Source: Tepidibacter hydrothermalis (GTDB lineage: Bacteria > Bacillota > Clostridia > Peptostreptococcales > Peptostreptococcaceae). Taken from it: 64,000 bases of DNA. Below the pieces are notes generated by a model. That model did not search any database. It was not told where the DNA came from and was given only the letters and a program-made list of their open reading frames with translations. Positions 1 to 64,000 of the stretch are shown here, in pieces; positions within the stretch are counted from its first letter, which is position 1; the number at the start of each line of letters is the position of its first letter. Location of the stretch: contig NZ_CP120733.1 in the NCBI RefSeq assembly GCF_029542625.1, positions 372,001 to 436,000 of the forward strand. The letters are read 5' to 3'. The translations under genes and the position numbers were made by a program.

Positions 1-312
1 TTATAGTAAAATATTAATCAAAAAGTAGCTAACATTTTAATACGCGTTATTTTTAGTTACCTAATTAGTTGAAAAACATATATAAATATAAAAGTTAATG
101 GGTTATTTAGCTTCTACACATTGAGAAGATAAAGAAAGGTTGTTTACACGGTAAAAAATTATTGATAACGTACATTATACGAAGTTATAACATTTTAATC
201 TAAAATTGTAAAATATATGAATATATATTGATTGTTTTTTTCAAATTCATGTTATAATTTAGTAGTATTTATATGGAATTAAATGATATTAAAATAGTAG
301 AGAGGTATAAAA
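1..312. other. Gene-free left edge with repeat remnant and loxP-like half site
   Basis: No convincing gene is seen here. Positions 28-43 (GCTAACATTTTAATA) match the terminus of the 200-bp repeat family A seen complete elsewhere in the window, so this is probably a truncated copy. Positions 13-28 (ATTAATCAAAAAGTAG) recur exactly at 10282-10297. Positions 171-188 (TACATTATACGAAGTTAT) equal the spacer end plus right arm of phage P1 loxP. A GAGAGG ribosome binding site for the first gene lies at about 300-305. Confidence 0.4.
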
Positions 313-1272
313 ATGTGGAAAAAAGAATTTATAAAAAAAATGTTTGCGATTAATATAGAGGATACCGATATATGCGGAGCAATAGATCTAAAATATAAAA
401 ATATACCAAAATCATTATTTAGATATCGAACATTTGATGAAAAAGGACATAATCTTGATAATCTTGCTTCTGATAGTGTTTGGTTATCAAGTCCAATGGA
501 TTTTAATGATCCATATGACTCTGCCTTAACCTTAAATTTGCAAAATAGGTTTTTTGATAATACTAAAAAAAATTTTATTGAAACTCTCAAAAAAAATAAA
601 TCAGTATCGCAGAAAGAAATGAATATAATTAACAATCCAGATTATACGCAAGATGACTTATTTAGATTTGTTGTAAATAATAGTCCTGAAATACCTCATG
701 ACAAAAAGGAAGAAGCATCAAAAATACTTAAATCCGTAATTCAAAAACAATTAGATAAACTCATAGCTGATTGTGATAGTTCATTTAAATCACTTATGTA
801 TATTGCGTGTTTTAGTGAAGTTAAGGATTCAATATTAATGTGGAGCCATTATGCAGCAAATCATGAAGGATTTTGTATTGAATATGATTTTAAAAGATTA
901 GGAAATAGTGACGTTAGAACTAGAATGCTTTATCCTGTGATTTACAACAATAATCTTTTTGATGCTACAGAATATCTAATGCCTTCTTCACAAAAAGAAA
1001 AAACGAATATTTTATTTAATCAATATGCAGCTATTAATAAATCGCAAGAATGGTCATATGAAAAAGAATGGCGTTTAATTATAGGAAGTGGTGTTTTAAA
1101 AAATGCTACGTCTTATAATTCACCAAAAGCGAACGCAATTTATCTTGGGGCTAGAGCTTCTGAAGAAAATATTAAAAAAGTTAAGCTTATTGCACAAAGT
1201 AAGAATATACCATTATATAAAATGGAAATGTCAAAATACCAATTTAAGTTAGAGCCAATATTATTAGATTAA
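313..1272 (+). CDS. DUF2971 family protein
   Basis: This 319-residue soluble protein is recognised as DUF2971 from a set of family blocks. An N-terminal LFRYRTFDE segment is followed by VWLSSPMDFNDPYDSA, then a central CFSE...ILMWSHYA block with GFCIEYDF after it. Near the C-terminus are EWRLI and IYLGARAS. The biochemical role of DUF2971 proteins is not established; they are common in accessory regions of bacterial genomes. The ATG is preceded by GAGAGG about 8 bases upstream. A second DUF2971 gene lies about 3.6 kb downstream (4912-5904) with the same block order, so the two are paralogues. No signal peptide or membrane segment is visible. The gene stands alone with gaps on both sides. Confidence 0.8.
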   Translation: MWKKEFIKKMFAINIEDTDICGAIDLKYKNIPKSLFRYRTFDEKGHNLDNLASDSVWLSSPMDFNDPYDSALTLNLQNRFFDNTKKNFIETLKKNKSVSQKEMNIINNPDYTQDDLFRFVVNNSPEIPHDKKEEASKILKSVIQKQLDKLIADCDSSFKSLMYIACFSEVKDSILMWSHYAANHEGFCIEYDFKRLGNSDVRTRMLYPVIYNNNLFDATEYLMPSSQKEKTNILFNQYAAINKSQEWSYEKEWRLIIGSGVLKNATSYNSPKANAIYLGARASEENIKKVKLIAQSKNIPLYKMEMSKYQFKLEPILLD

Positions 1273-1418
1273 ATAGGTTATTCAACACATGTAGTTAAGC
1301 ATCTTTTAATTAGTTTTTAAATACGAATTTTAGGTATAGTTGTGTTGCATTTGATTTTTGGTATAATATAGAAGGTTTCTAAAAATATTTATATATATAT
1401 TACATTCTGGTAGGTAGT

Positions 1419-1628
1419 ATGTTTTTTGAAAAAGATTTTTTAAAATCTATCTATTATGATAATTTTTTTCATGACATTTGTTTTACTTGTATATTTTCTT
1501 CTATTTTTATTCTTTATCACTTCAAGATGTTGGATATTTCTCAAAATGAAGCTAATTTGATAGGATTGGGAATTTTATTATTAACAGTATCTGATTTATT
1601 TTCTAGTGGAGATAGATATGAAAAATAA
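1419..1628 (+). CDS. Small membrane protein, unknown
   Basis: This ORF encodes 69 residues with two hydrophobic stretches (about residues 19-36 and 46-60) separated by a short polar loop. It is probably a small two-pass membrane protein. GGTAGG about 8 bases before the ATG could serve as ribosome binding site. The 3' end overlaps the start of the degraded coiled-coil gene that follows, which suggests a former two-gene unit. I recognise no family. It may itself be a fragment, because its downstream partner is clearly broken. Confidence 0.4.
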   Translation: MFFEKDFLKSIYYDNFFHDICFTCIFSSIFILYHFKMLDISQNEANLIGLGILLLTVSDLFSSGDRYEK

Positions 1629-2131
1629 TATATTTTTTAGGATTAGGTATTATTATACTAGGACCTTATATTAAGAAAGATTATTTGCAAAAAATTAGTA
1701 TAGATTTTATTGCTATAACTTTATCTGGATTACTAGTGGTTTTTCTGGCAAATATAGTGAATAACATAAAAAATAATCGTGAAAAAATATGTTTGAAAAA
1801 TTTGGAAAATGAATTGAATAAACAAGAAAATTTATTAAATAAACAACAAATTATATTAGATGAACAAGAAGATATATTAAAAGAACAATAATCTATATTA
1901 AAAACACAACAAGATTCATTGAATAGCCAATTAAAGCTGTTAACTAAACAACAAGAGGCATCAGAAAAACAAGCATATTTAATAGTTCAATTAAATGAAG
2001 AGAATAAAAAATATTTAGAAAATATAGGGAAAGTATGTAGCTATGCTAAAAAAATGAAGGATATAAATTCTAAATTATTATCTAGTATAACAGAAGCGGA
2101 TTTCCCTGATATTAAGCGACAAATGGAATAA
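1618..2131 (+). pseudogene. Degraded membrane-anchored coiled-coil protein gene
   Basis: An ATG at 1618 overlaps the end of the preceding ORF. It opens a frame that leaves register at a run of six T (about 1634-1639): with five T the reading would continue into LGLGIIILGPYIKKDYLQ and onward. In that second frame a hydrophobic helix is followed by a heptad-like, Gln/Glu/Leu-rich stretch (repeats of the LNKQ and EQ type). This is interrupted by an in-frame TAA at 1889-1891 and resumes in the same frame until 2131. One frameshift plus one nonsense codon in a single continuous coiled-coil pattern indicates a decayed gene for a protein with an N-terminal membrane anchor and a long coiled coil. A sequencing error at the T-run cannot be excluded, but the TAA is independent of it. 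Confidence 0.6.
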
Positions 2132-2579
2132 ATAGAAAATATAGAAGAACTGTTACTTTGATTATTTTTTGTATTCTCTTGCTCTACTATATATGAGATG
2201 TATTCAATATTTATGATAAAAACCATTTATAGAACTTTTTTAAAGAGATCAATATCAGATACCTTGAAGTTCTATAAATTAAGGGTTACGGTGATTGCTA
2301 TACCCCTTCATTAATCCTTAAAGACTAGTTTTAAGATTAGTTTAGGTTTTATACGACAGCGTACATTATTAGAAGTTTTTTGAATGCTATTATTTTTATG
2401 AAATATATAGCGAATTGGAGAAATATGTAAATGATTACAGGCGTTTTTATTACTTTAACACTAAGTGTTATTAATTGATACTTATAAAAATATAGTAAAT
2501 AACTGTTTTTAGAAAATTTTAACGATATAAATACATCATTAAAATTAAGAGTCATTACAAAGGGGGACAATAGTAATAT
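2132..2579. other. Intergenic region with a 12-bp inverted repeat
   Basis: No gene is visible. TTTATAGAACTT (2226-2237) and AAGTTCTATAAA (2267-2278) form a perfect 12-bp stem with a 29-nt loop. The motif GCGTACATTATTAGAAGTTTT (about 2361-2381) partly repeats the loxP-like sequence at 169-188. AGGGGG at 2560-2565 precedes the next gene. The inverted repeat could be a factor-dependent terminator or part of a non-coding RNA; nothing in the sequence decides between them. Confidence 0.4.
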
Positions 2580-3593
2580 ATGAATGTTATAATTTCGGGA
2601 GTAGTAATAGTAATAGTAGCAGTGTTAATTTTTAAATTTAAACAATATTTAATTCTATTATCTATAATTCAAATTGGATTATCAGGATTGATTTGTTTAT
2701 ATCCATGTGACAATAATATAAAAATAATTATTTTAATTATTTTTAATATCGTAATTTCATGGATTTCTTTTAAATTTTTTAGAAATAAAAAATATGAATA
2801 CATATTTGTCTCTGTTCTGAATTACTCAGCTGTGACTATATTTGGATATACCGTATTGACTGAAACTAATGTGTTAGAAAATCCTATTTTGACATATATT
2901 TTTTCTATAGTTTGTATATTATTAGCTGTATATCAAAAACGGTTTCTAAATATTTTTAGGTTTATAAATATGAAGAGTTCAAATGATGCAGAAGCCAAGG
3001 ATATTACAATTATATCAATGATATTAATAGCATTGATAGTCTTCATATATCTTACTATTTCTAAATATATACATATGGAACCATCTACAGTTAATGGTGC
3101 AACTGATTGTTTTGAACTGATAGGTAATGATATTTTTAATACGTATATATTATTTTTTACTTTAATAAGTGAATGTGAGAAATTTATACAAAAAAAAGAA
3201 ACAGAAATAAATAATAAAGAAGTAAAAATAAAAATAAATAATAATATTGTAGTTTTTGAAAATGCAAAAGCTTATTATGATGAAAATGATAAGACTGTTT
3301 TAGTACCTATACAATTGTTTACTGATGCTTTAGGAGCAACTGTAAGAGAGATATCTGATCAAATTATTGAAATAAAAAAAGAAAGTAAAAGTATATTCCT
3401 AAAAGTAGAATGTAATAGCGCGTATATTGAAAGAAAAGATATAAAAATGAATACAAATATTAAGATTATTAATAATGTTGTTTATGTTCCTATTGAATTT
3501 ATTTGTAAACACCTAGGAGTAAATGTAACTTGGCAAAAATACAAAAGAACTATACATATAGATAACAAAGACCCTATTATAGTAAGTGTATAG
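2580..3593 (+). CDS. Multi-pass membrane protein with C-terminal copper-amine-oxidase-N (stalk) domain
   Basis: This 337-residue protein has about six hydrophobic segments in its first 190 residues, then a hydrophilic linker. Its C-terminal ~115 residues carry the paired pattern of the copper amine oxidase N-terminal or stalk-like fold. The first half reads VLVPIQLFTDALGATV and the second VYVPIEFICKHLGVNVTW, each followed by a short beta segment (IIEIKKES, RTIHIDN). In Firmicutes this fold is usually attached to secreted or surface enzymes as a non-catalytic module. Finding it behind a multi-pass membrane region is unusual, and the function is unknown. The ATG has AGGGGG about 14 bases upstream, which is rather far. 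A strong terminator follows at 3656-3688. No operon partner is seen. Confidence 0.6.
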   Translation: MNVIISGVVIVIVAVLIFKFKQYLILLSIIQIGLSGLICLYPCDNNIKIIILIIFNIVISWISFKFFRNKKYEYIFVSVLNYSAVTIFGYTVLTETNVLENPILTYIFSIVCILLAVYQKRFLNIFRFINMKSSNDAEAKDITIISMILIALIVFIYLTISKYIHMEPSTVNGATDCFELIGNDIFNTYILFFTLISECEKFIQKKETEINNKEVKIKINNNIVVFENAKAYYDENDKTVLVPIQLFTDALGATVREISDQIIEIKKESKSIFLKVECNSAYIERKDIKMNTNIKIINNVVYVPIEFICKHLGVNVTWQKYKRTIHIDNKDPIIVSV

Positions 3594-3954
3594 TTTAACA
3601 AAATAGAAATTGTGTTGCTGTGTGGTAGGATAACTATACATATTGATATTTGAACAAAGAAAGGTAATTTAATCAATTATCTTTCTTTATTATTTTAAGT
3701 GAAACTAAATATAATTAAGTTCATAGACGTATCTTTTAATTAATCCTTAAATATGTTTTTAGGGACTAGTTAAGGGTCTTTTTTGTATTTTCATTGTAAA
3801 ATAAAGATTAATTTATAGTGAAATGATTGTAATAATAGAAAAAACATAGTGAATTTATTGTAAGGAAGATATAGATTAAATCGGATAGGTTTAGATAAGA
3901 GTCTATTTTTTATAGTATAATAATTAGAATATTATTCCATAAAGAGGTGTTCAA
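3594..3954. other. Intergenic region between two membrane-protein genes
   Basis: No ORF is supported here. The stretch holds the terminator at 3656-3688. Near 3735-3785 lies an AATCCTTAA...AGGGACTAGTTAAGG tract that partly resembles sequence at 2308-2345. A GAGTCTATTTTTT run occurs at about 3899-3911. AAAGAGGTG just before 3955 is the ribosome binding site of the next gene. Confidence 0.35.
3656..3690 (+). terminator. Rho-independent terminator
   Basis: AAAGAAAGGTAATT (3656-3669) pairs with AATTATCTTTCTTT (3675-3688) over 14 bp, including one G-T pair, around a 5-nt loop. The run of T is short. It lies 62 bases after the stop codon of the stalk-domain membrane protein gene. Confidence 0.6.
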
Positions 3955-4605
3955 ATGAACAAAATAAGAGTATTTTTTTTAACTATACGTTTAATAATAC
4001 GTTTTTTACTTGTTATAGGATGTGGTTTAGTTCCTATTATTTATCCAAATGTATCAAAAAAATTATCTTTAAATCCAATTTATATGATATCACTTTTTTT
4101 TATCGCAACTATAATATATTCGTTAAATGATTTCAAGGAATTATTAAAAAGTATTAAAGAAAATATAAATAAAATAAGAAATATTTTCGAATGGAAACCT
4201 TCTACTCCGATTATAAATACTAAGGCAATTAAATCAATTGAAACATATCCAATAAATTATAAATTTAACTTGGAAACTTTAGAAATTGAAAACGAAATGG
4301 TTCAAGGAATAGAGTCATTTAAAATAATGTTAATTAAATTTGTTAATACAGAAAAGAATAAGTTCAAGATATATGAAGGTACTAATTATGGAACAGAATA
4401 TACATTATTTACGATAGATAATAATACAGAATTTTTTCGTCAAGCAGAGGAATTAGCTAAACAAATTATAGAATATTTTCTAGAATGGATTGAAAAAATA
4501 TATAGTATTAAAAGAGAGAAAAAATACTTAATTATAGAAATGAAGGTTTATGGTAAAGCAGATACGTTATTTATTAAAATACCTAATGCTAATCTAAATA
4601 CATAG
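3955..4605 (+). CDS. Two-pass membrane protein, unknown
   Basis: This 216-residue protein has two N-terminal hydrophobic helices (about residues 8-29 and 40-57). A basic stretch and a soluble C-terminal domain of about 140 residues, rich in Lys, Glu and Ile, follow. The second helix runs into an ELLKSIKENINKIRN amphipathic segment that could lie along the membrane. No catalytic motif or known family is recognised. The ATG is preceded by AAAGAGGTG at a good distance. The gene is monocistronic, with a hairpin terminator at 4672-4699. Confidence 0.55.
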   Translation: MNKIRVFFLTIRLIIRFLLVIGCGLVPIIYPNVSKKLSLNPIYMISLFFIATIIYSLNDFKELLKSIKENINKIRNIFEWKPSTPIINTKAIKSIETYPINYKFNLETLEIENEMVQGIESFKIMLIKFVNTEKNKFKIYEGTNYGTEYTLFTIDNNTEFFRQAEELAKQIIEYFLEWIEKIYSIKREKKYLIIEMKVYGKADTLFIKIPNANLNT

Positions 4606-4911
4606 TAATAAAATTATAAAAGCACACCTTTACAGATTATATCTAAATAGAGTAATAGTAGATCAAATTGTATGGACTTGGAGACGAGTCTATTTTTTTA
4701 TGCAATACTTGTGTGATATTTTAGTATTATTCGATATTTTTTGCGTTTAGAAAATATTTCAGATGAAAATAATGGTATAATTTTACTTAGTAATCAAATC
4801 TATAATTAGCAATAATGTTTATAATGGGAGATTAACTATTATAGGACATCAGATATACCAGTATTATCATTCTTTAAAAGAATAGTAATTATTATATTGG
4901 GAGCGTGTTAT
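4606..4911. other. Intergenic region with terminator
   Basis: No gene is seen. The region contains the terminator at 4672-4699 and an AT-rich promoter-like stretch. TTGGGAG at 4897-4903 serves as ribosome binding site for the second DUF2971 gene. Confidence 0.35.
4672..4699 (+). terminator. Rho-independent terminator
   Basis: ATGGACT (4672-4678) pairs with AGTCTAT (4687-4693) around an 8-nt loop, followed by a run of T to 4699. It probably ends transcription of the gene at 3955-4605. Confidence 0.5.
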
Positions 4912-5904
4912 ATGCAAAGGTGGAAAGAAGAATATGCTGAATTAATGTTTTTTAATGTTACCGAAGATTATTGTGAAATTAAAAAAAGAATCGAACAAGC
5001 CAAAAAGATGAAATATGATAAGATGCAGCAATCACTATATAAATATTGCAAAATAGATGAATATACCGAATGGAATTTGAAAAATAATGCAGTGTGGTTA
5101 ACAAGAGCTGATAAATTTAATGATCCATATGATAGTGCTTATACAATAGAGACTTTTAATGTTGAAAATTTGTTCAAAAATTCATTATTGGAAAACATAA
5201 AAAAACGCTTACGAGAAGAAGGAAAAAATATAGATTTTATAACTATGGAAATTAGTAAATTATGTGATAGATCGACTAAATCTATAATTGAGTATAGTAT
5301 TGATAAATATCCTGAATCCATGTTGCTACATGAAAATATTGATAAAATTAATGAAGTGTTAATTAATCAAATATATAAAGAAAAAAACTATCGTTGGAAA
5401 GAATTGAATAAGAGCTTGCAACAGAATACTTTTATAAGTTGTTTTAGCGAAAAAAACAATGATATCATAATGTGGAGTCATTATGCTAATTACAATAAAG
5501 GTTTGTGCATTGAATATGATTTTAAACAATTAGGATTAGATAATTATTTAAATTCTTTAATTCAACCTGTATTATATACTGATAGGAAATTTGATTTGGT
5601 TAAAAGTAAACAAATCAAATCTTTAGTAAATAAATATTTAGCAATGACTAAGTTTATGGGTTGGGCCTATGAAGCTGAGTGGAGATTAATTGAACAATGT
5701 CCTGATAAATCAATTTTACCGTCACATACAGACGAAGGTATTAGTTACTGTGTACCTAAACCAAAAGCAATCTATTTCGGGTCGAGATGCTCTAAAAAGG
5801 ATCAAAAGAGAATAATGGATATTGTAGATAAAAAAGAAATACTATTATACAGAATGGAACTGCAATCAAATCGTTTTGAGCTAAAACCAATTTTACTGGA
5901 GTAA
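4912..5904 (+). CDS. DUF2971 family protein, second paralogue
   Basis: This protein has 330 residues from the ATG at 4912. That start has GGGAG about 9 bases upstream and is preferred over an in-frame TTG at 4897. The family blocks occur in the same order as in the first copy: LYKYCKIDE, VWLTRADKFNDPYDSA, CFSEKNNDIIMWSHYA, GLCIEYDFKQLG, EAEWRLIEQ and IYFGSRCS. The N-terminus differs and is longer. The function of DUF2971 is not known. Its presence twice within 5 kb, separated by unrelated membrane genes, suggests an old duplication or repeated acquisition in an accessory region. Confidence 0.8.
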   Translation: MQRWKEEYAELMFFNVTEDYCEIKKRIEQAKKMKYDKMQQSLYKYCKIDEYTEWNLKNNAVWLTRADKFNDPYDSAYTIETFNVENLFKNSLLENIKKRLREEGKNIDFITMEISKLCDRSTKSIIEYSIDKYPESMLLHENIDKINEVLINQIYKEKNYRWKELNKSLQQNTFISCFSEKNNDIIMWSHYANYNKGLCIEYDFKQLGLDNYLNSLIQPVLYTDRKFDLVKSKQIKSLVNKYLAMTKFMGWAYEAEWRLIEQCPDKSILPSHTDEGISYCVPKPKAIYFGSRCSKKDQKRIMDIVDKKEILLYRMELQSNRFELKPILLE

Positions 5905-6465
5905 TAGGTGTAGTTAAACCAAAGTTGTCATGAGATGCAAAGTATGTGTTGAAAATTGTGAAACATTTAGATATATACGAAATCTGTTTGCATAGACTAT
6001 AGTCTAAATAAATAGTATGTATGTTTGCATAACTTGTTTATTTAGAGTTGTTTTTCTCGCTTTAAAACATCTGTTTTATAACATCTTGATTTTAGATAAA
6101 TAGTACATATAGAATCATAAACTATTTCAAGTTACATTTCGTATGGTGACACAGATGTTATTTGAGATATTTAAAATAGAAATACAAAAAAGAAATAACT
6201 CCTATAAAGGACACGCAATGTATTAGAGGTGTATCCTTTTATAAATCTTAAATCTATAATAATAATTTTATTTTATCTAAGTAGAGTTTCTTATCTTCAT
6301 TATTCAAGTAATGTGTATTATTTAAATTTTCTAAATCTGTTCCATATATGAATTTGTAATGTTCATTTAATCATCTTTTTTATTTTAGAAATTATACCCA
6401 TTTTATGGTAATATAAAAGGTGATGTATGAGTTTATAATAGTACATATCTTAAGGAGATGTTATT
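5905..6465. other. Gene-poor region with a possible gene remnant
   Basis: No intact gene is visible in this 560-bp stretch. It contains a possible reverse-strand remnant (6254-6401). It also holds a dyad (AAAGGACAC about 6205-6213 with GTGTATCCTTT about 6229-6239) that could terminate transcription on either strand. AAGGAG at about 6452-6457 is the ribosome binding site of the next gene. Confidence 0.35.
6254..6401 (-). pseudogene. Possible frameshifted small gene remnant
   Basis: On the reverse strand an ATG at 6401 opens MGIISKIKKMIK and then meets TGA. One base of frame change there would continue into EHYKFIYGTDLENLNN and about 20 further residues, ending at the TAG at 6254-6256. The composition of both parts looks like real protein. 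There is no clear ribosome binding site, the whole is under 50 residues, and I recognise no family. It could be the decayed end of a larger gene or chance. Confidence 0.25.
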
Positions 6466-7059
6466 GTGTATGAATTTAATGTAAAAGATTTAAAATGGTT
6501 TTTTGAACCTCAAAACTATTCAATCGAAAATGATAGGGTTGAGATTACAACAGATCCTAATACTGATTTTTGGCAAAGGACTTATTATGGATTTAGAAAT
6601 GATAATGCTCACGTTCTTTATATTACAACAGATGAAAGATATTTTTCATTTACAGTAAAGACGGAGTTTAATACTACAGCATTGTTTGATCAATGTGGAG
6701 TTGTGATTTATCAAAATAGTGAGAATTGGGTAAAGGCGGGAATAGAATTTCATGATAATAATACTGCATGGCTTGGAAGTGTTGTAACGAATCATGGATA
6801 TTCTGATTGGGCAACTACAGATATAGGTGAGTCGGTAAAATATATGTGGTATAGATTAAGCAGACGAGAAAGTGATTACTGCCTTGAAAATTCTTTTGAT
6901 GGTATAAATTTTAAGCAGATGAGAATTTTTCACTTGTTTGAAGGTGAAAAAGAAATTAATTTTGGATTACTTGCATGTTCACCAAGTAAAAATTCTTTTA
7001 AGGCTACATTTACTGAAATGAAGATGACAGAGTGTCTATGGAAAGAGCATAAAGCATAA
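6466..7059 (+). CDS. DUF1349 (concanavalin-like lectin/glucanase fold) protein
   Basis: This 197-residue protein starts with GTG. AAGGAG lies about 9 bases upstream, and no in-frame ATG would keep the conserved N-terminus. The sequence has the typical DUF1349 layout. A WFFEPQNY start and DFWQRTYYGF lead into YFSFTVKTEF, then QCGVVIYQNSENWVKAGIEF, WYRLSRRESDY and a C-terminal FGLLACSP block. This family folds as a concanavalin-like jelly roll, and members are usually small cytosolic proteins of unclear role, possibly binding sugars. No signal peptide is seen. It stands alone, and a short AT-rich stem (TACAGTATTGCATAAGTACTGTATTTTTTT near 7104-7133) follows as a likely terminator. Confidence 0.8.
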   Translation: MYEFNVKDLKWFFEPQNYSIENDRVEITTDPNTDFWQRTYYGFRNDNAHVLYITTDERYFSFTVKTEFNTTALFDQCGVVIYQNSENWVKAGIEFHDNNTAWLGSVVTNHGYSDWATTDIGESVKYMWYRLSRRESDYCLENSFDGINFKQMRIFHLFEGEKEINFGLLACSPSKNSFKATFTEMKMTECLWKEHKA

Positions 7060-7289
7060 AAGAAAAAACATTCTTTAGTATTATTCTAAAAAATCTAATC
7101 AATACAGTATTGCATAAGTACTGTATTTTTTTACGCTTAAGAAAATTATATGATTTTTTTAATTGTAGAAATAGAGTGTCCTTATTGTAAAAGTGAATTA
7201 AATGATATATATGACTCGAAGATTTGAACAATATTCTAAACTATAGTTATTACTGAGAGTTTAAATAAATTTAATTGGGGGATTTTAGA

Positions 7290-7508
7290 ATGAAATTTCA
7301 AAAAGTAATTGGATTATTTATTATTGCTATGAGTATTTTGACTATAAGTTTACAAAGATCTTTGGCAAATCTAGCAAGGTATGTAGATCAAACTACGGGC
7401 AAATATTGGTCTGATGCTTATGCATATAAATATATGCCTATTAATTCTCAGGTGTTTTTTTGGATATGTTTAGCTATAGGGATATATTTAATTGTAAAAA
7501 AGGATTGA
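7290..7508 (+). CDS. Small two-pass membrane protein, unknown
   Basis: This protein has 72 residues from the ATG at 7290, with GGGGGAT about 9 bases upstream; a TTG at 7275 is in frame but lies before that site. There are hydrophobic helices at about residues 7-22 and 52-68. A polar, aromatic loop (YVDQTTGKYWSDAYAYKY) lies between them. No family is recognised. It is the first of three small membrane ORFs reading in the same direction. Confidence 0.45.
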   Translation: MKFQKVIGLFIIAMSILTISLQRSLANLARYVDQTTGKYWSDAYAYKYMPINSQVFFWICLAIGIYLIVKKD

Positions 7509-7515
7509 GATATAG

Positions 7516-7686
7516 TTTGAAAAATTATTTTGGAACTTAGGAATTTTTGTAGATGAATATAACTTAAGTCCAAATGTTGTTAATGGGGGTGACTTTTGGG
7601 TTACAATGGATTGGTTAAGATTGCTGTTATTATTTTTAACTTGTGTTTTATCAGGATTAAATATATTTAGAAAACAAGAAAAATGA
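7516..7686 (+). pseudogene. Open fragment ending in a membrane helix, no good start
   Basis: A frame open from a TAG at 7513-7515 to a TGA at 7684-7686 encodes WNLGIFVDEYNLSPNVV..., then one hydrophobic helix and a basic end (NIFRKQEK). No start codon with a ribosome binding site opens it. The only internal ATG (7603) would leave 27 residues with one helix. The layout, polar loop then helix then basic tail, resembles the end of the gene just upstream. It is probably a decayed relative of that gene, or a very small membrane peptide. Confidence 0.25.
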
Positions 7687-7719
7687 TAATGGGATAGGAA
7701 TTTGGGGGATTTAAAGGAT

Positions 7720-8091
7720 ATGATTCAAATTATAAATAAAACTTTAATTTTTATATTTGCAGTATTAAATATATACATAAGTATTAGAATTCTTTATTTA
7801 GCAAAAAAAGATAATTATAAGAATAGAGATTTTTTAGAAAAAAATAAAAATATGTTCACTAAAATCATGGATATTATTAATATTATCTGTATAATATATT
7901 TCATTTTTATAGCAGATGAAGAATATGAAAATTTGGCTATCAAAATTTATTTTGTAACCTTTTGTTTTAGAGATTTTTATATACAATATAAATACGCAGA
8001 TGATAAAAAAAGAGGTCAATTAATTCCATATGGAATAGTTATTATATTCTTTACTATACTTGGAATTGTAGATTATATGGAAGTTAAATAG
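7720..8091 (+). CDS. Small multi-pass membrane protein, unknown
   Basis: This protein has 123 residues from the ATG at 7720; an alternative TTG at 7702 adds six residues but overlaps the GGGGGAT that looks like the ribosome binding site. Four hydrophobic segments are seen (about residues 6-24, 44-63, 71-83 and 98-114), with basic loops. I recognise no family. It follows the other small membrane ORFs in the same direction and may share their transcript. Confidence 0.45.
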   Translation: MIQIINKTLIFIFAVLNIYISIRILYLAKKDNYKNRDFLEKNKNMFTKIMDIINIICIIYFIFIADEEYENLAIKIYFVTFCFRDFYIQYKYADDKKRGQLIPYGIVIIFFTILGIVDYMEVK

Positions 8092-8284
8092 TTATATATA
8101 TTATATGGATAGTACAAGTTCTATATAAACTAGAATAATTTTTTAGATACCCTAAATCATGAAAAGTACAGTTGTTATTAAGAGTGTAGAGACTAGATGA
8201 ATTCTTTCATAAATTTGACTAATTCGGGAAAACTATAAAATACTAATTTAGATAATAATGGTTTATAGTTTGGAGGAAAAAATA

Positions 8285-9382
8285 GTGAATAAGGAAGCCA
8301 TATCTGGTAAGCAGGCTGTGTGTATCATGATTCTATTTTTCTCAGGGACTTCTGCAATAATGACAAGGGGATTAGAGGCTGAACAAGATTTGTGGCTAGC
8401 TATTATTCTATCAGTATCTATCACATTGCCTATGGTACTTATATATGCGCACCTCCATTATATTTTTAAAGATAAAGATTTATTTGATATTCTTGAAATT
8501 TGTTTTGGCAAATTCATTGGAAAGGGAATTAGTATATTATATGTTTGGTTTTTCTTGGATATAATGGCGGTGGTTATAAGAAATATAAGTCAATTTATTA
8601 CTATTACGTCTATGACTGATACTTCTTTAATTATACCAATGATACTTATTGGTATTTTATGCATTTGGTCGGTAAAAGAAGGAATTGAAGTAATCGGAAG
8701 ATGGGGAGAATGTTTCATAATTATATATATTGCTTGTATATTGATTATAATAATATTAGCAATTTTTGAGAATGGTATCATTAGTTTAAACCCCATGTTA
8801 TATAAAGGTATGAAGCCAGTCATGGAAGGTGCTTTTTTTACATTTACATTTCCTTTTGGCGAGGTAATAGTATTTACTGCGGCTTTTTCTGGTTTTAAAA
8901 TGGGAACATCTTCTTATAAAGTTTATATACGAGGTTTATTTATAGGAGGATTAATAGTACTTGTAACTTCTATAACTACTATTTTAATTTTAGGAGTAGC
9001 TTTAGCTCAAAACTTACATTATCCTGCTTATAGTGCTATTGCACGATTAAGTATAGGGGACGTTTTACAAAGGTTAGAAGTAATAATAGCCATTATATTC
9101 ATATTAGGAGGTTTTATAAAATCTAGCATATATTTGTTGGCTACGTGTAGAGGATTTACTAAGATATTTGAATATAAAGATTATAGATTCATAGTAACAC
9201 CTGTTACTTTGCTGATAATTAATCTGTCTTATTTTGAATTTGATAGTATTATGGATTACGTTGACTGGAATGTGGAAGTATACCCATATTACGCCGTTCC
9301 TTTTTTAGTAATTTTACCTATTATCATACTTATTACTGCTGAAATAAAGAAGAAACGATTGTTTATTAATCAAAATATATAA
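8285..9382 (+). CDS. GerAB/ArcD/ProY-family spore germination permease (orphan)
   Basis: This 365-residue protein has about ten membrane segments and belongs to the endospore germination permease family (GerAB, GerKB and relatives), the membrane subunit of germinant receptors in the spore inner membrane. Typical features are an N-terminal SGKQAVCIMI segment, RGLEAEQDLWLAI, a central FTFPFGEVIVFTAAF block and a late Tyr/Leu-rich helix. The GTG at 8285 is chosen as start. GGAGG lies 9 bases upstream, and the paralogue at 22.7 kb has the same GGAGG-GTG arrangement and the same VNKE start. The usual partners gerAA and gerAC are absent on both sides, so this is an orphan. It could work with a receptor encoded elsewhere or act as an amino-acid transporter of the same superfamily. 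Confidence 0.8.
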   Translation: MNKEAISGKQAVCIMILFFSGTSAIMTRGLEAEQDLWLAIILSVSITLPMVLIYAHLHYIFKDKDLFDILEICFGKFIGKGISILYVWFFLDIMAVVIRNISQFITITSMTDTSLIIPMILIGILCIWSVKEGIEVIGRWGECFIIIYIACILIIIILAIFENGIISLNPMLYKGMKPVMEGAFFTFTFPFGEVIVFTAAFSGFKMGTSSYKVYIRGLFIGGLIVLVTSITTILILGVALAQNLHYPAYSAIARLSIGDVLQRLEVIIAIIFILGGFIKSSIYLLATCRGFTKIFEYKDYRFIVTPVTLLIINLSYFEFDSIMDYVDWNVEVYPYYAVPFLVILPIIILITAEIKKKRLFINQNI

Positions 9383-9452
9383 AGTTAAACTTAATTCAGA
9401 TGACGTTTTAGCTTTCGTATAAACAGAATTTTGTCAAGTGTGGTGATATAAA

Positions 9453-9821
9453 TTGAGAGCACAAAAATTTACAGCTATTATAGGGATTAATAAAGGTCAT
9501 TTTCATAAAAATAATAATCATGAAAATAAAGAAGATATGTATTTGAAATGGCAGTCATTAGGTAAGAAGTATTATGAATTAAGAGGAATATATGTTTCGG
9601 CTAATATATCTGAAATAAAGACTATATATCATGAAAAGTGGGGGTGTCCATTAGGTGGAGAAGTTACCTATGAGATAAGTGGAATATGTAATCCTGTATT
9701 TTCTGACTCAGATAAATGGAGAGAAATTGTTTTAGAGATTGTTAAAGACCTAAAGTTGTATTATGAACAATCAAGCTGTAGCCTAGAGTTTTGTGAGTGT
9801 GAGTTTTATTACTTAACCTAA
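9453..9821 (+). CDS. Hypothetical cytosolic protein
   Basis: This 122-residue protein starts with TTG, with GGTGAT about 9 bases upstream; the next in-frame ATG would remove 28 residues. The sequence is soluble and mixed in composition. Notable parts are WGCPLGGEVTYEISGICNP in the middle and a Cys-rich end (SSCSLEFCECEF). No family is recognised with confidence. The gene is separated from its neighbours by about 70 bases on each side. Confidence 0.45.
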   Translation: MRAQKFTAIIGINKGHFHKNNNHENKEDMYLKWQSLGKKYYELRGIYVSANISEIKTIYHEKWGCPLGGEVTYEISGICNPVFSDSDKWREIVLEIVKDLKLYYEQSSCSLEFCECEFYYLT

Positions 9822-9886
9822 TAATATATACTTTTAGATATATTAATAGTAAAATAAGATATAGTAAAGCTACGGGAGTTGATATT

Positions 9887-10222
9887 ATGATGAGTGGGTT
9901 TATATTTGCGTTGGTGGGGGTTATAAGTATTGCATATGCTTTTTCTGTTAAAAAGTCTGAAAGAAGACAAAAGAAACTTCTAGAATTTTTAAAGAAAAAT
10001 GATAATGGTGAAATTGTATTTGGAAGTAAGAAATTTAAAAGTGAGGAAGGATATTTTACATATCAGTTCTATAGTTACTTAAATTCAGGCATATTTGCAT
10101 TAATATATGGGTTCGCTGTTAACTCTTTTAATTTATATAGTAAAGGAATATGGGTATTTTTATCTTTTTTAATACTGATATACATAAATCAATTAATTTA
10201 TAAAAAGCATAAAGATATGTAG
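9887..10222 (+). CDS. Small membrane protein, unknown
   Basis: This 111-residue protein starts at ATG 9887, with GGGAG about 9 bases upstream. There is a short N-terminal helix (residues 4-18), a basic segment (KKSERRQKKLLEFLKK), a soluble loop, and two hydrophobic helices near the C-terminus (about 66-80 and 87-103). No known family is recognised. A terminator follows directly, so the gene ends the accessory region before the hpd operon. Confidence 0.45.
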   Translation: MMSGFIFALVGVISIAYAFSVKKSERRQKKLLEFLKKNDNGEIVFGSKKFKSEEGYFTYQFYSYLNSGIFALIYGFAVNSFNLYSKGIWVFLSFLILIYINQLIYKKHKDM

Positions 10223-10233
10223 TTTGAATCTTT

Positions 10234-10261
10234 CTTGGACAATCCAAGGAGGATTTTTTTT
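10234..10261 (+). terminator. Rho-independent terminator
   Basis: CTTGGA (10234-10239) pairs with TCCAAG (10243-10248) around a 3-nt loop, with GAGGA and then a run of eight T. It separates the accessory region from the hpd operon. Confidence 0.55.
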
Positions 10262-10345
10262 GTCCTCAAAGTAGTTAATGCATTAATCAAAAAGTAGAAT
10301 CATATACATATATAGAGCAAGTCAGTTTACAAGGGGGTAAGTTAG

Positions 10346-13069
10346 ATGGATGATAGTAAAAAAATGAAGCTCGCTGATATTTTGGCTTCTAAAGGATTAT
10401 CAATTAATTATCAGTACGGAGGAAGTGCTCCTGAGGAGATGGTTGATAGAGAGGTAAAAAAAGAACCAACTCCAAGAGCTAAGAGGTTAAGGGATATATT
10501 TTATAATACATTATCAACTGCTAATATGGAGTTTCCTTATTGGTACAACCGTAAGTTTAATGAGCTTGAAGGTGAGATTACAGTAGTTAGAAGAGCTCTT
10601 GCTTTAAAAGAAGCTTTTTCAAGACTTACACCAAATATTATTCCTGGTGAGAAGCTTGTTATGCAAAAGACTTATAATTATAGAGGGTCTTTTCCTATGC
10701 CATGGCTTTCCGAAAGCTTCTTCGTAGCCAAAGAAAGTGAACTATACAAAGCAGCTCTTGAAACAGGAAGCGCAAGTTCTGGAGAGTTAAGTGAATTTGG
10801 AAATGGTGGAGGAAATGTTACAAAGAGCTTTGGAAATGTAGTTTCTATTGCTGGTAAGTTTGGAATGAGAAAAGAAGAAATTCCAGTTCTTCTAAAAGTT
10901 GCAAATGAGTGGGTAGGAAAGTCAGTTGAGGATTTAGGACATAAATACGAGAAAATGGTTCCGGATTATGAGGTTAAAGAAAATATAATGAGAAGTTTGG
11001 TTTGTATGTTTGACTCAGGATTTACTCTACCTCAAGGAAGAGAAGTAATAAATTATTATTATCCTCTTCAATATGGATTTGACAAACTTATAGAGATGGC
11101 TAAGGAATGTAAGGATGAGGTTGCTGGAAATGCAGGTGGAGATGGAGTAGTAGGTATGGACAGACTTTATTTCTATGATGCTGTAATCCATGCTATAGAA
11201 GGTATTCAAACTTGGATATTAAATTATTCAAAGCATGCAAGAAGACTTGAAAAAATAGCTAAGAATGAAGAAGATAAAAAAGAGTACATGGAGATAGCTA
11301 ATTGTTTAGAAAATATAGCTCATAAAAAACCAGCTACATTCAGAGAAGCACTTCAATTATCATATACCCTACATATTTCAGTTTTAAATGAAGATGCTAT
11401 ATCTGGATTATCAATAGGAAGATTAGGTCAAGTACTATATCCTTGGTATGAACAAGATATTGAAGCAGGAAAGATAACTAAGGAAGAAGTATTAGAACTT
11501 TTAGAATTATATAGAATAAAAATTACATGTATAGACTGTTTTGCATCAACTGGAGTTGTTGGAGGAGTTTTATCAGGAAATACATTTAATAACTTAAGTC
11601 TTGGTGGACTTACTCCTGATGGACAATCAGCTACTAATGATCTTGAGATGCTGATAGTTGAAGCGGGTATAACGTGCTCAACACCTCAACCTACTTTATC
11701 AGTTCTTTATGATGAGAAACTTCCAGAGAAGTTCTTATTAAAATGTATAGAATGTGATAAAACTGGTGCAGGGTATCCGGCTTGGATGAATAATAGAGGC
11801 GGAATAGAATTCATGATGAATCAATATTCACCTGAGGGAATGACTATTGAAGAAGCTAGATCTTTTGCAATAGGAGGATGTCTTGAAACATCGCCAGGTT
11901 GTTGGAAAGAACTTGATTTAAACGGTAAGAAATATAAAATACCTGGAGGCGCAGGTCAACCTACAAGCGTTGGTGTTCACTTTGTAGCAAATCCTAAGGT
12001 ATTAGAGTTAGTACTTACTAATGGAGTAGATAACAGAACAGGAACTAAGGTATTTGAGCCTCACAATAGAAAGCTTGAGACTTATGAAGAGTTAATTGAT
12101 ACATTCAAGATGTATTATGAAAAGGCAGTTGATGTTTTAGCTAAAACTAATAATGTACAGCATGATATATGGCGTAAACAGAATATGTCAGTTGTAAACT
12201 CTTTCTTAAAGCCAGATTGTCTATCTAAAGGACAACACATTGGTAATATGGGATATAAATATAATGCTACATTTAATGTTGAAAGCTGTGGAACTGTAAC
12301 TATGGTAAATTCATTAGCTGCAATTAAAAAGATAGTGTACGATGATAAGAAGTTCACTCTTAAAGATTTAGAAAGTGCCATTATAAATAACTTTGGATTT
12401 AGAAATGCTCTTGAAACAAGAAATTTCTCAATGATGGATCAAGAAAAAGTAGATACTAGTGGAAAATATGATGATATATATGGAGAATGCTTAATGGCTC
12501 CTAAATACGGAAATGACAATCCTTATGCAGATAATATCCTTAAGGGATATGAGGATTGGTTCTGTAGTATGTCAAAGAATGCTATGTCACTTTATGCAAA
12601 ACCTATGTATGCTTGTCAAATATCAGTTTCAACTCATGGAGCACAAGGTGCTGCAACGCTTGCTACAGCTGATGGAAGACTTGCAGGAACAACCTATTCA
12701 GATGGTTCAATGTCAGCTTACCCTGGAACTGATAAAAATGGACCTTATGCTTTATTTGAATCAGCTACAGTTTGGGATCATTCAAATTCTCAAAACTCTC
12801 AGATGAATATGAAGATACATCCAAGTGCATTAAGAGGAGGGCAAGGAACTAAGCATCTATTAGATTTAACACGCTCATATATGAGAAAAGGTGGGTTCCA
12901 TATACAATACAATATAGTTGACTCTAAGGTGTTAAGAGATGCACAAGAAAATCCTGATAATTATAGAGATCTTATGGTAAGAGTTGCAGGATTTACACAA
13001 TACTGGTGTGAGATAGGTAAGCCTATTCAAGATGAAGTTATTTCAAGAACAGAATATGAAGGAGTGTAG
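10346..13069 (+). CDS. hpdB: 4-hydroxyphenylacetate decarboxylase, glycyl-radical catalytic subunit
   Basis: HpdB converts 4-hydroxyphenylacetate to p-cresol and CO2 by radical chemistry in the cytosol, the last step of tyrosine fermentation in this pathway. The protein has 907 residues, close to the roughly 900 typical of HpdB. The thiyl-radical site is GGCLETSP, giving Cys512 and Glu514. The C-terminal glycyl-radical motif RVAGFTQYW places the radical on Gly882. The assignment as the decarboxylase rather than another glycyl-radical enzyme rests on the next gene: a small Fe-S subunit accompanies HPA decarboxylase but not indoleacetate or phenylacetate decarboxylases. The ATG has AAGGGGG about 9 bases upstream. 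An operon with hpdC follows after 4 bases. Confidence 0.92.
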
Positions 13070-13073
13070 AGAT

Positions 13074-13331
13074 ATGTTAAAACACAATGATTGTTTAAAT
13101 TTTTCACCTATGGATGCTGCAAAGGGAATTTGTAGAATTACAGGAAATATAATAAATATAGATTCTGATGTATGTGAAGCATTTGAACTATGTCCTAAAT
13201 GTAGAAATTGTTCTCACTTTAAAAACTCTGATAAAGATGAACTAGGAATGTGCACAGGTCTTGATAAAGATAATTGGACATATGGAGATTTAAATGCTAT
13301 AACTTGTAGCTCACACGAATTAAAAAAATAA
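13074..13331 (+). CDS. hpdC: 4-hydroxyphenylacetate decarboxylase small Fe-S subunit
   Basis: This protein has 85 residues from the ATG at 13074, with GAAGGAG about 9 bases upstream; the frame is open further up, but that part overlaps hpdB. It has eight cysteines in two groups (residues 7, 20, 34, 40 and 43, 46, 60, 78), the layout expected for the two [4Fe-4S] clusters of the HPA decarboxylase small subunit. This subunit stabilises and regulates the hetero-octameric enzyme and is diagnostic for it. The CPKCRNC motif lies at residues 40-46. Its length matches the family. It is co-transcribed with hpdB. Confidence 0.92.
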   Translation: MLKHNDCLNFSPMDAAKGICRITGNIINIDSDVCEAFELCPKCRNCSHFKNSDKDELGMCTGLDKDNWTYGDLNAITCSSHELKK

Positions 13332-13359
13332 TATAGCAAATTGGAAGGATTGATACTTA

Positions 13360-14637
13360 ATGCTAGAGAGCAGAGTAAGTGAAAAGGAAGCAAAACACCT
13401 AGGGTACATGGTAGTTCTTGCATCGTGGCTTGCAGTATTTTGTTTGTTCGGTTATAGAGCTACTTTTTCTGTACTTCAAGGACCTATGGCAAAGGATCTT
13501 GGCTGGAGTGCATCTGAATTAACTCTAGGTTATTCACTTATGATGAGCGTTTATGCAGTAACTGCATTCTTTAGTGGAATGATAATTGATAAATGGGGAA
13601 CTAAGCCTGCGTATTTTTTAGGTGCTATAAGTGGTTCTCTAGGATTTTTGATAACAAGCTTTGCTAAAACATATATGTCATACTTGATTCCATATGCTGT
13701 ATTTGCAGGAATAGGAACTGGTATGCTATGGGTATCATCAACAGTATCTGTTAGAAAATGGTATGTAGGTAAGGCATATGCAACTATGTGGGGTATAGCT
13801 TTTATGGGAGCTCCTGTTGCACAGGTTGTACTAAGTCTTGGAGCAAAACAGGTTCTTGCAACTATGGACTGGAGATTTGCTATGAGAATATTATCTCTTG
13901 TAGTATTAATAGCTTTAATAATAGCTACTTTAGTTGCAAAGAAAAATCCTAAATACTATGGACTTGAACCTTTTGGTATGGATACATTAAAAGTTAAGAA
14001 AAATAATGTTAATGATAAAGAATGGAGTATAAAGCAAGCTTTTTCTACATTCCCTATATGGGGTGCTATAATAGCATTTTTAACTAGTATGGTTGCAGAA
14101 TTTTTAGTTTGGACTCAGATTGTAAAGTACTGGATGGCAGATTGTGATTTATCTTTATCTACGGCTACAAATCTTTATGTAGTAATAGGTATAGCTGGAA
14201 TACTCACAATGCCTTTAATGGGAGTTGTAGCAGATAAGATGGTAACAAAGCTAAACCATGAAACTAAGGGTAGAAAATTTATGTTGATATTTGCACCTAT
14301 AACAGGTGTTATAGCTTGTCTTGCTTTGATGGTAGGAAAAGGTGCATTAACTCTTAGCATCGTATCTTGTATAGTATTTGCTGTATACTGGGCGATTGAA
14401 CCTGGTGGAGTTGCAGGATATGCAGCATCTGTTTATGGAAACAAGACTTTCGGTAAGATATGGGGACTGTCAACTCTTATAGTTATGGGAATAGGACCCG
14501 CACTTGGAAGTTTTATGGGAGCTTATTTATATGACATATCTGGAAGTTATTATAATTCATTAAAGTTTGCCATGGCATCATTTGTAATATCTGCCATAGT
14601 GGCAATGCTTCTTCCATTATCTATAGATAAAGATTAA
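13360..14637 (+). CDS. MFS transporter inside the hpd operon (oxalate/formate antiporter-like)
   Basis: This 425-residue protein has twelve predicted membrane helices of the major facilitator superfamily. The inter-helix 2-3 motif is SGMIIDKWGTKPAY. The LGWSASELTLGYSLMMSVYA opening and the central AVYWAIEPGGVAGYAA block resemble the oxalate/formate antiporter branch. It lies 28 bases after hpdC, behind TTGGAAGG, and is clearly in the hpd transcript. Context suggests that it imports 4-hydroxyphenylacetate or a related arylacetate, or exports p-cresol; the sequence alone does not decide. In the hpdBCA arrangement known from Clostridioides difficile no transporter separates hpdC from hpdA, so this position is noteworthy. 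A terminator follows before hpdA. Confidence 0.8.
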   Translation: MLESRVSEKEAKHLGYMVVLASWLAVFCLFGYRATFSVLQGPMAKDLGWSASELTLGYSLMMSVYAVTAFFSGMIIDKWGTKPAYFLGAISGSLGFLITSFAKTYMSYLIPYAVFAGIGTGMLWVSSTVSVRKWYVGKAYATMWGIAFMGAPVAQVVLSLGAKQVLATMDWRFAMRILSLVVLIALIIATLVAKKNPKYYGLEPFGMDTLKVKKNNVNDKEWSIKQAFSTFPIWGAIIAFLTSMVAEFLVWTQIVKYWMADCDLSLSTATNLYVVIGIAGILTMPLMGVVADKMVTKLNHETKGRKFMLIFAPITGVIACLALMVGKGALTLSIVSCIVFAVYWAIEPGGVAGYAASVYGNKTFGKIWGLSTLIVMGIGPALGSFMGAYLYDISGSYYNSLKFAMASFVISAIVAMLLPLSIDKD

Positions 14638-14647
14638 GATATTAAAA

Positions 14648-14688
14648 AATAACAAGTCAATATACTAGTATACTGACTTGTTATTTTT
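14648..14688 (+). terminator. Terminator between MFS gene and hpdA
   Basis: AATAACAAGTCA (14648-14659) pairs perfectly with TGACTTGTTATT (14674-14685) and ends in a run of T. The 14-nt loop holds its own small dyad (TACTAGTA). It would reduce expression of hpdA relative to hpdBC and the carrier. Confidence 0.75.
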
Positions 14689-14721
14689 AAATTTACCCAA
14701 AGTGAAAGTGAGGGGATTAAA

Positions 14722-15651
14722 ATGGACAAGGGAATAGTATTTGACATACAGAGTTTTTCGGTACATGATGGGCCAGGATGTAGGACTACAGTCTTTATGA
14801 ATGGATGTCCTCTAAGATGTGAATGGTGTGCAAACCCTGAAAGTTGGATTTTAAAGCCTCATATAATGTTTAGTGAAAATAGTTGCAAATATAAAAAAGG
14901 ATGTACTATTTGTGAAAATGCATGTCCTCATGGAGGTTTGACATTTGATGATATGCCTAAATTAAATTGGAATATATGTAAAGATTGTGATACATTTGAG
15001 TGCAGTTTGAAGTGTTATTATGATGGATTCAAGGTGTGTGGTAAAGAATATAGTGTTGATCAAATAATGAAAATACTTACAAGAGACTCTCATTCTTGGA
15101 GTAGTGAAGGAGGAGTTACCTTTAGTGGGGGTGAGCCATTACTTCAAAGTGATTTTTTGATAGAGATATTGAAAGAATGTAAGAATAATTATATACACAC
15201 TGCAATTGAAACAACAGCATATAAAGATAATGAAACATTTTTAAATGTTATGGATTATATAGATTTTGCATTTATAGATGTAAAACATATCAATAGAGAT
15301 ATGCACAGACAAAAAACTGGAGTATATAATGACATTATTTTAAACAACATTAGAACATTAAAAGAGAGTGATTGGAAGGGTAGATTAATTCTTAGAATGC
15401 CTGTTATAAGAAATTTTAATGACACATATGAAAATATAACTGACACAATTCAATTTATGAAAGAAAATGATTTGTTTGAAATAAATATACTTCCATTTCA
15501 TAGACTTGGAGAATCTAAGTGGAGACAACTTGGAAAAGAATATAAATACAAGGATGAAGAGGGAACAGATCCTAAAAAGCTTGAAGAAATACAGGATTTA
15601 TTCTTAGAGAATGAAATTGCATGTTATATAGGGCATGATACTGCATTTTAG
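14722..15651 (+). CDS. hpdA: 4-hydroxyphenylacetate decarboxylase activating enzyme (radical SAM)
   Basis: HpdA uses S-adenosylmethionine and a [4Fe-4S] cluster to place the glycyl radical on HpdB. The 309-residue protein starts with IQSFSVHDGPGCRTTVF and carries the radical-SAM motif CPLRCEWC (CxxxCxxC). An inserted ferredoxin-like domain follows, with further Cys groups (CTICENACP and CKDCDTFECSLKC), typical of glycyl-radical activases with extra clusters. SGGEPLLQ is the SAM-binding GGE motif. GTGAGGGG precedes the ATG. A terminator lies between the MFS gene and this gene, so hpdA may be expressed at a lower level or from its own promoter. Two hairpins follow its stop codon. Confidence 0.9.
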   Translation: MDKGIVFDIQSFSVHDGPGCRTTVFMNGCPLRCEWCANPESWILKPHIMFSENSCKYKKGCTICENACPHGGLTFDDMPKLNWNICKDCDTFECSLKCYYDGFKVCGKEYSVDQIMKILTRDSHSWSSEGGVTFSGGEPLLQSDFLIEILKECKNNYIHTAIETTAYKDNETFLNVMDYIDFAFIDVKHINRDMHRQKTGVYNDIILNNIRTLKESDWKGRLILRMPVIRNFNDTYENITDTIQFMKENDLFEINILPFHRLGESKWRQLGKEYKYKDEEGTDPKKLEEIQDLFLENEIACYIGHDTAF

Positions 15652-15698
15652 ATACTTAGATTTCGTATAAACGAAATCTGGGGGCTAGGTGGGTTATC

Positions 15699-15744
15699 AA
15701 AACTCTCTATGAAAATATTCACTAACATTTTCATAGAGAGTTTT
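15699..15744 (+). terminator. Strong inverted repeat ending the hpd operon
   Basis: AAAACTCTCTATGAAAAT and ATTTTCATAGAGAGTTTT form an 18-bp perfect stem around a 10-nt loop, immediately after hpdA. The flanking A and T runs would let it work on both strands. A decayed match to its left half (GGTTATCAAAAACTATCTATG) occurs at about 52320-52345. Confidence 0.7.
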
Positions 15745-15819
15745 AATAGTATTTAATATATCATAAGATTCAAACTTACCATATTTAAAACACATTCATA
15801 GATTAAAATCTAAAATTAA

Positions 15820-16019
15820 AAAATAAATGACATTAAAATGTTAGAGAATGATTTAACGTTTTGTATAAAACTTGAATTACAGCGTTTGAATATACGTTAA
15901 GAAAGTTATTTGTCTGACCGCTAGGGAGTTTATAACTTTTAGGATATTCAATAAGGTGGAATTCGTAGTTTAATTAAAAATATTTACAACATTATCGGTA
16001 TTTTAATGTCATTTATTTT
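15820..16019. repeat. Repeat A copy 1, 200 bp with 20-bp terminal inverted repeats
   Basis: The left end AAAATAAATGACATTAAAAT (15820-15839) is the perfect reverse complement of the right end (16000-16019). The body includes ATATACGTTAAGAAAGTT, GACCGCTAGGGAGTTTA and CTTTTAGGATATTCAATAAG, shared with copies at 21818-22017 and 53586-53924. There is no coding capacity. Size and ends fit a miniature inverted-repeat element mobilised in trans. Confidence 0.75.
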
Positions 16020-16077
16020 GTGATTAAGCATATAGTATTCTCTTGGTTATGCGATAAATCGATTTATCAGCTAGAAA

Positions 16078-17439
16078 TTATATGACTTCTTTATTTTGCT
16101 TTGCCATAAGATTCATTTCTTTTTTTAGCATTATACCTGTTATTAAAGTTGATATAGCATCTGACATAGGGAATGTTATCCATACACCTAAAAGTGGTGG
16201 ATTTATCAATCTAGGTAAAATAATAAGTAGTGGAGCAAATAATATTACCTGTCTTAATGCAGATAATACAAGTGCTGGAATAGCTTTACCGATGGACTGA
16301 TAAACAGATCCTCCTACTGACTGAATTCCTATTACTGGCATGAATAAAAGTATTATTCTAAGAACAGTAGCTGATTCATCTACTAGTTCTGGATCAGTTA
16401 AGAATAGTCCCATAAGCTGCTTTGGAAATAACATACCAAATAATACAGATGTAACTGCAAATGCTGTAGTTCCTATTAGAGCATATTTGATGGATTTGTT
16501 AACTCTATGCATTTGACGAGCACCATAATTATAGCCAACGAGTGGTTGAAGTCCTTGAACTATACCGAATAAAGGCATCATTAAAAACATTAATATTTTA
16601 AAGGCTGCACCATAAATTGCAAATGCATCATTTCCACCGTATATTTTAAGCGAGTGATTTAAAAGTATAGCTACAAAACTACTAGCAATTTGTCTTGCAA
16701 AAGATGAAAATCCTATTGAAAATATTTGATTTAATATATTCTTATTAGGCTTATAATGATGAGCCTTAGGTTTCATATTTGTCTTATCACCTTTTAAGTA
16801 GAATATTACAAATAGGAATGAGCAAAATTGAGCTAATGATGTAGCTATTGCAGCACCTTTAATTCCCATACCAAAACCAAATATAAATATAGGGTCTAGT
16901 ATAGTATTAAGTACAGCACCTACAAGCATTGTAAACATTGCAGCCTTTGAATTTCCCTCAGCTCTTATAAGTGAGTTAGTAGACATAGCGAATTGATTGA
17001 ATATACTTCCTATTAATATAACACTTACATAATCTTTAGCATAAGGCATTATCTCGGTTGTTGCACCGAATAATAAAAGTATAGGGTCTATGAATATAAG
17101 ACCAATTGAGACCATTAAAAGACCTAAAACTATATTAGATAAAAATGCATTACCCACTACTGTTTCTGCTTTTTCATAGTCTTTTTCACCTAGAGCTCTT
17201 GAATATACAGAAGAGGCCCCCATTCCTACCATTTGAGCTATTGCTGTTATAACCATTTGTATAGGAAAGGCTACAGTAAGTGCTCCAAAAGCCAAAGGCC
17301 CTGCACCTTTACCTATAAATATTCCGTCTATTATATTGTATAAGGCACTTACTAAAAGTCCTATTATAGCCGGCATAGATAACTTAAATAAAGTTTTTTT
17401 GATATCACCAGTTTCTAGCATTTGATTGCGTTCATTCAT
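16078..17439 (-). CDS. MATE-family multidrug efflux transporter (MepA-like)
   Basis: This 453-residue protein has twelve hydrophobic segments of the multi antimicrobial extrusion family, expelling drugs or cationic compounds in exchange for Na+ or H+. Family marks are LFKLSMPAIIGLLVSALYNI near the N-terminus, DGIFIGKGAGPLAFG, and a mid-protein IRAEGNSKAAM. QGLQPLVGYNYGARQ lies in the second half. The gene lies 2 bases after the marR gene, so the two form one transcript; GGAGCG precedes the ATG. The arrangement matches MepR-MepA type units in which the MarR protein represses its own pump. The actual substrate is not shown by the sequence. Confidence 0.85.
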   Translation of the reverse strand: MNERNQMLETGDIKKTLFKLSMPAIIGLLVSALYNIIDGIFIGKGAGPLAFGALTVAFPIQMVITAIAQMVGMGASSVYSRALGEKDYEKAETVVGNAFLSNIVLGLLMVSIGLIFIDPILLLFGATTEIMPYAKDYVSVILIGSIFNQFAMSTNSLIRAEGNSKAAMFTMLVGAVLNTILDPIFIFGFGMGIKGAAIATSLAQFCSFLFVIFYLKGDKTNMKPKAHHYKPNKNILNQIFSIGFSSFARQIASSFVAILLNHSLKIYGGNDAFAIYGAAFKILMFLMMPLFGIVQGLQPLVGYNYGARQMHRVNKSIKYALIGTTAFAVTSVLFGMLFPKQLMGLFLTDPELVDESATVLRIILLFMPVIGIQSVGGSVYQSIGKAIPALVLSALRQVILFAPLLIILPRLINPPLLGVWITFPMSDAISTLITGIMLKKEMNLMAKQNKEVI

Positions 17440-17441
17440 GT

Positions 17442-17918
17442 TTATCGCTCCTTACTTTTTAAATGATTTGCAAGCTTTACGTCTCCAGAGTATTCACATG
17501 CATTTATAGTTAATTTTGTTATAGTGTTTATGAATTGTTCTATTTCATCAGCTGATATTCCATCTGTTATAATATCCATCCATTTTGCAAGCGATTCATA
17601 TATATAGGGCTTAACTTTTATAGCCTTTTCAGTTAGATGTAATCTATAAGCTCTTTTATCATCTGGATCTACTTGTCTTATAACATATCCGTTTTCTTCT
17701 AATTTTTTAACACCACGTGCAACATTTGCTTTATCTATTTTAATTTTTTTTGTCACATCATCTTGAGTTATACCATCGTGATAAAAAAGGCATATCAAGA
17801 TCATGTATTGACCTTTACCTATTGATAATTCCTTAAATTCACCATTAATAAATATTTGACCATATCTGTGTAGTATAGATATAGATTTGCCTATTATATG
17901 TCTATCTTCAGCTTTCAA
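17442..17918 (-). CDS. MarR-family transcriptional regulator
   Basis: This 158-residue winged-helix regulator is most likely the repressor of the MATE gene that follows 2 bases later. The DNA-binding region is seen as DGITQDDVTKKIKIDKANV, followed by the wing GYVIRQVDPDDKRAYRLHLT. A C-terminal helix completes the dimerisation domain. The ATG has AAAGGAGAG about 8 bases upstream. Two dyad sequences built from the half site GTTGC/GCAAC and AACTAAAAT lie 80-140 bases upstream (17997-18060) and are good candidates for its operators. A drug-like ligand would relieve repression, by analogy with MarR and MepR. Confidence 0.88.
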   Translation of the reverse strand: MKAEDRHIIGKSISILHRYGQIFINGEFKELSIGKGQYMILICLFYHDGITQDDVTKKIKIDKANVARGVKKLEENGYVIRQVDPDDKRAYRLHLTEKAIKVKPYIYESLAKWMDIITDGISADEIEQFINTITKLTINACEYSGDVKLANHLKSKER

Positions 17919-17934
17919 TTTAATCTCTCCTTTA

Positions 17935-17996
17935 CTTTAAGCAACAAAGTCCGTAGGACTCGTTGGCGCCATGAGCTATGCGATTAGCATAAAATT
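17935..17996 (-). repeat. Repeat B fragment
   Basis: GCAACAAAGTCCGTAGGACTCGTTGGCGCCATGAGCTATGCG matches, with changes, the core of the ~140-bp repeat B at 53702-53840 and the copies upstream of murB. It lies between the marR gene and its presumed operators, so it would sit in the mRNA leader of marR. Confidence 0.6.
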
Positions 17997-18060
17997 ATTT
18001 TAGTTGTTATCGCAACTAAAATAATTTTAACACAGAACTGTTGCGAGTGCAACTAAAATA
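17997..18060. promoter_or_regulatory. Probable MarR operator pair
   Basis: ATTTTAGTTG and CAACTAAAAT form a perfect 10-bp inverted repeat around TTATCG (17997-18022). A second dyad, GTTGC-GAGT-GCAAC followed by TAAAAT, lies at 18040-18059. The shared half sites and the position upstream of marR-MATE suggest two sites for the MarR protein, overlapping its promoter. Confidence 0.55.
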
Positions 18061-18189
18061 TATTCAAAAAAATTTAAAGAATAAGTGTACCTTTTTGACA
18101 TAAAACTACATTTTATTTATAGAAGATGAAACAACCGGTTGAAATTAGTCTTCCAAAACAAAATAAAATTATGATGGAGGATGGTAGAA

Positions 18190-19164
18190 ATGATAAGTAA
18201 CAATAAAAAATTTGATGCAGTGTTTGAAGGTGGAGGCGTAAAAGGAGTAGCTTTTGTAGGTGCAATACGCAAACTTGAAGAAGAAGGATATGAACTTCAA
18301 AGGTGTGCTGGTACATCAGCAGGATCTATAATATCAGCACTTTTAGCAGTAGGTTATACAGGGGAAGAAGTAAAAGAAATTATGCTTAATACAGATTACA
18401 ATAATTTTTTAGATAAGAATATATCTATACTTAGCTCAGGTAATATATTTGAAAAAGCATCACATGCATATAACTTATTTATGGATAAAGGGCTTTATAG
18501 TGGAGATTACTTTGAAGAATGGATATATAATCTTCTTAAGACAAAAGGAAAAATAAAGTTCAAAGATGTTTGTGTAGATGGACAATCGAGACTTAAAATA
18601 GTTTGTGCTGATGTAAGTAAGAGTACTATGTTGATTTTACCTGATGATCTTGAAAAGTATGGAATAGATCCTATGGAATTTGAAATATCAAAAGCAGTAA
18701 GAATGAGTATGAGTATTCCATTCTTCTTTGAGCCAGTAAAGCTAAATCATAATCAAGGAACTAGCTTTATAGTAGATGGTGGAATAATATCTAATTATCC
18801 TATATGGATATTTGATACAGAAGGTAGACCGCAGTATCCAACATTTGGATTTAATCTTGATGAAAATGAGTTAAACTATACAGCACAAGGCAAAACAAAT
18901 TTCTTGTATTATGCAGCTGATGTAGTTAGTACTTGTGTATTCAGCAGTAAAAATGAGGACTCATATATTAGAGATAAAGATTTAGCAAGAACAATAGATA
19001 TACCAACATTAGGAGTAGGAACAACTGACTTTGATTTATCAAAACAAAGAAGCTTAGACTTATATCGATCGGGATATGAAAGCACTGAAAAATTCTTAAA
19101 AGAATGGGATTTTGATAAATATGTACAAGAATATAGAAGTGAAATAGAAGTTACAGCTGAATAA
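18190..19164 (+). CDS. Patatin-like phospholipase (RssA-type)
   Basis: This 324-residue patatin-family serine hydrolase acts on phospholipids or related acyl esters. All three family signatures are visible near the expected places. They are the oxyanion-hole glycine loop FEGGGVKGVAF, the nucleophile elbow GTSAGS with Ser as catalytic residue, and the aspartate motif DGGIISNYP completing the Ser-Asp dyad. No signal peptide is seen, so it is probably cytosolic. The ATG at 18190 is chosen because GGAGG sits 9 bases before it; an ATG at 18181 touches that site directly. It is a single gene, with a strong bidirectional terminator 12 bases downstream. Confidence 0.88.
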   Translation: MISNNKKFDAVFEGGGVKGVAFVGAIRKLEEEGYELQRCAGTSAGSIISALLAVGYTGEEVKEIMLNTDYNNFLDKNISILSSGNIFEKASHAYNLFMDKGLYSGDYFEEWIYNLLKTKGKIKFKDVCVDGQSRLKIVCADVSKSTMLILPDDLEKYGIDPMEFEISKAVRMSMSIPFFFEPVKLNHNQGTSFIVDGGIISNYPIWIFDTEGRPQYPTFGFNLDENELNYTAQGKTNFLYYAADVVSTCVFSSKNEDSYIRDKDLARTIDIPTLGVGTTDFDLSKQRSLDLYRSGYESTEKFLKEWDFDKYVQEYRSEIEVTAE

Positions 19165-19176
19165 TATGATCTAGCA

Positions 19177-19213
19177 AAATACTCTAGGGTTATATAACCC
19201 TAGAGTATTTTTA
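19177..19213. terminator. Bidirectional terminator
   Basis: AAAATACTCTAGGGTTAT and ATAACCCTAGAGTATTTT form an essentially perfect 18-bp palindrome, ending in T on the plus strand and preceded by A. It serves the convergent patatin and leucine-rich-repeat genes. Confidence 0.85.
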
Positions 19214-19220
19214 TGAAATA

Positions 19221-21065
19221 TTAATCATCTTTACTAGAATTTTTTAAATTAGGTAATTTATCTAGCAATGATGTATCTTTTATTTTGTGTTCATCAAACC
19301 AGAAATATTCAAGGTTTGTAAGATTAGATAAAGAACTTATATCATCAATTTCATTATTTATAATACTTATGTATACTAAAGAATGTATATTTGATAAAGG
19401 GCTTATATCTTTTACTTTATTATTATCAATACTTAAACTATGAAGGTTCGATAAAGAACTAAGTGGTGTTATATCTGATATAAAATTAATGCTCATATCA
19501 AGGTTTGCTAAATTAGTTAATGTACTAATTGATGAAATATCGCTTATATTATTTCCTGATATATTTAGAAACGTTAAATTGCTTAAATCAGATAGAAAAC
19601 TTATATCTGATAAATTATTACCTCCAATGTTTAGTTCTTTTAAATTTTTTAATTTAGATATATTAGATAAATCACTGATTTTATTTGATGATATATCTAA
19701 ATCGTTTAAATTATAAAGAGTTGAAAAATCTGGAACTACATTTATATAATTACATCCTAGCTGTAGGCTTGTAAGTCTAGATAAATTAGATAAACTTGAA
19801 GCATCTTGTATATTATTATTGTCAAGATTTAATGTATTTAGGTTTTTTAGATTATTTAAAGGTAGTATATTTTCAATTAAATTATATGAAGCATCAAGGT
19901 CAGTTAAGTATTTAATAGAGCTAAGAGGTGATATATCTTCTATTTGATTTTCACACATATATAAACGATGAATATTTGTTAAAGCGTTAAAACTGCTGAT
20001 ATCTTTTATATTGTTAGAACTAATATAGAGGCTTTCTAGATGTTGTAAGTCACTTAATGCATTTACATAAGTAATATTATTTTCTTCAAGAAATAGTACT
20101 TTTAAATTTTTAAGATTATTTAGAGTGCTTATATCCATAATTTTATTAGAAGAAAGATCTAAATTTTCTAAGTAGCGTAATTGTTTTAATGCAGAAATAT
20201 CTTGAATTTGATTATCACATAAGTCTAGATCTCTCAAAATTTTTAAATCTTTGATACAAGAAATATCACTTATTTTATTAGATTCTAACCTTAGAGTATC
20301 TAAATATTTACAATTAGATATAAATGATATATCTGATATATTACAATCTCTAATAGTAAGCCTGTTTAGGTAGTTTAAATTACTGATTGAATTTATATTT
20401 GATATATTCATTTGCTCTATAATAAGACACTCTAAATTTGGAATATATTTCAAATCTTCAAGGTCTATAGAATTTGAAGAAGTATTGTCGGATGGAACAG
20501 ATATAGATAATTTAACTACGCTTTCTAAATCGCTCTTTAATAAATCTCCTTCTGGTTTGTCTAAATAAAATCTTATAGAGTCTTCAAGATTTTTGTCATG
20601 TATATTAATAACAGTATCTTCTATATTTTTCTTTTCAAAATTAGAATTCGGTTTTATAAGAACGCTCTTTGTTGTAGAGTCCCAAAATACCTTACAGTTA
20701 AAGCTTTCAGATACGAATCTTACAGGAACCATAGTTCGGTTATTACTAATAATAGCTGGTGAGTCTAGATTTACTTTAATATCGTTTACAAGTGCGTAAT
20801 TACGTCCGATTACTAATTCAATTTCGGTATCGTTTTTTTTAGCTATAACGGTTTTAGTATTACTATCCCAGTATATACTAGCACCTAAAGATTCGAAGAT
20901 AGCTCTAACAGGAACCAAAACACGCCCATTTTGAATTATAGGTTGTGAGTCCATAACTAAAGGTTCATCATCTATATACACGTTGATAGAATCAGCAAAG
21001 CATATAGAAAGAGATAAAAAACTTAGTATGAGAGTTAATAATAAAGTTTTGAAATTTAATTTCAT
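19221..21065 (-). CDS. Secreted leucine-rich-repeat protein with stalk (copper-amine-oxidase-N) domain
   Basis: This 614-residue protein has a signal peptide (MKLNFKTLLLTLILSFLSLS, cleavage expected after CFA). The paired copper-amine-oxidase-N or stalk domain follows at about residues 28-140, with NGRVLVPVRAIFESLGA and NRTMVPVRFVSESFNC. After a linker with an HDKNLEDSIRFYL start typical of internalin caps, roughly 19 leucine-rich repeats of about 22 residues run to the C-terminus. Their consensus is LxxLxxLNLSxNxISDISxL, as in internalins. No LPXTG motif or membrane anchor is visible, so attachment, if any, may depend on the stalk domain. A role in binding a protein or surface ligand is inferred. 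The ATG has AAAGGAG upstream. Confidence 0.82.
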   Translation of the reverse strand: MKLNFKTLLLTLILSFLSLSICFADSINVYIDDEPLVMDSQPIIQNGRVLVPVRAIFESLGASIYWDSNTKTVIAKKNDTEIELVIGRNYALVNDIKVNLDSPAIISNNRTMVPVRFVSESFNCKVFWDSTTKSVLIKPNSNFEKKNIEDTVINIHDKNLEDSIRFYLDKPEGDLLKSDLESVVKLSISVPSDNTSSNSIDLEDLKYIPNLECLIIEQMNISNINSISNLNYLNRLTIRDCNISDISFISNCKYLDTLRLESNKISDISCIKDLKILRDLDLCDNQIQDISALKQLRYLENLDLSSNKIMDISTLNNLKNLKVLFLEENNITYVNALSDLQHLESLYISSNNIKDISSFNALTNIHRLYMCENQIEDISPLSSIKYLTDLDASYNLIENILPLNNLKNLNTLNLDNNNIQDASSLSNLSRLTSLQLGCNYINVVPDFSTLYNLNDLDISSNKISDLSNISKLKNLKELNIGGNNLSDISFLSDLSNLTFLNISGNNISDISSISTLTNLANLDMSINFISDITPLSSLSNLHSLSIDNNKVKDISPLSNIHSLVYISIINNEIDDISSLSNLTNLEYFWFDEHKIKDTSLLDKLPNLKNSSKDD

Positions 21066-21192
21066 AATACAACTCCTTTTCTATAATAATTTCCAAATAT
21101 ATAATATTATACAATATATAACATATATATCGAAATCATTATTTGATTTTTAAATAATAATAGTACTAGATTTAATTTAAAGGAGAAACAAT

Positions 21193-21732
21193 ATGAAAAA
21201 GAATCGAATCAAAATTTTATTTAAAGTTGTAATATTACTATATTTTATTATAGGTGTTTTTGGATTACTTGAGGATTTTTCAAGTAGATTATCAGATTGG
21301 ATTGTATTAGGAGTTTGTATTTTTATAATTAGAATTTTAATATGTAATATATCAAATAGAACAGATATATTAAAAAAAATAACTAATATATGTATTCTAT
21401 GTTGTATTTATTTTGCATTAAGTTCTATAATACTAAATCATTATGGCGATAGTCGTAAATCTCTAGAAAAAACTATAATAAACACATTATCATTTGAGAA
21501 CACATTCAATATTCCTGTGAATATAGATTGTGTAATACCGTTAAATGAAAAAAATTTAAATTACACAGGATGTATGAAAGACTACAATAATAACGAGATT
21601 TCTGTTATTATGAATTTCAAAAAATACGATGAAAAATTTATTTTGCCAAATAGAACAATTGTTACTTATAGAGTATTTTACATTGTTCCAATGGTGAATA
21701 TTGTATATGGATATTATGGAGATAATAATTAA
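21193..21732 (+). CDS. Membrane protein with C-terminal soluble domain, unknown
   Basis: This 179-residue protein starts at ATG 21193, with AAAGGAG about 9 bases upstream. Three hydrophobic helices are seen (about residues 8-28, 34-51 and 63-82). A soluble domain of about 90 residues, probably outside the membrane, follows. It includes FENTFNIPVNIDCVIPLNE and a C-terminal YRVFYIVPMVN stretch. No family is recognised. It is transcribed away from the leucine-rich-repeat gene, and the two share a 127-bp promoter region. Confidence 0.5.
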   Translation: MKKNRIKILFKVVILLYFIIGVFGLLEDFSSRLSDWIVLGVCIFIIRILICNISNRTDILKKITNICILCCIYFALSSIILNHYGDSRKSLEKTIINTLSFENTFNIPVNIDCVIPLNEKNLNYTGCMKDYNNNEISVIMNFKKYDEKFILPNRTIVTYRVFYIVPMVNIVYGYYGDNN

Positions 21733-22072
21733 TCTTTTAGATATGTTTAACGCTTTTTATATTGATTTTTAAAAGAGCATACATTTAAAGATAGTTGAAG
21801 TTTAATATCGAAATTAAAAAATAAAGAGCATTAAAATGTTAGTGAATGATTTAAATATTTTTGTATAAAACTCGGATTATACCGTTTGAATATACGTTAA
21901 GAAAGTTCGTTGTTTGACCGTTAGGGAGTTTAGAACTTTTAGTATGTTCAATAAGGTAGAATTCTTAGCTTTATTAAAACGTTAATACATGATCGGTATT
22001 TTGATGCCCTTTATTTTGGATATAAACTTATAAAATTTTCAATATAATGCTTTAGGTAAATAGAAAATGGTT
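21733..22072. other. Intergenic region filled by repeat A copy 2
   Basis: No gene is seen. The stretch is almost entirely repeat A (21818-22017) plus short AT-rich flanks, between two convergent genes. Confidence 0.5.
21818..22017. repeat. Repeat A copy 2, 200 bp
   Basis: It has the same length (200 bp) and orientation as copy 1, with terminal inverted repeats AAAATAAAGAGCATTAAAAT / ATTTTGATGCCCTTTATTTT that differ at two positions. The internal blocks ATATACGTTAAGAAAGTT and GTTAGGGAGTTTAGAACTTT are shared. It has no coding capacity. Confidence 0.75.
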
Positions 22073-22615
22073 TTAGTTAAAAGCACTAATACGTTCTTTA
22101 GTTATTTTCAATATACCTATTTCAGCACTTTTTACATTTTGAGTAGGTATATCTAAAACATTCATATTCTCATCCATCCAAAGAATCATTTTCTCATTTT
22201 CAAACAAGTGATTTGAAAAAGGAGCTTTATAGAATATTAACTTTCCATCTTTGAAGTAAGCAGAAGATAAACCATCCATTTTACCTATATCATCTGCTTC
22301 TGTAGCTGTTAATTTCATTGGTGATCCATCTTTACTCCAAAGGCAAAGTGTTTGCTCTTCCCATCCTTCTTTTATTGGAGGAAGTTTTACTTCTTTTTTC
22401 TCATATGTATTCAGTTCTTTATCAATCATTTTTACTTGCTTCATTACTATTTCCTTTATATCTTTAGGCTCGTCTTTATCTACTGATTCGTTATTAGTTA
22501 ATTCATTAGTTACAGGTTTAGAGTCTTGGGTATTTTGTACTTCTTCTTTTTTTGAACATCCTACACTTAAGATTAGTCCTAAGCTTAGAACTGAACATAA
22601 TAATAATTTTTTCAT
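22073..22615 (-). CDS. Lipoprotein, unknown
   Basis: This 180-residue protein has a lipoprotein signal peptide ending in the lipobox LSVGC (Cys at about residue 20), followed by a charged KKEEVQN linker. It should be anchored to the outer face of the membrane. The mature domain of about 110 residues includes KEGWEEQTLCLWSKDGSP, MDGLSSAYFKDGKLIFY and MILWMDENMNVLDIP. No family is recognised with confidence. AGGAGG lies about 8 bases upstream of the ATG. The gene sits just upstream, in the same direction, of nothing but repeat A, and 105 bases downstream of an orphan GerAB gene. It does not look like a GerAC subunit in size or motifs. Confidence 0.6.
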   Translation of the reverse strand: MKKLLLCSVLSLGLILSVGCSKKEEVQNTQDSKPVTNELTNNESVDKDEPKDIKEIVMKQVKMIDKELNTYEKKEVKLPPIKEGWEEQTLCLWSKDGSPMKLTATEADDIGKMDGLSSAYFKDGKLIFYKAPFSNHLFENEKMILWMDENMNVLDIPTQNVKSAEIGILKITKERISAFN

Positions 22616-22720
22616 TATATAACCTCCTGTATTCTTTCAATGTTTTATAGTATTAATTATAGTGTTTTTTTTACTTGATATAGTTACAAAAAGGTTACAA
22701 AATTATATTTAAAAATATAA

Positions 22721-23815
22721 TCACATATTTTGATTATTATATTTTTTTCTTTTGATTTCAGCAGTTATCCATATAATAATTGGAAAAATAACTTGAAACG
22801 GAAAAGCGTAATATGTCCATATTTCTGAAGTCCATTCCATGTTATACATTATGCTATCATGTACAAAGTAGGATAAATTAATTATAAGTAAAGAAACTAG
22901 AGTAACTATAAATCTATGATTATTAAATCCGAATAGTTTAACAATTCCTTTAGAAGTAGCCAATAAATATATACTTATTTTTACAAAAACTCCCAAAGTA
23001 TATGCAATAGCCATTACTATTTCTAATCTTTGGAGTAAATCTCCAATATCTATTAGAGATATACTTTTATATGCGGGAAAATATGAGTTTGAAGCTATGT
23101 TTACTCCTATAACAGATATAGTAATTAAAGAAGTTACAGTTAATATCGATCCTCCTATTAACAAACCCAATGTATAAATTTTATAAGAAGAATTAATTTT
23201 TTTAAAAGTAGAAAAAGCCATAGAAAAAACTACTACTTCACCAAAGGGAAATGAAAATGACGAAAAAGCTCCCTCTGCAACTGGTTGTATACCATCATAT
23301 AAAATAGGGAGAAGATTATTTACATCTATATCAGGAATTAACAATAATACTACAATAAATCCAAGTGCCATAAGTACTTCCAAAAATAATTCTGTACATC
23401 TAGATATTACTTCTAATCCTTCTTTTACAACCCAAGTACATAATATAGAAATGCCTATCATGGGTATGACTTTAGGAGTTCTTATAAATGCAATTGTATG
23501 GACAAATAGACCAAAATTAAGTAGAACTAATGATGTTGAATGAAATACATACCATACATATAATATACATATTGTCTTTCCGATAAACTTATTGAAACAA
23601 ATCTCTATAATATCAAATAAATCTTTACTTGGAAAAAGATAATAAAGTCTAGCATATATAAGTACCATAGGTAGAGCCATAAACATTGCGGAAATATTAG
23701 CTAACCATAGATCTTGTTTAGCATCAAGTCCTGGAACTATTAATACTGCAGTACCTATTATAAATATAATCATAAGGTATATTCCTTGCTTATCAGAGAT
23801 AACTTCTTTATTCAC
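22721..23815 (-). CDS. GerAB-family spore germination permease (orphan, second copy)
   Basis: This 364-residue protein has about ten membrane helices and the same layout as the copy at 8285-9382. It opens with VNKEVISDKQGIYLMI, then PGLDAKQDLWLANI, and has the central SFPFGEVVVFSMAF block. The GTG at 23815 is used as start because GGAGG lies 9 bases upstream, exactly as in the first copy; an upstream in-frame ATG overlaps this site. No gerAA or gerAC gene is adjacent. The lipoprotein gene next to it is the only possible partner and is too short for GerAC. The two copies are closely related paralogues, so a recent duplication is likely. Confidence 0.8.
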   Translation of the reverse strand: MNKEVISDKQGIYLMIIFIIGTAVLIVPGLDAKQDLWLANISAMFMALPMVLIYARLYYLFPSKDLFDIIEICFNKFIGKTICILYVWYVFHSTSLVLLNFGLFVHTIAFIRTPKVIPMIGISILCTWVVKEGLEVISRCTELFLEVLMALGFIVVLLLIPDIDVNNLLPILYDGIQPVAEGAFSSFSFPFGEVVVFSMAFSTFKKINSSYKIYTLGLLIGGSILTVTSLITISVIGVNIASNSYFPAYKSISLIDIGDLLQRLEIVMAIAYTLGVFVKISIYLLATSKGIVKLFGFNNHRFIVTLVSLLIINLSYFVHDSIMYNMEWTSEIWTYYAFPFQVIFPIIIWITAEIKRKKYNNQNM

Positions 23816-24050
23816 TATACAGTCCTCCAAATTATAATTGAATATTATTAAAAATACTTAATTATATGATTCAAATAAATAATTTCTATTCTGTATAGTA
23901 TTCCTAAATTTGATAAAATTAATCAAAGAGAGTCTTGTTAGTTCAAAACTTAGTAAATAGAATATGATTTTTAAAGAATAAGAATTTGTTACAAAACAAT
24001 GTTAGTATATAATAACATTAGTAGATTAAATTTAAAGGAGCAAATATATA

Positions 24051-26165
24051 ATGGATATACAAAAAAATATATTAAAAAAATATTTTGGATACGATAGATT
24101 TAGAAAAGGACAAGAAGAGGTTATAAATAGTATATTACAAGGAAATGATACGATAGCAATAATGCCTACGGGTGCTGGTAAATCTCTTTGTTATCAGGTT
24201 CCGGCCATGGCACTATCAGGAATAACAGTAGTTATTTCTCCACTAATATCATTAATGAAAGATCAAGTTGATACACTTAATGAAATAGGAATAAAATCAA
24301 CATACATAAATAGTACATTAACAAATCTTGAAATAACAGAGAGATTATTTGATGCAAAAGACGAAGAATATAAACTAGTTTATGTTGCACCAGAGAGACT
24401 TAACTCAGGTGAGTTTTTGAACTTTTTAAATGAAGCAAAAGTATCTTTAATAGCAATAGATGAGGCTCACTGTGTATCTCAATGGGGACATGATTTTAGA
24501 CCAAGCTACACAAGAATTAGTCAAACCATAGAGAATTTAAATGAAAGACCGATAGTTTGTGCATTTACAGCAACTGCTACAAGTGAAGTTAAAGATGATA
24601 TTAAAAAATTATTAAAGCTTAGAGATCCTAATGAATACATAAGTGGATTTGATAGAGAAAACCTTACATTTTCAGTTATAAGAGGAGAGAATACTAAAAA
24701 ATTCATATGTGATTTTGTTGAGAATAACAAAGAACAAACTGGTATAGTATATACATCTACAAGAAAAGCGGCAGAGTCTATATATGAAGCATTAATTAAT
24801 AAAGGACATAGAGCAGGTATATACCATGCAGGTCTTACAGATGAGCAAAGAAGCAAGATGCAGGAGGATTTTTCATATGACAATATAAATGTTATTGTAG
24901 CAACTAATGCATTCGGTATGGGAATAGACAAGTCAAATGTAAGATATGTAATACACAATAACATGCCTAAAAATATGGAAAGTTATTATCAAGAAGCGGG
25001 ACGTGCAGGTCGTGATGGAGAAAAAAGTGAATGTATACTTTTATTCAATCCAAGAGATACTCAAACTCAAAAATTCTTTATAGAAGAGACTATACACAAT
25101 GTAGAAAGAAAAGAATATGAGTATAGAAGACTTCAAGATATGATAGATTACTGCCATACATCAAACTGCTTGAGAAAATCTATACTAGAGTATTTTGGTG
25201 AGGAAAATGTAGATGATAAGTGTGGAAACTGTAGTGTATGTAATGATAATGAAGAAAAAGAAGATATAACAGTACTTGCTCAAAAAATAATTTCTTGTGT
25301 TTATAGAATGCAGGAGAAGTACGGAGCTATACTTATAGCAGAGGTTTTAAGAGGATCTAAGAATCAAAAGGTATTAAAGTTTGGATTAGATAAGTTAAGT
25401 ACTTATTCAATAATAAAAGAATATACGGTAAAGGAAATACAAGAGATAATAAACAAGTTAATAGCTGATGATTATCTTGTCTTGTCGCAAGGTCAATATC
25501 CTGTTGTCAAAATGAACAAAAGATCTATAGATGTTTTAAAAGGTAAGGAACAGGTCTTTATGAAAATAAATAAAAAGGTAAAGAAAATAGCCAACACTGG
25601 AAACGAGCTATTTGATATATTAAGAGATCTTAGAAAAGAAATATCTACAAAAGAGAACATACCTCCGTATATAGTATTTTCAGATGCATCACTTAAAGAG
25701 ATGAGTACATATATGCCTGAGGGTGAAGATGAGTTCTTGACTATAAAAGGAGTCGGACAATCAAAGCTTGAAAAATACGGTGATATATTCATGCAAAAAA
25801 TAGATGAATATAGAAAAAGTAAAAATATAAAGACTAAAGAAGTTAAACAAGAAAAGGAAAATAAAAAAGAAAAAATAAAAAGTCATGTGATAACTTTTAA
25901 TATGTATAATGAAAATAAAAGTATAGAGGAAATAGCAAGTGAAAGAGGTATAGAACCATCCACTGCAAAAGAACATTTATTTAGATGTGCAATTGAAGGA
26001 ATGGAAGTGGACTTAGATCAATTACTTCCAGAGGAATATGAAAAACAAATAGAAGAAGTAACAAATAAGATTGGATACAATGGATTAAAAACTATAAAAG
26101 AAAATTTACCAGATGAAATAAGCTATTTTCATATAAAAGTGTTTTTACACAAAGTCAAAGGATAA
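24051..26165 (+). CDS. recQ: ATP-dependent DNA helicase RecQ
   Basis: RecQ unwinds DNA 3' to 5' during recombination and repair. The 704-residue protein has the full layout. Walker A is MPTGAGKSLCYQVPA, the DEAH box is IDEAHCVSQWGHDFRPSY, and helicase motif VI is QEAGRAGRDG. The RQC zinc-binding cysteines follow in CHTSNCLRKS and CGNCSVC. An HRDC domain spans about residues 515-585, and a C-terminal helix-turn-helix (SIEEIASERGIEPSTAKEHL) is of the kind found in many Firmicutes RecQ proteins. AAAGGAG precedes the ATG. The gene is alone, followed by a weak hairpin and an unrelated membrane gene. Confidence 0.93.
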   Translation: MDIQKNILKKYFGYDRFRKGQEEVINSILQGNDTIAIMPTGAGKSLCYQVPAMALSGITVVISPLISLMKDQVDTLNEIGIKSTYINSTLTNLEITERLFDAKDEEYKLVYVAPERLNSGEFLNFLNEAKVSLIAIDEAHCVSQWGHDFRPSYTRISQTIENLNERPIVCAFTATATSEVKDDIKKLLKLRDPNEYISGFDRENLTFSVIRGENTKKFICDFVENNKEQTGIVYTSTRKAAESIYEALINKGHRAGIYHAGLTDEQRSKMQEDFSYDNINVIVATNAFGMGIDKSNVRYVIHNNMPKNMESYYQEAGRAGRDGEKSECILLFNPRDTQTQKFFIEETIHNVERKEYEYRRLQDMIDYCHTSNCLRKSILEYFGEENVDDKCGNCSVCNDNEEKEDITVLAQKIISCVYRMQEKYGAILIAEVLRGSKNQKVLKFGLDKLSTYSIIKEYTVKEIQEIINKLIADDYLVLSQGQYPVVKMNKRSIDVLKGKEQVFMKINKKVKKIANTGNELFDILRDLRKEISTKENIPPYIVFSDASLKEMSTYMPEGEDEFLTIKGVGQSKLEKYGDIFMQKIDEYRKSKNIKTKEVKQEKENKKEKIKSHVITFNMYNENKSIEEIASERGIEPSTAKEHLFRCAIEGMEVDLDQLLPEEYEKQIEEVTNKIGYNGLKTIKENLPDEISYFHIKVFLHKVKG

Positions 26166-26228
26166 TATTGTAAAAAGATACCTTAATATGGTATTATTAT
26201 AATGCTTTAAATCAAGGGGGGAATAGAT

Positions 26229-27740
26229 ATGGAAAATGATAAAAGTATTATAGATATCAATATTAAAATACAAGATGAAATAGATTCGGGTATTAGCTTA
26301 GATAAGAAACTAAAAATTATAAGTATATCTGTTTTATTAGGAATTATATTTAGGTATTTTTACAATGGAGATAGCATAGGAATATCTGAGCTAATATTTG
26401 CATCTTTATTTATTATAGCTTGTATATATTCTGTTAAAGATAAGGTTAATTTGAAGAGTAGATTCAGTAATTTTATTCTTTTATTTATATTTATAATGTG
26501 CTTGAACTTTTGTATCTACAATAATAATTTAATAAGGTTATTTAATTTTATCCTAGTTCCTATAGCCATAAGTGCATATATTATAACTATAAGATATGAG
26601 AATGTAGATTTTATGAGGATATCAAGTGTAAGATACATTATGAATAGACTCCTAAATAGTTCATTTAGTAATATGAAAAAGATATTTTCTTTTTCAAAGC
26701 AAGCTGTAAAGAATGACAAAACAAAGGTTAATAATGATAATATAAAAAGTGTATTAATAGGTATAGTAGTATCTATACCACTTTTAATAATAGTAATATC
26801 GCTTTTGGCATCTGCTGATATGATGTTTGACTATTATATAAGAAATTTAAAAGATGCATATGAGTTTATAATTGAAAGAGTTAATTTAGCAGATATAACA
26901 GGAGATATAATAGTAGTTTTATTCTTTTCTATGTACTTTTTTGGATATATATGGAGTCTTAAATATGAATGCGAAGAATACAAAATTAAAGATGATTATA
27001 AATGGATAAATCCAGTAACTATTTTAACTGTATTATGTTTATTATGTGGTATATATTTATTATTCTCGATAGTACAATCATCATATCTTTATGGAGGAAA
27101 TAAGCACGTTCTTCCGAGTGGATATTCTTATTCAAGATATGCAAGACATGGATTTTTTGAACTTTTAACAGTTGCATTGATAAATTTTTCAATACTTATA
27201 TTCAATATGAAAAATGTAAAAATAACATCTGATAAAATAAATAAAACTTTAAATGTATTTTATACTATACTACTAGTATTCACAGGGAATATGCTTTTTT
27301 CATCAAATTATAAATTAACAATATATGAGAGAGCACTTGGATTTACAAGACTTAGAATATATGTACATATATTTTTATTTACATTATCTATAGTTTTGAT
27401 ATACGGATTAATAAAAATTTGGAAGAAGAATTTTAATGTATTCAAATTTTCATTGATATCTATAATGATTATATATATGGTAGTCAACTGTGTGAATATA
27501 GATAAAATAATAGTTAATAAAAATATAAAAAGATACAATGAAACAGGTAGATTAGATAAGAAATATATAAGAAATCTTTCCTATGATGCTATAGATGCCA
27601 TAAAGCAAAATGAGTATAAATTAGATACAAAACTTGTTGAAGAATATATAAAAGAAGAAAAAGAGTACTTACAAGAATCATATGATCATTGGTATGAGTA
27701 CAATTATTATAAGTCTAAGTTCTTACATACTAATATATAA
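26229..27740 (+). CDS. DUF4173-family membrane protein
   Basis: This 503-residue protein has about twelve hydrophobic segments. It is recognised as DUF4173/DUF4153-like from the central motif YSYSRYARHGFFELLTVALI, preceded by a conserved Tyr/Gly loop (SSYLYGG). The C-terminal ~80 residues are soluble and rich in Lys and Tyr, ending in HWYEYNYYKSKF. The function of the family is unknown. AAGGGGGG precedes the ATG. It follows recQ by 63 bases in the same direction, with a hairpin between, so linkage to recQ is doubtful. A repeat of the C type lies right after its stop codon. Confidence 0.75.
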   Translation: MENDKSIIDINIKIQDEIDSGISLDKKLKIISISVLLGIIFRYFYNGDSIGISELIFASLFIIACIYSVKDKVNLKSRFSNFILLFIFIMCLNFCIYNNNLIRLFNFILVPIAISAYIITIRYENVDFMRISSVRYIMNRLLNSSFSNMKKIFSFSKQAVKNDKTKVNNDNIKSVLIGIVVSIPLLIIVISLLASADMMFDYYIRNLKDAYEFIIERVNLADITGDIIVVLFFSMYFFGYIWSLKYECEEYKIKDDYKWINPVTILTVLCLLCGIYLLFSIVQSSYLYGGNKHVLPSGYSYSRYARHGFFELLTVALINFSILIFNMKNVKITSDKINKTLNVFYTILLVFTGNMLFSSNYKLTIYERALGFTRLRIYVHIFLFTLSIVLIYGLIKIWKKNFNVFKFSLISIMIIYMVVNCVNIDKIIVNKNIKRYNETGRLDKKYIRNLSYDAIDAIKQNEYKLDTKLVEEYIKEEKEYLQESYDHWYEYNYYKSKFLHTNI

Positions 27741-27811
27741 AGTGAAATTTAATTCATATGGAGTGTTAGAACTTTTATTTTTCGGATAAATAGGAGATTA
27801 AAAAAGGATAC

Positions 27812-28270
27812 TTAAGAACGAAACTGTTCTTTGGTATCCTTTACTAATTTTACTATATCTTTATATGCCTTTTGAGCACCTTTTAGAACAATAGGTCTAC
27901 CAAATGAAACTAAATGAAGTCTTCTAGATGAAAAACCTCCTATTTTCATAAGTGTATTTACTGTAGTCATAGAGTCTATAAATAATAGATCATCTGCATT
28001 TTTATTAGATATAGAATATGCACTTTTTACTGTATTTAAAACTAAATCTTTATTAAATTGTCTACCCAAGCTATATACTTCATTTCCAAACTCGTCTGTT
28101 CCTTTAAAAATCAAAAGACCCATATCTTTTTTTTGCATAGTATCAAAATATCCAATATTCATTATTTCGTCTGCGCTAGGTACTCTATCGTTAGGAAGGA
28201 TGTTTAAGTGAATAGCGGCAGCCGTTGCAGAAGAATGTGTTCCTCCAACGCAATGATATATAATCTTCAT
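27812..28270 (-). CDS. DUF3189 family protein
   Basis: This 152-residue cytosolic protein is recognised as DUF3189 by its N-terminal IIYHCVGGTHSSATAAAIHL, which includes the characteristic His-Cys and Gly-Thr-His-Ser pair. RVPSADEIMNIGYFD and GLLIFKGTDEFGNEVY follow. Members of this family are found in endospore-forming Firmicutes; the role is not known, and the His/Cys motif suggests a metal or nucleotide site. AAAGGAG lies upstream of the ATG. It is a single gene, convergent with the DUF4173 gene and divergent from yjdF. Confidence 0.8.
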   Translation of the reverse strand: MKIIYHCVGGTHSSATAAAIHLNILPNDRVPSADEIMNIGYFDTMQKKDMGLLIFKGTDEFGNEVYSLGRQFNKDLVLNTVKSAYSISNKNADDLLFIDSMTTVNTLMKIGGFSSRRLHLVSFGRPIVLKGAQKAYKDIVKLVKDTKEQFRS

Positions 28271-28437
28271 GATTTAACTCCTTTTTTATAATTTTATATT
28301 AAGATGTTAATAGTATATCCCACTATTTGTTTTAATATTTAAATAGGAATATATAAAGTGAAACTTAATTTAGAAGCTGTAGAGTTCTTATTTTGGATAA
28401 ATTTACATTTTAATAAAAATATGTTAATATTAAATTC

Positions 28438-28557
28438 TATAATGGCTTAAGATAAAAACACGATCCGGTTGGTAGTCCGGATGCAGATTTTCTGTCAGTA
28501 ACCTGCCCTCCTGGGGTTGTCCATTCTTAATAAAGGCTAGTAAACAGGAGGAATGGA
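28438..28557 (+). promoter_or_regulatory. yjdF riboswitch (aza-aromatic sensing RNA) with anti-Shine-Dalgarno
   Basis: A TATAAT box at 28438-28443 is followed by a structured leader. ATCCGG (28463-28468) pairs with CCGGAT (28477-28482). A conserved-looking CTGTCAGTAACCTGCCCTCC block lies next to it. CCTCCTG (28507-28513) can pair with the CAGGAGG (28545-28551) ribosome binding site, and CCATTC (28521-28526) with GAATGG (28551-28556). This placement and layout, immediately before yjdF, match the known yjdF motif RNA, which binds aza-aromatic compounds and controls translation. Confidence 0.85.
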
Positions 28558-28559
28558 AG

Positions 28560-28982
28560 ATGAGTAGTATTTTATCAGGTAAATTAACAGTTTATTTTGA
28601 AACCCAATTTTGGGTTGGCGTATTTGAAAGAGTTGAAGAAGGAAATATTGAAATTTGTAAAGTAGTGTTTGGGCCTGAACCAAAAAGTTGTGAGATATAT
28701 GAATTTATATCTAAAAATTATAATAAACTTAGGTTTAGTAGACCGATTGCTATTGATAACAAAGTTGAAAAAAAAATTAATCCTAAAAGACTTCAAAGAC
28801 AAATACGTAAAGCTACACAAGAACGAGGAATTAGCACTAAAGCTCAACAAGCAATTAAGTTTGAACATGAATCAAGAAAAGTTGAGAGAAAAAAACTATC
28901 TAAAGAAAAAATCGAATTAAAGAAAAAAATAGATTTTGAAAAAAAACAAGCAAAGAAAAAACAAAAGAAAAAAGGTCATTAA
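28560..28982 (+). CDS. yjdF: YjdF family protein (DUF2992)
   Basis: This 140-residue protein of the YjdF family has an N-terminal SGKLTVYFETQFWVGVFERV, a middle GPEPKSCEIYEFI, and a very basic C-terminal half rich in Lys (QAKKKQKKKGH end). YjdF is the standard gene controlled by the yjdF riboswitch and is thought to help cells cope with toxic aza-aromatic compounds, though its exact activity is not known. The ribosome binding site AGGAGG is part of the riboswitch helix. A strong terminator (28985-29019) follows the stop codon, so this is a single-gene unit. Confidence 0.92.
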   Translation: MSSILSGKLTVYFETQFWVGVFERVEEGNIEICKVVFGPEPKSCEIYEFISKNYNKLRFSRPIAIDNKVEKKINPKRLQRQIRKATQERGISTKAQQAIKFEHESRKVERKKLSKEKIELKKKIDFEKKQAKKKQKKKGH

Positions 28983-28984
28983 CT

Positions 28985-29019
28985 AAAATACACAGGGGAG
29001 AATTCCCTGTGTATTTTTT
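28985..29019 (+). terminator. yjdF terminator
   Basis: AAAATACACAGGG pairs with CCCTGTGTATTTT around a 7-nt loop, followed by further T. It lies directly after yjdF. Confidence 0.85.
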
Positions 29020-29039
29020 GATTATACTAATAAAAAGTA

Positions 29040-29102
29040 TTGACTTAAGATCGATAAGGATTTATAATGAATCTTAATTCATATTAAATGAATCAAGGTT
29101 CA
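29040..29102 (+). promoter_or_regulatory. Promoter with two TetR-type operator dyads
   Basis: TTGACT (29040-29045) and TATAAT (29063-29068), 17 bases apart, form a near-consensus sigma-A promoter. Two related dyads, TGAATCTTAATTCA (29068-29081) and TGAATCAAGGTTCA (29089-29102), start at the -10 box, 21 bases apart. They are likely binding sites for the TetR protein encoded just downstream. Confidence 0.7.
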
Positions 29103-29200
29103 TAAAAATTGATTTATGATAGAATAGATATATAAATAATGCTATCCATATAGTTAAAATTATATACTTAATAGAAATTAAAATAGGAGAGGTGAAATAT

Positions 29201-29761
29201 ATGCCTAAAATTATAGAAAATTTAGACATGAAAATATTTGATAGTGCAATAAAATTATTTGGTGAACATGGATATAAAAAAGTAGATATGAAGATGATAG
29301 CCAAAGAAACTAAAATAGCAGTTGGAACATTATATAACTATTATCCAAATAAGAAAAAACTTTATGCTGAGGTATTTACAAAGAGTTGGGAAACTACTTT
29401 AAAAAAAGTCGACTCTATAATGGATAAAGAGATAGATAGTAAACAAAAAATAAAAGAGATGATAACTATATTGTACGAAGAAACTGTAAAAAGACAAGGT
29501 ATAGGTAAGGAACTTATAAAGGAAAATGTATTTGAAGACGACGTATTTTTACAGATTAAAGAAAAGTTATTAAATGATATTCAAACTATTATAAAGGATA
29601 TAAATAAAGATCAAGAAATAAAGCTGGAGGATAGTATGCACAAAAAACTAGCTCAGACTATATTGACTCTTATTATAACTTTTATAAATGAGAATAAGAA
29701 TGAAAAAGATGAAAATATAAAGTTCATAATAGAACTTTTGGAGTGTACTTATAGTTCATAA
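29201..29761 (+). CDS. TetR-family regulator of the adjacent MATE pump
   Basis: This protein has 186 residues from the ATG at 29201, which has AGGAGAGG 9 bases upstream. The helix-turn-helix is of TetR type: AIKLFGEHGYKKVDMKMIAK, then VGTLYNYYPNKKKLYAEVF. The C-terminal ligand domain is all helical and not assignable. It is followed after 18 bases by a MATE efflux gene in the same direction. The promoter upstream carries two TGAATC...TTCA dyads overlapping the -10 box. Autorepression and control of the pump are therefore the likely role. Confidence 0.88.
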   Translation: MPKIIENLDMKIFDSAIKLFGEHGYKKVDMKMIAKETKIAVGTLYNYYPNKKKLYAEVFTKSWETTLKKVDSIMDKEIDSKQKIKEMITILYEETVKRQGIGKELIKENVFEDDVFLQIKEKLLNDIQTIIKDINKDQEIKLEDSMHKKLAQTILTLIITFINENKNEKDENIKFIIELLECTYSS

Positions 29762-29779
29762 ATGAAAGGAGACATTTAA

Positions 29780-31147
29780 ATGGAAAGTAGAGAGAAAAGA
29801 GCGAAAATGATGGGAGAAGCTGATGTTAGAAAGGTTTTGACTAAGCTTGCGATTCCCGGAATAATAGCTATGCTTATAAATGCAATTTACAATATAGTAG
29901 ATACAATGTTTGTTGGGATGCTAAATAATACTAGTGCAATAGCAGCAGTATCTGTAGTATTTCCAATGTTTATGTTAATAGCAGCTATAGGACAGATGTT
30001 TGGAGTAGGAGCGGGATCTTATATATCTAGATTGCTTGGTGAGAAAAATAAAGAACAAGCTGACAAGACTACCACAACTACATTTATAACTAGTATTATA
30101 TTCAGTTTAGCATTTACTGTGTTTGGATTAATCTTTTTACAACCACTTCTTAGAGCTTTCGGTGCAACTGATACTATAATGCTATTTGCTGAGGATTATG
30201 CGAGAATACTTATAATAGGTTCTATATTTACTATAGCAAATATGGTTCTTAATAATATGATAAGAGCTGAGGGAAATGCAAAGTTTAGTATGATAGCTAT
30301 AAGTATAGGAGCTCTTGCAAATATAGCACTTGATCCTATTTTAATGTTCGGATTCGATATGGGAATAAAAGGGGCTGCACTGGCTACTGTATTAGGTCAA
30401 GGGTTATCTTTTTTATATCTTATAAATTATTTTGTATCTGGTAAAAGCTTTATAAAGATAAATAAGAAGTATTTTGCACCATCAAAACCTATGTACTCTG
30501 AAATACTTAAAATAGGATCTGCAACATTTGCAAGACAAGCACTTGCAAGTTTATCATTAGGACTTATAAATGTTGCAGCTAGACCATATGGAGATGCTGC
30601 AGTAGCTTCTATGGGAGTAAGTCTTAGGGTGTTTTCGTTAGGAGTTTACGTAGTATTTGGATACAACCAAGGATTTCAGCCTATAGCAGGTTATAACTAC
30701 GGTGCTAAAAAATATTCTAGATTATTTGAGGCGATTAAGATATCTCTTAGAACTACAACTACATTTACTACTATTATGACAGTAGTATTTATGATATTTG
30801 CAACTCCTATAATATCTGTATTTACTAATGACCCAGATGTTGTAACAATAGGATCTAGAACTTTAAGAGTTATAAGTATATTATTTCCGTTATTTGGATT
30901 CCAGCAAGTTTATGCATCTTTATTCCAATCTCTTGGAAAAGGTAAAGAAGCTTTTTTATTATCAGCTTCAAGACAAGGTATATTCTTAATACCTGCTATA
31001 TTGATATTGCCTAAGTTTATGGAACTTGATGGAGTAATATTTAGTCAAGTTGTAGCAGACTTTTTTACTATAATAGTGACGTATATACTCTCTAGAAAAC
31101 TTCTTAACAAATTAAAAAATGAAGATATAAATTTAAAAACAAGCTAA
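29780..31147 (+). CDS. MATE-family multidrug efflux transporter
   Basis: This 455-residue protein has twelve membrane helices of the MATE family. It has LTKLAIPGIIAMLINAIYNI, DTMFVGMLNNTSAIAA, IRAEGNAKFSM in the middle, and NQGFQPIAGYNYGAKKY in the second half. It is the second gene of a TetR-MATE unit and is related to, but distinct from, the MATE gene at 16.1-17.4 kb. Export of toxic organic compounds by Na+ or H+ exchange is expected; the substrate is unknown. Its position just after the yjdF unit may reflect a small local cluster for xenobiotic response. AAGGAG precedes the ATG, and a terminator follows. Confidence 0.87.
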   Translation: MESREKRAKMMGEADVRKVLTKLAIPGIIAMLINAIYNIVDTMFVGMLNNTSAIAAVSVVFPMFMLIAAIGQMFGVGAGSYISRLLGEKNKEQADKTTTTTFITSIIFSLAFTVFGLIFLQPLLRAFGATDTIMLFAEDYARILIIGSIFTIANMVLNNMIRAEGNAKFSMIAISIGALANIALDPILMFGFDMGIKGAALATVLGQGLSFLYLINYFVSGKSFIKINKKYFAPSKPMYSEILKIGSATFARQALASLSLGLINVAARPYGDAAVASMGVSLRVFSLGVYVVFGYNQGFQPIAGYNYGAKKYSRLFEAIKISLRTTTTFTTIMTVVFMIFATPIISVFTNDPDVVTIGSRTLRVISILFPLFGFQQVYASLFQSLGKGKEAFLLSASRQGIFLIPAILILPKFMELDGVIFSQVVADFFTIIVTYILSRKLLNKLKNEDINLKTS

Positions 31148-31179
31148 AAAAGTCATGAGATTTTTCTCATGACTTTTTT
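31148..31179 (+). terminator. Terminator of the TetR-MATE unit
   Basis: AAAGTCATGAGA pairs with TCTCATGACTTT around a TTTT loop, followed by a run of T. Confidence 0.8.
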
Positions 31180-31277
31180 TATATGAATTCAAAATAATAT
31201 AATTAGAATTATATATGAATTAATGGGAATTATATACAATGATGGAATATATAAAATCAAGTAAAGGAGATAACTGT

Positions 31278-32375
31278 ATGAATGAATCTCTTACAAATAG
31301 ACAAATTGCTTTTATTATTTTTGGAGTAGTAGTAGGATATGGTGTTTTAGTTATCCCTAAAACAGTTACAGAAAATGCAGGTACAGGAGGTTGGTTTACA
31401 CTATTAATTGCTACAGCAATAACTATGATTTTTACATATATAATTACATACCTTGGATATGTTCATAAAAATAAAACAATATATGAGTATAGTAATAAAC
31501 TAACTGGAAAATTTATCACATCTATATTTATGTGTATATATATAATATATTACTTTATGCTTTTTACTATGATAATAAGAATGTCTTCTGAAGCTATTAA
31601 GCTTACTGTATTAATAAAGACACCTGTATGGGTACTATGTTTAGTATTTCTTTTAGTTATATATTATGCTGTAATAAATAGACTAGGAGTAATTGCAAGG
31701 ATCTGTGAAATATATTGCTTGATTATTATCTTAGGTGCTATACCCATGCATTTAGCAATATTTACCCAAGGAAAATTAATTAATTTACAACCTTTTTTCG
31801 TTGGAGGAGAGATACATTCATATTTAAAAGCAACTTTAGTTACCGTATTTCCATTCTTAGGGATAGAAATACTTACTATCATATCTTTTAATAAAAAAAA
31901 GAATAATAAACGAATATTTAAATATACAGCATTGATGATAGGATTTATAGGAATGTTTTACATACTTATTGTAGAATCATGTATTTCTGTTATGGGTGTG
32001 GATGGTATTGTTCATTATAAAGATGCGTTATTTGCAACAATAAGAAGAGTTGATATCAAAAGTCTTCAGTTTTTAGAAAGGATAGACGGTATTTTTTTTA
32101 TGCTATGGATTATGTCTATATTGTGTACTGTTTCTTTAGAGGCATATGCTTCAACTTTTCTTATTAGTAAATTATTTAAAAACATTAATTTCAAAGTTCT
32201 TACATTAATTGTAATGGTTTTATCTTTTATTGTTTCTCAGATACCTAAGAGTGTTGATAGTGTGGAGAAAATAATGGATGATATTAGTTATCTAGGAATA
32301 GTGACTGCAGGGTTAATACCAACTATATTATTCTTAATTACTAAGGTGGAAAAATATGATAAAAAAACTAGCTAA
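31278..32375 (+). CDS. GerAB-family spore germination permease (orphan, third copy)
   Basis: This protein has 365 residues from the ATG at 31278, with AAAGGAG 9 bases upstream; a longer in-frame start at 31239 has no good site. It has about ten membrane segments with the family opening LTNRQIAFIIFGVVVGYGVL and PKTVTENAGTGGW. VFPFLGIEILTII lies at the position of the FPFGE motif in the other two copies. It is more distant from those copies than they are from each other and is closer to typical GerKB/YndE-like sequences. No gerAA or gerAC gene is adjacent. A terminator follows (32398-32434). Confidence 0.78.
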   Translation: MNESLTNRQIAFIIFGVVVGYGVLVIPKTVTENAGTGGWFTLLIATAITMIFTYIITYLGYVHKNKTIYEYSNKLTGKFITSIFMCIYIIYYFMLFTMIIRMSSEAIKLTVLIKTPVWVLCLVFLLVIYYAVINRLGVIARICEIYCLIIILGAIPMHLAIFTQGKLINLQPFFVGGEIHSYLKATLVTVFPFLGIEILTIISFNKKKNNKRIFKYTALMIGFIGMFYILIVESCISVMGVDGIVHYKDALFATIRRVDIKSLQFLERIDGIFFMLWIMSILCTVSLEAYASTFLISKLFKNINFKVLTLIVMVLSFIVSQIPKSVDSVEKIMDDISYLGIVTAGLIPTILFLITKVEKYDKKTS

Positions 32376-32397
32376 ATTATTGATATTATCTTGCAAA

Positions 32398-32434
32398 AAT
32401 AGAGATATTTTTATGAAAATATCTCTATTTTTTT
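32398..32434 (+). terminator. Rho-independent terminator
   Basis: AAATAGAGATATTTT pairs with AAAATATCTCTATTT around a TATG loop, followed by T residues, after the third GerAB gene. Confidence 0.8.
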
Positions 32435-32566
32435 ATATAACACTTAGACTAATGGTTATAATCAGATTGTTATAATTGCAATATATTGGGTATTAGAATA
32501 ATATGATTAGGATACTTACGCAGCTGAATTAAGTTTCACTTTATGAGATTAAATTGGAGGTTAGTA

Positions 32567-33961
32567 ATGAATCAATATGACATAGTAATAATAGGTGCTG
32601 GTGCAGGAGGATTAACTGCAGCTTATACAGCTAAAGGTTTTGGAAAGAAGGTAGCATTAATTGAAAAAAATAATCCAGGAGGAGAGTGTACTTGGTCGGG
32701 ATGTGTTCCAAGTAAAGCCTTAATAAATATTGCAAAAGATATCCATACAGCTAAGAAGTATGCTGATATAAAAGTAGATACTGAGGACGTTTTACAAAAA
32801 GTACGTAAAGTAATACAAAATGTATACGAAGGAGAAACTCCAGATATATTAGAAAAAGATGGGATAGATTTTATTAAAGGATTTGCAAAGTTTGTAGATG
32901 AAAATACACTAGATGTAAATGGAAATATAATAAAAGGGAAGAAAATAATTATTTCAACTGGCTCATCTCCATTTATACCACCTATTAAAGGGCTTGATAA
33001 AGTCAACTTTTTTACAAACGAAAATATATTTATACAAAAAAAATTACCAGATAACATTATAGTATTAGGTGGAGGAGCAATTGGAGTAGAATTATCACAA
33101 GCCTTAAATAGATTAGGAATAAAAGTTTCTTTAGTCGAGATGATGGATCGGGTATTATTTAGAGAAGAAGAGGAATTGGTAAAATTATTAGAAGAAAAAC
33201 TAGTAGATGAAGGTGTAAATCTATATACATCAACTAAAGCTATTGATGTTAATGAAGTGAATAACAAAATCAGACTTAAGGTAGAGAGAAAAAATAAGAT
33301 TGATATATTAGAAGGAGATGCTATATTATTAGCTCTTGGTAGAACTCCTAATATTAGTGATTTAAACTTAGGACAAATAAAAATTAAGTTTAATAGAAAA
33401 GGAATTGAAGTTAATGAATATTTAGAGACGAGTGTTAAAGATATTTATGCTGTAGGAGATGTTGTAGGTCCTTATCAATTTTCTCATATGGCGAATGTTC
33501 AAGGAATAACTGCTGTTCAAAATGCACTTTTACCAATAAATAAAAAAATAGATTATTCACATGTTGCATGGTGCACATTTTGTGAACCAGAGCTTGCTAG
33601 AGCAGGACTTACAGAAAAAGAAGCAAGAGACAAATACAAAGATAATATAAGAGTTTATACAGAAACTTATAATAAACTTGATAGAGCTAAAACAAAAGAG
33701 GATAGTTTGGGTATTGTGAAAATTATTTGTGATAAAAAAGGAAAAGTTTTAGGTGCTAGTGTTTTAGGAGATCGTGCAGGAGAAATAATTTCAGAAATTC
33801 AGACGGTTAAAACTCTAGGAATAAACTTTGCTAAATTATCTAAAGTGATTCATCCTTATCCAACTTATAGTGAGATACTAGTTAAAATATCAAAGAAGGT
33901 TTATGTTGATAATATTTTAAATAATCCTTTTATAAAAATAATTAATGGTTTTAGAAAGTAA
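32567..33961 (+). CDS. FAD-dependent pyridine nucleotide-disulfide oxidoreductase
   Basis: This protein has 464 residues from the ATG at 32567, with TTGGAGG 9 bases upstream. The FAD-binding motif IVIIGAGAGGLTAAYTA is followed by the redox-active disulfide GGECTWSGCVPSKA (Cys-x4-Cys). The NAD(P)H-binding ILGGGAIGVELSQALNRLG and the second FAD motif DIYAVGDVVG come next. The C-terminal dimerisation domain ends with VIHPYPTYSEI, which carries the His of the His-Glu pair used by dihydrolipoamide dehydrogenase and mercuric reductase. The true substrate is not clear. No 2-oxoacid dehydrogenase or mer genes are near, so it belongs to the stand-alone class often found next to DUF1499 or TVP38 genes. 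A DUF1499 gene follows directly, in the same transcript. Confidence 0.85.
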   Translation: MNQYDIVIIGAGAGGLTAAYTAKGFGKKVALIEKNNPGGECTWSGCVPSKALINIAKDIHTAKKYADIKVDTEDVLQKVRKVIQNVYEGETPDILEKDGIDFIKGFAKFVDENTLDVNGNIIKGKKIIISTGSSPFIPPIKGLDKVNFFTNENIFIQKKLPDNIIVLGGGAIGVELSQALNRLGIKVSLVEMMDRVLFREEEELVKLLEEKLVDEGVNLYTSTKAIDVNEVNNKIRLKVERKNKIDILEGDAILLALGRTPNISDLNLGQIKIKFNRKGIEVNEYLETSVKDIYAVGDVVGPYQFSHMANVQGITAVQNALLPINKKIDYSHVAWCTFCEPELARAGLTEKEARDKYKDNIRVYTETYNKLDRAKTKEDSLGIVKIICDKKGKVLGASVLGDRAGEIISEIQTVKTLGINFAKLSKVIHPYPTYSEILVKISKKVYVDNILNNPFIKIINGFRK

Positions 33962-33987
33962 GTTTATCTGAAATAGGAGTGATAAAA

Positions 33988-34428
33988 ATGAAAGTATTTT
34001 TAACGATTTTAACTTTGATTATAGTTTTGATGGTTATTAAGAATAATATTATACCTAAAAATCTGGGTGTAAAAGATGGCAAACTAGCTAAAATGCCAAG
34101 TTCACCAAATGCAGTATCTTCTCAAACGGATATTGAAGATAAAAAAGTTGAGCCACTTAAATTTAATGGTGATTTAGAAGAAACAAAAACTAAAATAATA
34201 AATGTAATAAATAATTATGAAGGAACAAAAATAATTAAAAATGAAAAAAATTATATCTATGTTGTATTTACAACAGGTGGAATGAAATTTAAAGATGATG
34301 TAGAGTTTTACTTTGATGAAAATAGCAAGCTTATTCATTTTAGATCAGCTTCAAGAGTTGGATATTCTGATATGGGGCTGAATAAAAAAAGATTTAATGA
34401 AATACAGAAATATTATTATGAGATTTAA
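33988..34428 (+). CDS. DUF1499 family protein
   Basis: This protein has 146 residues from the ATG at 33988, with AGGAG about 9 bases upstream. One N-terminal membrane helix (residues 3-18) is followed by the DUF1499 domain: LGVKDGKLAKMPSSPNAVSS, a middle VVFTTGGMKFKDDVEFYF, and the end RSASRVGYSDMGLNKKRFNE. The role of DUF1499 is not established. It lies 26 bases after the disulfide oxidoreductase, and the two are very probably one operon. A terminator at 34512-34541 follows. Confidence 0.85.
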   Translation: MKVFLTILTLIIVLMVIKNNIIPKNLGVKDGKLAKMPSSPNAVSSQTDIEDKKVEPLKFNGDLEETKTKIINVINNYEGTKIIKNEKNYIYVVFTTGGMKFKDDVEFYFDENSKLIHFRSASRVGYSDMGLNKKRFNEIQKYYYEI

Positions 34429-34842
34429 TTATTTATAATCATTTAAAATATATTATACAAATAGAATAATTTAGTATTGTAAAAACAACTTAATGCTATT
34501 GTAATGATTTTAGAGTGAATTTCAAATTTACTCTTTTTTTTGTATATTAATACTTAACACTTTTACGAATTGTTTATTTAAATATTGATATATCTATGAT
34601 TAGAGTGAATTTTCATAAAATTGATTATTATATTTATACATAAAAATGTATAAGTATAATGTATACAAGGTAGTAAATGAATGCATTATTTAAGATTATA
34701 AAGGAAATTTAGTTTTTCGTCGAAATAGGAGGATTGTCGAATATTTTTGGTATTTGACTGGAAAATATATATTTCTTAGAATGGGGATATGTATTTAAAA
34801 AAGAAAGTTATTACTCGACATAAAAGGGAGATGTAAAGTTTG
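34429..34842. other. Long leader region before fdhF
   Basis: No gene is seen. The stretch holds the terminator at 34512-34541. The remaining 300 bases carry AT-rich promoter-like sequence and the fdhF ribosome binding site (GGGAGAT at 34827-34833). A GTCGAAATAGGAGGATTGTCGAA segment near 34717-34740 has a GTCGAA direct repeat of unknown meaning. I saw no sigma-54 type -24/-12 element. Confidence 0.35.
34512..34541 (+). terminator. Rho-independent terminator
   Basis: AGAGTGAA pairs with TTTACTCT (one G-T pair) around a 7-nt loop, followed by a run of T. It ends the oxidoreductase-DUF1499 operon. Confidence 0.75.
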
Positions 34843-36978
34843 ATGGAAGAGAAGATATTAACGGTCTGCCCATATTGTGGTGGAGGATGCCAATTATACT
34901 TGGTAGTCAAAGATGGGAAAATAGTAAGAGCCGAAGCTGCCGATGGAAGAACTAATGAAAAAAATCTATGTCTGAAGGGGTATTATGGATGGGATTTTTT
35001 AAATGATCCAAAGATCTTAACATCAAGAATTAAACACCCTATGATAAGAAAAGATGGAGAATTAGAAGAAGTTTCATGGAAAGAAGCTATAGACTTCGTA
35101 GCTACTAGACTTAATGATATAAAAAGTAAATACGGACCTGATTCTATAATGGGAACAGGATCTGCAAGAGGACCTGGAAATGAAGCAAACTACATAATGC
35201 AAAAATTTATGAGGGCTGTAATTGGAACTAATAATATAGATCATTGTGCTAGAGTGTGACATGCTCCATCAGTAGCCGGTCTGGACTACTCATTAGGAAA
35301 TGGTGCAATGTCAAATAGTATACCTGAAATAGAAAATACAGATTTATTATTTGTATTTGGATATAACGCAGCAGATTCACATCCTATTGTTGCAAGAAGA
35401 ATAGTAAAAGCAAAAGAAAAGGGAGCAAAAATTATAGTTACAGATCCTAGACTTACAGAAACGGGAAGAATATCTGATCTATGGTTACCTATAAAGGGTG
35501 GAACAAATATGGCATTAGTTAATGCATTTGCGAATGTATTAATTAATGAGAATCTTTATGATAAAGAATATGTAGATAATTACGTAGACGGATTTGAAGA
35601 ATATAAAGAAATGGTATCTAAGTATACACCTGAATATGCTGAGAGTATAACAGGTGTTAAAGCTGATGATATAAGAAAATCTATGAGAGAATATGCAAAA
35701 GCTAAAAATGCTATGATACTTTATGGTATGGGAGTATGTCAATTCTCTCAAGCAGTTGATGTTGTTAAGGGTCTTGCATCATTAGCTCTTTTAACTGGTA
35801 ACTTTGGAAGAGAATCAGTTGGAATAGGTCCAGTTCGTGGTCAAAATAATGTACAAGGAACTTGTGATATGGGAGTATTACCGAATATATATCCAGGATA
35901 CCAAAGTGTTACAGATGATAAAATTAGAGCTAAATTTGAAAAGGCTTGGGGAGTTCAGCTTCCAAGTGAACCAGGTTATAAACTGACTGAGGTTCCACAT
36001 TTAACATTACATGAGAAAAAGATAAAAGCTTATTATATATTTGGAGAAGACCCAGTTCAAAGTGATCCAAATGCAGCAGAGGTAAGAGAAACTTTAGATA
36101 ATATAGACCTTGTTATAGTGCAAGATATATTTATGAATAAAACGGCTCTTCATGCAGATGTTGTACTTCCTGCTACTTCATGGGGCGAACATGAAGGGGT
36201 TTACTCATCAGCTGATAGAGGATTCCAAATAATGAGAAAAGCAGTAGAACCTAAAGGGGATGTTAAACCTGATTGGGAGATTATATGCGAGATAGGTACT
36301 GCCATGGGATATCCTATGAAATACAATAATACTAAGGAAATCTGGGATGAAATGAGAAGTTTATGTCCTGATTTTGCAGGAGCAAGTTATGAACGTATAG
36401 AAGAATTAGGAAGTATACAGTGGCCGTGTTTAGATGAGGAAGATGATGGAACTCCATATTTATATGAAGGAAATAAGTTTTCAACTCCTAATGGAAAAGG
36501 AATATTATTTGCAGCTGAGTGGAGACCTCCAATGGAACTTCCAAATAAAGAGTACCCATTGAGCCTTTCAACTGTAAGAGAAGTAGGTCATTATTCAGTT
36601 AGAACTATGACTGGAAACTGTAGAGCATTAAAAGCGCTTGCAGATGAGCCAGGATATATACAAATGAGTGTTGAGGATGCTAATCATCTTTCAATAGAGC
36701 ATGAAGAATTTGTAAGAGTTACATCGAGAAGAGGAAGCGTAGTAACGAAAGCTTTTGTTACTGATAGAGTAAAAGAAGGATCTACTTTTATGACTTACCA
36801 ATGGTGGGTAGCGTCTTGTAATGAATTAACTAGTGATCATGTTGATCCTATCACAAAAACACCTGAGTATAAGTATTGTGCTATAAGAGTTGATAAAATA
36901 GATGATCAAGCTTGGGCAAAGCAGTATGTAGCAGATGAATATGAAGATATAAAAAGAAAAATGAATGTAAATAAGTAA
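34843..36978 (+). CDS. fdhF: Selenocysteine-containing formate dehydrogenase H-type catalytic subunit
   Basis: FdhF oxidises formate to CO2 at a molybdenum or tungsten bis-MGD centre and passes electrons to Fe-S partners. Translation must read through the in-frame TGA at 35257-35259 as selenocysteine (residue 139). The protein then has 711 residues, the normal FdhF length. The residues around it, ARV-Sec-HAPSVAG, are the conserved active site with Sec and His. The N-terminal CPYCGGGC plus a downstream Cys binds one [4Fe-4S] cluster. A SECIS-like hairpin follows the TGA. The ATG at 34843 has GGGAG upstream. The gene leads an operon with fdhD, two ferredoxins and an [FeFe] hydrogenase, so formate oxidation is coupled to hydrogen production or the reverse. 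Confidence 0.95.
35257..35290 (+). promoter_or_regulatory. Sec UGA codon and bacterial SECIS hairpin
   Basis: The UGA at 35257-35259 is followed by a stem, AGTAGCC (35271-35277) with GGACTACT (35283-35290, one bulged A). The apical loop GGTCT (35278-35282) is the same SelB-binding loop found in the Escherichia coli fdhF SECIS. It implies that selA, selB, selC and selD exist elsewhere in the genome. Confidence 0.85.
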
Positions 36979-37006
36979 AATCATACCATCAAAATAGGGG
37001 GTATTT

Positions 37007-37807
37007 ATGGATAAGACTATAAAATATAGTGCTATAAAAATTGAAGAAAACAAAGAGATTCTTTGTGAAGAAGAATTAGTCTGTGAATATCCACTTAACA
37101 TTTATGTAAATCAAAAAAAGATGGCTACACTACTTTGTACGCCTGATAAACTTAAAGAATTGGCAATCGGATTTTTAAGAACGGAAGAGATAATACATAA
37201 AAAAGAAGATATCCAATCGATTGAATTAGATGAATTCAAAGGATGTATAAAAATACAACTTAAAGATGATATAACCATCAAAAATTTTCAGTCAAAAAAG
37301 TTGAATATGCAAAATAATCATAATAACTGTATTAATGATTTTTTAGATTCAATAGACTGTGAGATTGTAACTAGTGATATTAAGTTGAGACAAGATAAAG
37401 TTCATGAATTTATGAAAAAGAATTTAACTCACTCAGATATATTCAAAAGAACGGGTGGAGTTCATAGTGTAGCACTTTGCGATACACAAAATATAATTAT
37501 TATAAATGAAGATGTTGCACGACATAATGCTGTGGATAAAGTTATAGGACAATCTTTCTTAGAGGATATAAATTTAAAAGATAAAATAATCGTATTGAGC
37601 GGAAGGGTATCTTTTGAGATGATTTTAAAATCTGCTAAAATGCAAATACCAATTATAATATCAAAGTCAGCTCCTACTAATTTATCTGTGAAACTTGCTA
37701 AAAAATTAGGAATTACATTAGTTGGTTTCGTAAGAAAAGAAAAAATGAACATATATACAAATAAATATAGAATACAACAATTAGAAAAAGGTGATATATA
37801 TGAATAA
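37007..37807 (+). CDS. fdhD: Formate dehydrogenase accessory sulfurtransferase FdhD
   Basis: FdhD transfers sulfur from a cysteine desulfurase to the molybdenum cofactor of formate dehydrogenase, which is needed for its activity. The 266-residue protein has the family blocks: LLCTPDKLKELAIGFLRTEE in the N-terminal half, FKRTGGVHSVAL, and EDVARHNAVDKVIG, with a C-terminal PIIISKSAPTNLSV. The CxxC motif of the E. coli protein is not visible; the corresponding loop keeps a Cys only in NNHNNCINDF. That loop varies in the family, so activity is still likely. The gene sits 28 bases after fdhF behind AGGGGG and overlaps the next gene by 8 bases. Confidence 0.9.
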   Translation: MDKTIKYSAIKIEENKEILCEEELVCEYPLNIYVNQKKMATLLCTPDKLKELAIGFLRTEEIIHKKEDIQSIELDEFKGCIKIQLKDDITIKNFQSKKLNMQNNHNNCINDFLDSIDCEIVTSDIKLRQDKVHEFMKKNLTHSDIFKRTGGVHSVALCDTQNIIIINEDVARHNAVDKVIGQSFLEDINLKDKIIVLSGRVSFEMILKSAKMQIPIIISKSAPTNLSVKLAKKLGITLVGFVRKEKMNIYTNKYRIQQLEKGDIYE

Positions 37808-38393
37808 TAATCTAAACTCATTCGTAGTAGCTGATTCAAGTAAGTGTATAGGTTGTAAAGCATGTGAAATTGCATGCTTTGCAGTTCATAATAAAAATAA
37901 TAATGTCGGATGTACGGTTGGAACTGTAGAAACAGCAGTAATTCCTAGATTATATCTTGTGAAAACACCTTCAGTTACTATGCCTATACAATGTAGACAA
38001 TGTGAGGATGCACCTTGTGCTAAGAGCTGTTCGGTTGGAGCTATAAGACAAATAGATAATACTATAGTAGTTGATCAAAAAAAATGTATAGGATGTAAAA
38101 ATTGTATTATGGCATGTCCGTTTGGAGCAATAGATCTTTTACCTCAATACGATAATGGAAAAGAGGTAGTACAATTTAATTTAAAAGAAGAATCACATAA
38201 TGGATTAGAAGAAATTGTGAAAAGTACTGCCTACAAATGTGATTTATGTATAGATAACGGTGAACAAGCATGCATAAAAACTTGTCCTAACAATGCTTTA
38301 AGGTTAGTAAAACCTCTAGACGAAAAAAAATATAAAAACAAAAAAGCTGCACAAGCTCTTATGAATACTACAAAAAATTACAAACAACTATAA
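37800..38393 (+). CDS. HydN-like four-cluster ferredoxin (electron transfer, first copy)
   Basis: This protein has 197 residues from the ATG at 37800, with AAAGGTGA upstream; it overlaps the end of fdhD by 8 bases, which suggests translational coupling. It has four [4Fe-4S] cluster motifs: CIGCKACEIAC, CRQCEDAPCAKSC, CIGCKNCIMAC, and CDLC paired with a later CIKTC. This is the HydN/DMSO-reductase electron-transfer subunit type. It should carry electrons between FdhF and the hydrogenase encoded next. A second gene of the same type follows the hydrogenase, and the two flank it symmetrically. Confidence 0.9.
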   Translation: MNNNLNSFVVADSSKCIGCKACEIACFAVHNKNNNVGCTVGTVETAVIPRLYLVKTPSVTMPIQCRQCEDAPCAKSCSVGAIRQIDNTIVVDQKKCIGCKNCIMACPFGAIDLLPQYDNGKEVVQFNLKEESHNGLEEIVKSTAYKCDLCIDNGEQACIKTCPNNALRLVKPLDEKKYKNKKAAQALMNTTKNYKQL

Positions 38394-38411
38394 TAAGTGA
38401 GGTTAAGTAAT

Positions 38412-39785
38412 ATGTCTATAATCAATATTGATAAAGAATTATGTACAGGGTGTAGACGATGTGCTAATGTATGTCCTGTTGGTGCTATAAAAGGAGAGCA
38501 GGGAAAGGTTCAAACTATAGATGAACATAAGTGTGTTGTTTGTGGTCAATGTGTTCAAATTTGCAGTTCTTATGCATCTCAATTTGATACGGAAATAACT
38601 TCTATTGATCTGAAGTTAAAAGAAAGAGGTATGCTGGAAGGTACTAAGGAACCTTTATTCGCAGCTTATAATATGGGACAGGTAGATTTATTAAAAAAAT
38701 ATTTATCTGATGATAATAAATATAAGATTGTTCAGTGTGCACCAGCAGTTAGAGTTGCATTAGCTGAAGAATTTGGTATGGAGTTTGGTAAGTTAACTCC
38801 TGGAAAAATGGCATCAGCTCTTAAAAAATTAAATTTTGATAGAGTATATGATACTAACTTTGCAGCGGATTTAACTATAATGGAAGAAGGAAGTGAACTT
38901 ATAAAGAGAGTTACAGAAGGCAAAAACTTGCCTATGTTTACTTCTTGTTGTCCTGCTTGGGTTAAGTTTGCTGAGACTGAGTATCCAGAAATTTTAAATC
39001 ATTTATCAAGTTGCAAGTCTCCACAACAAATGGCTGGAACTATATTTAAAACTTATGGAGCTGAAATAGATAATATAGATCCAAGTACTATATTAAGCGT
39101 TGCAGTTATGCCTTGTACTTGTAAACAGTTTGAATGTGATAGAGAAGAGATAAATAGTAGTGGATATAAAGATGTAGATATCGTTATAACTACTAGAGAA
39201 CTTGCTTATTTGATAAAAGATATGGGAATTGATTTTATAAATATAGATGATGAAGAATTTGATAAGCCTCTAGGAGAGTATAGTGGAGCGGGTACTATAT
39301 TTGGATCAACTGGAGGAGTTATGGAGGCAGCTCTTAGAACTGGATATGAACTAATAACTAAAAAGAGCATACCAAATATAGATTTGAAATTTGTAAGAGG
39401 TGGACAAGGATTAAGAACAGCTACTGTTGAGGTCGGAGATTTAAATTTAAATATAGCAATAGTTTCTGGACTTAAAAATGTAATACCTGTAATTGAAAGT
39501 ATAAAAGAGGGTAAATGTGATTTTCATTTCATAGAAGTTATGACATGTCCTGAGGGATGTGTAAGTGGTGGAGGTCAACCTAAATTATTGATAGAAGAGC
39601 ATAGAGATGTTGCATATAAAAAGAGAAAAGAATCTATATATGATCATGATTCAAATTTAAAAATAAGAAAATCTCATGAAAATCCAGCTATAAAAAAATT
39701 ATATGATGAGTTTTTAAAAGAACCTCTTGGTCATAAATCTCATCACTTATTGCATACGAACTATGTATCTAGAAAGGAGATTTAA
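38412..39785 (+). CDS. [FeFe] hydrogenase, formate dehydrogenase-linked
   Basis: This 457-residue iron-only hydrogenase reduces protons to H2 or takes up H2 at the H-cluster. The start is the ATG at 38412, with GAGG upstream. The N-terminus carries two [4Fe-4S] motifs (CTGCRRCANVCP and CVVCGQCVQIC). The three H-cluster signatures are complete: TSCCPAW (Cys179, Cys180), MPCTCKQFE (Cys235) and MTCPEGCVSGGGQP (Cys379, Cys383). It lacks the [2Fe-2S] and extra domains of CpI-type enzymes, as expected for the small hydrogenase of formate-hydrogen lyase-like complexes in Clostridioides and Eubacterium relatives. The H-cluster maturases HydE, HydF and HydG must be encoded elsewhere. Confidence 0.93.
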   Translation: MSIINIDKELCTGCRRCANVCPVGAIKGEQGKVQTIDEHKCVVCGQCVQICSSYASQFDTEITSIDLKLKERGMLEGTKEPLFAAYNMGQVDLLKKYLSDDNKYKIVQCAPAVRVALAEEFGMEFGKLTPGKMASALKKLNFDRVYDTNFAADLTIMEEGSELIKRVTEGKNLPMFTSCCPAWVKFAETEYPEILNHLSSCKSPQQMAGTIFKTYGAEIDNIDPSTILSVAVMPCTCKQFECDREEINSSGYKDVDIVITTRELAYLIKDMGIDFINIDDEEFDKPLGEYSGAGTIFGSTGGVMEAALRTGYELITKKSIPNIDLKFVRGGQGLRTATVEVGDLNLNIAIVSGLKNVIPVIESIKEGKCDFHFIEVMTCPEGCVSGGGQPKLLIEEHRDVAYKKRKESIYDHDSNLKIRKSHENPAIKKLYDEFLKEPLGHKSHHLLHTNYVSRKEI

Positions 39786-39787
39786 AT

Positions 39788-40345
39788 ATGAATACTTTTG
39801 TAATAGCAGACCCAGATAAATGTATAGGATGTAGAACTTGTGAAATAGCATGTGTTGTAGCTCATTCAGAAACAAATATATTAACTCAAGAAAATAATGA
39901 TATAGAATTTAACCCTAAATTAAGTGTTATAAAAACTGTAGAAGTAAGTGCACCTATACAGTGTAGACAATGTGAAGATGCTCCGTGTGCAAATATATGT
40001 CCAAATGGTTCTATTATAAATAAAGACGGAGTAATATACATAAATAAAGAAACTTGCATAGGATGTAAAACTTGTGTTGTAGCCTGTCCTTTTGGAGCTA
40101 TTGACTTAGTAAGTGAGTATAAAGATGGAGAGGTTGTAAATCAAGAAAATCTAAAGTGTATAGATAATAATAAGTGCTATTTTAAGGAACGTATAATAGC
40201 TAATAAATGTGATCTTTGCATAGATTCACCAGACGGACCAGCATGTGTAAAGGCGTGTCCAACTGATGCATTTAAGATAGTAAAAGGAACGCATTTAGAT
40301 AAATCTATAAAGAATAAGAGAAAGAAAAGTGCATCACTTCTTTAA
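39788..40345 (+). CDS. HydN-like four-cluster ferredoxin (second copy)
   Basis: This 185-residue protein starts 2 bases after the hydrogenase stop codon, with GAAAGGAG inside the hydrogenase end. Four [4Fe-4S] motifs are seen (CIGCRTCEIAC, CRQCEDAPCANIC, CIGCKTCVVAC, and CDLC with CVKAC). It is a paralogue of the gene at 37800-38393. Together with FdhF and the hydrogenase it should form a soluble formate:H2-converting complex, or deliver electrons from it to other carriers. No terminator is obvious between its end and the cysS leader promoter, so some readthrough into the leader is possible. Confidence 0.9.
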   Translation: MNTFVIADPDKCIGCRTCEIACVVAHSETNILTQENNDIEFNPKLSVIKTVEVSAPIQCRQCEDAPCANICPNGSIINKDGVIYINKETCIGCKTCVVACPFGAIDLVSEYKDGEVVNQENLKCIDNNKCYFKERIIANKCDLCIDSPDGPACVKACPTDAFKIVKGTHLDKSIKNKRKKSASLL

Positions 40346-40361
40346 AATTACAAAATAAATA

Positions 40362-40390
40362 TTGCATTTTTCATTATAATACCATAATAT
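40362..40390 (+). promoter_or_regulatory. Promoter of the cysS leader
   Basis: TTGCAT (40362-40367) and TAATAT (40385-40390), 17 bases apart, form a good sigma-A type promoter. It would start the transcript about 25-30 bases before the Cys-rich leader ORF. Confidence 0.55.
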
Positions 40391-40423
40391 AGAATAAAAT
40401 AACTATAAAAGGAGGATATTAAA

Positions 40424-40498
40424 ATGATGTATTGTTGCTGTTGTTGTTTTAAGAATATAACAAAATTTAAGATAACAGCAGACCTGTGTCAATTTTAA
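40424..40498 (+). CDS. Cys-codon leader peptide upstream of cysS (predicted attenuator)
   Basis: This short ORF encodes 24 residues, MMYCCCCCFKNITKFKIT and then ADLCQF. It has a perfect AAAGGAGG ribosome binding site (40408-40415) 8 bases before the ATG. Five Cys codons in a row (40433-40447) plus one near the end are far above chance. The ORF is followed by a terminator and then cysS, the gene for the enzyme that charges tRNA-Cys. This is the layout of amino-acid leader peptides such as those of trp or his operons. When charged tRNA-Cys is scarce, a ribosome would stall at the Cys run and change the RNA fold downstream. No T-box is visible here. Function is inferred from layout; a free metal-binding peptide is a less likely alternative. 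Confidence 0.8.
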   Translation: MMYCCCCCFKNITKFKITADLCQF

Positions 40499-40506
40499 TA
40501 TTTTAT

Positions 40507-40608
40507 AGTTTAAAATACTTATATTGAAGTTTATAAAAAGTAAACTACAGGTTAGTTTATAGTTTTTCTTTATTTTAAGAGAAGCTATAACTCTTCTGTA
40601 GTTTTTTT
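40507..40608 (+). terminator. Attenuator: terminator with competing hairpins before cysS
   Basis: AAACTACAG (40542-40550) pairs with CTGTAGTTT (40596-40604), extended by inner pairs, and ends in seven T (40602-40608), forming a terminator. Its 5' arm overlaps TAAACT (40541-40546). That segment can instead pair with AGTTTA at 40528-40533 or at 40554-40559, with a third AGTTTA at 40507-40512, nine bases after the leader stop codon. These mutually exclusive pairings fit ribosome-controlled attenuation. Confidence 0.65.
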
Positions 40609-40636
40609 ATATAAAAAAACAAAAGGAGGTAATAAA

Positions 40637-42055
40637 ATGGAGTTAAGAATTTATAACACGTTAACAAAAGTTCAGGAAAAGTTTGTACCAATAGATAGTA
40701 AAAAGGTAAAAATGTATACTTGTGGACCAACTGTATATAATTTTGCTCATATTGGAAATTTAAGAACTTATATATTCGAAGATGTACTAAAAAGAGTTCT
40801 TGAATATGGAGGATATGAAGTCAAACATATAATGAATATAACTGACGTAGGTCATTTACAATCAGATGCAGATACTGGTGAGGATAAAATGAGAATGGGA
40901 GCAAAGAGAGAACATAAAAGTGTATTGGAAATAGCTAGATTTTATGAAGATGCATTTATTAGTGACTTGAAAAAACTAAATATAAAGCTTCCAACAGTAC
41001 TACCTAGAGCTACAGAGCATGTTGAAGATATGATAAATTTAATAAAGACTTTAGAAGAAAAGGGATATACTTATACAGCTAATAAAAATGTATATTTTTC
41101 AATAGATATGTTTGAAGATTATTATAAGCTAGCAAATCTAACACCTAAAGAACTTCAAGCAGGCAGTAGAGTAGATGTGGATCCTTTTAAAAGAAATCCA
41201 CTAGACTTTGTACTTTGGTTTGGAAATTCTAAATATGAAAATCATATACTACAATGGGACTCTCCTTGGGGAGTTGGATTTCCAGGATGGCATATAGAAT
41301 GCTCAGCCATGGCTATAAAGTATTTAGGAGATTATATGGATATTCATTGTGGAGGTGTAGATCATATACCAGTACATCACACTAATGAACTAGCTCAATC
41401 AGAAGGTGCACTTGGGCATAAATGGGTAAATTACTGGATGCATGGTGAATTTCTAATATTAGATAATGGAAAAATGTCTAAATCAAAGGGTGAATTTTTA
41501 ACTTTAGATAGGTTAATAGAAAAAGGGTTTGATCCATTAGTGTATAGATATTATGTACTTCAATCAAAATATAGAAAACCATTAACTTTCAGCTATGAAA
41601 GATTAGAAGAAGCAAAAAAATCTTTAACATCTTTAAAACAAAAAATAAATTCTATAATAAATAATATAGATGAATTCACATTAAAAGATGAATATAAAAT
41701 TAAGAAATATAAAGATGAGTTTGATAAATATATAAATGATGATTTGAACTTAGCTAATGGATTTACTGTATTATTCAATGCTATAAAAGATGATAGTTTA
41801 AATAACTTAGAAAAAAAGATTTTGATAGAAGATTTTGATAAAGTATTTGGATTGAATTTTATAAAAATTGATACAGAAAATAAAAAAATAGACGAAAGTA
41901 AAATGAATTTGGTAGAAAAACTCTTAAAAGAAAGAGAAGAATCTAGAAAAAATAAAGACTGGGAGAAATCAGATAAAATAAGAAAGCTTTTATTAGAAAT
42001 GGATATAGAAATTTTAGACACTAGAGAAGGTACTAAATGGAAGGTTAAGGAATAA
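40637..42055 (+). CDS. cysS: Cysteinyl-tRNA synthetase
   Basis: CysRS charges tRNA-Cys with cysteine. The 472-residue protein is of normal length. It has the zinc-binding start YTCGPTVYNFAHIGNLRTY, which contains the class I HIGN (HIGH) motif, followed by the WDSPWGVGFPGWHIECSAMA block and the KMSKSKGE (KMSKS) motif. The C-terminal anticodon-binding helical domain is present. AAAGGAGG lies 8 bases before the ATG. It is not in the usual gltX-cysS-cysE cluster but stands alone behind a Cys-codon leader and terminator. Cysteine supply is linked to the Fe-S-rich formate-hydrogenase operon just upstream, although a functional link is only suggested by position. Confidence 0.95.
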   Translation: MELRIYNTLTKVQEKFVPIDSKKVKMYTCGPTVYNFAHIGNLRTYIFEDVLKRVLEYGGYEVKHIMNITDVGHLQSDADTGEDKMRMGAKREHKSVLEIARFYEDAFISDLKKLNIKLPTVLPRATEHVEDMINLIKTLEEKGYTYTANKNVYFSIDMFEDYYKLANLTPKELQAGSRVDVDPFKRNPLDFVLWFGNSKYENHILQWDSPWGVGFPGWHIECSAMAIKYLGDYMDIHCGGVDHIPVHHTNELAQSEGALGHKWVNYWMHGEFLILDNGKMSKSKGEFLTLDRLIEKGFDPLVYRYYVLQSKYRKPLTFSYERLEEAKKSLTSLKQKINSIINNIDEFTLKDEYKIKKYKDEFDKYINDDLNLANGFTVLFNAIKDDSLNNLEKKILIEDFDKVFGLNFIKIDTENKKIDESKMNLVEKLLKEREESRKNKDWEKSDKIRKLLLEMDIEILDTREGTKWKVKE

Positions 42056-42070
42056 GTGGTTTTAGATAAA

Positions 42071-42110
42071 AAAATAGAGAGTAAAATTTAAAATTTTACT
42101 CTCTATTTTA
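42071..42110. terminator. Bidirectional terminator
   Basis: AAAATAGAGAGTAAAATTT and AAATTTTACTCTCTATTTT form a near-perfect long stem between the convergent cysS and formate channel genes, flanked by A and T runs. Confidence 0.85.
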
Positions 42111-42150
42111 ATTTAGTTATATTCAAAATAAGGGATTATAAGTTTCTAAT

Positions 42151-43014
42151 TTATATAGATGATTTTTGTGTTTTGTTACTTTTCTTTACGTATATAAACC
42201 AATATATAGCTCCTACAAAGAAAGCTCCTCCAACTATATTTCCTAAAGTTACCGGAACTAAGTTGCTAAATATAAAGCTTTTCCAGTTAAGAGCATCTAG
42301 AGACTCATTAGATAAGTGAGATGCATGTGCATAGTGAGAATCTGATTTTGCTAGTATTCCAGCTGATATATAGTACATATTAGCTACACTATGCTCGAAT
42401 CCTGAAGTGATAAATAACCATATAGGAAAGAATATTCCTAGTATTTTACCTGTTATATCTTTAGCAGAGTATGACAACCAAACGGCAAGACATACAAGCC
42501 AGTTACACATGATTCCTAAGAAAAATGCATTTGTAAAAGATAAAGAGACTTTATAATATGCTATTTTTATAGTGGTACCAGCCAGCATATTACCCCCCAT
42601 ATGAAGTTGACCAGAGTTAACAATCATATATGCGACAAAAATTGATCCGACAAAATTCCCTAAATAAACTAAAATCCAGTTCATAAACATATCTTTCAAT
42701 TTTATCTTTTTTTCAAGCACGCCCATTATTATAAGTGTATTACCTGTAAAAAGATCAGCTCCGGCAATAATAACTAACATAAGACCTGTTCCAAATAAAG
42801 CTCCAGCCATTGCTTTTCCAAGACCGTAAGTTTCAGGCTTTGACCAAAGTCCATAAGCTGAAACGTTAGAACCTTCAGCTGCAAATGCTATAAATGCTCC
42901 TGCTAATATACCTAATAAAAATTGAATAAAATAATTTTTGCTTACTTTTTTAATACCTGTATCAATAGTATAAGATGCTATTTCATCAGGTGCTAGATAA
43001 TTTTTAGTACTCAT
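42151..43014 (-). CDS. Formate/nitrite transporter family channel (FocA-like)
   Basis: This protein has 287 residues from the ATG at 43014, with GAAAGGAG 9 bases upstream. Six membrane helices of the FNT family are seen. Marks include an N-terminal APDEIASYTIDTGIKK amphipathic segment, GLMLVIIAGADLFTGNTLI in the first half, and FITSGFEHSVANMYYI carrying the conserved His of the pore. PVTLGNIVGGAFFVGA follows. FNT channels are pentamers that pass formate or related small anions. Being next to a formate dehydrogenase-hydrogenase operon, formate is the likely substrate. A paralogue is encoded divergently at 43248-44042, and the two share a 233-bp promoter region. Confidence 0.9.
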   Translation of the reverse strand: MSTKNYLAPDEIASYTIDTGIKKVSKNYFIQFLLGILAGAFIAFAAEGSNVSAYGLWSKPETYGLGKAMAGALFGTGLMLVIIAGADLFTGNTLIIMGVLEKKIKLKDMFMNWILVYLGNFVGSIFVAYMIVNSGQLHMGGNMLAGTTIKIAYYKVSLSFTNAFFLGIMCNWLVCLAVWLSYSAKDITGKILGIFFPIWLFITSGFEHSVANMYYISAGILAKSDSHYAHASHLSNESLDALNWKSFIFSNLVPVTLGNIVGGAFFVGAIYWFIYVKKSNKTQKSSI

Positions 43015-43247
43015 AAAAACTCCTTTCAAATTACAATTAAAATAAAAACAACCCTATAAATTATATCATTTTGCATACAAAAAACAATACATTTAGATAG
43101 CATTACAAAAAAATACTAATTATGAAATTTAGGAAAAATACTAATCAGAAAATTGATAAAAATTAAACAAATCTATTGTAAGAAAATGGAAAACAGTATA
43201 GAATATATATAAATACAAAATATATTTTAATTTGGGGGAGATATTTT

Positions 43248-44042
43248 ATGGAAAAGAGATATTTAACACCTAAAGAAGTAGCTCAGGCAACTATCAAAAG
43301 TGGAATAGCTAAAGCTAATCTTAAGCTCTGTCATATGCTGATACTTGGGATTTTTGCAGGTATGTTCATAGCTTTTGGAGCTTATGGAGACATTGTAATA
43401 ATGCAGACATTAAAAAATATAGACGTAGGTTTGATGAAATTTTTTGGAGCACTAGTATTTCCTATAGGACTTATGTTAGTAGTTATGGCAGGGGCAGAAC
43501 TTTTTACTGGAAACAATCTTATGACTTTAGCTTTCATGGATAAGAAAATAACATTGAAACAACTTATGACAAATTGGATTGTAGTTTATATTGGGAATTT
43601 TATAGGGTCATTATTTTTAGTATTTGTATTGTTTAAAGCAAATTTATTTTCTGAATCAGCTACAACTTTAAGCGTTAATATAGCAAAAGCGAAAATATCT
43701 TTACCTTTTGGAGTATTATTTTTAAGAGCAATATTATGTAATATAATAGTGGTTTTAGCTGTATGGATGGCAACAGCTGCACAAGATATAGTATCAAAAA
43801 TATTTGCATGTTGGTTTCCTATAATGTTATTTGTATTATCTGGTTATGAACATAGTGTAGCAAATATGTTTTTTATACCAATGGGTAAGGCATTAGGGTT
43901 ATCAGTTAGTTGGATTGATATATTTACGGTTAACTTAATACCTGTAACCTTAGGAAATATAGTAGGTGGAGGTTTAATAGTTCCTATAGCGTATTATATT
44001 TGTTATGTTAAAAATAACAAAGAAAAAGTGAAAAATATATAA
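43248..44042 (+). CDS. Formate/nitrite transporter family channel (second copy)
   Basis: This 264-residue protein is a paralogue of the divergent gene next to it. It opens with LTPKEVAQATIKSGIAKANL and has GLMLVVMAGAELFTGNNLM. The pore-histidine block is LFVLSGYEHSVANMFFIP, and PVTLGNIVGGGLIVPIA lies near the C-terminus. Six membrane helices are seen. TTGGGGGAG precedes the ATG. Two formate channels side by side may serve export and import, or two conditions; the sequence does not say which. A strong terminator follows at 44074-44111. Confidence 0.9.
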   Translation: MEKRYLTPKEVAQATIKSGIAKANLKLCHMLILGIFAGMFIAFGAYGDIVIMQTLKNIDVGLMKFFGALVFPIGLMLVVMAGAELFTGNNLMTLAFMDKKITLKQLMTNWIVVYIGNFIGSLFLVFVLFKANLFSESATTLSVNIAKAKISLPFGVLFLRAILCNIIVVLAVWMATAAQDIVSKIFACWFPIMLFVLSGYEHSVANMFFIPMGKALGLSVSWIDIFTVNLIPVTLGNIVGGGLIVPIAYYICYVKNNKEKVKNI

Positions 44043-44073
44043 AAATTTAGATAGAGTGGTTTATAAAAAAATC

Positions 44074-44111
44074 AAGCCTATTAAAATACGATACAGTATT
44101 TTGATAGGCTT
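44074..44111 (+). terminator. Rho-independent terminator
   Basis: AAGCCTATTAAAATAC pairs with GTATTTTGATAGGCTT (one G-T pair) around a 6-nt loop. Confidence 0.75.
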
Positions 44112-44133
44112 TAAAAATTTTAATTAAAAATGT

Positions 44134-44161
44134 TGAAAAATATAGAAAACTTTCCGATATA
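44134..44161 (+). promoter_or_regulatory. Possible sigma-D (motility) promoter of the MCP gene
   Basis: TGAA (44134-44137), 15 bases, then TCCGATAT (44153-44160) closely match the Firmicutes sigma-D pattern TAAA-N15-GCCGATAT. The following gene is a chemotaxis receptor, a usual member of the motility regulon. Confidence 0.5.
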
Positions 44162-44307
44162 TACTACATTGGATATAAACAATTGATATTATGTAACTAA
44201 AATAATACAAAAAAAGTCAGTTTTATATGTTGAAAACGTATTTTTATTTGATATTATATATTATATTGGTAAGCGAAAAAAATATTTAAAACTGTAAGGA
44301 GGACAAA

Positions 44308-46347
44308 ATGAAGAAAAATAAAAGGCAAATCATCAATATTTTACCAAACACCTTTAAAAATAAGATGATAATGATATTACTACTAGTAATAATTATACCT
44401 GTGTGCACATTGGGGTATATGAGTTACTACAAATCTTATAATATTTTAGATGAAAATCTTATGAGCTCGAGTCAAGAAACCACAGCATTAGCAGAAAAAA
44501 TAATAAATGGATATTTGGACACTATAGAAATACAGTTAGATATGATTTCTGATACTAGTAATATTAGAAGAATCAATGAACTTCAAAATGAAGGTGTAGA
44601 CAAGGGGGCAGCACAACAAAAAATAGATGAATATTTAAGACTAAATAAAGAAAAAAATATAAATATAGAGCATAGTTATATAGTTGATAATAATAAAAAT
44701 TTATATATATATCCATATGTAGAATTACCTGATGGATTTGATCCAACTACTAGACCTTGGTATACAGAAGCTGTTGAAAATAATGGAAGTGTAGTCTGGA
44801 CGGAACCATACATAGATACTGACACGGGACAGATTACTATAACGGCATCAAAAGCTATAACGGATAATGGAAATTTTGTAGGAATAGTTGCGCTTGATGT
44901 TTCACTAAACAAGCTGTCTGAAGAAATAAGTAAGATTAAAATTGGACAAGAAGGTTATATTTTTGTAACTACTGTTGAGGGGATGACTATCTCACATAAA
45001 GAAAAAAGTGAAATAGGAACAACTCATATAACTAAACTAGATGTATGGAATGAAATTAAAACTAAAGACTCTGGTTTTGTAGAGTATACATATAATGGAG
45101 AAGATAAATGTGTAGGGTTTATAACAGATAAAAGATTAAATGTTAAAATACTTGGAGCTATGAATGAATCTGAATTAGAAAATGATACTAATGCAATAAA
45201 GTATTTTATACTGTATTGTATAATAGGTTCTATAATTATAGGAATAATAGTATCATCATTAATTGCAAGAAGTGTTACAAAACCTATAAATTCTTTAAAA
45301 GAAGTATTTTTAAAGGCTTCAAATGGAGATTTAACTGTAAAATCAAATATAAAAACTAAAGATGAGTTTGGTGATTTGGGAGAAAGCTTTAACTCTATGA
45401 TAGATAATATAAGAGATTTAGTTAAGAATGTAAAAGATTCTTCTGAAACTATATTAAATTCATCAGGATCTCTTGCAGAAACTACTGAACAAACTAGTAT
45501 TGCAACAAATGAAATTGGTCAAGCCATAGAGCAAATTGCAATGGTATCTAGTGATCAAGCTAGAGATACTCAAGATGGTTTGAATAAGGTAGAAGAACTT
45601 GCAGCGAGTATAGCAGAGGTTGTTCAATTAGAAACTAATATAAGTGATATAACTTTAAAGACTAATGAACTTAGCAGCAAAGGTGAAGATGTAGTTAAGA
45701 TATTAGATGAAAAATCAGAAATGACAAAACAATCATCTAGAGTTGTAAGTGAAATAGTATTTGAGGTTGATAAAAAATCGCAAGATATAGGAACTATAAT
45801 TCAAGCTATAACAAATATATCAGAGCAAACTAATTTATTAGCGTTAAATGCCGCTATAGAGGCTGCACGTGCAGGTGAAAATGGAAGAGGATTCGCAGTT
45901 GTTGCAGACGAGGTAAGAAAACTTGCTGAACAGTCAAATGAAGCTTCAAAGGAAATAGAAGAACTTATAAAAGGAATACAAGAGAAATCAAAACAAGCAG
46001 TTGAAAGAATGGAAGCTGGAAACAATATAATAATAGATCAAAATAAGGCTGTTTTAGATACTAAAAACATATTCGCTCAGATTTCAGATTCTATTGAGAT
46101 ACTTATTAAAAACAATGAATATGTGGTTGATCATACTAATTCTATGGATAATAAAAAGAATGATATAGTAGGAGCAATACAAAACCTTGCAGCATCATCA
46201 GAACAGACTTCAGCATCAACTGAGGAAGTATCAGCATCAACTGAGGAACAACTTGCATCTATAGAAAGTGTTGCAAGTTTAACTCAAGATTTAAATGATC
46301 TTGCAAATAATCTATCAACAGCTATAAATAACTTCAAAATAGATTAA
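44308..46347 (+). CDS. Methyl-accepting chemotaxis protein with dCache sensor
   Basis: This 679-residue receptor has an N-terminal membrane helix (about residues 15-35). A dCache-type extracellular sensor includes [20 protein letters not shown] and a second Cache half, [14 protein letters not shown] second membrane helix lies near residues 297-320, followed by a HAMP linker ([20 protein letters not shown]). The cytoplasmic signalling domain has the highly conserved tip [20 protein letters not shown]. It should sense a small organic ligand, often an amino acid in dCache receptors, and signal to CheA. AAGGAGG precedes the ATG. The gene is single and ends with a strong terminator. Confidence 0.92.
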
Positions 46348-46374
46348 AAAAATTAGATATTTAAAATCATTTTT

Positions 46375-46408
46375 AAGAGATACTTTATATAATAAAGTAT
46401 CTCTTTTT
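46375..46408 (+). terminator. Terminator of the MCP gene
   Basis: AAGAGATACTTTAT pairs with ATAAAGTATCTCTT around a 3-nt loop, followed by T residues. Confidence 0.8.
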
Positions 46409-46413
46409 ATCTT

Positions 46414-46576
46414 ATAGGAAACTATATCATTTTTTGTTTTGAGAATAACATTGATGGAAGAGCTATATTTGCAACTATTTTTAAGCAACAGAGTCGTGAG
46501 ACTTGTTGGCTCTATGAACTATGTGAATTTTGAGAACTGAGCCCTTAGGGATCGTTAGCGAGTAGACGAATTTTTT
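46414..46576 (+). repeat. Repeat B copy
   Basis: The blocks GGAAACTATAT, TAACATTGAT, GCAACTATTTTTAAGCAACAG, GAGACTTGTTGGC and GACGAATTTTTT occur in the same order as in the copy inside repeat A at 53702-53840. The right half holds a second, diverged core (GAGCCCTTAGGGATCGTTAG). Confidence 0.65.
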
Positions 46577-46625
46577 GACCTTGGATTAATTTAGTTATAT
46601 ACTTAGGTATGGTACAATTTTTTAG

Positions 46626-46872
46626 AAATGGAGTTCTTTAGAACTCGTTGGATACATGAGGCAAATAAAAGCATGAAGCAAAATTTTTACACTATAAGAG
46701 ATTATAAAGTTTTCAATCTGTGCATAACATTGATTAAGAGCTACACTTGTAACTACTTTTAAGTAACAGAGTAGTGAGACTTGTTGGCGCCATGAACTAT
46801 GTGAATTTTGAGAATGAAGCCTGTAAGGATAGTTGGCTACATTAGCCATGCAAAAGCATGAAGCGAATTTTA
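46626..46872 (+). repeat. Tandem repeat B fragment and copy before murB
   Basis: A core fragment (GGAGTTCTTTAGAACTCGTTGG...AGCATGAAGC, 46629-46680) is followed by a fuller copy starting near 46695. That copy has ATAACATTGAT, GTAACTACTTTTAAGTAACAG, GAGACTTGTTGGCGCCATGA, and ends in AAAGCATGAAGCGAATTTT at 46872. Only about 12 bases separate its end from the murB ATG. Confidence 0.65.
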
Positions 46873-46884
46873 TGGAGGTATATT

Positions 46885-47799
46885 ATGAATAAGCAAAATA
46901 TATATGATAAATTATGTGAAATTATTGGGGAAGAAAATATATTAGTAGATGAGCCTATGAAGAACCATACTTCATTTAAAATAGGAGGACCTGCAGATAT
47001 TTTAGTTACTCCAACAGATGAAAATCAATTAAAAGAGATCATGAAATATATAAAAAAAGAAAGTATTCCATACTTTTTAATGGGAAATGGTTCAAATCTT
47101 TTGGTTAGAGATGGTGGTATAAGAGGTGTAGTAGTTAAAATAGCTCAAAATTATAATAAATTCGAAATAAATGAAAACATTATAAAAGCTCAATCGGGAA
47201 TACTATTATCAACTCTTGCAAAACATATAGCTAAAAACTGTTATAAGGGATTTGAATTTGCAAGTGGTATACCAGGAACACTAGGTGGAGCTATTGCGAT
47301 GAATGCAGGAGCTTATGGTGGAGAAATGAAAGATGTAGTAAAATCTGTAAAAGTATTAAATCAACAAGGAGAAATAGTAGAACTTTCAAATGAAGAAATG
47401 GAATTTGGATACAGAACAAGTTTAGTAAATAAAGAAAAATTGATAGTATTAGAGGTTAAATTATCTCTTGAAAAGGGTAATTATGAAGATATAAAGAATA
47501 TACTTGACGATTTAACAGTTAAAAGAACTACTAAACAACCTCTTAATGTTCCAAGTGCAGGAAGTACATTTAAAAGACCAGAAGGTTATTATGCAGGTAA
47601 GCTTATAGAGGACAGCGGTCTAAAAGGAGTTCGATTAAAAGGAGCTCAAGTATCTGATAAGCACAGTGGATTTGTTATCAATGCAGGAGGTGCAACAGCA
47701 CAAGATATAATGGAGCTTATAGAATTCATTAAGAAGACTGTATATGATAAGTTTAAAGTTGAACTAAATGAGGAAGTTAAAATCGTCGGAGAAGATTAA
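46885..47799 (+). CDS. murB: UDP-N-acetylmuramate dehydrogenase
   Basis: MurB reduces UDP-N-acetylglucosamine enolpyruvate to UDP-N-acetylmuramate with NADPH and FAD, an early step of peptidoglycan synthesis. The protein has 304 residues from the ATG at 46885, which has TGGAGG 8 bases upstream; an earlier in-frame ATG at 46858 lies inside repeat B. FAD-binding blocks are HTSFKIGGPADILV and YFLMGNGSNLLVRDGG. The GIPGTLGGAIAMNAGAYGGE loop and the catalytic Ser in SAGSTFKRPEG are present, and a final Glu lies near the C-terminus. It opens the conserved murB-php-rapZ-yvcK-whiA-ptsH gene run. Confidence 0.94.
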   Translation: MNKQNIYDKLCEIIGEENILVDEPMKNHTSFKIGGPADILVTPTDENQLKEIMKYIKKESIPYFLMGNGSNLLVRDGGIRGVVVKIAQNYNKFEINENIIKAQSGILLSTLAKHIAKNCYKGFEFASGIPGTLGGAIAMNAGAYGGEMKDVVKSVKVLNQQGEIVELSNEEMEFGYRTSLVNKEKLIVLEVKLSLEKGNYEDIKNILDDLTVKRTTKQPLNVPSAGSTFKRPEGYYAGKLIEDSGLKGVRLKGAQVSDKHSGFVINAGGATAQDIMELIEFIKKTVYDKFKVELNEEVKIVGED

Positions 47800-47814
47800 A
47801 AAGGAGACGATAGG

Positions 47815-48537
47815 ATGAATATAATAGCTGATTATCACACTCATACGGTATATAGCCATGGAAAAGGAACTATAGAAGACAATGTATTAGAAGCTATAAA
47901 TAAGAGAATCAAGACAGTAGGAATATCAGATCATGGATATAAACACATGAGCTTTGGAATAAAATATAAAGATATAAAGAAGATGAGAGAAGAAATAGAT
48001 GAACTAAACGAGAAATATAGTAATATAGATATACTAATGGGGATAGAAGCCAATATATTAGATGATGAAGGAAATATAGATGTAGACGATAATATAAGAC
48101 AATATTTTGATTATATTATGGCAGGATATCATTTTGGTTCAACTCCAACGAAATTGATAAAGGGAAGTATAAATCATTTAATTAATTTTACAGGAATATG
48201 TAAAAAATCAGCAATTGAGTATAATACAAGAGCTGTTATTAATGCTATGAATAAAAATGATATATTTATAATAACTCATCCGGGTGCAAAGGCAAGTGTA
48301 GATCTTTTAGAAGTTGCAAAAGTGGCAAAAAAGACTAATACAGCGCTTGAGGTGAATTCAAAGCATGGACATTTAACTGTGGATGAATTAAAGCTTTTAA
48401 AGAATAGTGGAGTCAAATTTGCCTTAGGATCTGATGCACATGATCCTAAGGATGTGGGTAATTTTGTAAGTGGTATAAAGAGGATAAAACAAGCTGGTAT
48501 AGATATAAGTAGTGTTATAAATATAGACGGGAGATGA
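47815..48537 (+). CDS. PHP-domain phosphoesterase (YcdX-like)
   Basis: This 240-residue protein of the polymerase and histidinol phosphatase superfamily binds metal ions and hydrolyses phosphate esters. The metal ligands are visible in [42 protein letters not shown] and the final GSDAHDP. The true substrate is not known. AAGGAGA lies 9 bases before the ATG. It sits 15 bases after murB and overlaps or abuts rapZ. This position between murB and rapZ is conserved in Clostridia, so a link to cell-wall or sugar-phosphate metabolism is likely. Confidence 0.85.
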
Positions 48538-48542
48538 AGCAA

Positions 48543-49400
48543 TTGAAATTTATAATAGTAACAGGTCTATCGGGGGCAGGAAAAAGTGAAGCTATGAAGG
48601 CTTTAGAAGATATAGGTTTTTATTGTGTAGATAATTTACCACCTACTCTTATATCAAAGTTTGCAGAGATATGCTATCAGTCAAAAGGAGCTATTGAAAA
48701 AATAGCACTTGGTATAGACATAAGAGGAAGAAGCTTTTTTAATGATTTAAATGACAGTCTTGAAATGCTTGAAAAATTTGGATATGAATATGAAATATTA
48801 TTTTTAGACTGTAGTGATAATATTCTTGTAAAAAGATATAAGATGACAAGAAGAAATCATCCTTTAGCATCTAATACAGATATAGTAGAGGGTATAAAAA
48901 AAGAAAGAGAGATTTTAAAAGAACTAAAAGAGAGATCAAATAATATAATAAATACTAGTAACATGAAGCCAAGAGATTTAAAAGAAGAGATCAATAAATC
49001 ATATACAAGTGGAGATACAAAATCTAATTTAATAATATCCGTAACTTCATTTGGATTCAAACACGGAATTCCAATGGATGCAGACTTAGTATTTGATGTG
49101 AGATTTTTACCAAATCCATACTATATAGAAGAACTTAGAGAAAAGACTGGTGAAGAAGAAATAGTTAGAGAATATGTTATGAAATCTGACGTAAGCATAC
49201 AATTTTTTGAAAAATTAATAGACATGGTGAATTTTTTAATACCTCAATATATTAAAGAAGGTAAAAATCACTTAGTTATAGCTATTGGATGTACAGGTGG
49301 TAGACACAGATCTGTAACAATATCTAATTTATTGTATGATTTTCTTAAAGAAAAAAACTACAGTGTGCTTAAAAAACATAGAGATCATACATTGAGATAA
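48543..49400 (+). CDS. rapZ: RNase adapter/nucleotide-binding protein RapZ (YvcJ)
   Basis: This protein has 285 residues. The Walker A motif [19 protein letters not shown] is at the very N-terminus, and the conserved C-terminal [14 protein letters not shown] lies in the RapZ-specific domain. In Gram-negatives RapZ controls GlmS through small RNAs; in Firmicutes the homologue YvcJ hydrolyses GTP and affects competence and cell-wall supply. The TTG at 48543 is chosen: GGGAG lies 9 bases upstream, and homologues start with MKFVIVTGLSG. The ATG at 48534, which overlaps the php stop, has no space for a ribosome binding site. It ends 12 bases before yvcK. Confidence 0.88.
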
Positions 49401-49412
49401 TTGGAGGAGACT

Positions 49413-50537
49413 ATGTATAATTTAGGGGTGTGGCTGTCATTTGTAGGTATAATTTGCTTATTGCTATCTGCTTATTTAAATTATGAAATGATAAAAAAAA
49501 GAAAACTTCTAGATAAAGCTAAAAGAGGACCTAAGGTAGTTGTTATAGGGGGCGGAACTGGCCAGTCTATATTTCTTAGGGGTCTTAAAAAGTTTACAAA
49601 TAACATAACTGCTGTAGTTACTGTTGCAGATGATGGAGGAGGTTCTGGAGTATTAAGAGAGGATCTTGGAATGTTACCTCCTGGAGACATAAGAAACTGC
49701 ATATTGGCTCTTGCAAATATGGAGCCTACAATGGAAAAAATAATGCAATATAGATTTGAAGAAGGAAAGTTAGAAGGACAAAGCTTTGGAAATCTTTTTT
49801 TAGCTGCTATGAATGGAATATATGGGAATTTAGAAATAGCAGTATCTAAAGTATCAGATATATTCGCTTTAACAGGAAAAGTATATCCTGTAACAACAGA
49901 GGATATAAATCTTATGGCTCAACTTAAAAATGGAAATATAGTAAGAGGGGAATCTGCAATACCTGAAGAAGTTAAAATTCAAGATACAAAGATAGATAGG
50001 ATATATTTACAGCCGAGTAACCCTAAGCCATTACAAGGAGTTTTAGATTCTATAGAGGATGCAGATATAATTGTAATGGGTCCTGGTAGTTTATATACCA
50101 GTATAATCCCTAATTTAATAGTGGATGGTGTTGCAGAAAAGATAGAAAAAAGTGATGCACTTAAAGTTTATATACCAAATATAATGACTCAACCAGGCGA
50201 AACAGATGATTACGATGTATGTGATCATGTGGACTCAATACTTAAGCACACTAAGTATGGGATAATAGATTTAGTTATAGCTAATAATGAAAGAATAAGT
50301 AAAGATGATTTAATAAAGTATGAAAACGATGGATCAAAACAAGTGCTAATAGACAAAAATCAAATAAAACAATTAAACTCTATGAATATTTCAGTTATAC
50401 AAACTAATCTTGTTGAGGTTAGAAAAAAGTATATAAGACACAACTCTGAAAAGATGAGTAGTATTATAGTTGGTTTGACTAATAAGAGTAGTTGTAATTG
50501 GTTGATTAAAAATTTTATTAATAAATTTAACTCCTAA
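49413..50537 (+). CDS. yvcK: Gluconeogenesis factor YvcK (CofD-like)
   Basis: This protein has 374 residues from the ATG at 49413, with TTGGAGGA 9 bases upstream. One N-terminal membrane helix (residues 6-24) is followed by the CofD-like fold. Its main motifs are VVVIGGGTGQSIFLRGLKKF, VADDGGGSGVLREDLGMLPP and a mid-protein MGPGSLYTSIIPNL. YvcK binds UDP-GlcNAc-type sugars and is needed for growth on gluconeogenic carbon and for normal cell shape in Bacillus subtilis. The membrane helix is common in clostridial versions. The gene is part of the murB to ptsH operon. Confidence 0.9.
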   Translation: MYNLGVWLSFVGIICLLLSAYLNYEMIKKRKLLDKAKRGPKVVVIGGGTGQSIFLRGLKKFTNNITAVVTVADDGGGSGVLREDLGMLPPGDIRNCILALANMEPTMEKIMQYRFEEGKLEGQSFGNLFLAAMNGIYGNLEIAVSKVSDIFALTGKVYPVTTEDINLMAQLKNGNIVRGESAIPEEVKIQDTKIDRIYLQPSNPKPLQGVLDSIEDADIIVMGPGSLYTSIIPNLIVDGVAEKIEKSDALKVYIPNIMTQPGETDDYDVCDHVDSILKHTKYGIIDLVIANNERISKDDLIKYENDGSKQVLIDKNQIKQLNSMNISVIQTNLVEVRKKYIRHNSEKMSSIIVGLTNKSSCNWLIKNFINKFNS

Positions 50538-50603
50538 TATAGAGGATTTGAAGCTTTTATGTAGAATTTTTTATTATTATGCTTTTTTTAAGGAGTGAGA
50601 AAT

Positions 50604-51038
50604 ATGAGAGAAGAGATTAGTGCTGGTGGCGTAGTATTATTTGGAAATGCAATACTTCTCTTAAGAAAGTATAACGGAGATTGGGTACTTCCAAAGGGAA
50701 AAGTAGAAAAAAATGAGGAAAAAGATGAAGCGGCGTTAAGAGAAGTGCTTGAAGAATCAGGTGTAAAAGGAGAAATTATTAAGTACTTAGGAGAGATTCA
50801 TTATACTTTTAAAGAGAACTGGGATGAAAATAAGACTGTTCACAAAACTGTTTTTTGGTATCTAATGAAAGCAAAAACTATGAATACTATTCCTCAAAGA
50901 GAAGAAGGTTTTGTAGATGCTAAGTTTATACACATTAATAGGGTTGTAGATCTTGCAAAGTATGATGATGAAAAAGAAATAATTAAGGTTGCACTTGATG
51001 AAATAAAAAAAATTATATTTAATTTAAACAATTTTTAA
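50604..51038 (+). CDS. NUDIX hydrolase
   Basis: This protein has 144 residues from the ATG at 50604, with AAGGAG about 9 bases upstream. The Nudix box is complete: GKVEKNEEKDEAALREVLEE, then SGV, with the Glu residues that hold Mg2+. The flanking VVLFGNAILLLRKYNGDWVLP and FVDAKFIHI fit small house-cleaning NUDIX proteins such as Ap4A or nucleotide hydrolases. The exact substrate is not clear. It lies between yvcK and whiA, an insertion relative to the minimal rapZ-yvcK-whiA order but found in some Clostridia. Confidence 0.88.
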   Translation: MREEISAGGVVLFGNAILLLRKYNGDWVLPKGKVEKNEEKDEAALREVLEESGVKGEIIKYLGEIHYTFKENWDENKTVHKTVFWYLMKAKTMNTIPQREEGFVDAKFIHINRVVDLAKYDDEKEIIKVALDEIKKIIFNLNNF

Positions 51039-51059
51039 AAATGGTATAGGTGATAAAAA

Positions 51060-52016
51060 ATGTCATTTTCAAGCAAAACTAAGAATGAGCTAGTAAGAGT
51101 TAGCTCTTCAAAGAAAATATGTAACATAGCAGAACTTTCAGGAATAATAAGAATGAGTGGAACTATTAAATTAAAGGGATTTCAAAAGTTAAATCTTGAA
51201 GTAGCCACGGAAAATGCAGCAATAGCTAGGAAAGTATTTAAACTTTTGAAATCAAACTTTAATATTCACACTCAAATAATGGTAAAGAAAAATAGAAATT
51301 TGAAAAAAAACAATAGTTATATACTTAGTATAACTAGTGAGATGGGAGCAAGTACTTTATTAAAAGATTTAGGTATACTAAATGAAGGTAATAACCTTAT
51401 TATAAATAATGAGATACCTAACTCTATAATGGAGACTAACGAGCTTAAAAAATCTTATATAAGAGGTGCATTTTTAGGAGGAGGATCCGTTAGTGATCCC
51501 GAAAAAGCATATCATTTAGAGTTTGTAACAAACAAAGAACAATACAGCATATCTCTTAGTGAACTGATAAACTCACTTGGATTTAATAGTAAGATAGTTA
51601 TAAGAAAGAGTAATTATGTTATTTATTTAAAAGAAAGTGAGCAGATATCAGACTTACTAAATATAATGGGAGCTCATAAGGCGCTTTTAGATTTAGAGAA
51701 TGTTAGAATAGTAAAACAGATGAGAAATGATGTAAATAGGATTGTTAATTGTGAAACAGCAAATCTAAGTAAAACTGTAAATGCAGCTATAAGACAAATA
51801 CATAATATTGAATATATAAAAAGTACAGTTGGACTAGAATCATTACCTAAGAGTTTAAAAGAAATAGCTTCTATTAGACTTCAATATCAAGATTTTAGCT
51901 TGAAAGAATTAGGTGAACTTCTAGATCCTCCAATTGGAAAGTCTGGAGTAAATCATAGACTTAGGAAATTAGAAAAAATAGCAGAGGATTTAAAAGGAAA
52001 GGGTAGGGGAATATGA
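51060..52016 (+). CDS. whiA: DNA-binding protein WhiA
   Basis: This 318-residue protein has the WhiA layout: an N-terminal [12 protein letters not shown] segment, two LAGLIDADG homing-endonuclease-like repeats without catalytic role ([13 protein letters not shown] and [15 protein letters not shown]), and a C-terminal helix-turn-helix ([20 protein letters not shown]). WhiA affects cell division and chromosome segregation in Firmicutes and sporulation in actinomycetes. The start is ATG, with TAGGTGA upstream. It overlaps ptsH by 4 bases (ATGA), which suggests coupling. Confidence 0.93.
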
Positions 52017-52279
52017 TAAAAAGAGAGTTTGAAATTTTTAATAAAGTAGGACTTCATGCAAGACCAGCAGCTTTATTCGTTCAAACTGCTAGTAAATTTA
52101 AATCTCAGATATCCATTGAGAAGGACAATAAAACAGTAAATGGTAAATCTATAATGGGAGTGTTAACACTAGGAGCATCTTTTGGTGATAAGGTTACTAT
52201 TATTATAGATGGGCCTGATGAGGACGAAGCTATTAAGGCTATTGAAGAGTTTTTTAATGAAAAGTTAAAGAGTTTGTAG
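52013..52279 (+). CDS. ptsH: HPr phosphocarrier protein
   Basis: This 88-residue protein has His15 in GLHARPAA, the site phosphorylated by enzyme I in sugar uptake, and Ser46 in NGKSIMGVL, the site of HPr kinase control in Firmicutes. As His15 is present, it is HPr-like rather than Crh, which has Gln there. Crh occupies this whiA-adjacent position in Bacillus, so this protein may act in carbon catabolite control as well as sugar transport. It overlaps whiA by 4 bases. A strong terminator follows at 52282-52310 and ends the murB operon. Confidence 0.88.
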
Positions 52280-52281
52280 AG

Positions 52282-52310
52282 AAATCCCCTTAAATTTAAG
52301 GGGATTTTTT
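52282..52310 (+). terminator. Terminator of the murB-ptsH operon
   Basis: AAATCCCCTTAAA pairs with TTTAAGGGGATTT as a continuous palindrome, followed by T residues, 3 bases after the HPr stop codon. Confidence 0.85.
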
Positions 52311-52448
52311 AGGTTTTGAGGGTTATCAAAAACTATCTATGAAAATACCGGGAATGTAACGCTATAAAAAAAACTTGATATTGCAAATCATTATTATATA
52401 ATTAATATAAATGTGTTAAATTAAAGACATAAAAAATGGAGGTGCTTA

Positions 52449-53543
52449 ATGAGAAAATATATACTACTAATTATTCTAGCTTTATTTGCATCAGTATTTA
52501 ACGTATATGCAGATGAAGAATCTATTATGTATACTGAAAAAGCGGTTATTTTAGAAGTTGAGAATAGTAAAGATGTAAATTTTGAGAACAATGGACAAGA
52601 TATTCAGTATGTAAAATTAAAGATAATGAGTGGGAAATATAAGAATAAAGTTATGGATACAATAAATAATTTATCTGGAAATCCTGCTTATGATATAAAG
52701 GTAAAAGAAAATGATAAAGTTGTTGTTGTGATTGAAGAAGAATCAGACGGATATATAAATGCATATATATCTGAATATTTAAGACAAGATTATATACTTT
52801 ATTTAAGTATTATGTTCATTTTGTTTATATTGGTAGTAGGAAAGCAAAAGGGTATAAAATCTGTGATAACTCTTACAATTACTCTTTTTGCAGTATTAAA
52901 AATACTACTTCCATTAATACTAAAAGGATTTAATCCTATACTTACGACAATTTGTGTATCTATAGGTATAACTGGGATTACATTATTTATTATCTCAGGA
53001 ATAAATACTAAAAGTATATCGGCTATTATTGGAACTACCGGTGGAGTTCTAACCTCGGGATTATTAGCTTATTATGTAGGTAGTAAAATTAAATTGACAG
53101 GGCTTAATAGTGAAGAAGCGATAATGCTGTCTACTATAGGTGATTCTATTAATCTTGATTTTAAATCATTGTTATTCGCTGGAATTATTATGGGGGCTTT
53201 GGGAGCTGTAATGGATGTTGGGATGTCAATTGCTTCTTCAATAGAAGAAATACACAAAGCAAATCCGTCTTTATCTAAGAAAGAATTATTTGCATCAGGT
53301 ATGAATGTTGGAAGAGATATAATGGGTACAATGACGAATACTTTAATACTTGCTTATACAGGTAGTTCTATTCCTTTACTTTTACTATTTATGTATCATG
53401 AGCCGTCTATAGTAAAAATATTAAATTTAGATATAATAGCTACAGAAGTAGTACGTTCATTATCAGGAAGTATTGGTTTGATAATAGCTATACCTTTAAC
53501 AGCATTGGTTTCAAGTATGCTTATTAAGAATAAGAAAGAATAA
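52449..53543 (+). CDS. YibE/F family membrane protein (plus strand copy)
   Basis: This 364-residue protein has an N-terminal signal-like helix ending at VYA (about residue 21), then an extracytoplasmic beta domain of about 100 residues. Seven to eight membrane helices follow. Family blocks are GKQKGIKSVITLTITLFAVL, GFNPILTTICVSIGIT, IIMGALGAVMDVGMSIASSI and SGMNVGRDIMGTMTNTLILA. YibE/F proteins are widespread in Firmicutes and have no agreed function. GGAGGTG precedes the ATG. A second member lies convergently at 54536-55603. Confidence 0.82.
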   Translation: MRKYILLIILALFASVFNVYADEESIMYTEKAVILEVENSKDVNFENNGQDIQYVKLKIMSGKYKNKVMDTINNLSGNPAYDIKVKENDKVVVVIEEESDGYINAYISEYLRQDYILYLSIMFILFILVVGKQKGIKSVITLTITLFAVLKILLPLILKGFNPILTTICVSIGITGITLFIISGINTKSISAIIGTTGGVLTSGLLAYYVGSKIKLTGLNSEEAIMLSTIGDSINLDFKSLLFAGIIMGALGAVMDVGMSIASSIEEIHKANPSLSKKELFASGMNVGRDIMGTMTNTLILAYTGSSIPLLLLFMYHEPSIVKILNLDIIATEVVRSLSGSIGLIIAIPLTALVSSMLIKNKKE

Positions 53544-53585
53544 AAATAAAATTTCATAAAATAAGCAGGTTTATGTGCTTAATCC

Positions 53586-53924
53586 AAAATAAATGGTATT
53601 AAAATACCGCTCGTGTATTAACGTTTTAATAATACTAAGCATTACATCTTATTCAATATCCTAAAAGTTCTAAACTCCCTATCGGTCAGACAACGAACTT
53701 TTTAATTGATAAGGAAACTATATACTTTTTAATTTACGTACACATTGATAAAAGAACTGAAGTAGCAACTATTTTGAGCAACGGAGCCCGTTAGGACTCG
53801 TTGGCGACATGAGCCATGCGTTAGCATGAAGCGAATTTTTCTTAACGGATATTGAAACGTTGTAATGCTAGTTTTATGCAAAAATATTTAAACCATTCGC
53901 TAACATTTTAATACCATTTATTTT
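53586..53924 (-). repeat. Repeat A copy 3 interrupted by repeat B
   Basis: The ends AAAATAAATGGTATTAAAAT (53586-53605) and ATTTTAATACCATTTATTTT (53905-53924) are perfect inverted repeats of the family A type. The inner sequence is the reverse complement of copies 1 and 2. The element is 339 bp long instead of 200, because about 139 bp of repeat B is inserted between CGAACTTT and CTTAACGG. Confidence 0.75.
53702..53840 (+). repeat. Repeat B copy inserted within repeat A
   Basis: About 139 bp interrupt repeat A. It has GGAAACTATATA, ACACATTGAT, GCAACTATTTTGAGCAACGGAG, GGACTCGTTGGCGACATGAG and CATGCGTTAGCATGAAGCG. CATGC-GTTA-GCATG is a perfect hairpin. The element ends in AATTTTT and sits in T-rich sequence. 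The interruption gives its full borders. Confidence 0.7.
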
Positions 53925-54084
53925 TTTTAGTATACTTTCTAAAGTAGAAGTAGATTTAAATGTATTTTATTAAGAAAAGCAAAAAAACATAGGGAGGTAA
54001 GACTTGATTATATAATAGAATACTGACTATTAAAATTATATATTAAAATGTTAGTGAATGTCATAGTTAGTGTTTAATAGTATG

Positions 54085-54339
54085 TTAACATATATTATTT
54101 AAATCTCCTACATACCAAGCAGCAACCCAAATACAGAGAATGGTTTTAAACTCAATATCGAAATATAACAAACCTAAGTAGGAGATTAAAAAAGCTATGC
54201 CTGAAAAAACAATTTGAATAAATAACTTATATTTGGAAAAATTTTTTATAGCTTTTTTATATTCATATTTTAAATTCAATCCAAATAATATCAATATAGT
54301 TAAAATCGGATATAACACAAGTCCATATTCACTCAACAT
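54085..54339 (-). CDS. Small membrane protein, unknown
   Basis: This protein has 84 residues from the ATG at 54339, with AAAGGAG upstream; a GTG two codons earlier overlaps that site. Three hydrophobic segments are seen (about residues 7-22, 36-52 and 58-76), with basic loops (KYEYKKAIKNFSKYKL). The C-terminus reads CIWVAAWYVGDLNNI. No family is recognised. It lies beside the nested repeats, and a repeat A end fragment is just after its 3' end. Confidence 0.45.
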   Translation of the reverse strand: MLSEYGLVLYPILTILILFGLNLKYEYKKAIKNFSKYKLFIQIVFSGIAFLISYLGLLYFDIEFKTILCIWVAAWYVGDLNNIC

Positions 54340-54535
54340 AAACACTCCTTTATATATATTTTACAGATAGTCAATGGTAAAATATTAAAGTTATTATAGA
54401 ATGTATATGATTATATACAACGTTCTGCTTAGCAAGCATTTATTTTGCGTCTGGGACACGAATTCAGGATATGGCTGAATTTATGTTGTTTTCATATATA
54501 GTTTTGACAACCCATACTTACTCCACCTGAAGTTA

Positions 54536-55603
54536 CTATCTTTTATTATTAGCCATAACACTAGCGATTACTGAAGTTAATGGTATAGTCAGGATTAAAC
54601 CGATACTTCCACATAGAGATCTAATAATTTCGGTTGATAAAATCTCCATACTTACTATTTGATTAATGGAAATATTGAACTGGTTTAATATTATAAGAAG
54701 GGGCATAGATGCACCGGCATAAGCTAGTATAAGAGTATTTACCATAGTTGCCATAACATCTTTACCTACATTTAAACCTGTTCCAATTAATTTTATAAAT
54801 CCTAAATTTCTAGATTTACTTTTAACTTCAAATATAACAGAAGTTACAGTCATAGCCACATCCATAACTGCTCCTATGGTTCCTATAATAACTCCACTCA
54901 TAAAAAAACCTCTAAAATCTAATGTAATATTCATAGATGTAATTAAAAATTGTACATCTTCATCTGCAAGTCCAGTTATAGAACATAAATCAGTAAAGAC
55001 ATAAGCTAAAACTCCAGCACTTATAGTTCCGCAAATAGTCCCTAACATAGCAGCAAAACTTTTATATGTAAATCCAGATACTAAAATAAAACTTATCAAA
55101 ACAATAAATATACTGCATATTATAGATATTAAAAGTGGATTATATCCCTTTAATATAAATGGGATCATAAATTTTATTATTATAAAACCAGAAACAGCCA
55201 ATGAAGTTATTGAAAGAATCCCTCTTATTTTTCCAAATAAAATTACGGATATTAAAAAAATTATAGCAAGTAATTTTAAATTATCTTCTCTAGATACATT
55301 CATAATATTTGCTTTTAATTCTCCATTATCTTTCTCAAGTTTTATTCTTACTTTACTTCCTTTGTGAAGATCAAAACTATATTGAGAATATTTTATAGGT
55401 AGATATTCAATATCTATTTCCTTATCTAAATATTCCCCTTCTAAAACTTTCACCTTAACAATTTCTTTTTTTACTCCGTCAGAATCTATTGTTTTTACGT
55501 CTAATACTTGGGCCTTTACTATATCATTATCATCTATATTCTGAGCAAATACTATATTTGGTAAGAACATTATAAAAATTAATGCAAATATAATTTTTTT
55601 CAT
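54536..55603 (-). CDS. YibE/F family membrane protein (minus strand copy)
   Basis: This protein has 355 residues from the ATG at 55603, with AGGAGGG 9 bases upstream. A signal peptide (KKIIFALIFIMFLPNIVFA) precedes an extracytoplasmic beta domain and seven to eight membrane helices. The blocks match the other copy: GKIRGILSITSLAVSGFII, GYNPLLISIICSIFIV, VIIGTIGAVMDVAMTVTSVI and GTGLNVGKDVMATMVNTLIL. The two genes are convergent paralogues flanking a repeat-rich gap, which suggests tandem duplication followed by inversion or insertion. The function is unknown; some members are linked to export or metal transport only by context. Confidence 0.82.
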   Translation of the reverse strand: MKKIIFALIFIMFLPNIVFAQNIDDNDIVKAQVLDVKTIDSDGVKKEIVKVKVLEGEYLDKEIDIEYLPIKYSQYSFDLHKGSKVRIKLEKDNGELKANIMNVSREDNLKLLAIIFLISVILFGKIRGILSITSLAVSGFIIIKFMIPFILKGYNPLLISIICSIFIVLISFILVSGFTYKSFAAMLGTICGTISAGVLAYVFTDLCSITGLADEDVQFLITSMNITLDFRGFFMSGVIIGTIGAVMDVAMTVTSVIFEVKSKSRNLGFIKLIGTGLNVGKDVMATMVNTLILAYAGASMPLLIILNQFNISINQIVSMEILSTEIIRSLCGSIGLILTIPLTSVIASVMANNKR

Positions 55604-55744
55604 AATAATCATCCCTCCTTGTTAAAATATAGTATGCAAATAGGACAAGCATTAGAACAAAAAACTCCTATATTTATTATTTTTAAAAAATATACATTCA
55701 TGATAAAATGAAATAATAATCAGATTTTAAATGGAGGTGATTAT

Positions 55745-58700
55745 ATGATAAAAGATTTTGCTCATCTTCATGTGCATACACAGTATAGTTTACTTGATGG
55801 ATTTGCGCGGATAGATAAGTTGATTAAAAGAGCAAAGGAACTTGATATGAAGTACGTTGCTATTACGGATCATGGATGCATGTTTGGTGCAATAGATTTT
55901 TATAAAAAAGCTAAAAAAGAGGGAATAAAACCTATAATAGGGTGTGAAGTATATACCGCCCCTAGATCTTTAAAGGACAAAGATCCCAATTTTGACAAAT
56001 ACCAAGGGCATTTAGTTCTTCTTGCAAAGAATATGACAGGGTATAAAAATCTTATAAAGCTTGTTTCAAAGGCTTATGTGGAAGGTTTTTATTATAAGCC
56101 AAGGGTTGATTATGAAGAGCTAAAAAAGCATAGTGAAGGAATAATAGCTTTATCTGCTTGCCTTGGAGGGGATATACAGCAGCACCTTATGAAGAGAAAT
56201 TATGATAAAGCAAAAGAATTAGCTGTTAACTTGAGAGAAACATTTGGAGAAGATAATTTTTATCTTGAACTTCAAGATCATGGTATAAGAGAACAAAAAG
56301 AAGTGAATCTAAGTCTTTTGAAATTGTCAAAAGAGACTGGTATACCTCTTGTTGCAACTAATGATGTTCACTATGTAAATAAAGAAGATTCAAAAACTCA
56401 TGATATACTGCTTTGTATTCAAACTGGAAAGACTTTTCAAGATGAGAAAAGAATGAAATTTGAGACACAGGAGTTTTATTTAAAATCAAAAGAAGAGATG
56501 TATGAATTATTTTCTTATGCACCTAGTTCTCTTGATAATACACTTAAAATAGCTGATAGGTGTAATGTAGAATTTGATTTCAATCAAATTCACTTACCAG
56601 AGTATGAGGTGCCAAGTGGATTTACAAAGAATGAGTATTTGAGAAAACTATGTACCGATGGTCTTTATGAAAGATTTGAAAATCCACCACAGGAATTCAT
56701 AGATAGATTAAATTATGAACTAGATGTAATAGAAAATATGGGATATGTAGAATACTTCTTAATAGTTTGGGATTTTATAAATTTTTCAAAAGATAACAAC
56801 ATAATGGTAGGTCCAGGAAGAGGGAGTGCAGCTGGTTCAATAGTTGCATATACTCTTAAGATAACGGATATAGATCCTATGAAGTATGACCTTATATTCG
56901 AAAGATTTTTAAATCCTGAAAGGGTATCTATGCCAGATTGTAAATATATTGCATAATTTTTTATAAATAAATACACAAAATAGTATCATAAATAAGGAGC
57001 AGATACTAAGAATTATGCAGTGTAATACACAGTCGTCTATAATGGAAACATTATAGTTAAAGTGCCTTGAACTGCTGGAAAGTCCTTAGAGTCAATCAAG
57101 CTACAACATAAGGATGAAATAAGCCTAGGTGTGAATGCTTAAAAATTGGTTGAATTGGATAATCAGCAGCTAAGCTCTGAATAGGAGAAAGTTCAACGAC
57201 CAGTCCAAAGGGACGTAGAGCTCATAAAGAGTTCGAAGCGGGGCATCCCCTAACAGGTTATGCTGAGGGGAAAGATATGGTCTACTCCCTCTTGAAAAAG
57301 AAGGGTATAAAGGATTGATATAGATTTTTGTTATGAAAGAAGAGAAGAAGTAATAGAGTATGTTAAAAGAAAGTACGGAGACGATCATGTAGCTCAGATA
57401 ATAACATTTGGAACAATGGGAGCAAAAGCTGCAATAAGAGATGTAGGAAGAGTTCTTGATGTTAGTTATGCTCAGGTTGATAAAATAGCAAAGGAAATTC
57501 CATTTGCGCTTGGAATGACTATAAATAAAGCTTTAGAGCAGAATAAAAATCTTAAGCATATGTATGAAGATGATAAGGTAGTTAAGGAAATAATAGATAC
57601 ATCAAGAGATCTTGAAGGAATGCCAAGACATGCATCAACTCATGCGGCAGGAGTTGTTATATCTAAGGATCCTGTAGATAGTTATGTTCCTTTATATATG
57701 CATGAAAATGGTGTTACAACTCAATATACTATGACAACACTTGAAGAGTTAGGTCTTTTAAAAATGGACTTTTTAGGTCTTAGAACTCTTACAGTAATAA
57801 GGGATGCTCTTGAGCTTATACAAAAAAATCATAATATAGAAATAGATTTTTCTAAAATGGAATACGATGATAAAAAGGTGTACGAGCTTTTAAGTTCTGG
57901 AAACACACTTGGAATATTCCAGTTAGAAAGTGCTGGTATGAGACAGTTTATGAAGGAGCTAAAACCTAACAATTTTGAGGATATAGTAGCCGGAATATCT
58001 CTTTATAGACCAGGACCTATGGATTCTATACCAACTTATATAAAGAATAAAAACAATCCAGATCAAGTAAAATATCTTCATGAACAATTAGAACCTATAC
58101 TTGATGTAACTTATGGATGCCTTGTTTATCAAGAACAGGTAATGAGGGTTGTTAGAGATTTAGCTGGATATTCTTATGGTAGAAGTGACTTGGTTAGACG
58201 TGCCATGGGAAAAAAGAAAATGGATGTAATGGAGCAAGAAAGACAATATTTTATACATGGTAAACTTGATGATAACGGAGATATAGAAATAGCAGGTTGT
58301 GTTAGAAATGGAGTAAGTGAAGAAATAGGAAATCAAATATATGATGAAATGATAGATTTTGCTAAGTACGCATTTAATAAGTCACATGCAGCTGCATATG
58401 GAGTTTTGGGATATCAAACTGCATATTTAAAGGCGCATTATCCTGTAGAATTTATGGCAGCGCTTATAACTAGTGTAATGGGGAATACTAATAAAGTTGT
58501 GGAGTATATAAGAGAATGTAACTCGCTGGGGATACAGGTTTTAAAACCAGACATAAAAAAAAGCTTTGGAAAATTTTCAGTTGAAGAAAAAAATATAAGA
58601 TTTGGACTTGAAGCTATAAAAAATGTAGGATCGAACGCTATAAGAGATATAGTAGCACAAAGAGAAGTAAGCGGTGAGTTTGAGGACTTTATTGAATTTT

Positions 58701-59605
58701 GCAAAACTGTTAATTCAAAAGATTTAAATAAACGAGTTATAGAATCACTTATAAAATGTGGAGCTTTTGATAGTATAAGTCCGAATAGAGCACAGTTAAT
58801 GGCTGGTTATGAAAAAATAATAGAGAGTATAATAAATGATAAGAAAAAAAATATCAAAGGACAGATATCTTTATTTGATATGGGTGAAAAAAAAGAAGAA
58901 AGTAATATATATACACTTCCTAATGTGGCTGAATTTAAAGAAAAAGAAAGACTTTTATTAGAAAAGGAAGTTTTAGGTATGTATATAAGTGGACATCCAT
59001 TATCACAATATGAAAGAGAACTTAAATTAAATACTAATATGAACAATTTTATTCTTTCAAAAAATGAAGAAGAAGATTATGAAAAATTCTTAAAAATGGA
59101 TAATAAAGATGTTACTATAGGTGGTATAATAATAAGCAAAACTATAAAAACTACTAAACGAAATGATATAATGGCATTTATAGAAGTAGAAGATTTAGAT
59201 GGAAGTATAGAAGTAATAGTGTTTCCAAGAATACTTCAAAAATACTCAGATATTATATTAGAAGATAAAATTATATATATAAAGGGAAATCTGAGTATAA
59301 AAGAAGGAGAAAATGCAAAAATTATAGCTAATCAATTTCAAGAAATAATAAAAATTGATGATAGAGAGTTATGGGTTAAACTAGATGATATAGAAGATAA
59401 TGAACAATTATATACCCTTAGAAAAATATTAGATAAACATAAGGGAAATGCATTAGTTTGTTTATATTGCCAAAAATCAAAAAAAGCATTTAAAGCAGAA
59501 AAAAATTGTATGGTTGATCTGAATGAAGAGTTAATCAGTGAATTAAAAGAATTTTTTGGTGTTCAGAATATTAAAATCAAAAATATAAGTTCAAAAAATA
59601 TTTAA
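55745..59605 (+). CDS. dnaE: DNA polymerase III alpha subunit DnaE, interrupted by a group I intron
   Basis: DnaE is a replicative polymerase acting with the beta clamp. Exon 1 is 55745-56938 (398 residues) and exon 2 is 57314-59605 (763 residues); joined they give 1161 residues, normal for DnaE. The PHP domain starts with [20 protein letters not shown]. The palm carries [17 protein letters not shown] and, across the splice junction, [17 protein letters not shown], holding the catalytic Asp pair. The third Asp region and the HhH and OB domains lie in exon 2. Without splicing the first reading frame runs six codons into the intron and stops at TAA (56954-56956), losing all catalysis. The ATG has GGAGGTG about 7 bases upstream. 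pfkA and pyk follow, as in many Clostridia. Confidence 0.93.
56939..57313 (+). ncRNA. Group I self-splicing intron in dnaE (375 nt)
   Basis: Removing 56939-57313 joins GAT and ATT codons and restores the conserved MPDIDIDF. The 5' exon ends in U (56938) and the intron ends in G (57313), as required. P1 is visible: GAU-UGU (56936-56941) pairs with ACAGUC (57029-57034), giving the U-G wobble at the splice site (56938 with 57032). An 11-bp helix (56948-56958 with 57011-57021) closes the hairpin. P4 is TGCTG (57073-57077) with CAGCA (57174-57178). P7 is GACCA (57198-57202) with TGGTC (57278-57282) in the typical R (GTTCAACGACCA) and S (AAAGATATGGTCT) elements. No homing endonuclease ORF is present. 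Confidence 0.92.
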
Positions 59606-59620
59606 AATTATGTTATAATA

Positions 59621-59674
59621 TATGATATTAGAAATAAAATATAGTAAGTATATTTTATTTCTAATAAAATCATA
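59621..59674. terminator. Terminator-like long inverted repeat after dnaE
   Basis: ATTAGAAATAAAATATA (59627-59643) pairs perfectly with TATATTTTATTTCTAAT (59649-59665), and outer TATGAT/ATCATA adds pairs with a small bulge. It lies 22 bases after dnaE and probably separates it from pfkA. Confidence 0.6.
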
Positions 59675-59839
59675 ATATTTTCAATTTAGGAATAATCTTT
59701 AAAAATTAACTAAAATATCAATTATTCTAATTAATAGAGTGATTGAAGACTTATTGGAAATAGTAAATAATACTATATAATTAAGCGGATTTTTTGAGCA
59801 TAGAATAAAAATAATATTTTTTTAAACCTAGTGGGATGA

Positions 59840-60850
<1,011 letters not shown>

Positions 60851-60917
60851 GTAAAACTTAATTTTAAATATATAAAGTAAAACTTGTAAAGTTAAAACTA
60901 TTTAAGGAGGATGAATA

Positions 60918-62675
60918 ATGTTAGAAAAAAAGACTAAAATTGTTTGTACGATAGGGCCTGCGAGTGAAAAAAAAGAGGTTTTAAAAGAACTTGTAAATAA
61001 TGGTTTGAATGTATGTAGACTTAACTTTTCTCACGGAGATCATGAAGAGCACGGAAAAAGAATAAATACGATCAAAGAATTAAGAGAAGAATTAAATAAG
61101 CCAGTAGCAATACTTCTTGATACAAAAGGACCTGAAATAAGAACTGGTAAGTTTGCAGATCCTGAAGTTTCACTTGAAGAAGGTCAAACTTTCACTATCA
61201 CTATGAAGGATGTACTTGGAACAAAAGAAATGTGTACAGTAAGCTACAAAGAACTTGTAAATGATGTAGTAGCTGGAGACACTATATTAATAGATGACGG
61301 TCTTGTAGGTCTTAAAGTACAAGAAATAAACGGTGAAGAAATAGTTTGTTTAGTTGAAAATGCAGGTATTGTAAAGAACAATAAAGGTGTAAATGTACCA
61401 GGAGTAAAGATCAATCTTCCAGCTATAACTGAAAAAGATAGAAGTGATATAGAGTTTGGTATAACTCAAGGTATTGATTTTATTGCTGCATCTTTTGTTA
61501 GAAAGGCAGCCGATGTTATGGCTATAAAAGAAATACTTGAAGCAAATAATGCGGGTGATATTCAAATTATATCAAAGATTGAAAATCAAGAAGGAGTAGA
61601 CAATATAGATGAAATTCTTGAAATATCTGATGGTATAATGGTAGCTAGAGGGGATTTAGGTGTTGAAATACCAACTCAAGAAATTCCTATAGCTCAAAAA
61701 ATGATGATTAGAAAATGTAATAAACTTGGAAAGCCTGTTATTACTGCAACTCAAATGCTTGACTCTATGATGAGAAATCCAAGACCTACAAGAGCAGAAG
61801 TTACAGATGTTGCAAATGCTATTTATGATGGAACAGATGCTATAATGCTTTCGGGAGAAACTGCTGCAGGTAGATATCCTGTTGAAGCTGTTAGAACAAT
61901 GGCATTAATAGCTAAAAGAACAGAAGAATCTCTTGATTACAATAATATATTAAAGTCAAAGAAATTAAATCAAGTAAATGTTACAAATGCGATAAGTCAT
62001 GCAACTTGTACAACAGCTATTGACTTAAAAGCTTCTGCAATAGTAACATCAACATCTTCTGGTCATACAGCTAGAATGGTATCTAAATTTAGACCACAAG
62101 CTCCTATTGTTGCAGCTACTAACTGTGAAAAAGCTATGAGAAGACTTGCTCTTAGTTGGGGAGTATACCCAGTATTAACTGAATCTACAACTTCTACGGA
62201 TGAGGTTATAGACAACTCTATTAAGGCTTCACTTGAAGCAGGATATATTAAAAATGGTGAATTAGTAGTTATAACTGCCGGAGTACCTGTTGGAGTAGTT
62301 GGAACAACTAACTTAATAAAGGTTCATGTTATTAGTGAAATAATAACTAAGGGAATCGGTATTGGAAGAAATGTTGTAAGTGGAAAAGTTCGTCTAGTTA
62401 AAAATGTTTCTGACATAAAGGATAACTTTGATCAAGGTGATATAATAGTTACTACTTTAACTGATGCTGATATGAATGAATATATTGAAAAATCTTCTGC
62501 TATAATTACTCAAGAAGGTGGAATTACAAGTCATGCAGCTATAGTAGGACTTAACTTAGAAAAAGCTGTAGTAGTTTCAGCAACAGATATAATGAGTCTT
62601 GTAAAAGATGGAGAAACAATTACAGTAGATACTGCTAGCGGAATAATATATAAAGGGAATACAAGAGTTTTATAA
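60918..62675 (+). CDS. pyk: Pyruvate kinase
   Basis: Pyk transfers phosphate from phosphoenolpyruvate to ADP at the end of glycolysis. The 585-residue protein has an N-terminal KIVCTIGPASEKKEVLKELV, LDTKGPEIRTGKF, the metal site MVARGDLGVEIPTQEIPIAQ, and SGETAAGRYPVEAV. A C-terminal extra domain of about 110 residues contains TDADMNEYIEKSSAIITQEGG and SHAAIVG. This is the PEP-utilising mobile-domain fold found in Bacillus-type pyruvate kinases, which explains the length over 470. AAGGAGG precedes the ATG. A palindromic terminator follows 3 bases after the stop. Confidence 0.95.
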   Translation: MLEKKTKIVCTIGPASEKKEVLKELVNNGLNVCRLNFSHGDHEEHGKRINTIKELREELNKPVAILLDTKGPEIRTGKFADPEVSLEEGQTFTITMKDVLGTKEMCTVSYKELVNDVVAGDTILIDDGLVGLKVQEINGEEIVCLVENAGIVKNNKGVNVPGVKINLPAITEKDRSDIEFGITQGIDFIAASFVRKAADVMAIKEILEANNAGDIQIISKIENQEGVDNIDEILEISDGIMVARGDLGVEIPTQEIPIAQKMMIRKCNKLGKPVITATQMLDSMMRNPRPTRAEVTDVANAIYDGTDAIMLSGETAAGRYPVEAVRTMALIAKRTEESLDYNNILKSKKLNQVNVTNAISHATCTTAIDLKASAIVTSTSSGHTARMVSKFRPQAPIVAATNCEKAMRRLALSWGVYPVLTESTTSTDEVIDNSIKASLEAGYIKNGELVVITAGVPVGVVGTTNLIKVHVISEIITKGIGIGRNVVSGKVRLVKNVSDIKDNFDQGDIIVTTLTDADMNEYIEKSSAIITQEGGITSHAAIVGLNLEKAVVVSATDIMSLVKDGETITVDTASGIIYKGNTRVL

Positions 62676-62678
62676 AAC

Positions 62679-62707
62679 AAAGCAAGCTTAAGCTTGCTTT
62701 TTTTTTA
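62679..62707 (+). terminator. Terminator of pfkA-pyk
   Basis: AAAGCAAGCTTAAGCTTGCTTT is a perfect palindrome, followed by a run of T. Confidence 0.85.
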
Positions 62708-62857
62708 CGAATTTTTTATGAATTCTTTTATTTTTACTTATTTGTCATAAATTACAATAATAAAAAGTCATAATATTATAAAAAAACAACATGGTTATGA
62801 CGATAAATATAATAACTAATTTATTTTAATTTGAAATTATAAATGGAGGATTATGGA

Positions 62858-63448
62858 ATGACATCAAAAAAAATAAAAGAAGCATCCCTTGAACTTATAG
62901 CAGAAAGAGGGTATTGTCAGACAACTCTATCGTTAATAGCAGAACGAGTAGGGATAAAAAAACCCTCTATATATAGTCACTTTCAAAGTAAAGAAGATAT
63001 ATTTTTTTCTATATTAGAAGATGAAACTAAAAACTTAAATATATATATAGAAAACATATATTATGATATAAAAAAATACGAATTAGAAGAAATGTTATAT
63101 TTAATAATATATAAATTTGCGGAGTATTTTAACAATAATATGACTTTGGCAAAGTTTTGGAGCCTGGTTATGTATTTTCCACCATATAGCTTAGAACAAG
63201 AGTTTAAGTTTGACATAACTAAATATAAAATTTACGAATGTATTTATAGAAATATTAAAGAAAAAACAAAAAATAAAAAATTAGATGAAGAAAAAATGAA
63301 AAATATAATGCATTCATATGAAGTAATATTAAGAGGAATTCTTACTATGATTATATATGACAGTGACTTTACTATAGAAAAAATAGATCAAATAATTAAA
63401 GTTTATTTTAATGGAATAAAGAATGAACTAACAGAAAACCTTTCTTAA
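62858..63448 (+). CDS. TetR-family transcriptional regulator
   Basis: This protein has 196 residues from the ATG at 62858, with GGAGG 9 bases upstream; the ATG at 62843 overlaps that site. The N-terminal helix-turn-helix is typical: ASLELIAERGYCQTTLSLIA, then VGIKKPSIYSHFQSKEDIF. The C-terminal ligand domain is helical and not recognised. There is no neighbouring transporter in the same transcript. The gene is followed by a terminator overlapping its end, so the target may be elsewhere or itself. Confidence 0.88.
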   Translation: MTSKKIKEASLELIAERGYCQTTLSLIAERVGIKKPSIYSHFQSKEDIFFSILEDETKNLNIYIENIYYDIKKYELEEMLYLIIYKFAEYFNNNMTLAKFWSLVMYFPPYSLEQEFKFDITKYKIYECIYRNIKEKTKNKKLDEEKMKNIMHSYEVILRGILTMIIYDSDFTIEKIDQIIKVYFNGIKNELTENLS

Positions 63449-63467
63449 ACAATAGAAAGGTTTTTTT
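63436..63467 (+). terminator. Terminator overlapping the tetR stop codon
   Basis: AAACCTTTCT (63436-63445) pairs with AGAAAGGTTT (63454-63463) and is followed by T residues. The stop codon TAA is in the loop. Confidence 0.8.
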
Positions 63468-63526
63468 ATACAATTTATGATAAAATGGTATAAAAAGGAT
63501 GGAGACGTAAGGGGGAACTATTATTT

Positions 63527-64000
63527 ATGTGGTTTAATGTAAGAAATAAGATAATGTCTAAATTAACAATAGTATTCATTTTACTTATAAGTATATCTCT
63601 TGGTATTTTAGGTATAACTACATATTATAGAGCTAATTGTATATTAGAAGATACATTAAAAGATACATCTAAACAATTATCCAAGCAAATAGAGGGAAAT
63701 ATTTTAACTATAATAGAAGAAAATCAATTTAATTTAATCCAAATGTCTAGGAACCCTAATATACAGAGATTATCAGAGAATAATTCACTAGAAGCAACAG
63801 TTATAAAAACATTTGAAAGTTTTAAAGATGCTCATATAAGTGTAGACAATATATATATAGTTATGGAAAATAAGAAAACGGTTTCATATCCTGAAAATAA
63901 GTTTGATAAAGATTATGATGCTACTCAGGATATGTGGTATAAAAATACTATTGAGAAGGATAATATTTTTTGGAGTAATCCATATAAGGATAAAAACACA
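63527..64000 (+). CDS. Methyl-accepting chemotaxis protein, N-terminal part (cut by window end)
   Basis: The frame is open from the ATG at 63527, with GGGGGA about 10 bases upstream, to the end of the window: 158 residues. It starts with NVRNKIMSKLTIVFILLI and a membrane helix. A sensor domain follows, with DATQDMWYKNTIEKDNIFW near the cut end, matching the dCache pattern seen in the receptor at 44308-46347. The rest (second helix, HAMP, signalling domain) must lie beyond 64000. The partial nature is due to the window edge, not to a mutation. Confidence 0.8.
   Translation, partial: MWFNVRNKIMSKLTIVFILLISISLGILGITTYYRANCILEDTLKDTSKQLSKQIEGNILTIIEENQFNLIQMSRNPNIQRLSENNSLEATVIKTFESFKDAHISVDNIYIVMENKKTVSYPENKFDKDYDATQDMWYKNTIEKDNIFWSNPYKDKNT

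Follow-up and report, generated by a model that had tools for sequence, protein, structure and literature searches.

A conserved Cys-codon leader and a putative transcription attenuator in front of a second cysteinyl-tRNA synthetase gene in Clostridia

Organization of the cysS2 locus

The window analyzed here is a stretch of 64,000 nucleotides of the Tepidibacter hydrothermalis genome (NZ_CP120733.1, positions 372,001 to 436,000). It contains a gene for a cysteinyl-tRNA synthetase (CysRS), cysS2, which is preceded by a short ORF with a run of Cys codons and by an intrinsic terminator (Table 1). The first-pass annotation of this DNA had described a 24-codon ORF with a strong ribosome binding site and five consecutive Cys codons as well as a terminator between this ORF and cysS, and all of these are present in the sequence. 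The ORF reads ATG ATG TAT before the Cys run starts, has an additional, sixth Cys codon at codon 22 and ends with a stop codon at 40496-40498. The RNA from 40410 to 40640 folds with -57.2 kcal/mol, which is 5.4 SD better than shuffled sequences. A promoter-like site is found at most 70 nt upstream of most leaders of this kind, which is only slightly better than in shuffled sequences. Around cysS2, positions 34840-44042 encode a formate dehydrogenase (FDH), FdhD, two HydN-like ferredoxins, a short [FeFe] hydrogenase and two FocA-type transporters. The cluster resembles the gene set of a hydrogen-dependent CO2 reductase; its hydrogenase-like protein has 462 aa. The hydrogenase/formate context was considered as a key to the cysS2 leader and rejected, since it is not common to other genera.

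Table 1. Features of the cysS2 leader region in the window
Feature	Position	Strand	Basis
Candidate promoter TTGCAT (40362-40367), 17 nt spacer, TAATAT (40385-40390)	40362-40390	+	Sequence and matching stretch in T. mesophilus; weak
Alternative promoter call TTTTCA/TAGAAT	40368-40395	+	Promoter scan
Shine-Dalgarno sequence AGGAGG of the leader ORF	40410-40415	+	Sequence
Leader peptide ORF, 24 codons, MMYCCCCCFKNITKFKITADLCQF	40424-40498	+	Sequence; counterparts of 14-33 codons in 31 genomes
Putative sensing codons (region 1), five consecutive Cys codons TGT TGC TGT TGT TGT	40433-40447	+	3-7 Cys codons near the start in 31/31 leaders
Hairpin 1:2, Cys codons 40438-40453 paired with 40466-40481	40438-40481	+	MFE fold
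Region 2, antiterminator 5' strand GACCUGUG, within the last codons of the ORF	40481-40488	+	Pairs with 40546-40553
UAGUUUA, extends the antiterminator by pairing with UAAACUA (40541-40547)	40506-40512	+	Sequence
Region 3, terminator 5' arm AAACUACAGG (40542-40551), overlapping the antiterminator 3' strand UACAGGUU (40546-40553)	40542-40553	+	Part of two helices that exclude each other; compensatory changes in both
Region 4, terminator 3' arm UCUGUAGUUU (40595-40604) and U-run (40602-40608)	40595-40608	+	Fold and stem search; predicted 3' end near 40608
Shine-Dalgarno sequence AGGAGG of cysS2	40624-40629	+	Sequence
cysS2, second, divergent cysteinyl-tRNA synthetase, 472 aa	40637-42055	+	TIGR00435; own tree clade

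The second cysteinyl-tRNA synthetase

The product of cysS2 matches the NCBIfam model TIGR00435 (cysS) over its full length with 470 bits (cut-off 340), and the HIGN and KMSKS motifs are present in its translation. The genome of 4.16 Mb harbors two CysRS genes. The gene behind the leader is a CysRS gene, as the first-pass annotation had assumed, but it is the divergent second copy and not the housekeeping one, to which its product is only 42% identical. The housekeeping cysS (G000:C1:3992174-3993559) sits behind proS, gltX, cysK and cysE, going by gene names that we read from the translations. The idea that it has the same leader was dropped, as the proS-gltX-cysK-cysE-cysS region contains no run of at least three Cys codons and two gaps that were read by eye contain none either.

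In a quick, midpoint-rooted tree of 96 proteins the CysS2 sequences form a clade of 35 members with 98% SH-aLRT support, which come from Peptostreptococcaceae, Clostridiaceae and Lutispora, and in this tree the clade lies nearer to CysRS of spirochaetes and of other clostridial MAGs than to the housekeeping clostridial CysRS. A second CysRS accompanies CysS2 in 32 of the 35 genomes searched, and in the remaining three (G431, G524, and G583) CysS2 is the only CysRS found. The sole CysS2-type enzyme of G524 and G583 carries the Cys leader, so that the attenuator would control the only CysRS of these two genomes. In addition to its housekeeping CysRS, Terrisporobacter petrolearius has CysS2 in two copies, one with the leader and one without, the latter adjoining transposase-like genes. 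Two further ideas about cysS2 were followed and rejected. A special tRNA partner next to the gene was not detected, since ARAGORN found no tRNA in any of the 19 cysS2 loci (19/19), and for a plasmid origin no plasmid CysRS with more than 60% identity to CysS2 was found in the plasmids collection. In the same collection, 503 Klebsiella plasmid records match a CysRS that is less than 60% identical to CysS2, and an extra plasmid-borne CysRS may be common in Klebsiella.

Distribution of the leader family

A covariance model, R1, was built from an alignment of 12 leaders (A1) that were first found beside cysS2 orthologues; it contains leader sequence only and no cysS sequence. R1 gave eight strong matches and one weak match in 71 genomes of the window's family, 22 matches with E < 0.0015 and six weaker ones in 207 Clostridiaceae genomes centered on C. 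carboxidivorans, and the window's own copy together with four weak matches in 341 genomes across the class. Altogether the leader is present in 31 genomes, 18 of which had not been seen when the model was built, and the taxa that bear it are Tepidibacter, other Peptostreptococcaceae, Lutispora and many Clostridium species. All matches with E < 0.0015 precede cysS2, in one case across a transposon, and R1 yielded no match at this threshold on any other gene. The weaker matches (E 0.0017-0.01) never precede cysS2; they lie upstream of unrelated genes, have no Cys run and were discarded. Of 19 loci of the CysS2 clade that came from a leader-blind scan, ten have the leader directly upstream and one has it beyond an insertion, whereas eight lack it. 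In Clostridium mobile a three-gene recombinase transposon (about 2.0-5.9 kb of the extracted locus), which from reading its genes we take to be Tn554-like, lies between the Cys leader and an intact cysS2. Furthermore, in Clostridium sp. UBA701 and in locus L144 the Cys leader is followed by two tandem terminator-like hairpins, both with a CUGCAGG-type 5' arm. The leader family thus looks clostridial, specific for cysS2 and old enough to span two families as well as Lutispora.

Conservation of the Cys codons in relatives was the point at which the first-pass annotation had declared its own proposal open to refutation, and a Cys-rich ORF is present in 31/31 leaders. These ORFs have 14-33 codons, of which 3-7 near the start are Cys codons, located at codons 2-12 and mostly at 2-9. 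The Cys runs comprise 149 Cys codons, 114 TGT and 35 TGC with neither TGA nor TGG, in 19 different arrangements, and are interrupted by only six other codons (TAC and AGT twice each, TTT, and AGA). As the third base is T or C in 149/149 codons, selection acts on how the codons are read. The residues following the run are not conserved between lineages. GGAGG opens every row of the 12-leader alignment, 8-10 nt before the start codon. In 291 genomes of the class the pattern SD-ATG-(TGY)5 has three matches. The window genome accounts for one of them, and the other two are chance Cys runs out of frame inside long genes. Since the pattern is this rare and the leader is kept in 31 genomes, the leader ORF is not a product of chance.

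Two mutually exclusive helices

The key pairing of the family is RACCUGYG : YGCAGGU, which in the window is formed by regions 2 and 3 and shares an arm with the terminator. The first-pass annotation had proposed a competing pairing between AGTTTA and TAAACT. This pairing exists, but it is only a local extension of the conserved helix (40481-40488 with 40546-40553); its AGUUU:AAACU core is retained in the other two copies of the genus Tepidibacter and is not general. The antiterminator core forms 7/7 pairs in 12/12 leaders. When all 31 leaders are aligned to R1, 87% of the antiterminator cells are paired, compared to 27-39% when the strands are slid against each other; 12 cells have double changes, a value reached in 2/500 shuffles, and the covariation score was reached in 0/500, whereby these shuffle p-values ignore the relatedness of the sequences. 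For the terminator, 95% of the cells are paired in the 31 leaders and six pairs have double changes, a number that none of 500 shuffles attained, again with relatedness ignored. The alignment of the 31 leaders (A2) was fitted to the terminator and therefore favors the terminator helix, not the antiterminator. Four leaders (L148, L150, L153, and L156) have a CUGCAGU-like region 2, for which the pairing with ACUGCAG-like arms is retained. In a duplex test against shuffled versions of region 2, p < 0.05 was obtained for 20/31 leaders; because the rows are related, the combined p-value should not be read literally. No advantage of the duplex over the shuffles was seen for the G-U-rich antiterminators of the Lutispora, C. 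zeae, and C. rhizosphaerae type. Pairings between the Cys codons and AACAGC-like sequences occur in several relatives and are absent from others, which is why hairpin 1:2 is regarded as a feature of a subgroup. The ORF with its start signal, the conserved codons and the two exclusive covarying helices are all read from the sequence itself.

The geometry of the leaders fits a switch that is set by the position of a ribosome. In nearly all of them region 2 begins about 24-40 nt past the last Cys codon of the run. A ribosome reaches about 10 nt past its A site, so that a ribosome on the Cys run cannot reach region 2. In most leaders region 2 is located no more than about 25 nt ahead of the stop codon or else a few nt behind it. 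In L147, L151, L152, and L158 the stop codon precedes region 2, and masking by a terminating ribosome would be partial there. Constrained folding was done for 29 leaders, in which the ribosome footprints were masked and the RNA ended ahead of region 4. The median probability of the region 2:3 pairing was 0.19 without a ribosome, 0.73 when a ribosome occupied the Cys codons and 0.00 when it stood at the stop codon. The value at the stop codon results in part from the masking itself, whereas the rise from 0.19 to 0.73 does not. On the full transcript the terminator dominates at equilibrium in nearly every ribosome state, and therefore the choice between the folds has to be made kinetically, as it is in trp.

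T-boxes are absent from cysS2

Firmicutes are the textbook users of T-boxes for sensing tRNA charging. The genome of the window contains 26 T-boxes above cut-off and four relatives have 25-38 T-box matches each, with none of them at cysS2. Rfam scans at gathering level detected no T-box anywhere in the window and none at cysS2 in the 19 loci, which bears out for the window and its relatives the earlier statement that no T-box signature precedes the gene. Moreover, the leader matches no Rfam family at all, T-box included. Cysteine T-boxes of C. perfringens were described for cysK-cysE, cysP1, cysP2, and ubiG, and in other Firmicutes for cysS (PMC2940859). The same study from 2010 suggested that clostridia may have further ways of controlling cysteine metabolism (PMC2940859). 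The absence of a T-box is, like the placement of region 2 relative to the Cys run and the stop codon and the tie of the leader to cysS2, a feature that the genomes themselves display.

A predicted attenuator and its alternatives

Taken as a whole, we consider it highly probable (roughly 0.88) that the leader is a trp-type ribosome-mediated transcription attenuator, which would sense charged tRNA-Cys and induce a backup CysRS. Ribosome-mediated attenuation of cysS had already been suggested in the first-pass annotation, and the suggestion now has comparative support from the codon-level conservation of the Cys run, the covarying helices with a shared arm, the exclusive tie to cysS2 and the lack of a T-box. 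According to this model RNA polymerase would transcribe the leader and a ribosome would load at 40410-40424. With plentiful Cys-tRNA it would pass the Cys codons up to the stop codon and cover region 2, whereupon region 3 (40542-40553) would pair with region 4 (40595-40604) and transcription would end near 40608. When Cys-tRNA is short, the ribosome would stall at 40433-40447 and break hairpin 1:2, leaving region 2 (40481-40488) exposed. Region 2 could then pair with region 3 while region 4 is still to be transcribed, no terminator would form and cysS2 would be transcribed. We infer that the leader ORF is translated, that ribosomes stall on it and that the choice between the folds is kinetic. 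An induction of cysS2 under shortage of cysteine or of CysRS is predicted, and CysS2 would have a backup role.

Other explanations can be given for the same features. The nascent Cys-rich peptide itself might sense a metal, Fe-S, the redox state or a drug via stalling, with the same terminator switch downstream, which would be in line with the ability of poly-Cys to bind metal and with the FdhD/HydN/[FeFe]-hydrogenase/FocA cluster that cysS2 adjoins in the window. However, the Cys residues come from codons 2-12, mostly 2-8, so that a ribosome on the run would still have them deep inside its exit tunnel, and the number of Cys (3-7) and the following residues vary freely. As the hydrogenase neighborhood is not common to other genera and the regulated gene encodes CysRS, the expected target of a sensor of tRNA charging, we regard this as very unlikely. 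The UGY repeat could also act as RNA and not as codons in an RNA-only switch, either T-box-like or a riboswitch, and in the window the Cys codons indeed pair with 40466-40481. The exclusive use of T or C at the third base and the conserved Shine-Dalgarno sequence and start codon speak against it, as do the lineages in which the Cys-codon stem is missing and the lack of a match to any Rfam family, T-box included, which together make it highly improbable.

The good start signal and the conserved Cys run would equally be expected for a functional Cys-rich microprotein that merely happens to be encoded ahead of cysS2, the two being separated by an ordinary terminator. Its length would then range from 14 to 33 codons without conservation of the sequence after the run between lineages; moreover, the ORF is always tied to cysS2, and pairing of the RNA with the terminator arm accounts for the conservation of its 3' part, so that there is next to no room for this explanation. 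Finally, control could be ribosome-mediated but act via translation of cysS2 or via Rho instead of an intrinsic terminator. A precedent for this are the mycobacterial poly-Cys ORFs, which are described as acting by translation attenuation (Canestrari et al., 2020, cited in PMC13236596). Against it, ORF and gene are separated in the family by a U-tailed stem that covaries and has a conserved competitor, and in the window the ribosome binding site of cysS2 is outside the terminator stem; such a route is extremely improbable.

Comparison with known systems

Similar to the trp and his attenuators (Yanofsky), the clostridial leader has a run of regulatory codons, 1:2, 2:3, and 3:4 alternatives, and a terminator with a shared arm, and region 2 would be masked by a ribosome at the stop codon. 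It possesses a 5' short ORF with a Shine-Dalgarno sequence, a conserved Cys-codon run, an intrinsic terminator and an antiterminator that shares the terminator 5' arm. According to spacing and constrained folding, a ribosome at the stop codon would mask region 2 and one on the Cys codons would free it, with partial masking in about 4/31 leaders. In contrast to trp and his, it controls an aminoacyl-tRNA synthetase and not a biosynthetic operon, its 1:2 hairpin is not universal and it occurs in Clostridia that use T-boxes.

The closest counterpart by position is the uORFC-8-2 motif, which was predicted upstream of cysS in Rhodobacterales with 145 examples (PMC8632094). Both have a short ORF with Cys codons, a terminator, the position before cysS and the proposed logic. 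However, uORFC-8-2 belongs to Alphaproteobacteria, is not described in Clostridia and has two Cys codons at 14-15 and different stems (PMC8632094), whereas the clostridial leader has a run of 3-7, mostly at codons 2-9. The two tandem Cys codons at about 14-15 that define the rhodobacterial motif are not found in the clostridial leaders, and there is no evidence for a common descent of the two. Poly-Cys short ORFs before cysteine-related genes are also reported for mycobacteria, where they are cysteine-responsive attenuators (Canestrari et al., 2020, cited in PMC13236596). These ORFs are leaderless, have no Shine-Dalgarno sequence, belong to Actinomycetota and are described as exerting translation attenuation of cysteine biosynthesis genes (PMC13236596). 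The aligned clostridial leaders do have a Shine-Dalgarno sequence and hence do not start at the transcript 5' end in the leaderless manner. With the Cys-specific T-box the leader shares premature termination and the charging of tRNA-Cys as input (PMC2940859), but the T-box recognizes uncharged tRNA by direct binding and works independently of translation, whereas the clostridial leader is predicted to depend on translation.

A clostridial Cys leader was found neither in the open-access literature searched nor in Rfam, and in these the family appears to be undescribed. The class of mechanism is known from trp and his, the prediction for cysS in Rhodobacterales and the mycobacterial poly-Cys ORFs, while the clostridial family looks new. 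The earlier claim of a different solution to sensing tRNA-Cys in Clostridia can thus be kept for Clostridia, but the principle as such had already been predicted in Rhodobacterales (PMC8632094).

Putative role of CysS2

If the prediction holds, the same cells would have a second, independent solution beside their T-boxes, in which the level of Cys-tRNA is read by translating Cys codons. Since the leader is tied to the duplicated synthetase, the housekeeping and the emergency CysRS are apparently under different control. The analysis also provides an annotation and a model for a 24-codon gene that is skipped by pipelines, including in the industrial acetogens C. carboxidivorans and C. drakei. 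More speculatively, and in our estimate rather unlikely as a complete account, CysS2 could be an inhibitor-tolerant or starvation-adapted replacement CysRS, which entered the Clostridia early from a source other than the housekeeping lineage, is silenced by the attenuator and is induced only upon failure of the housekeeping enzyme due to starvation, a cysteine analogue or a natural CysRS inhibitor. CysS2 would then be an inducible target-replacement system that in a few genomes is now the only CysRS.

Further observations in the window

The formate dehydrogenase frame at 34840-36978 has an in-frame TGA at 35257-35259 (CARV-TGA-HAP), at the place usual for selenocysteine in FDH-H, so that the protein is probably a selenoprotein and not the product of a broken gene. 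Furthermore, an azaaromatic (yjdF) riboswitch is located at 28442-28540, and the ORF that comes after it (28560-28982, 140 aa) resembles YjdF.
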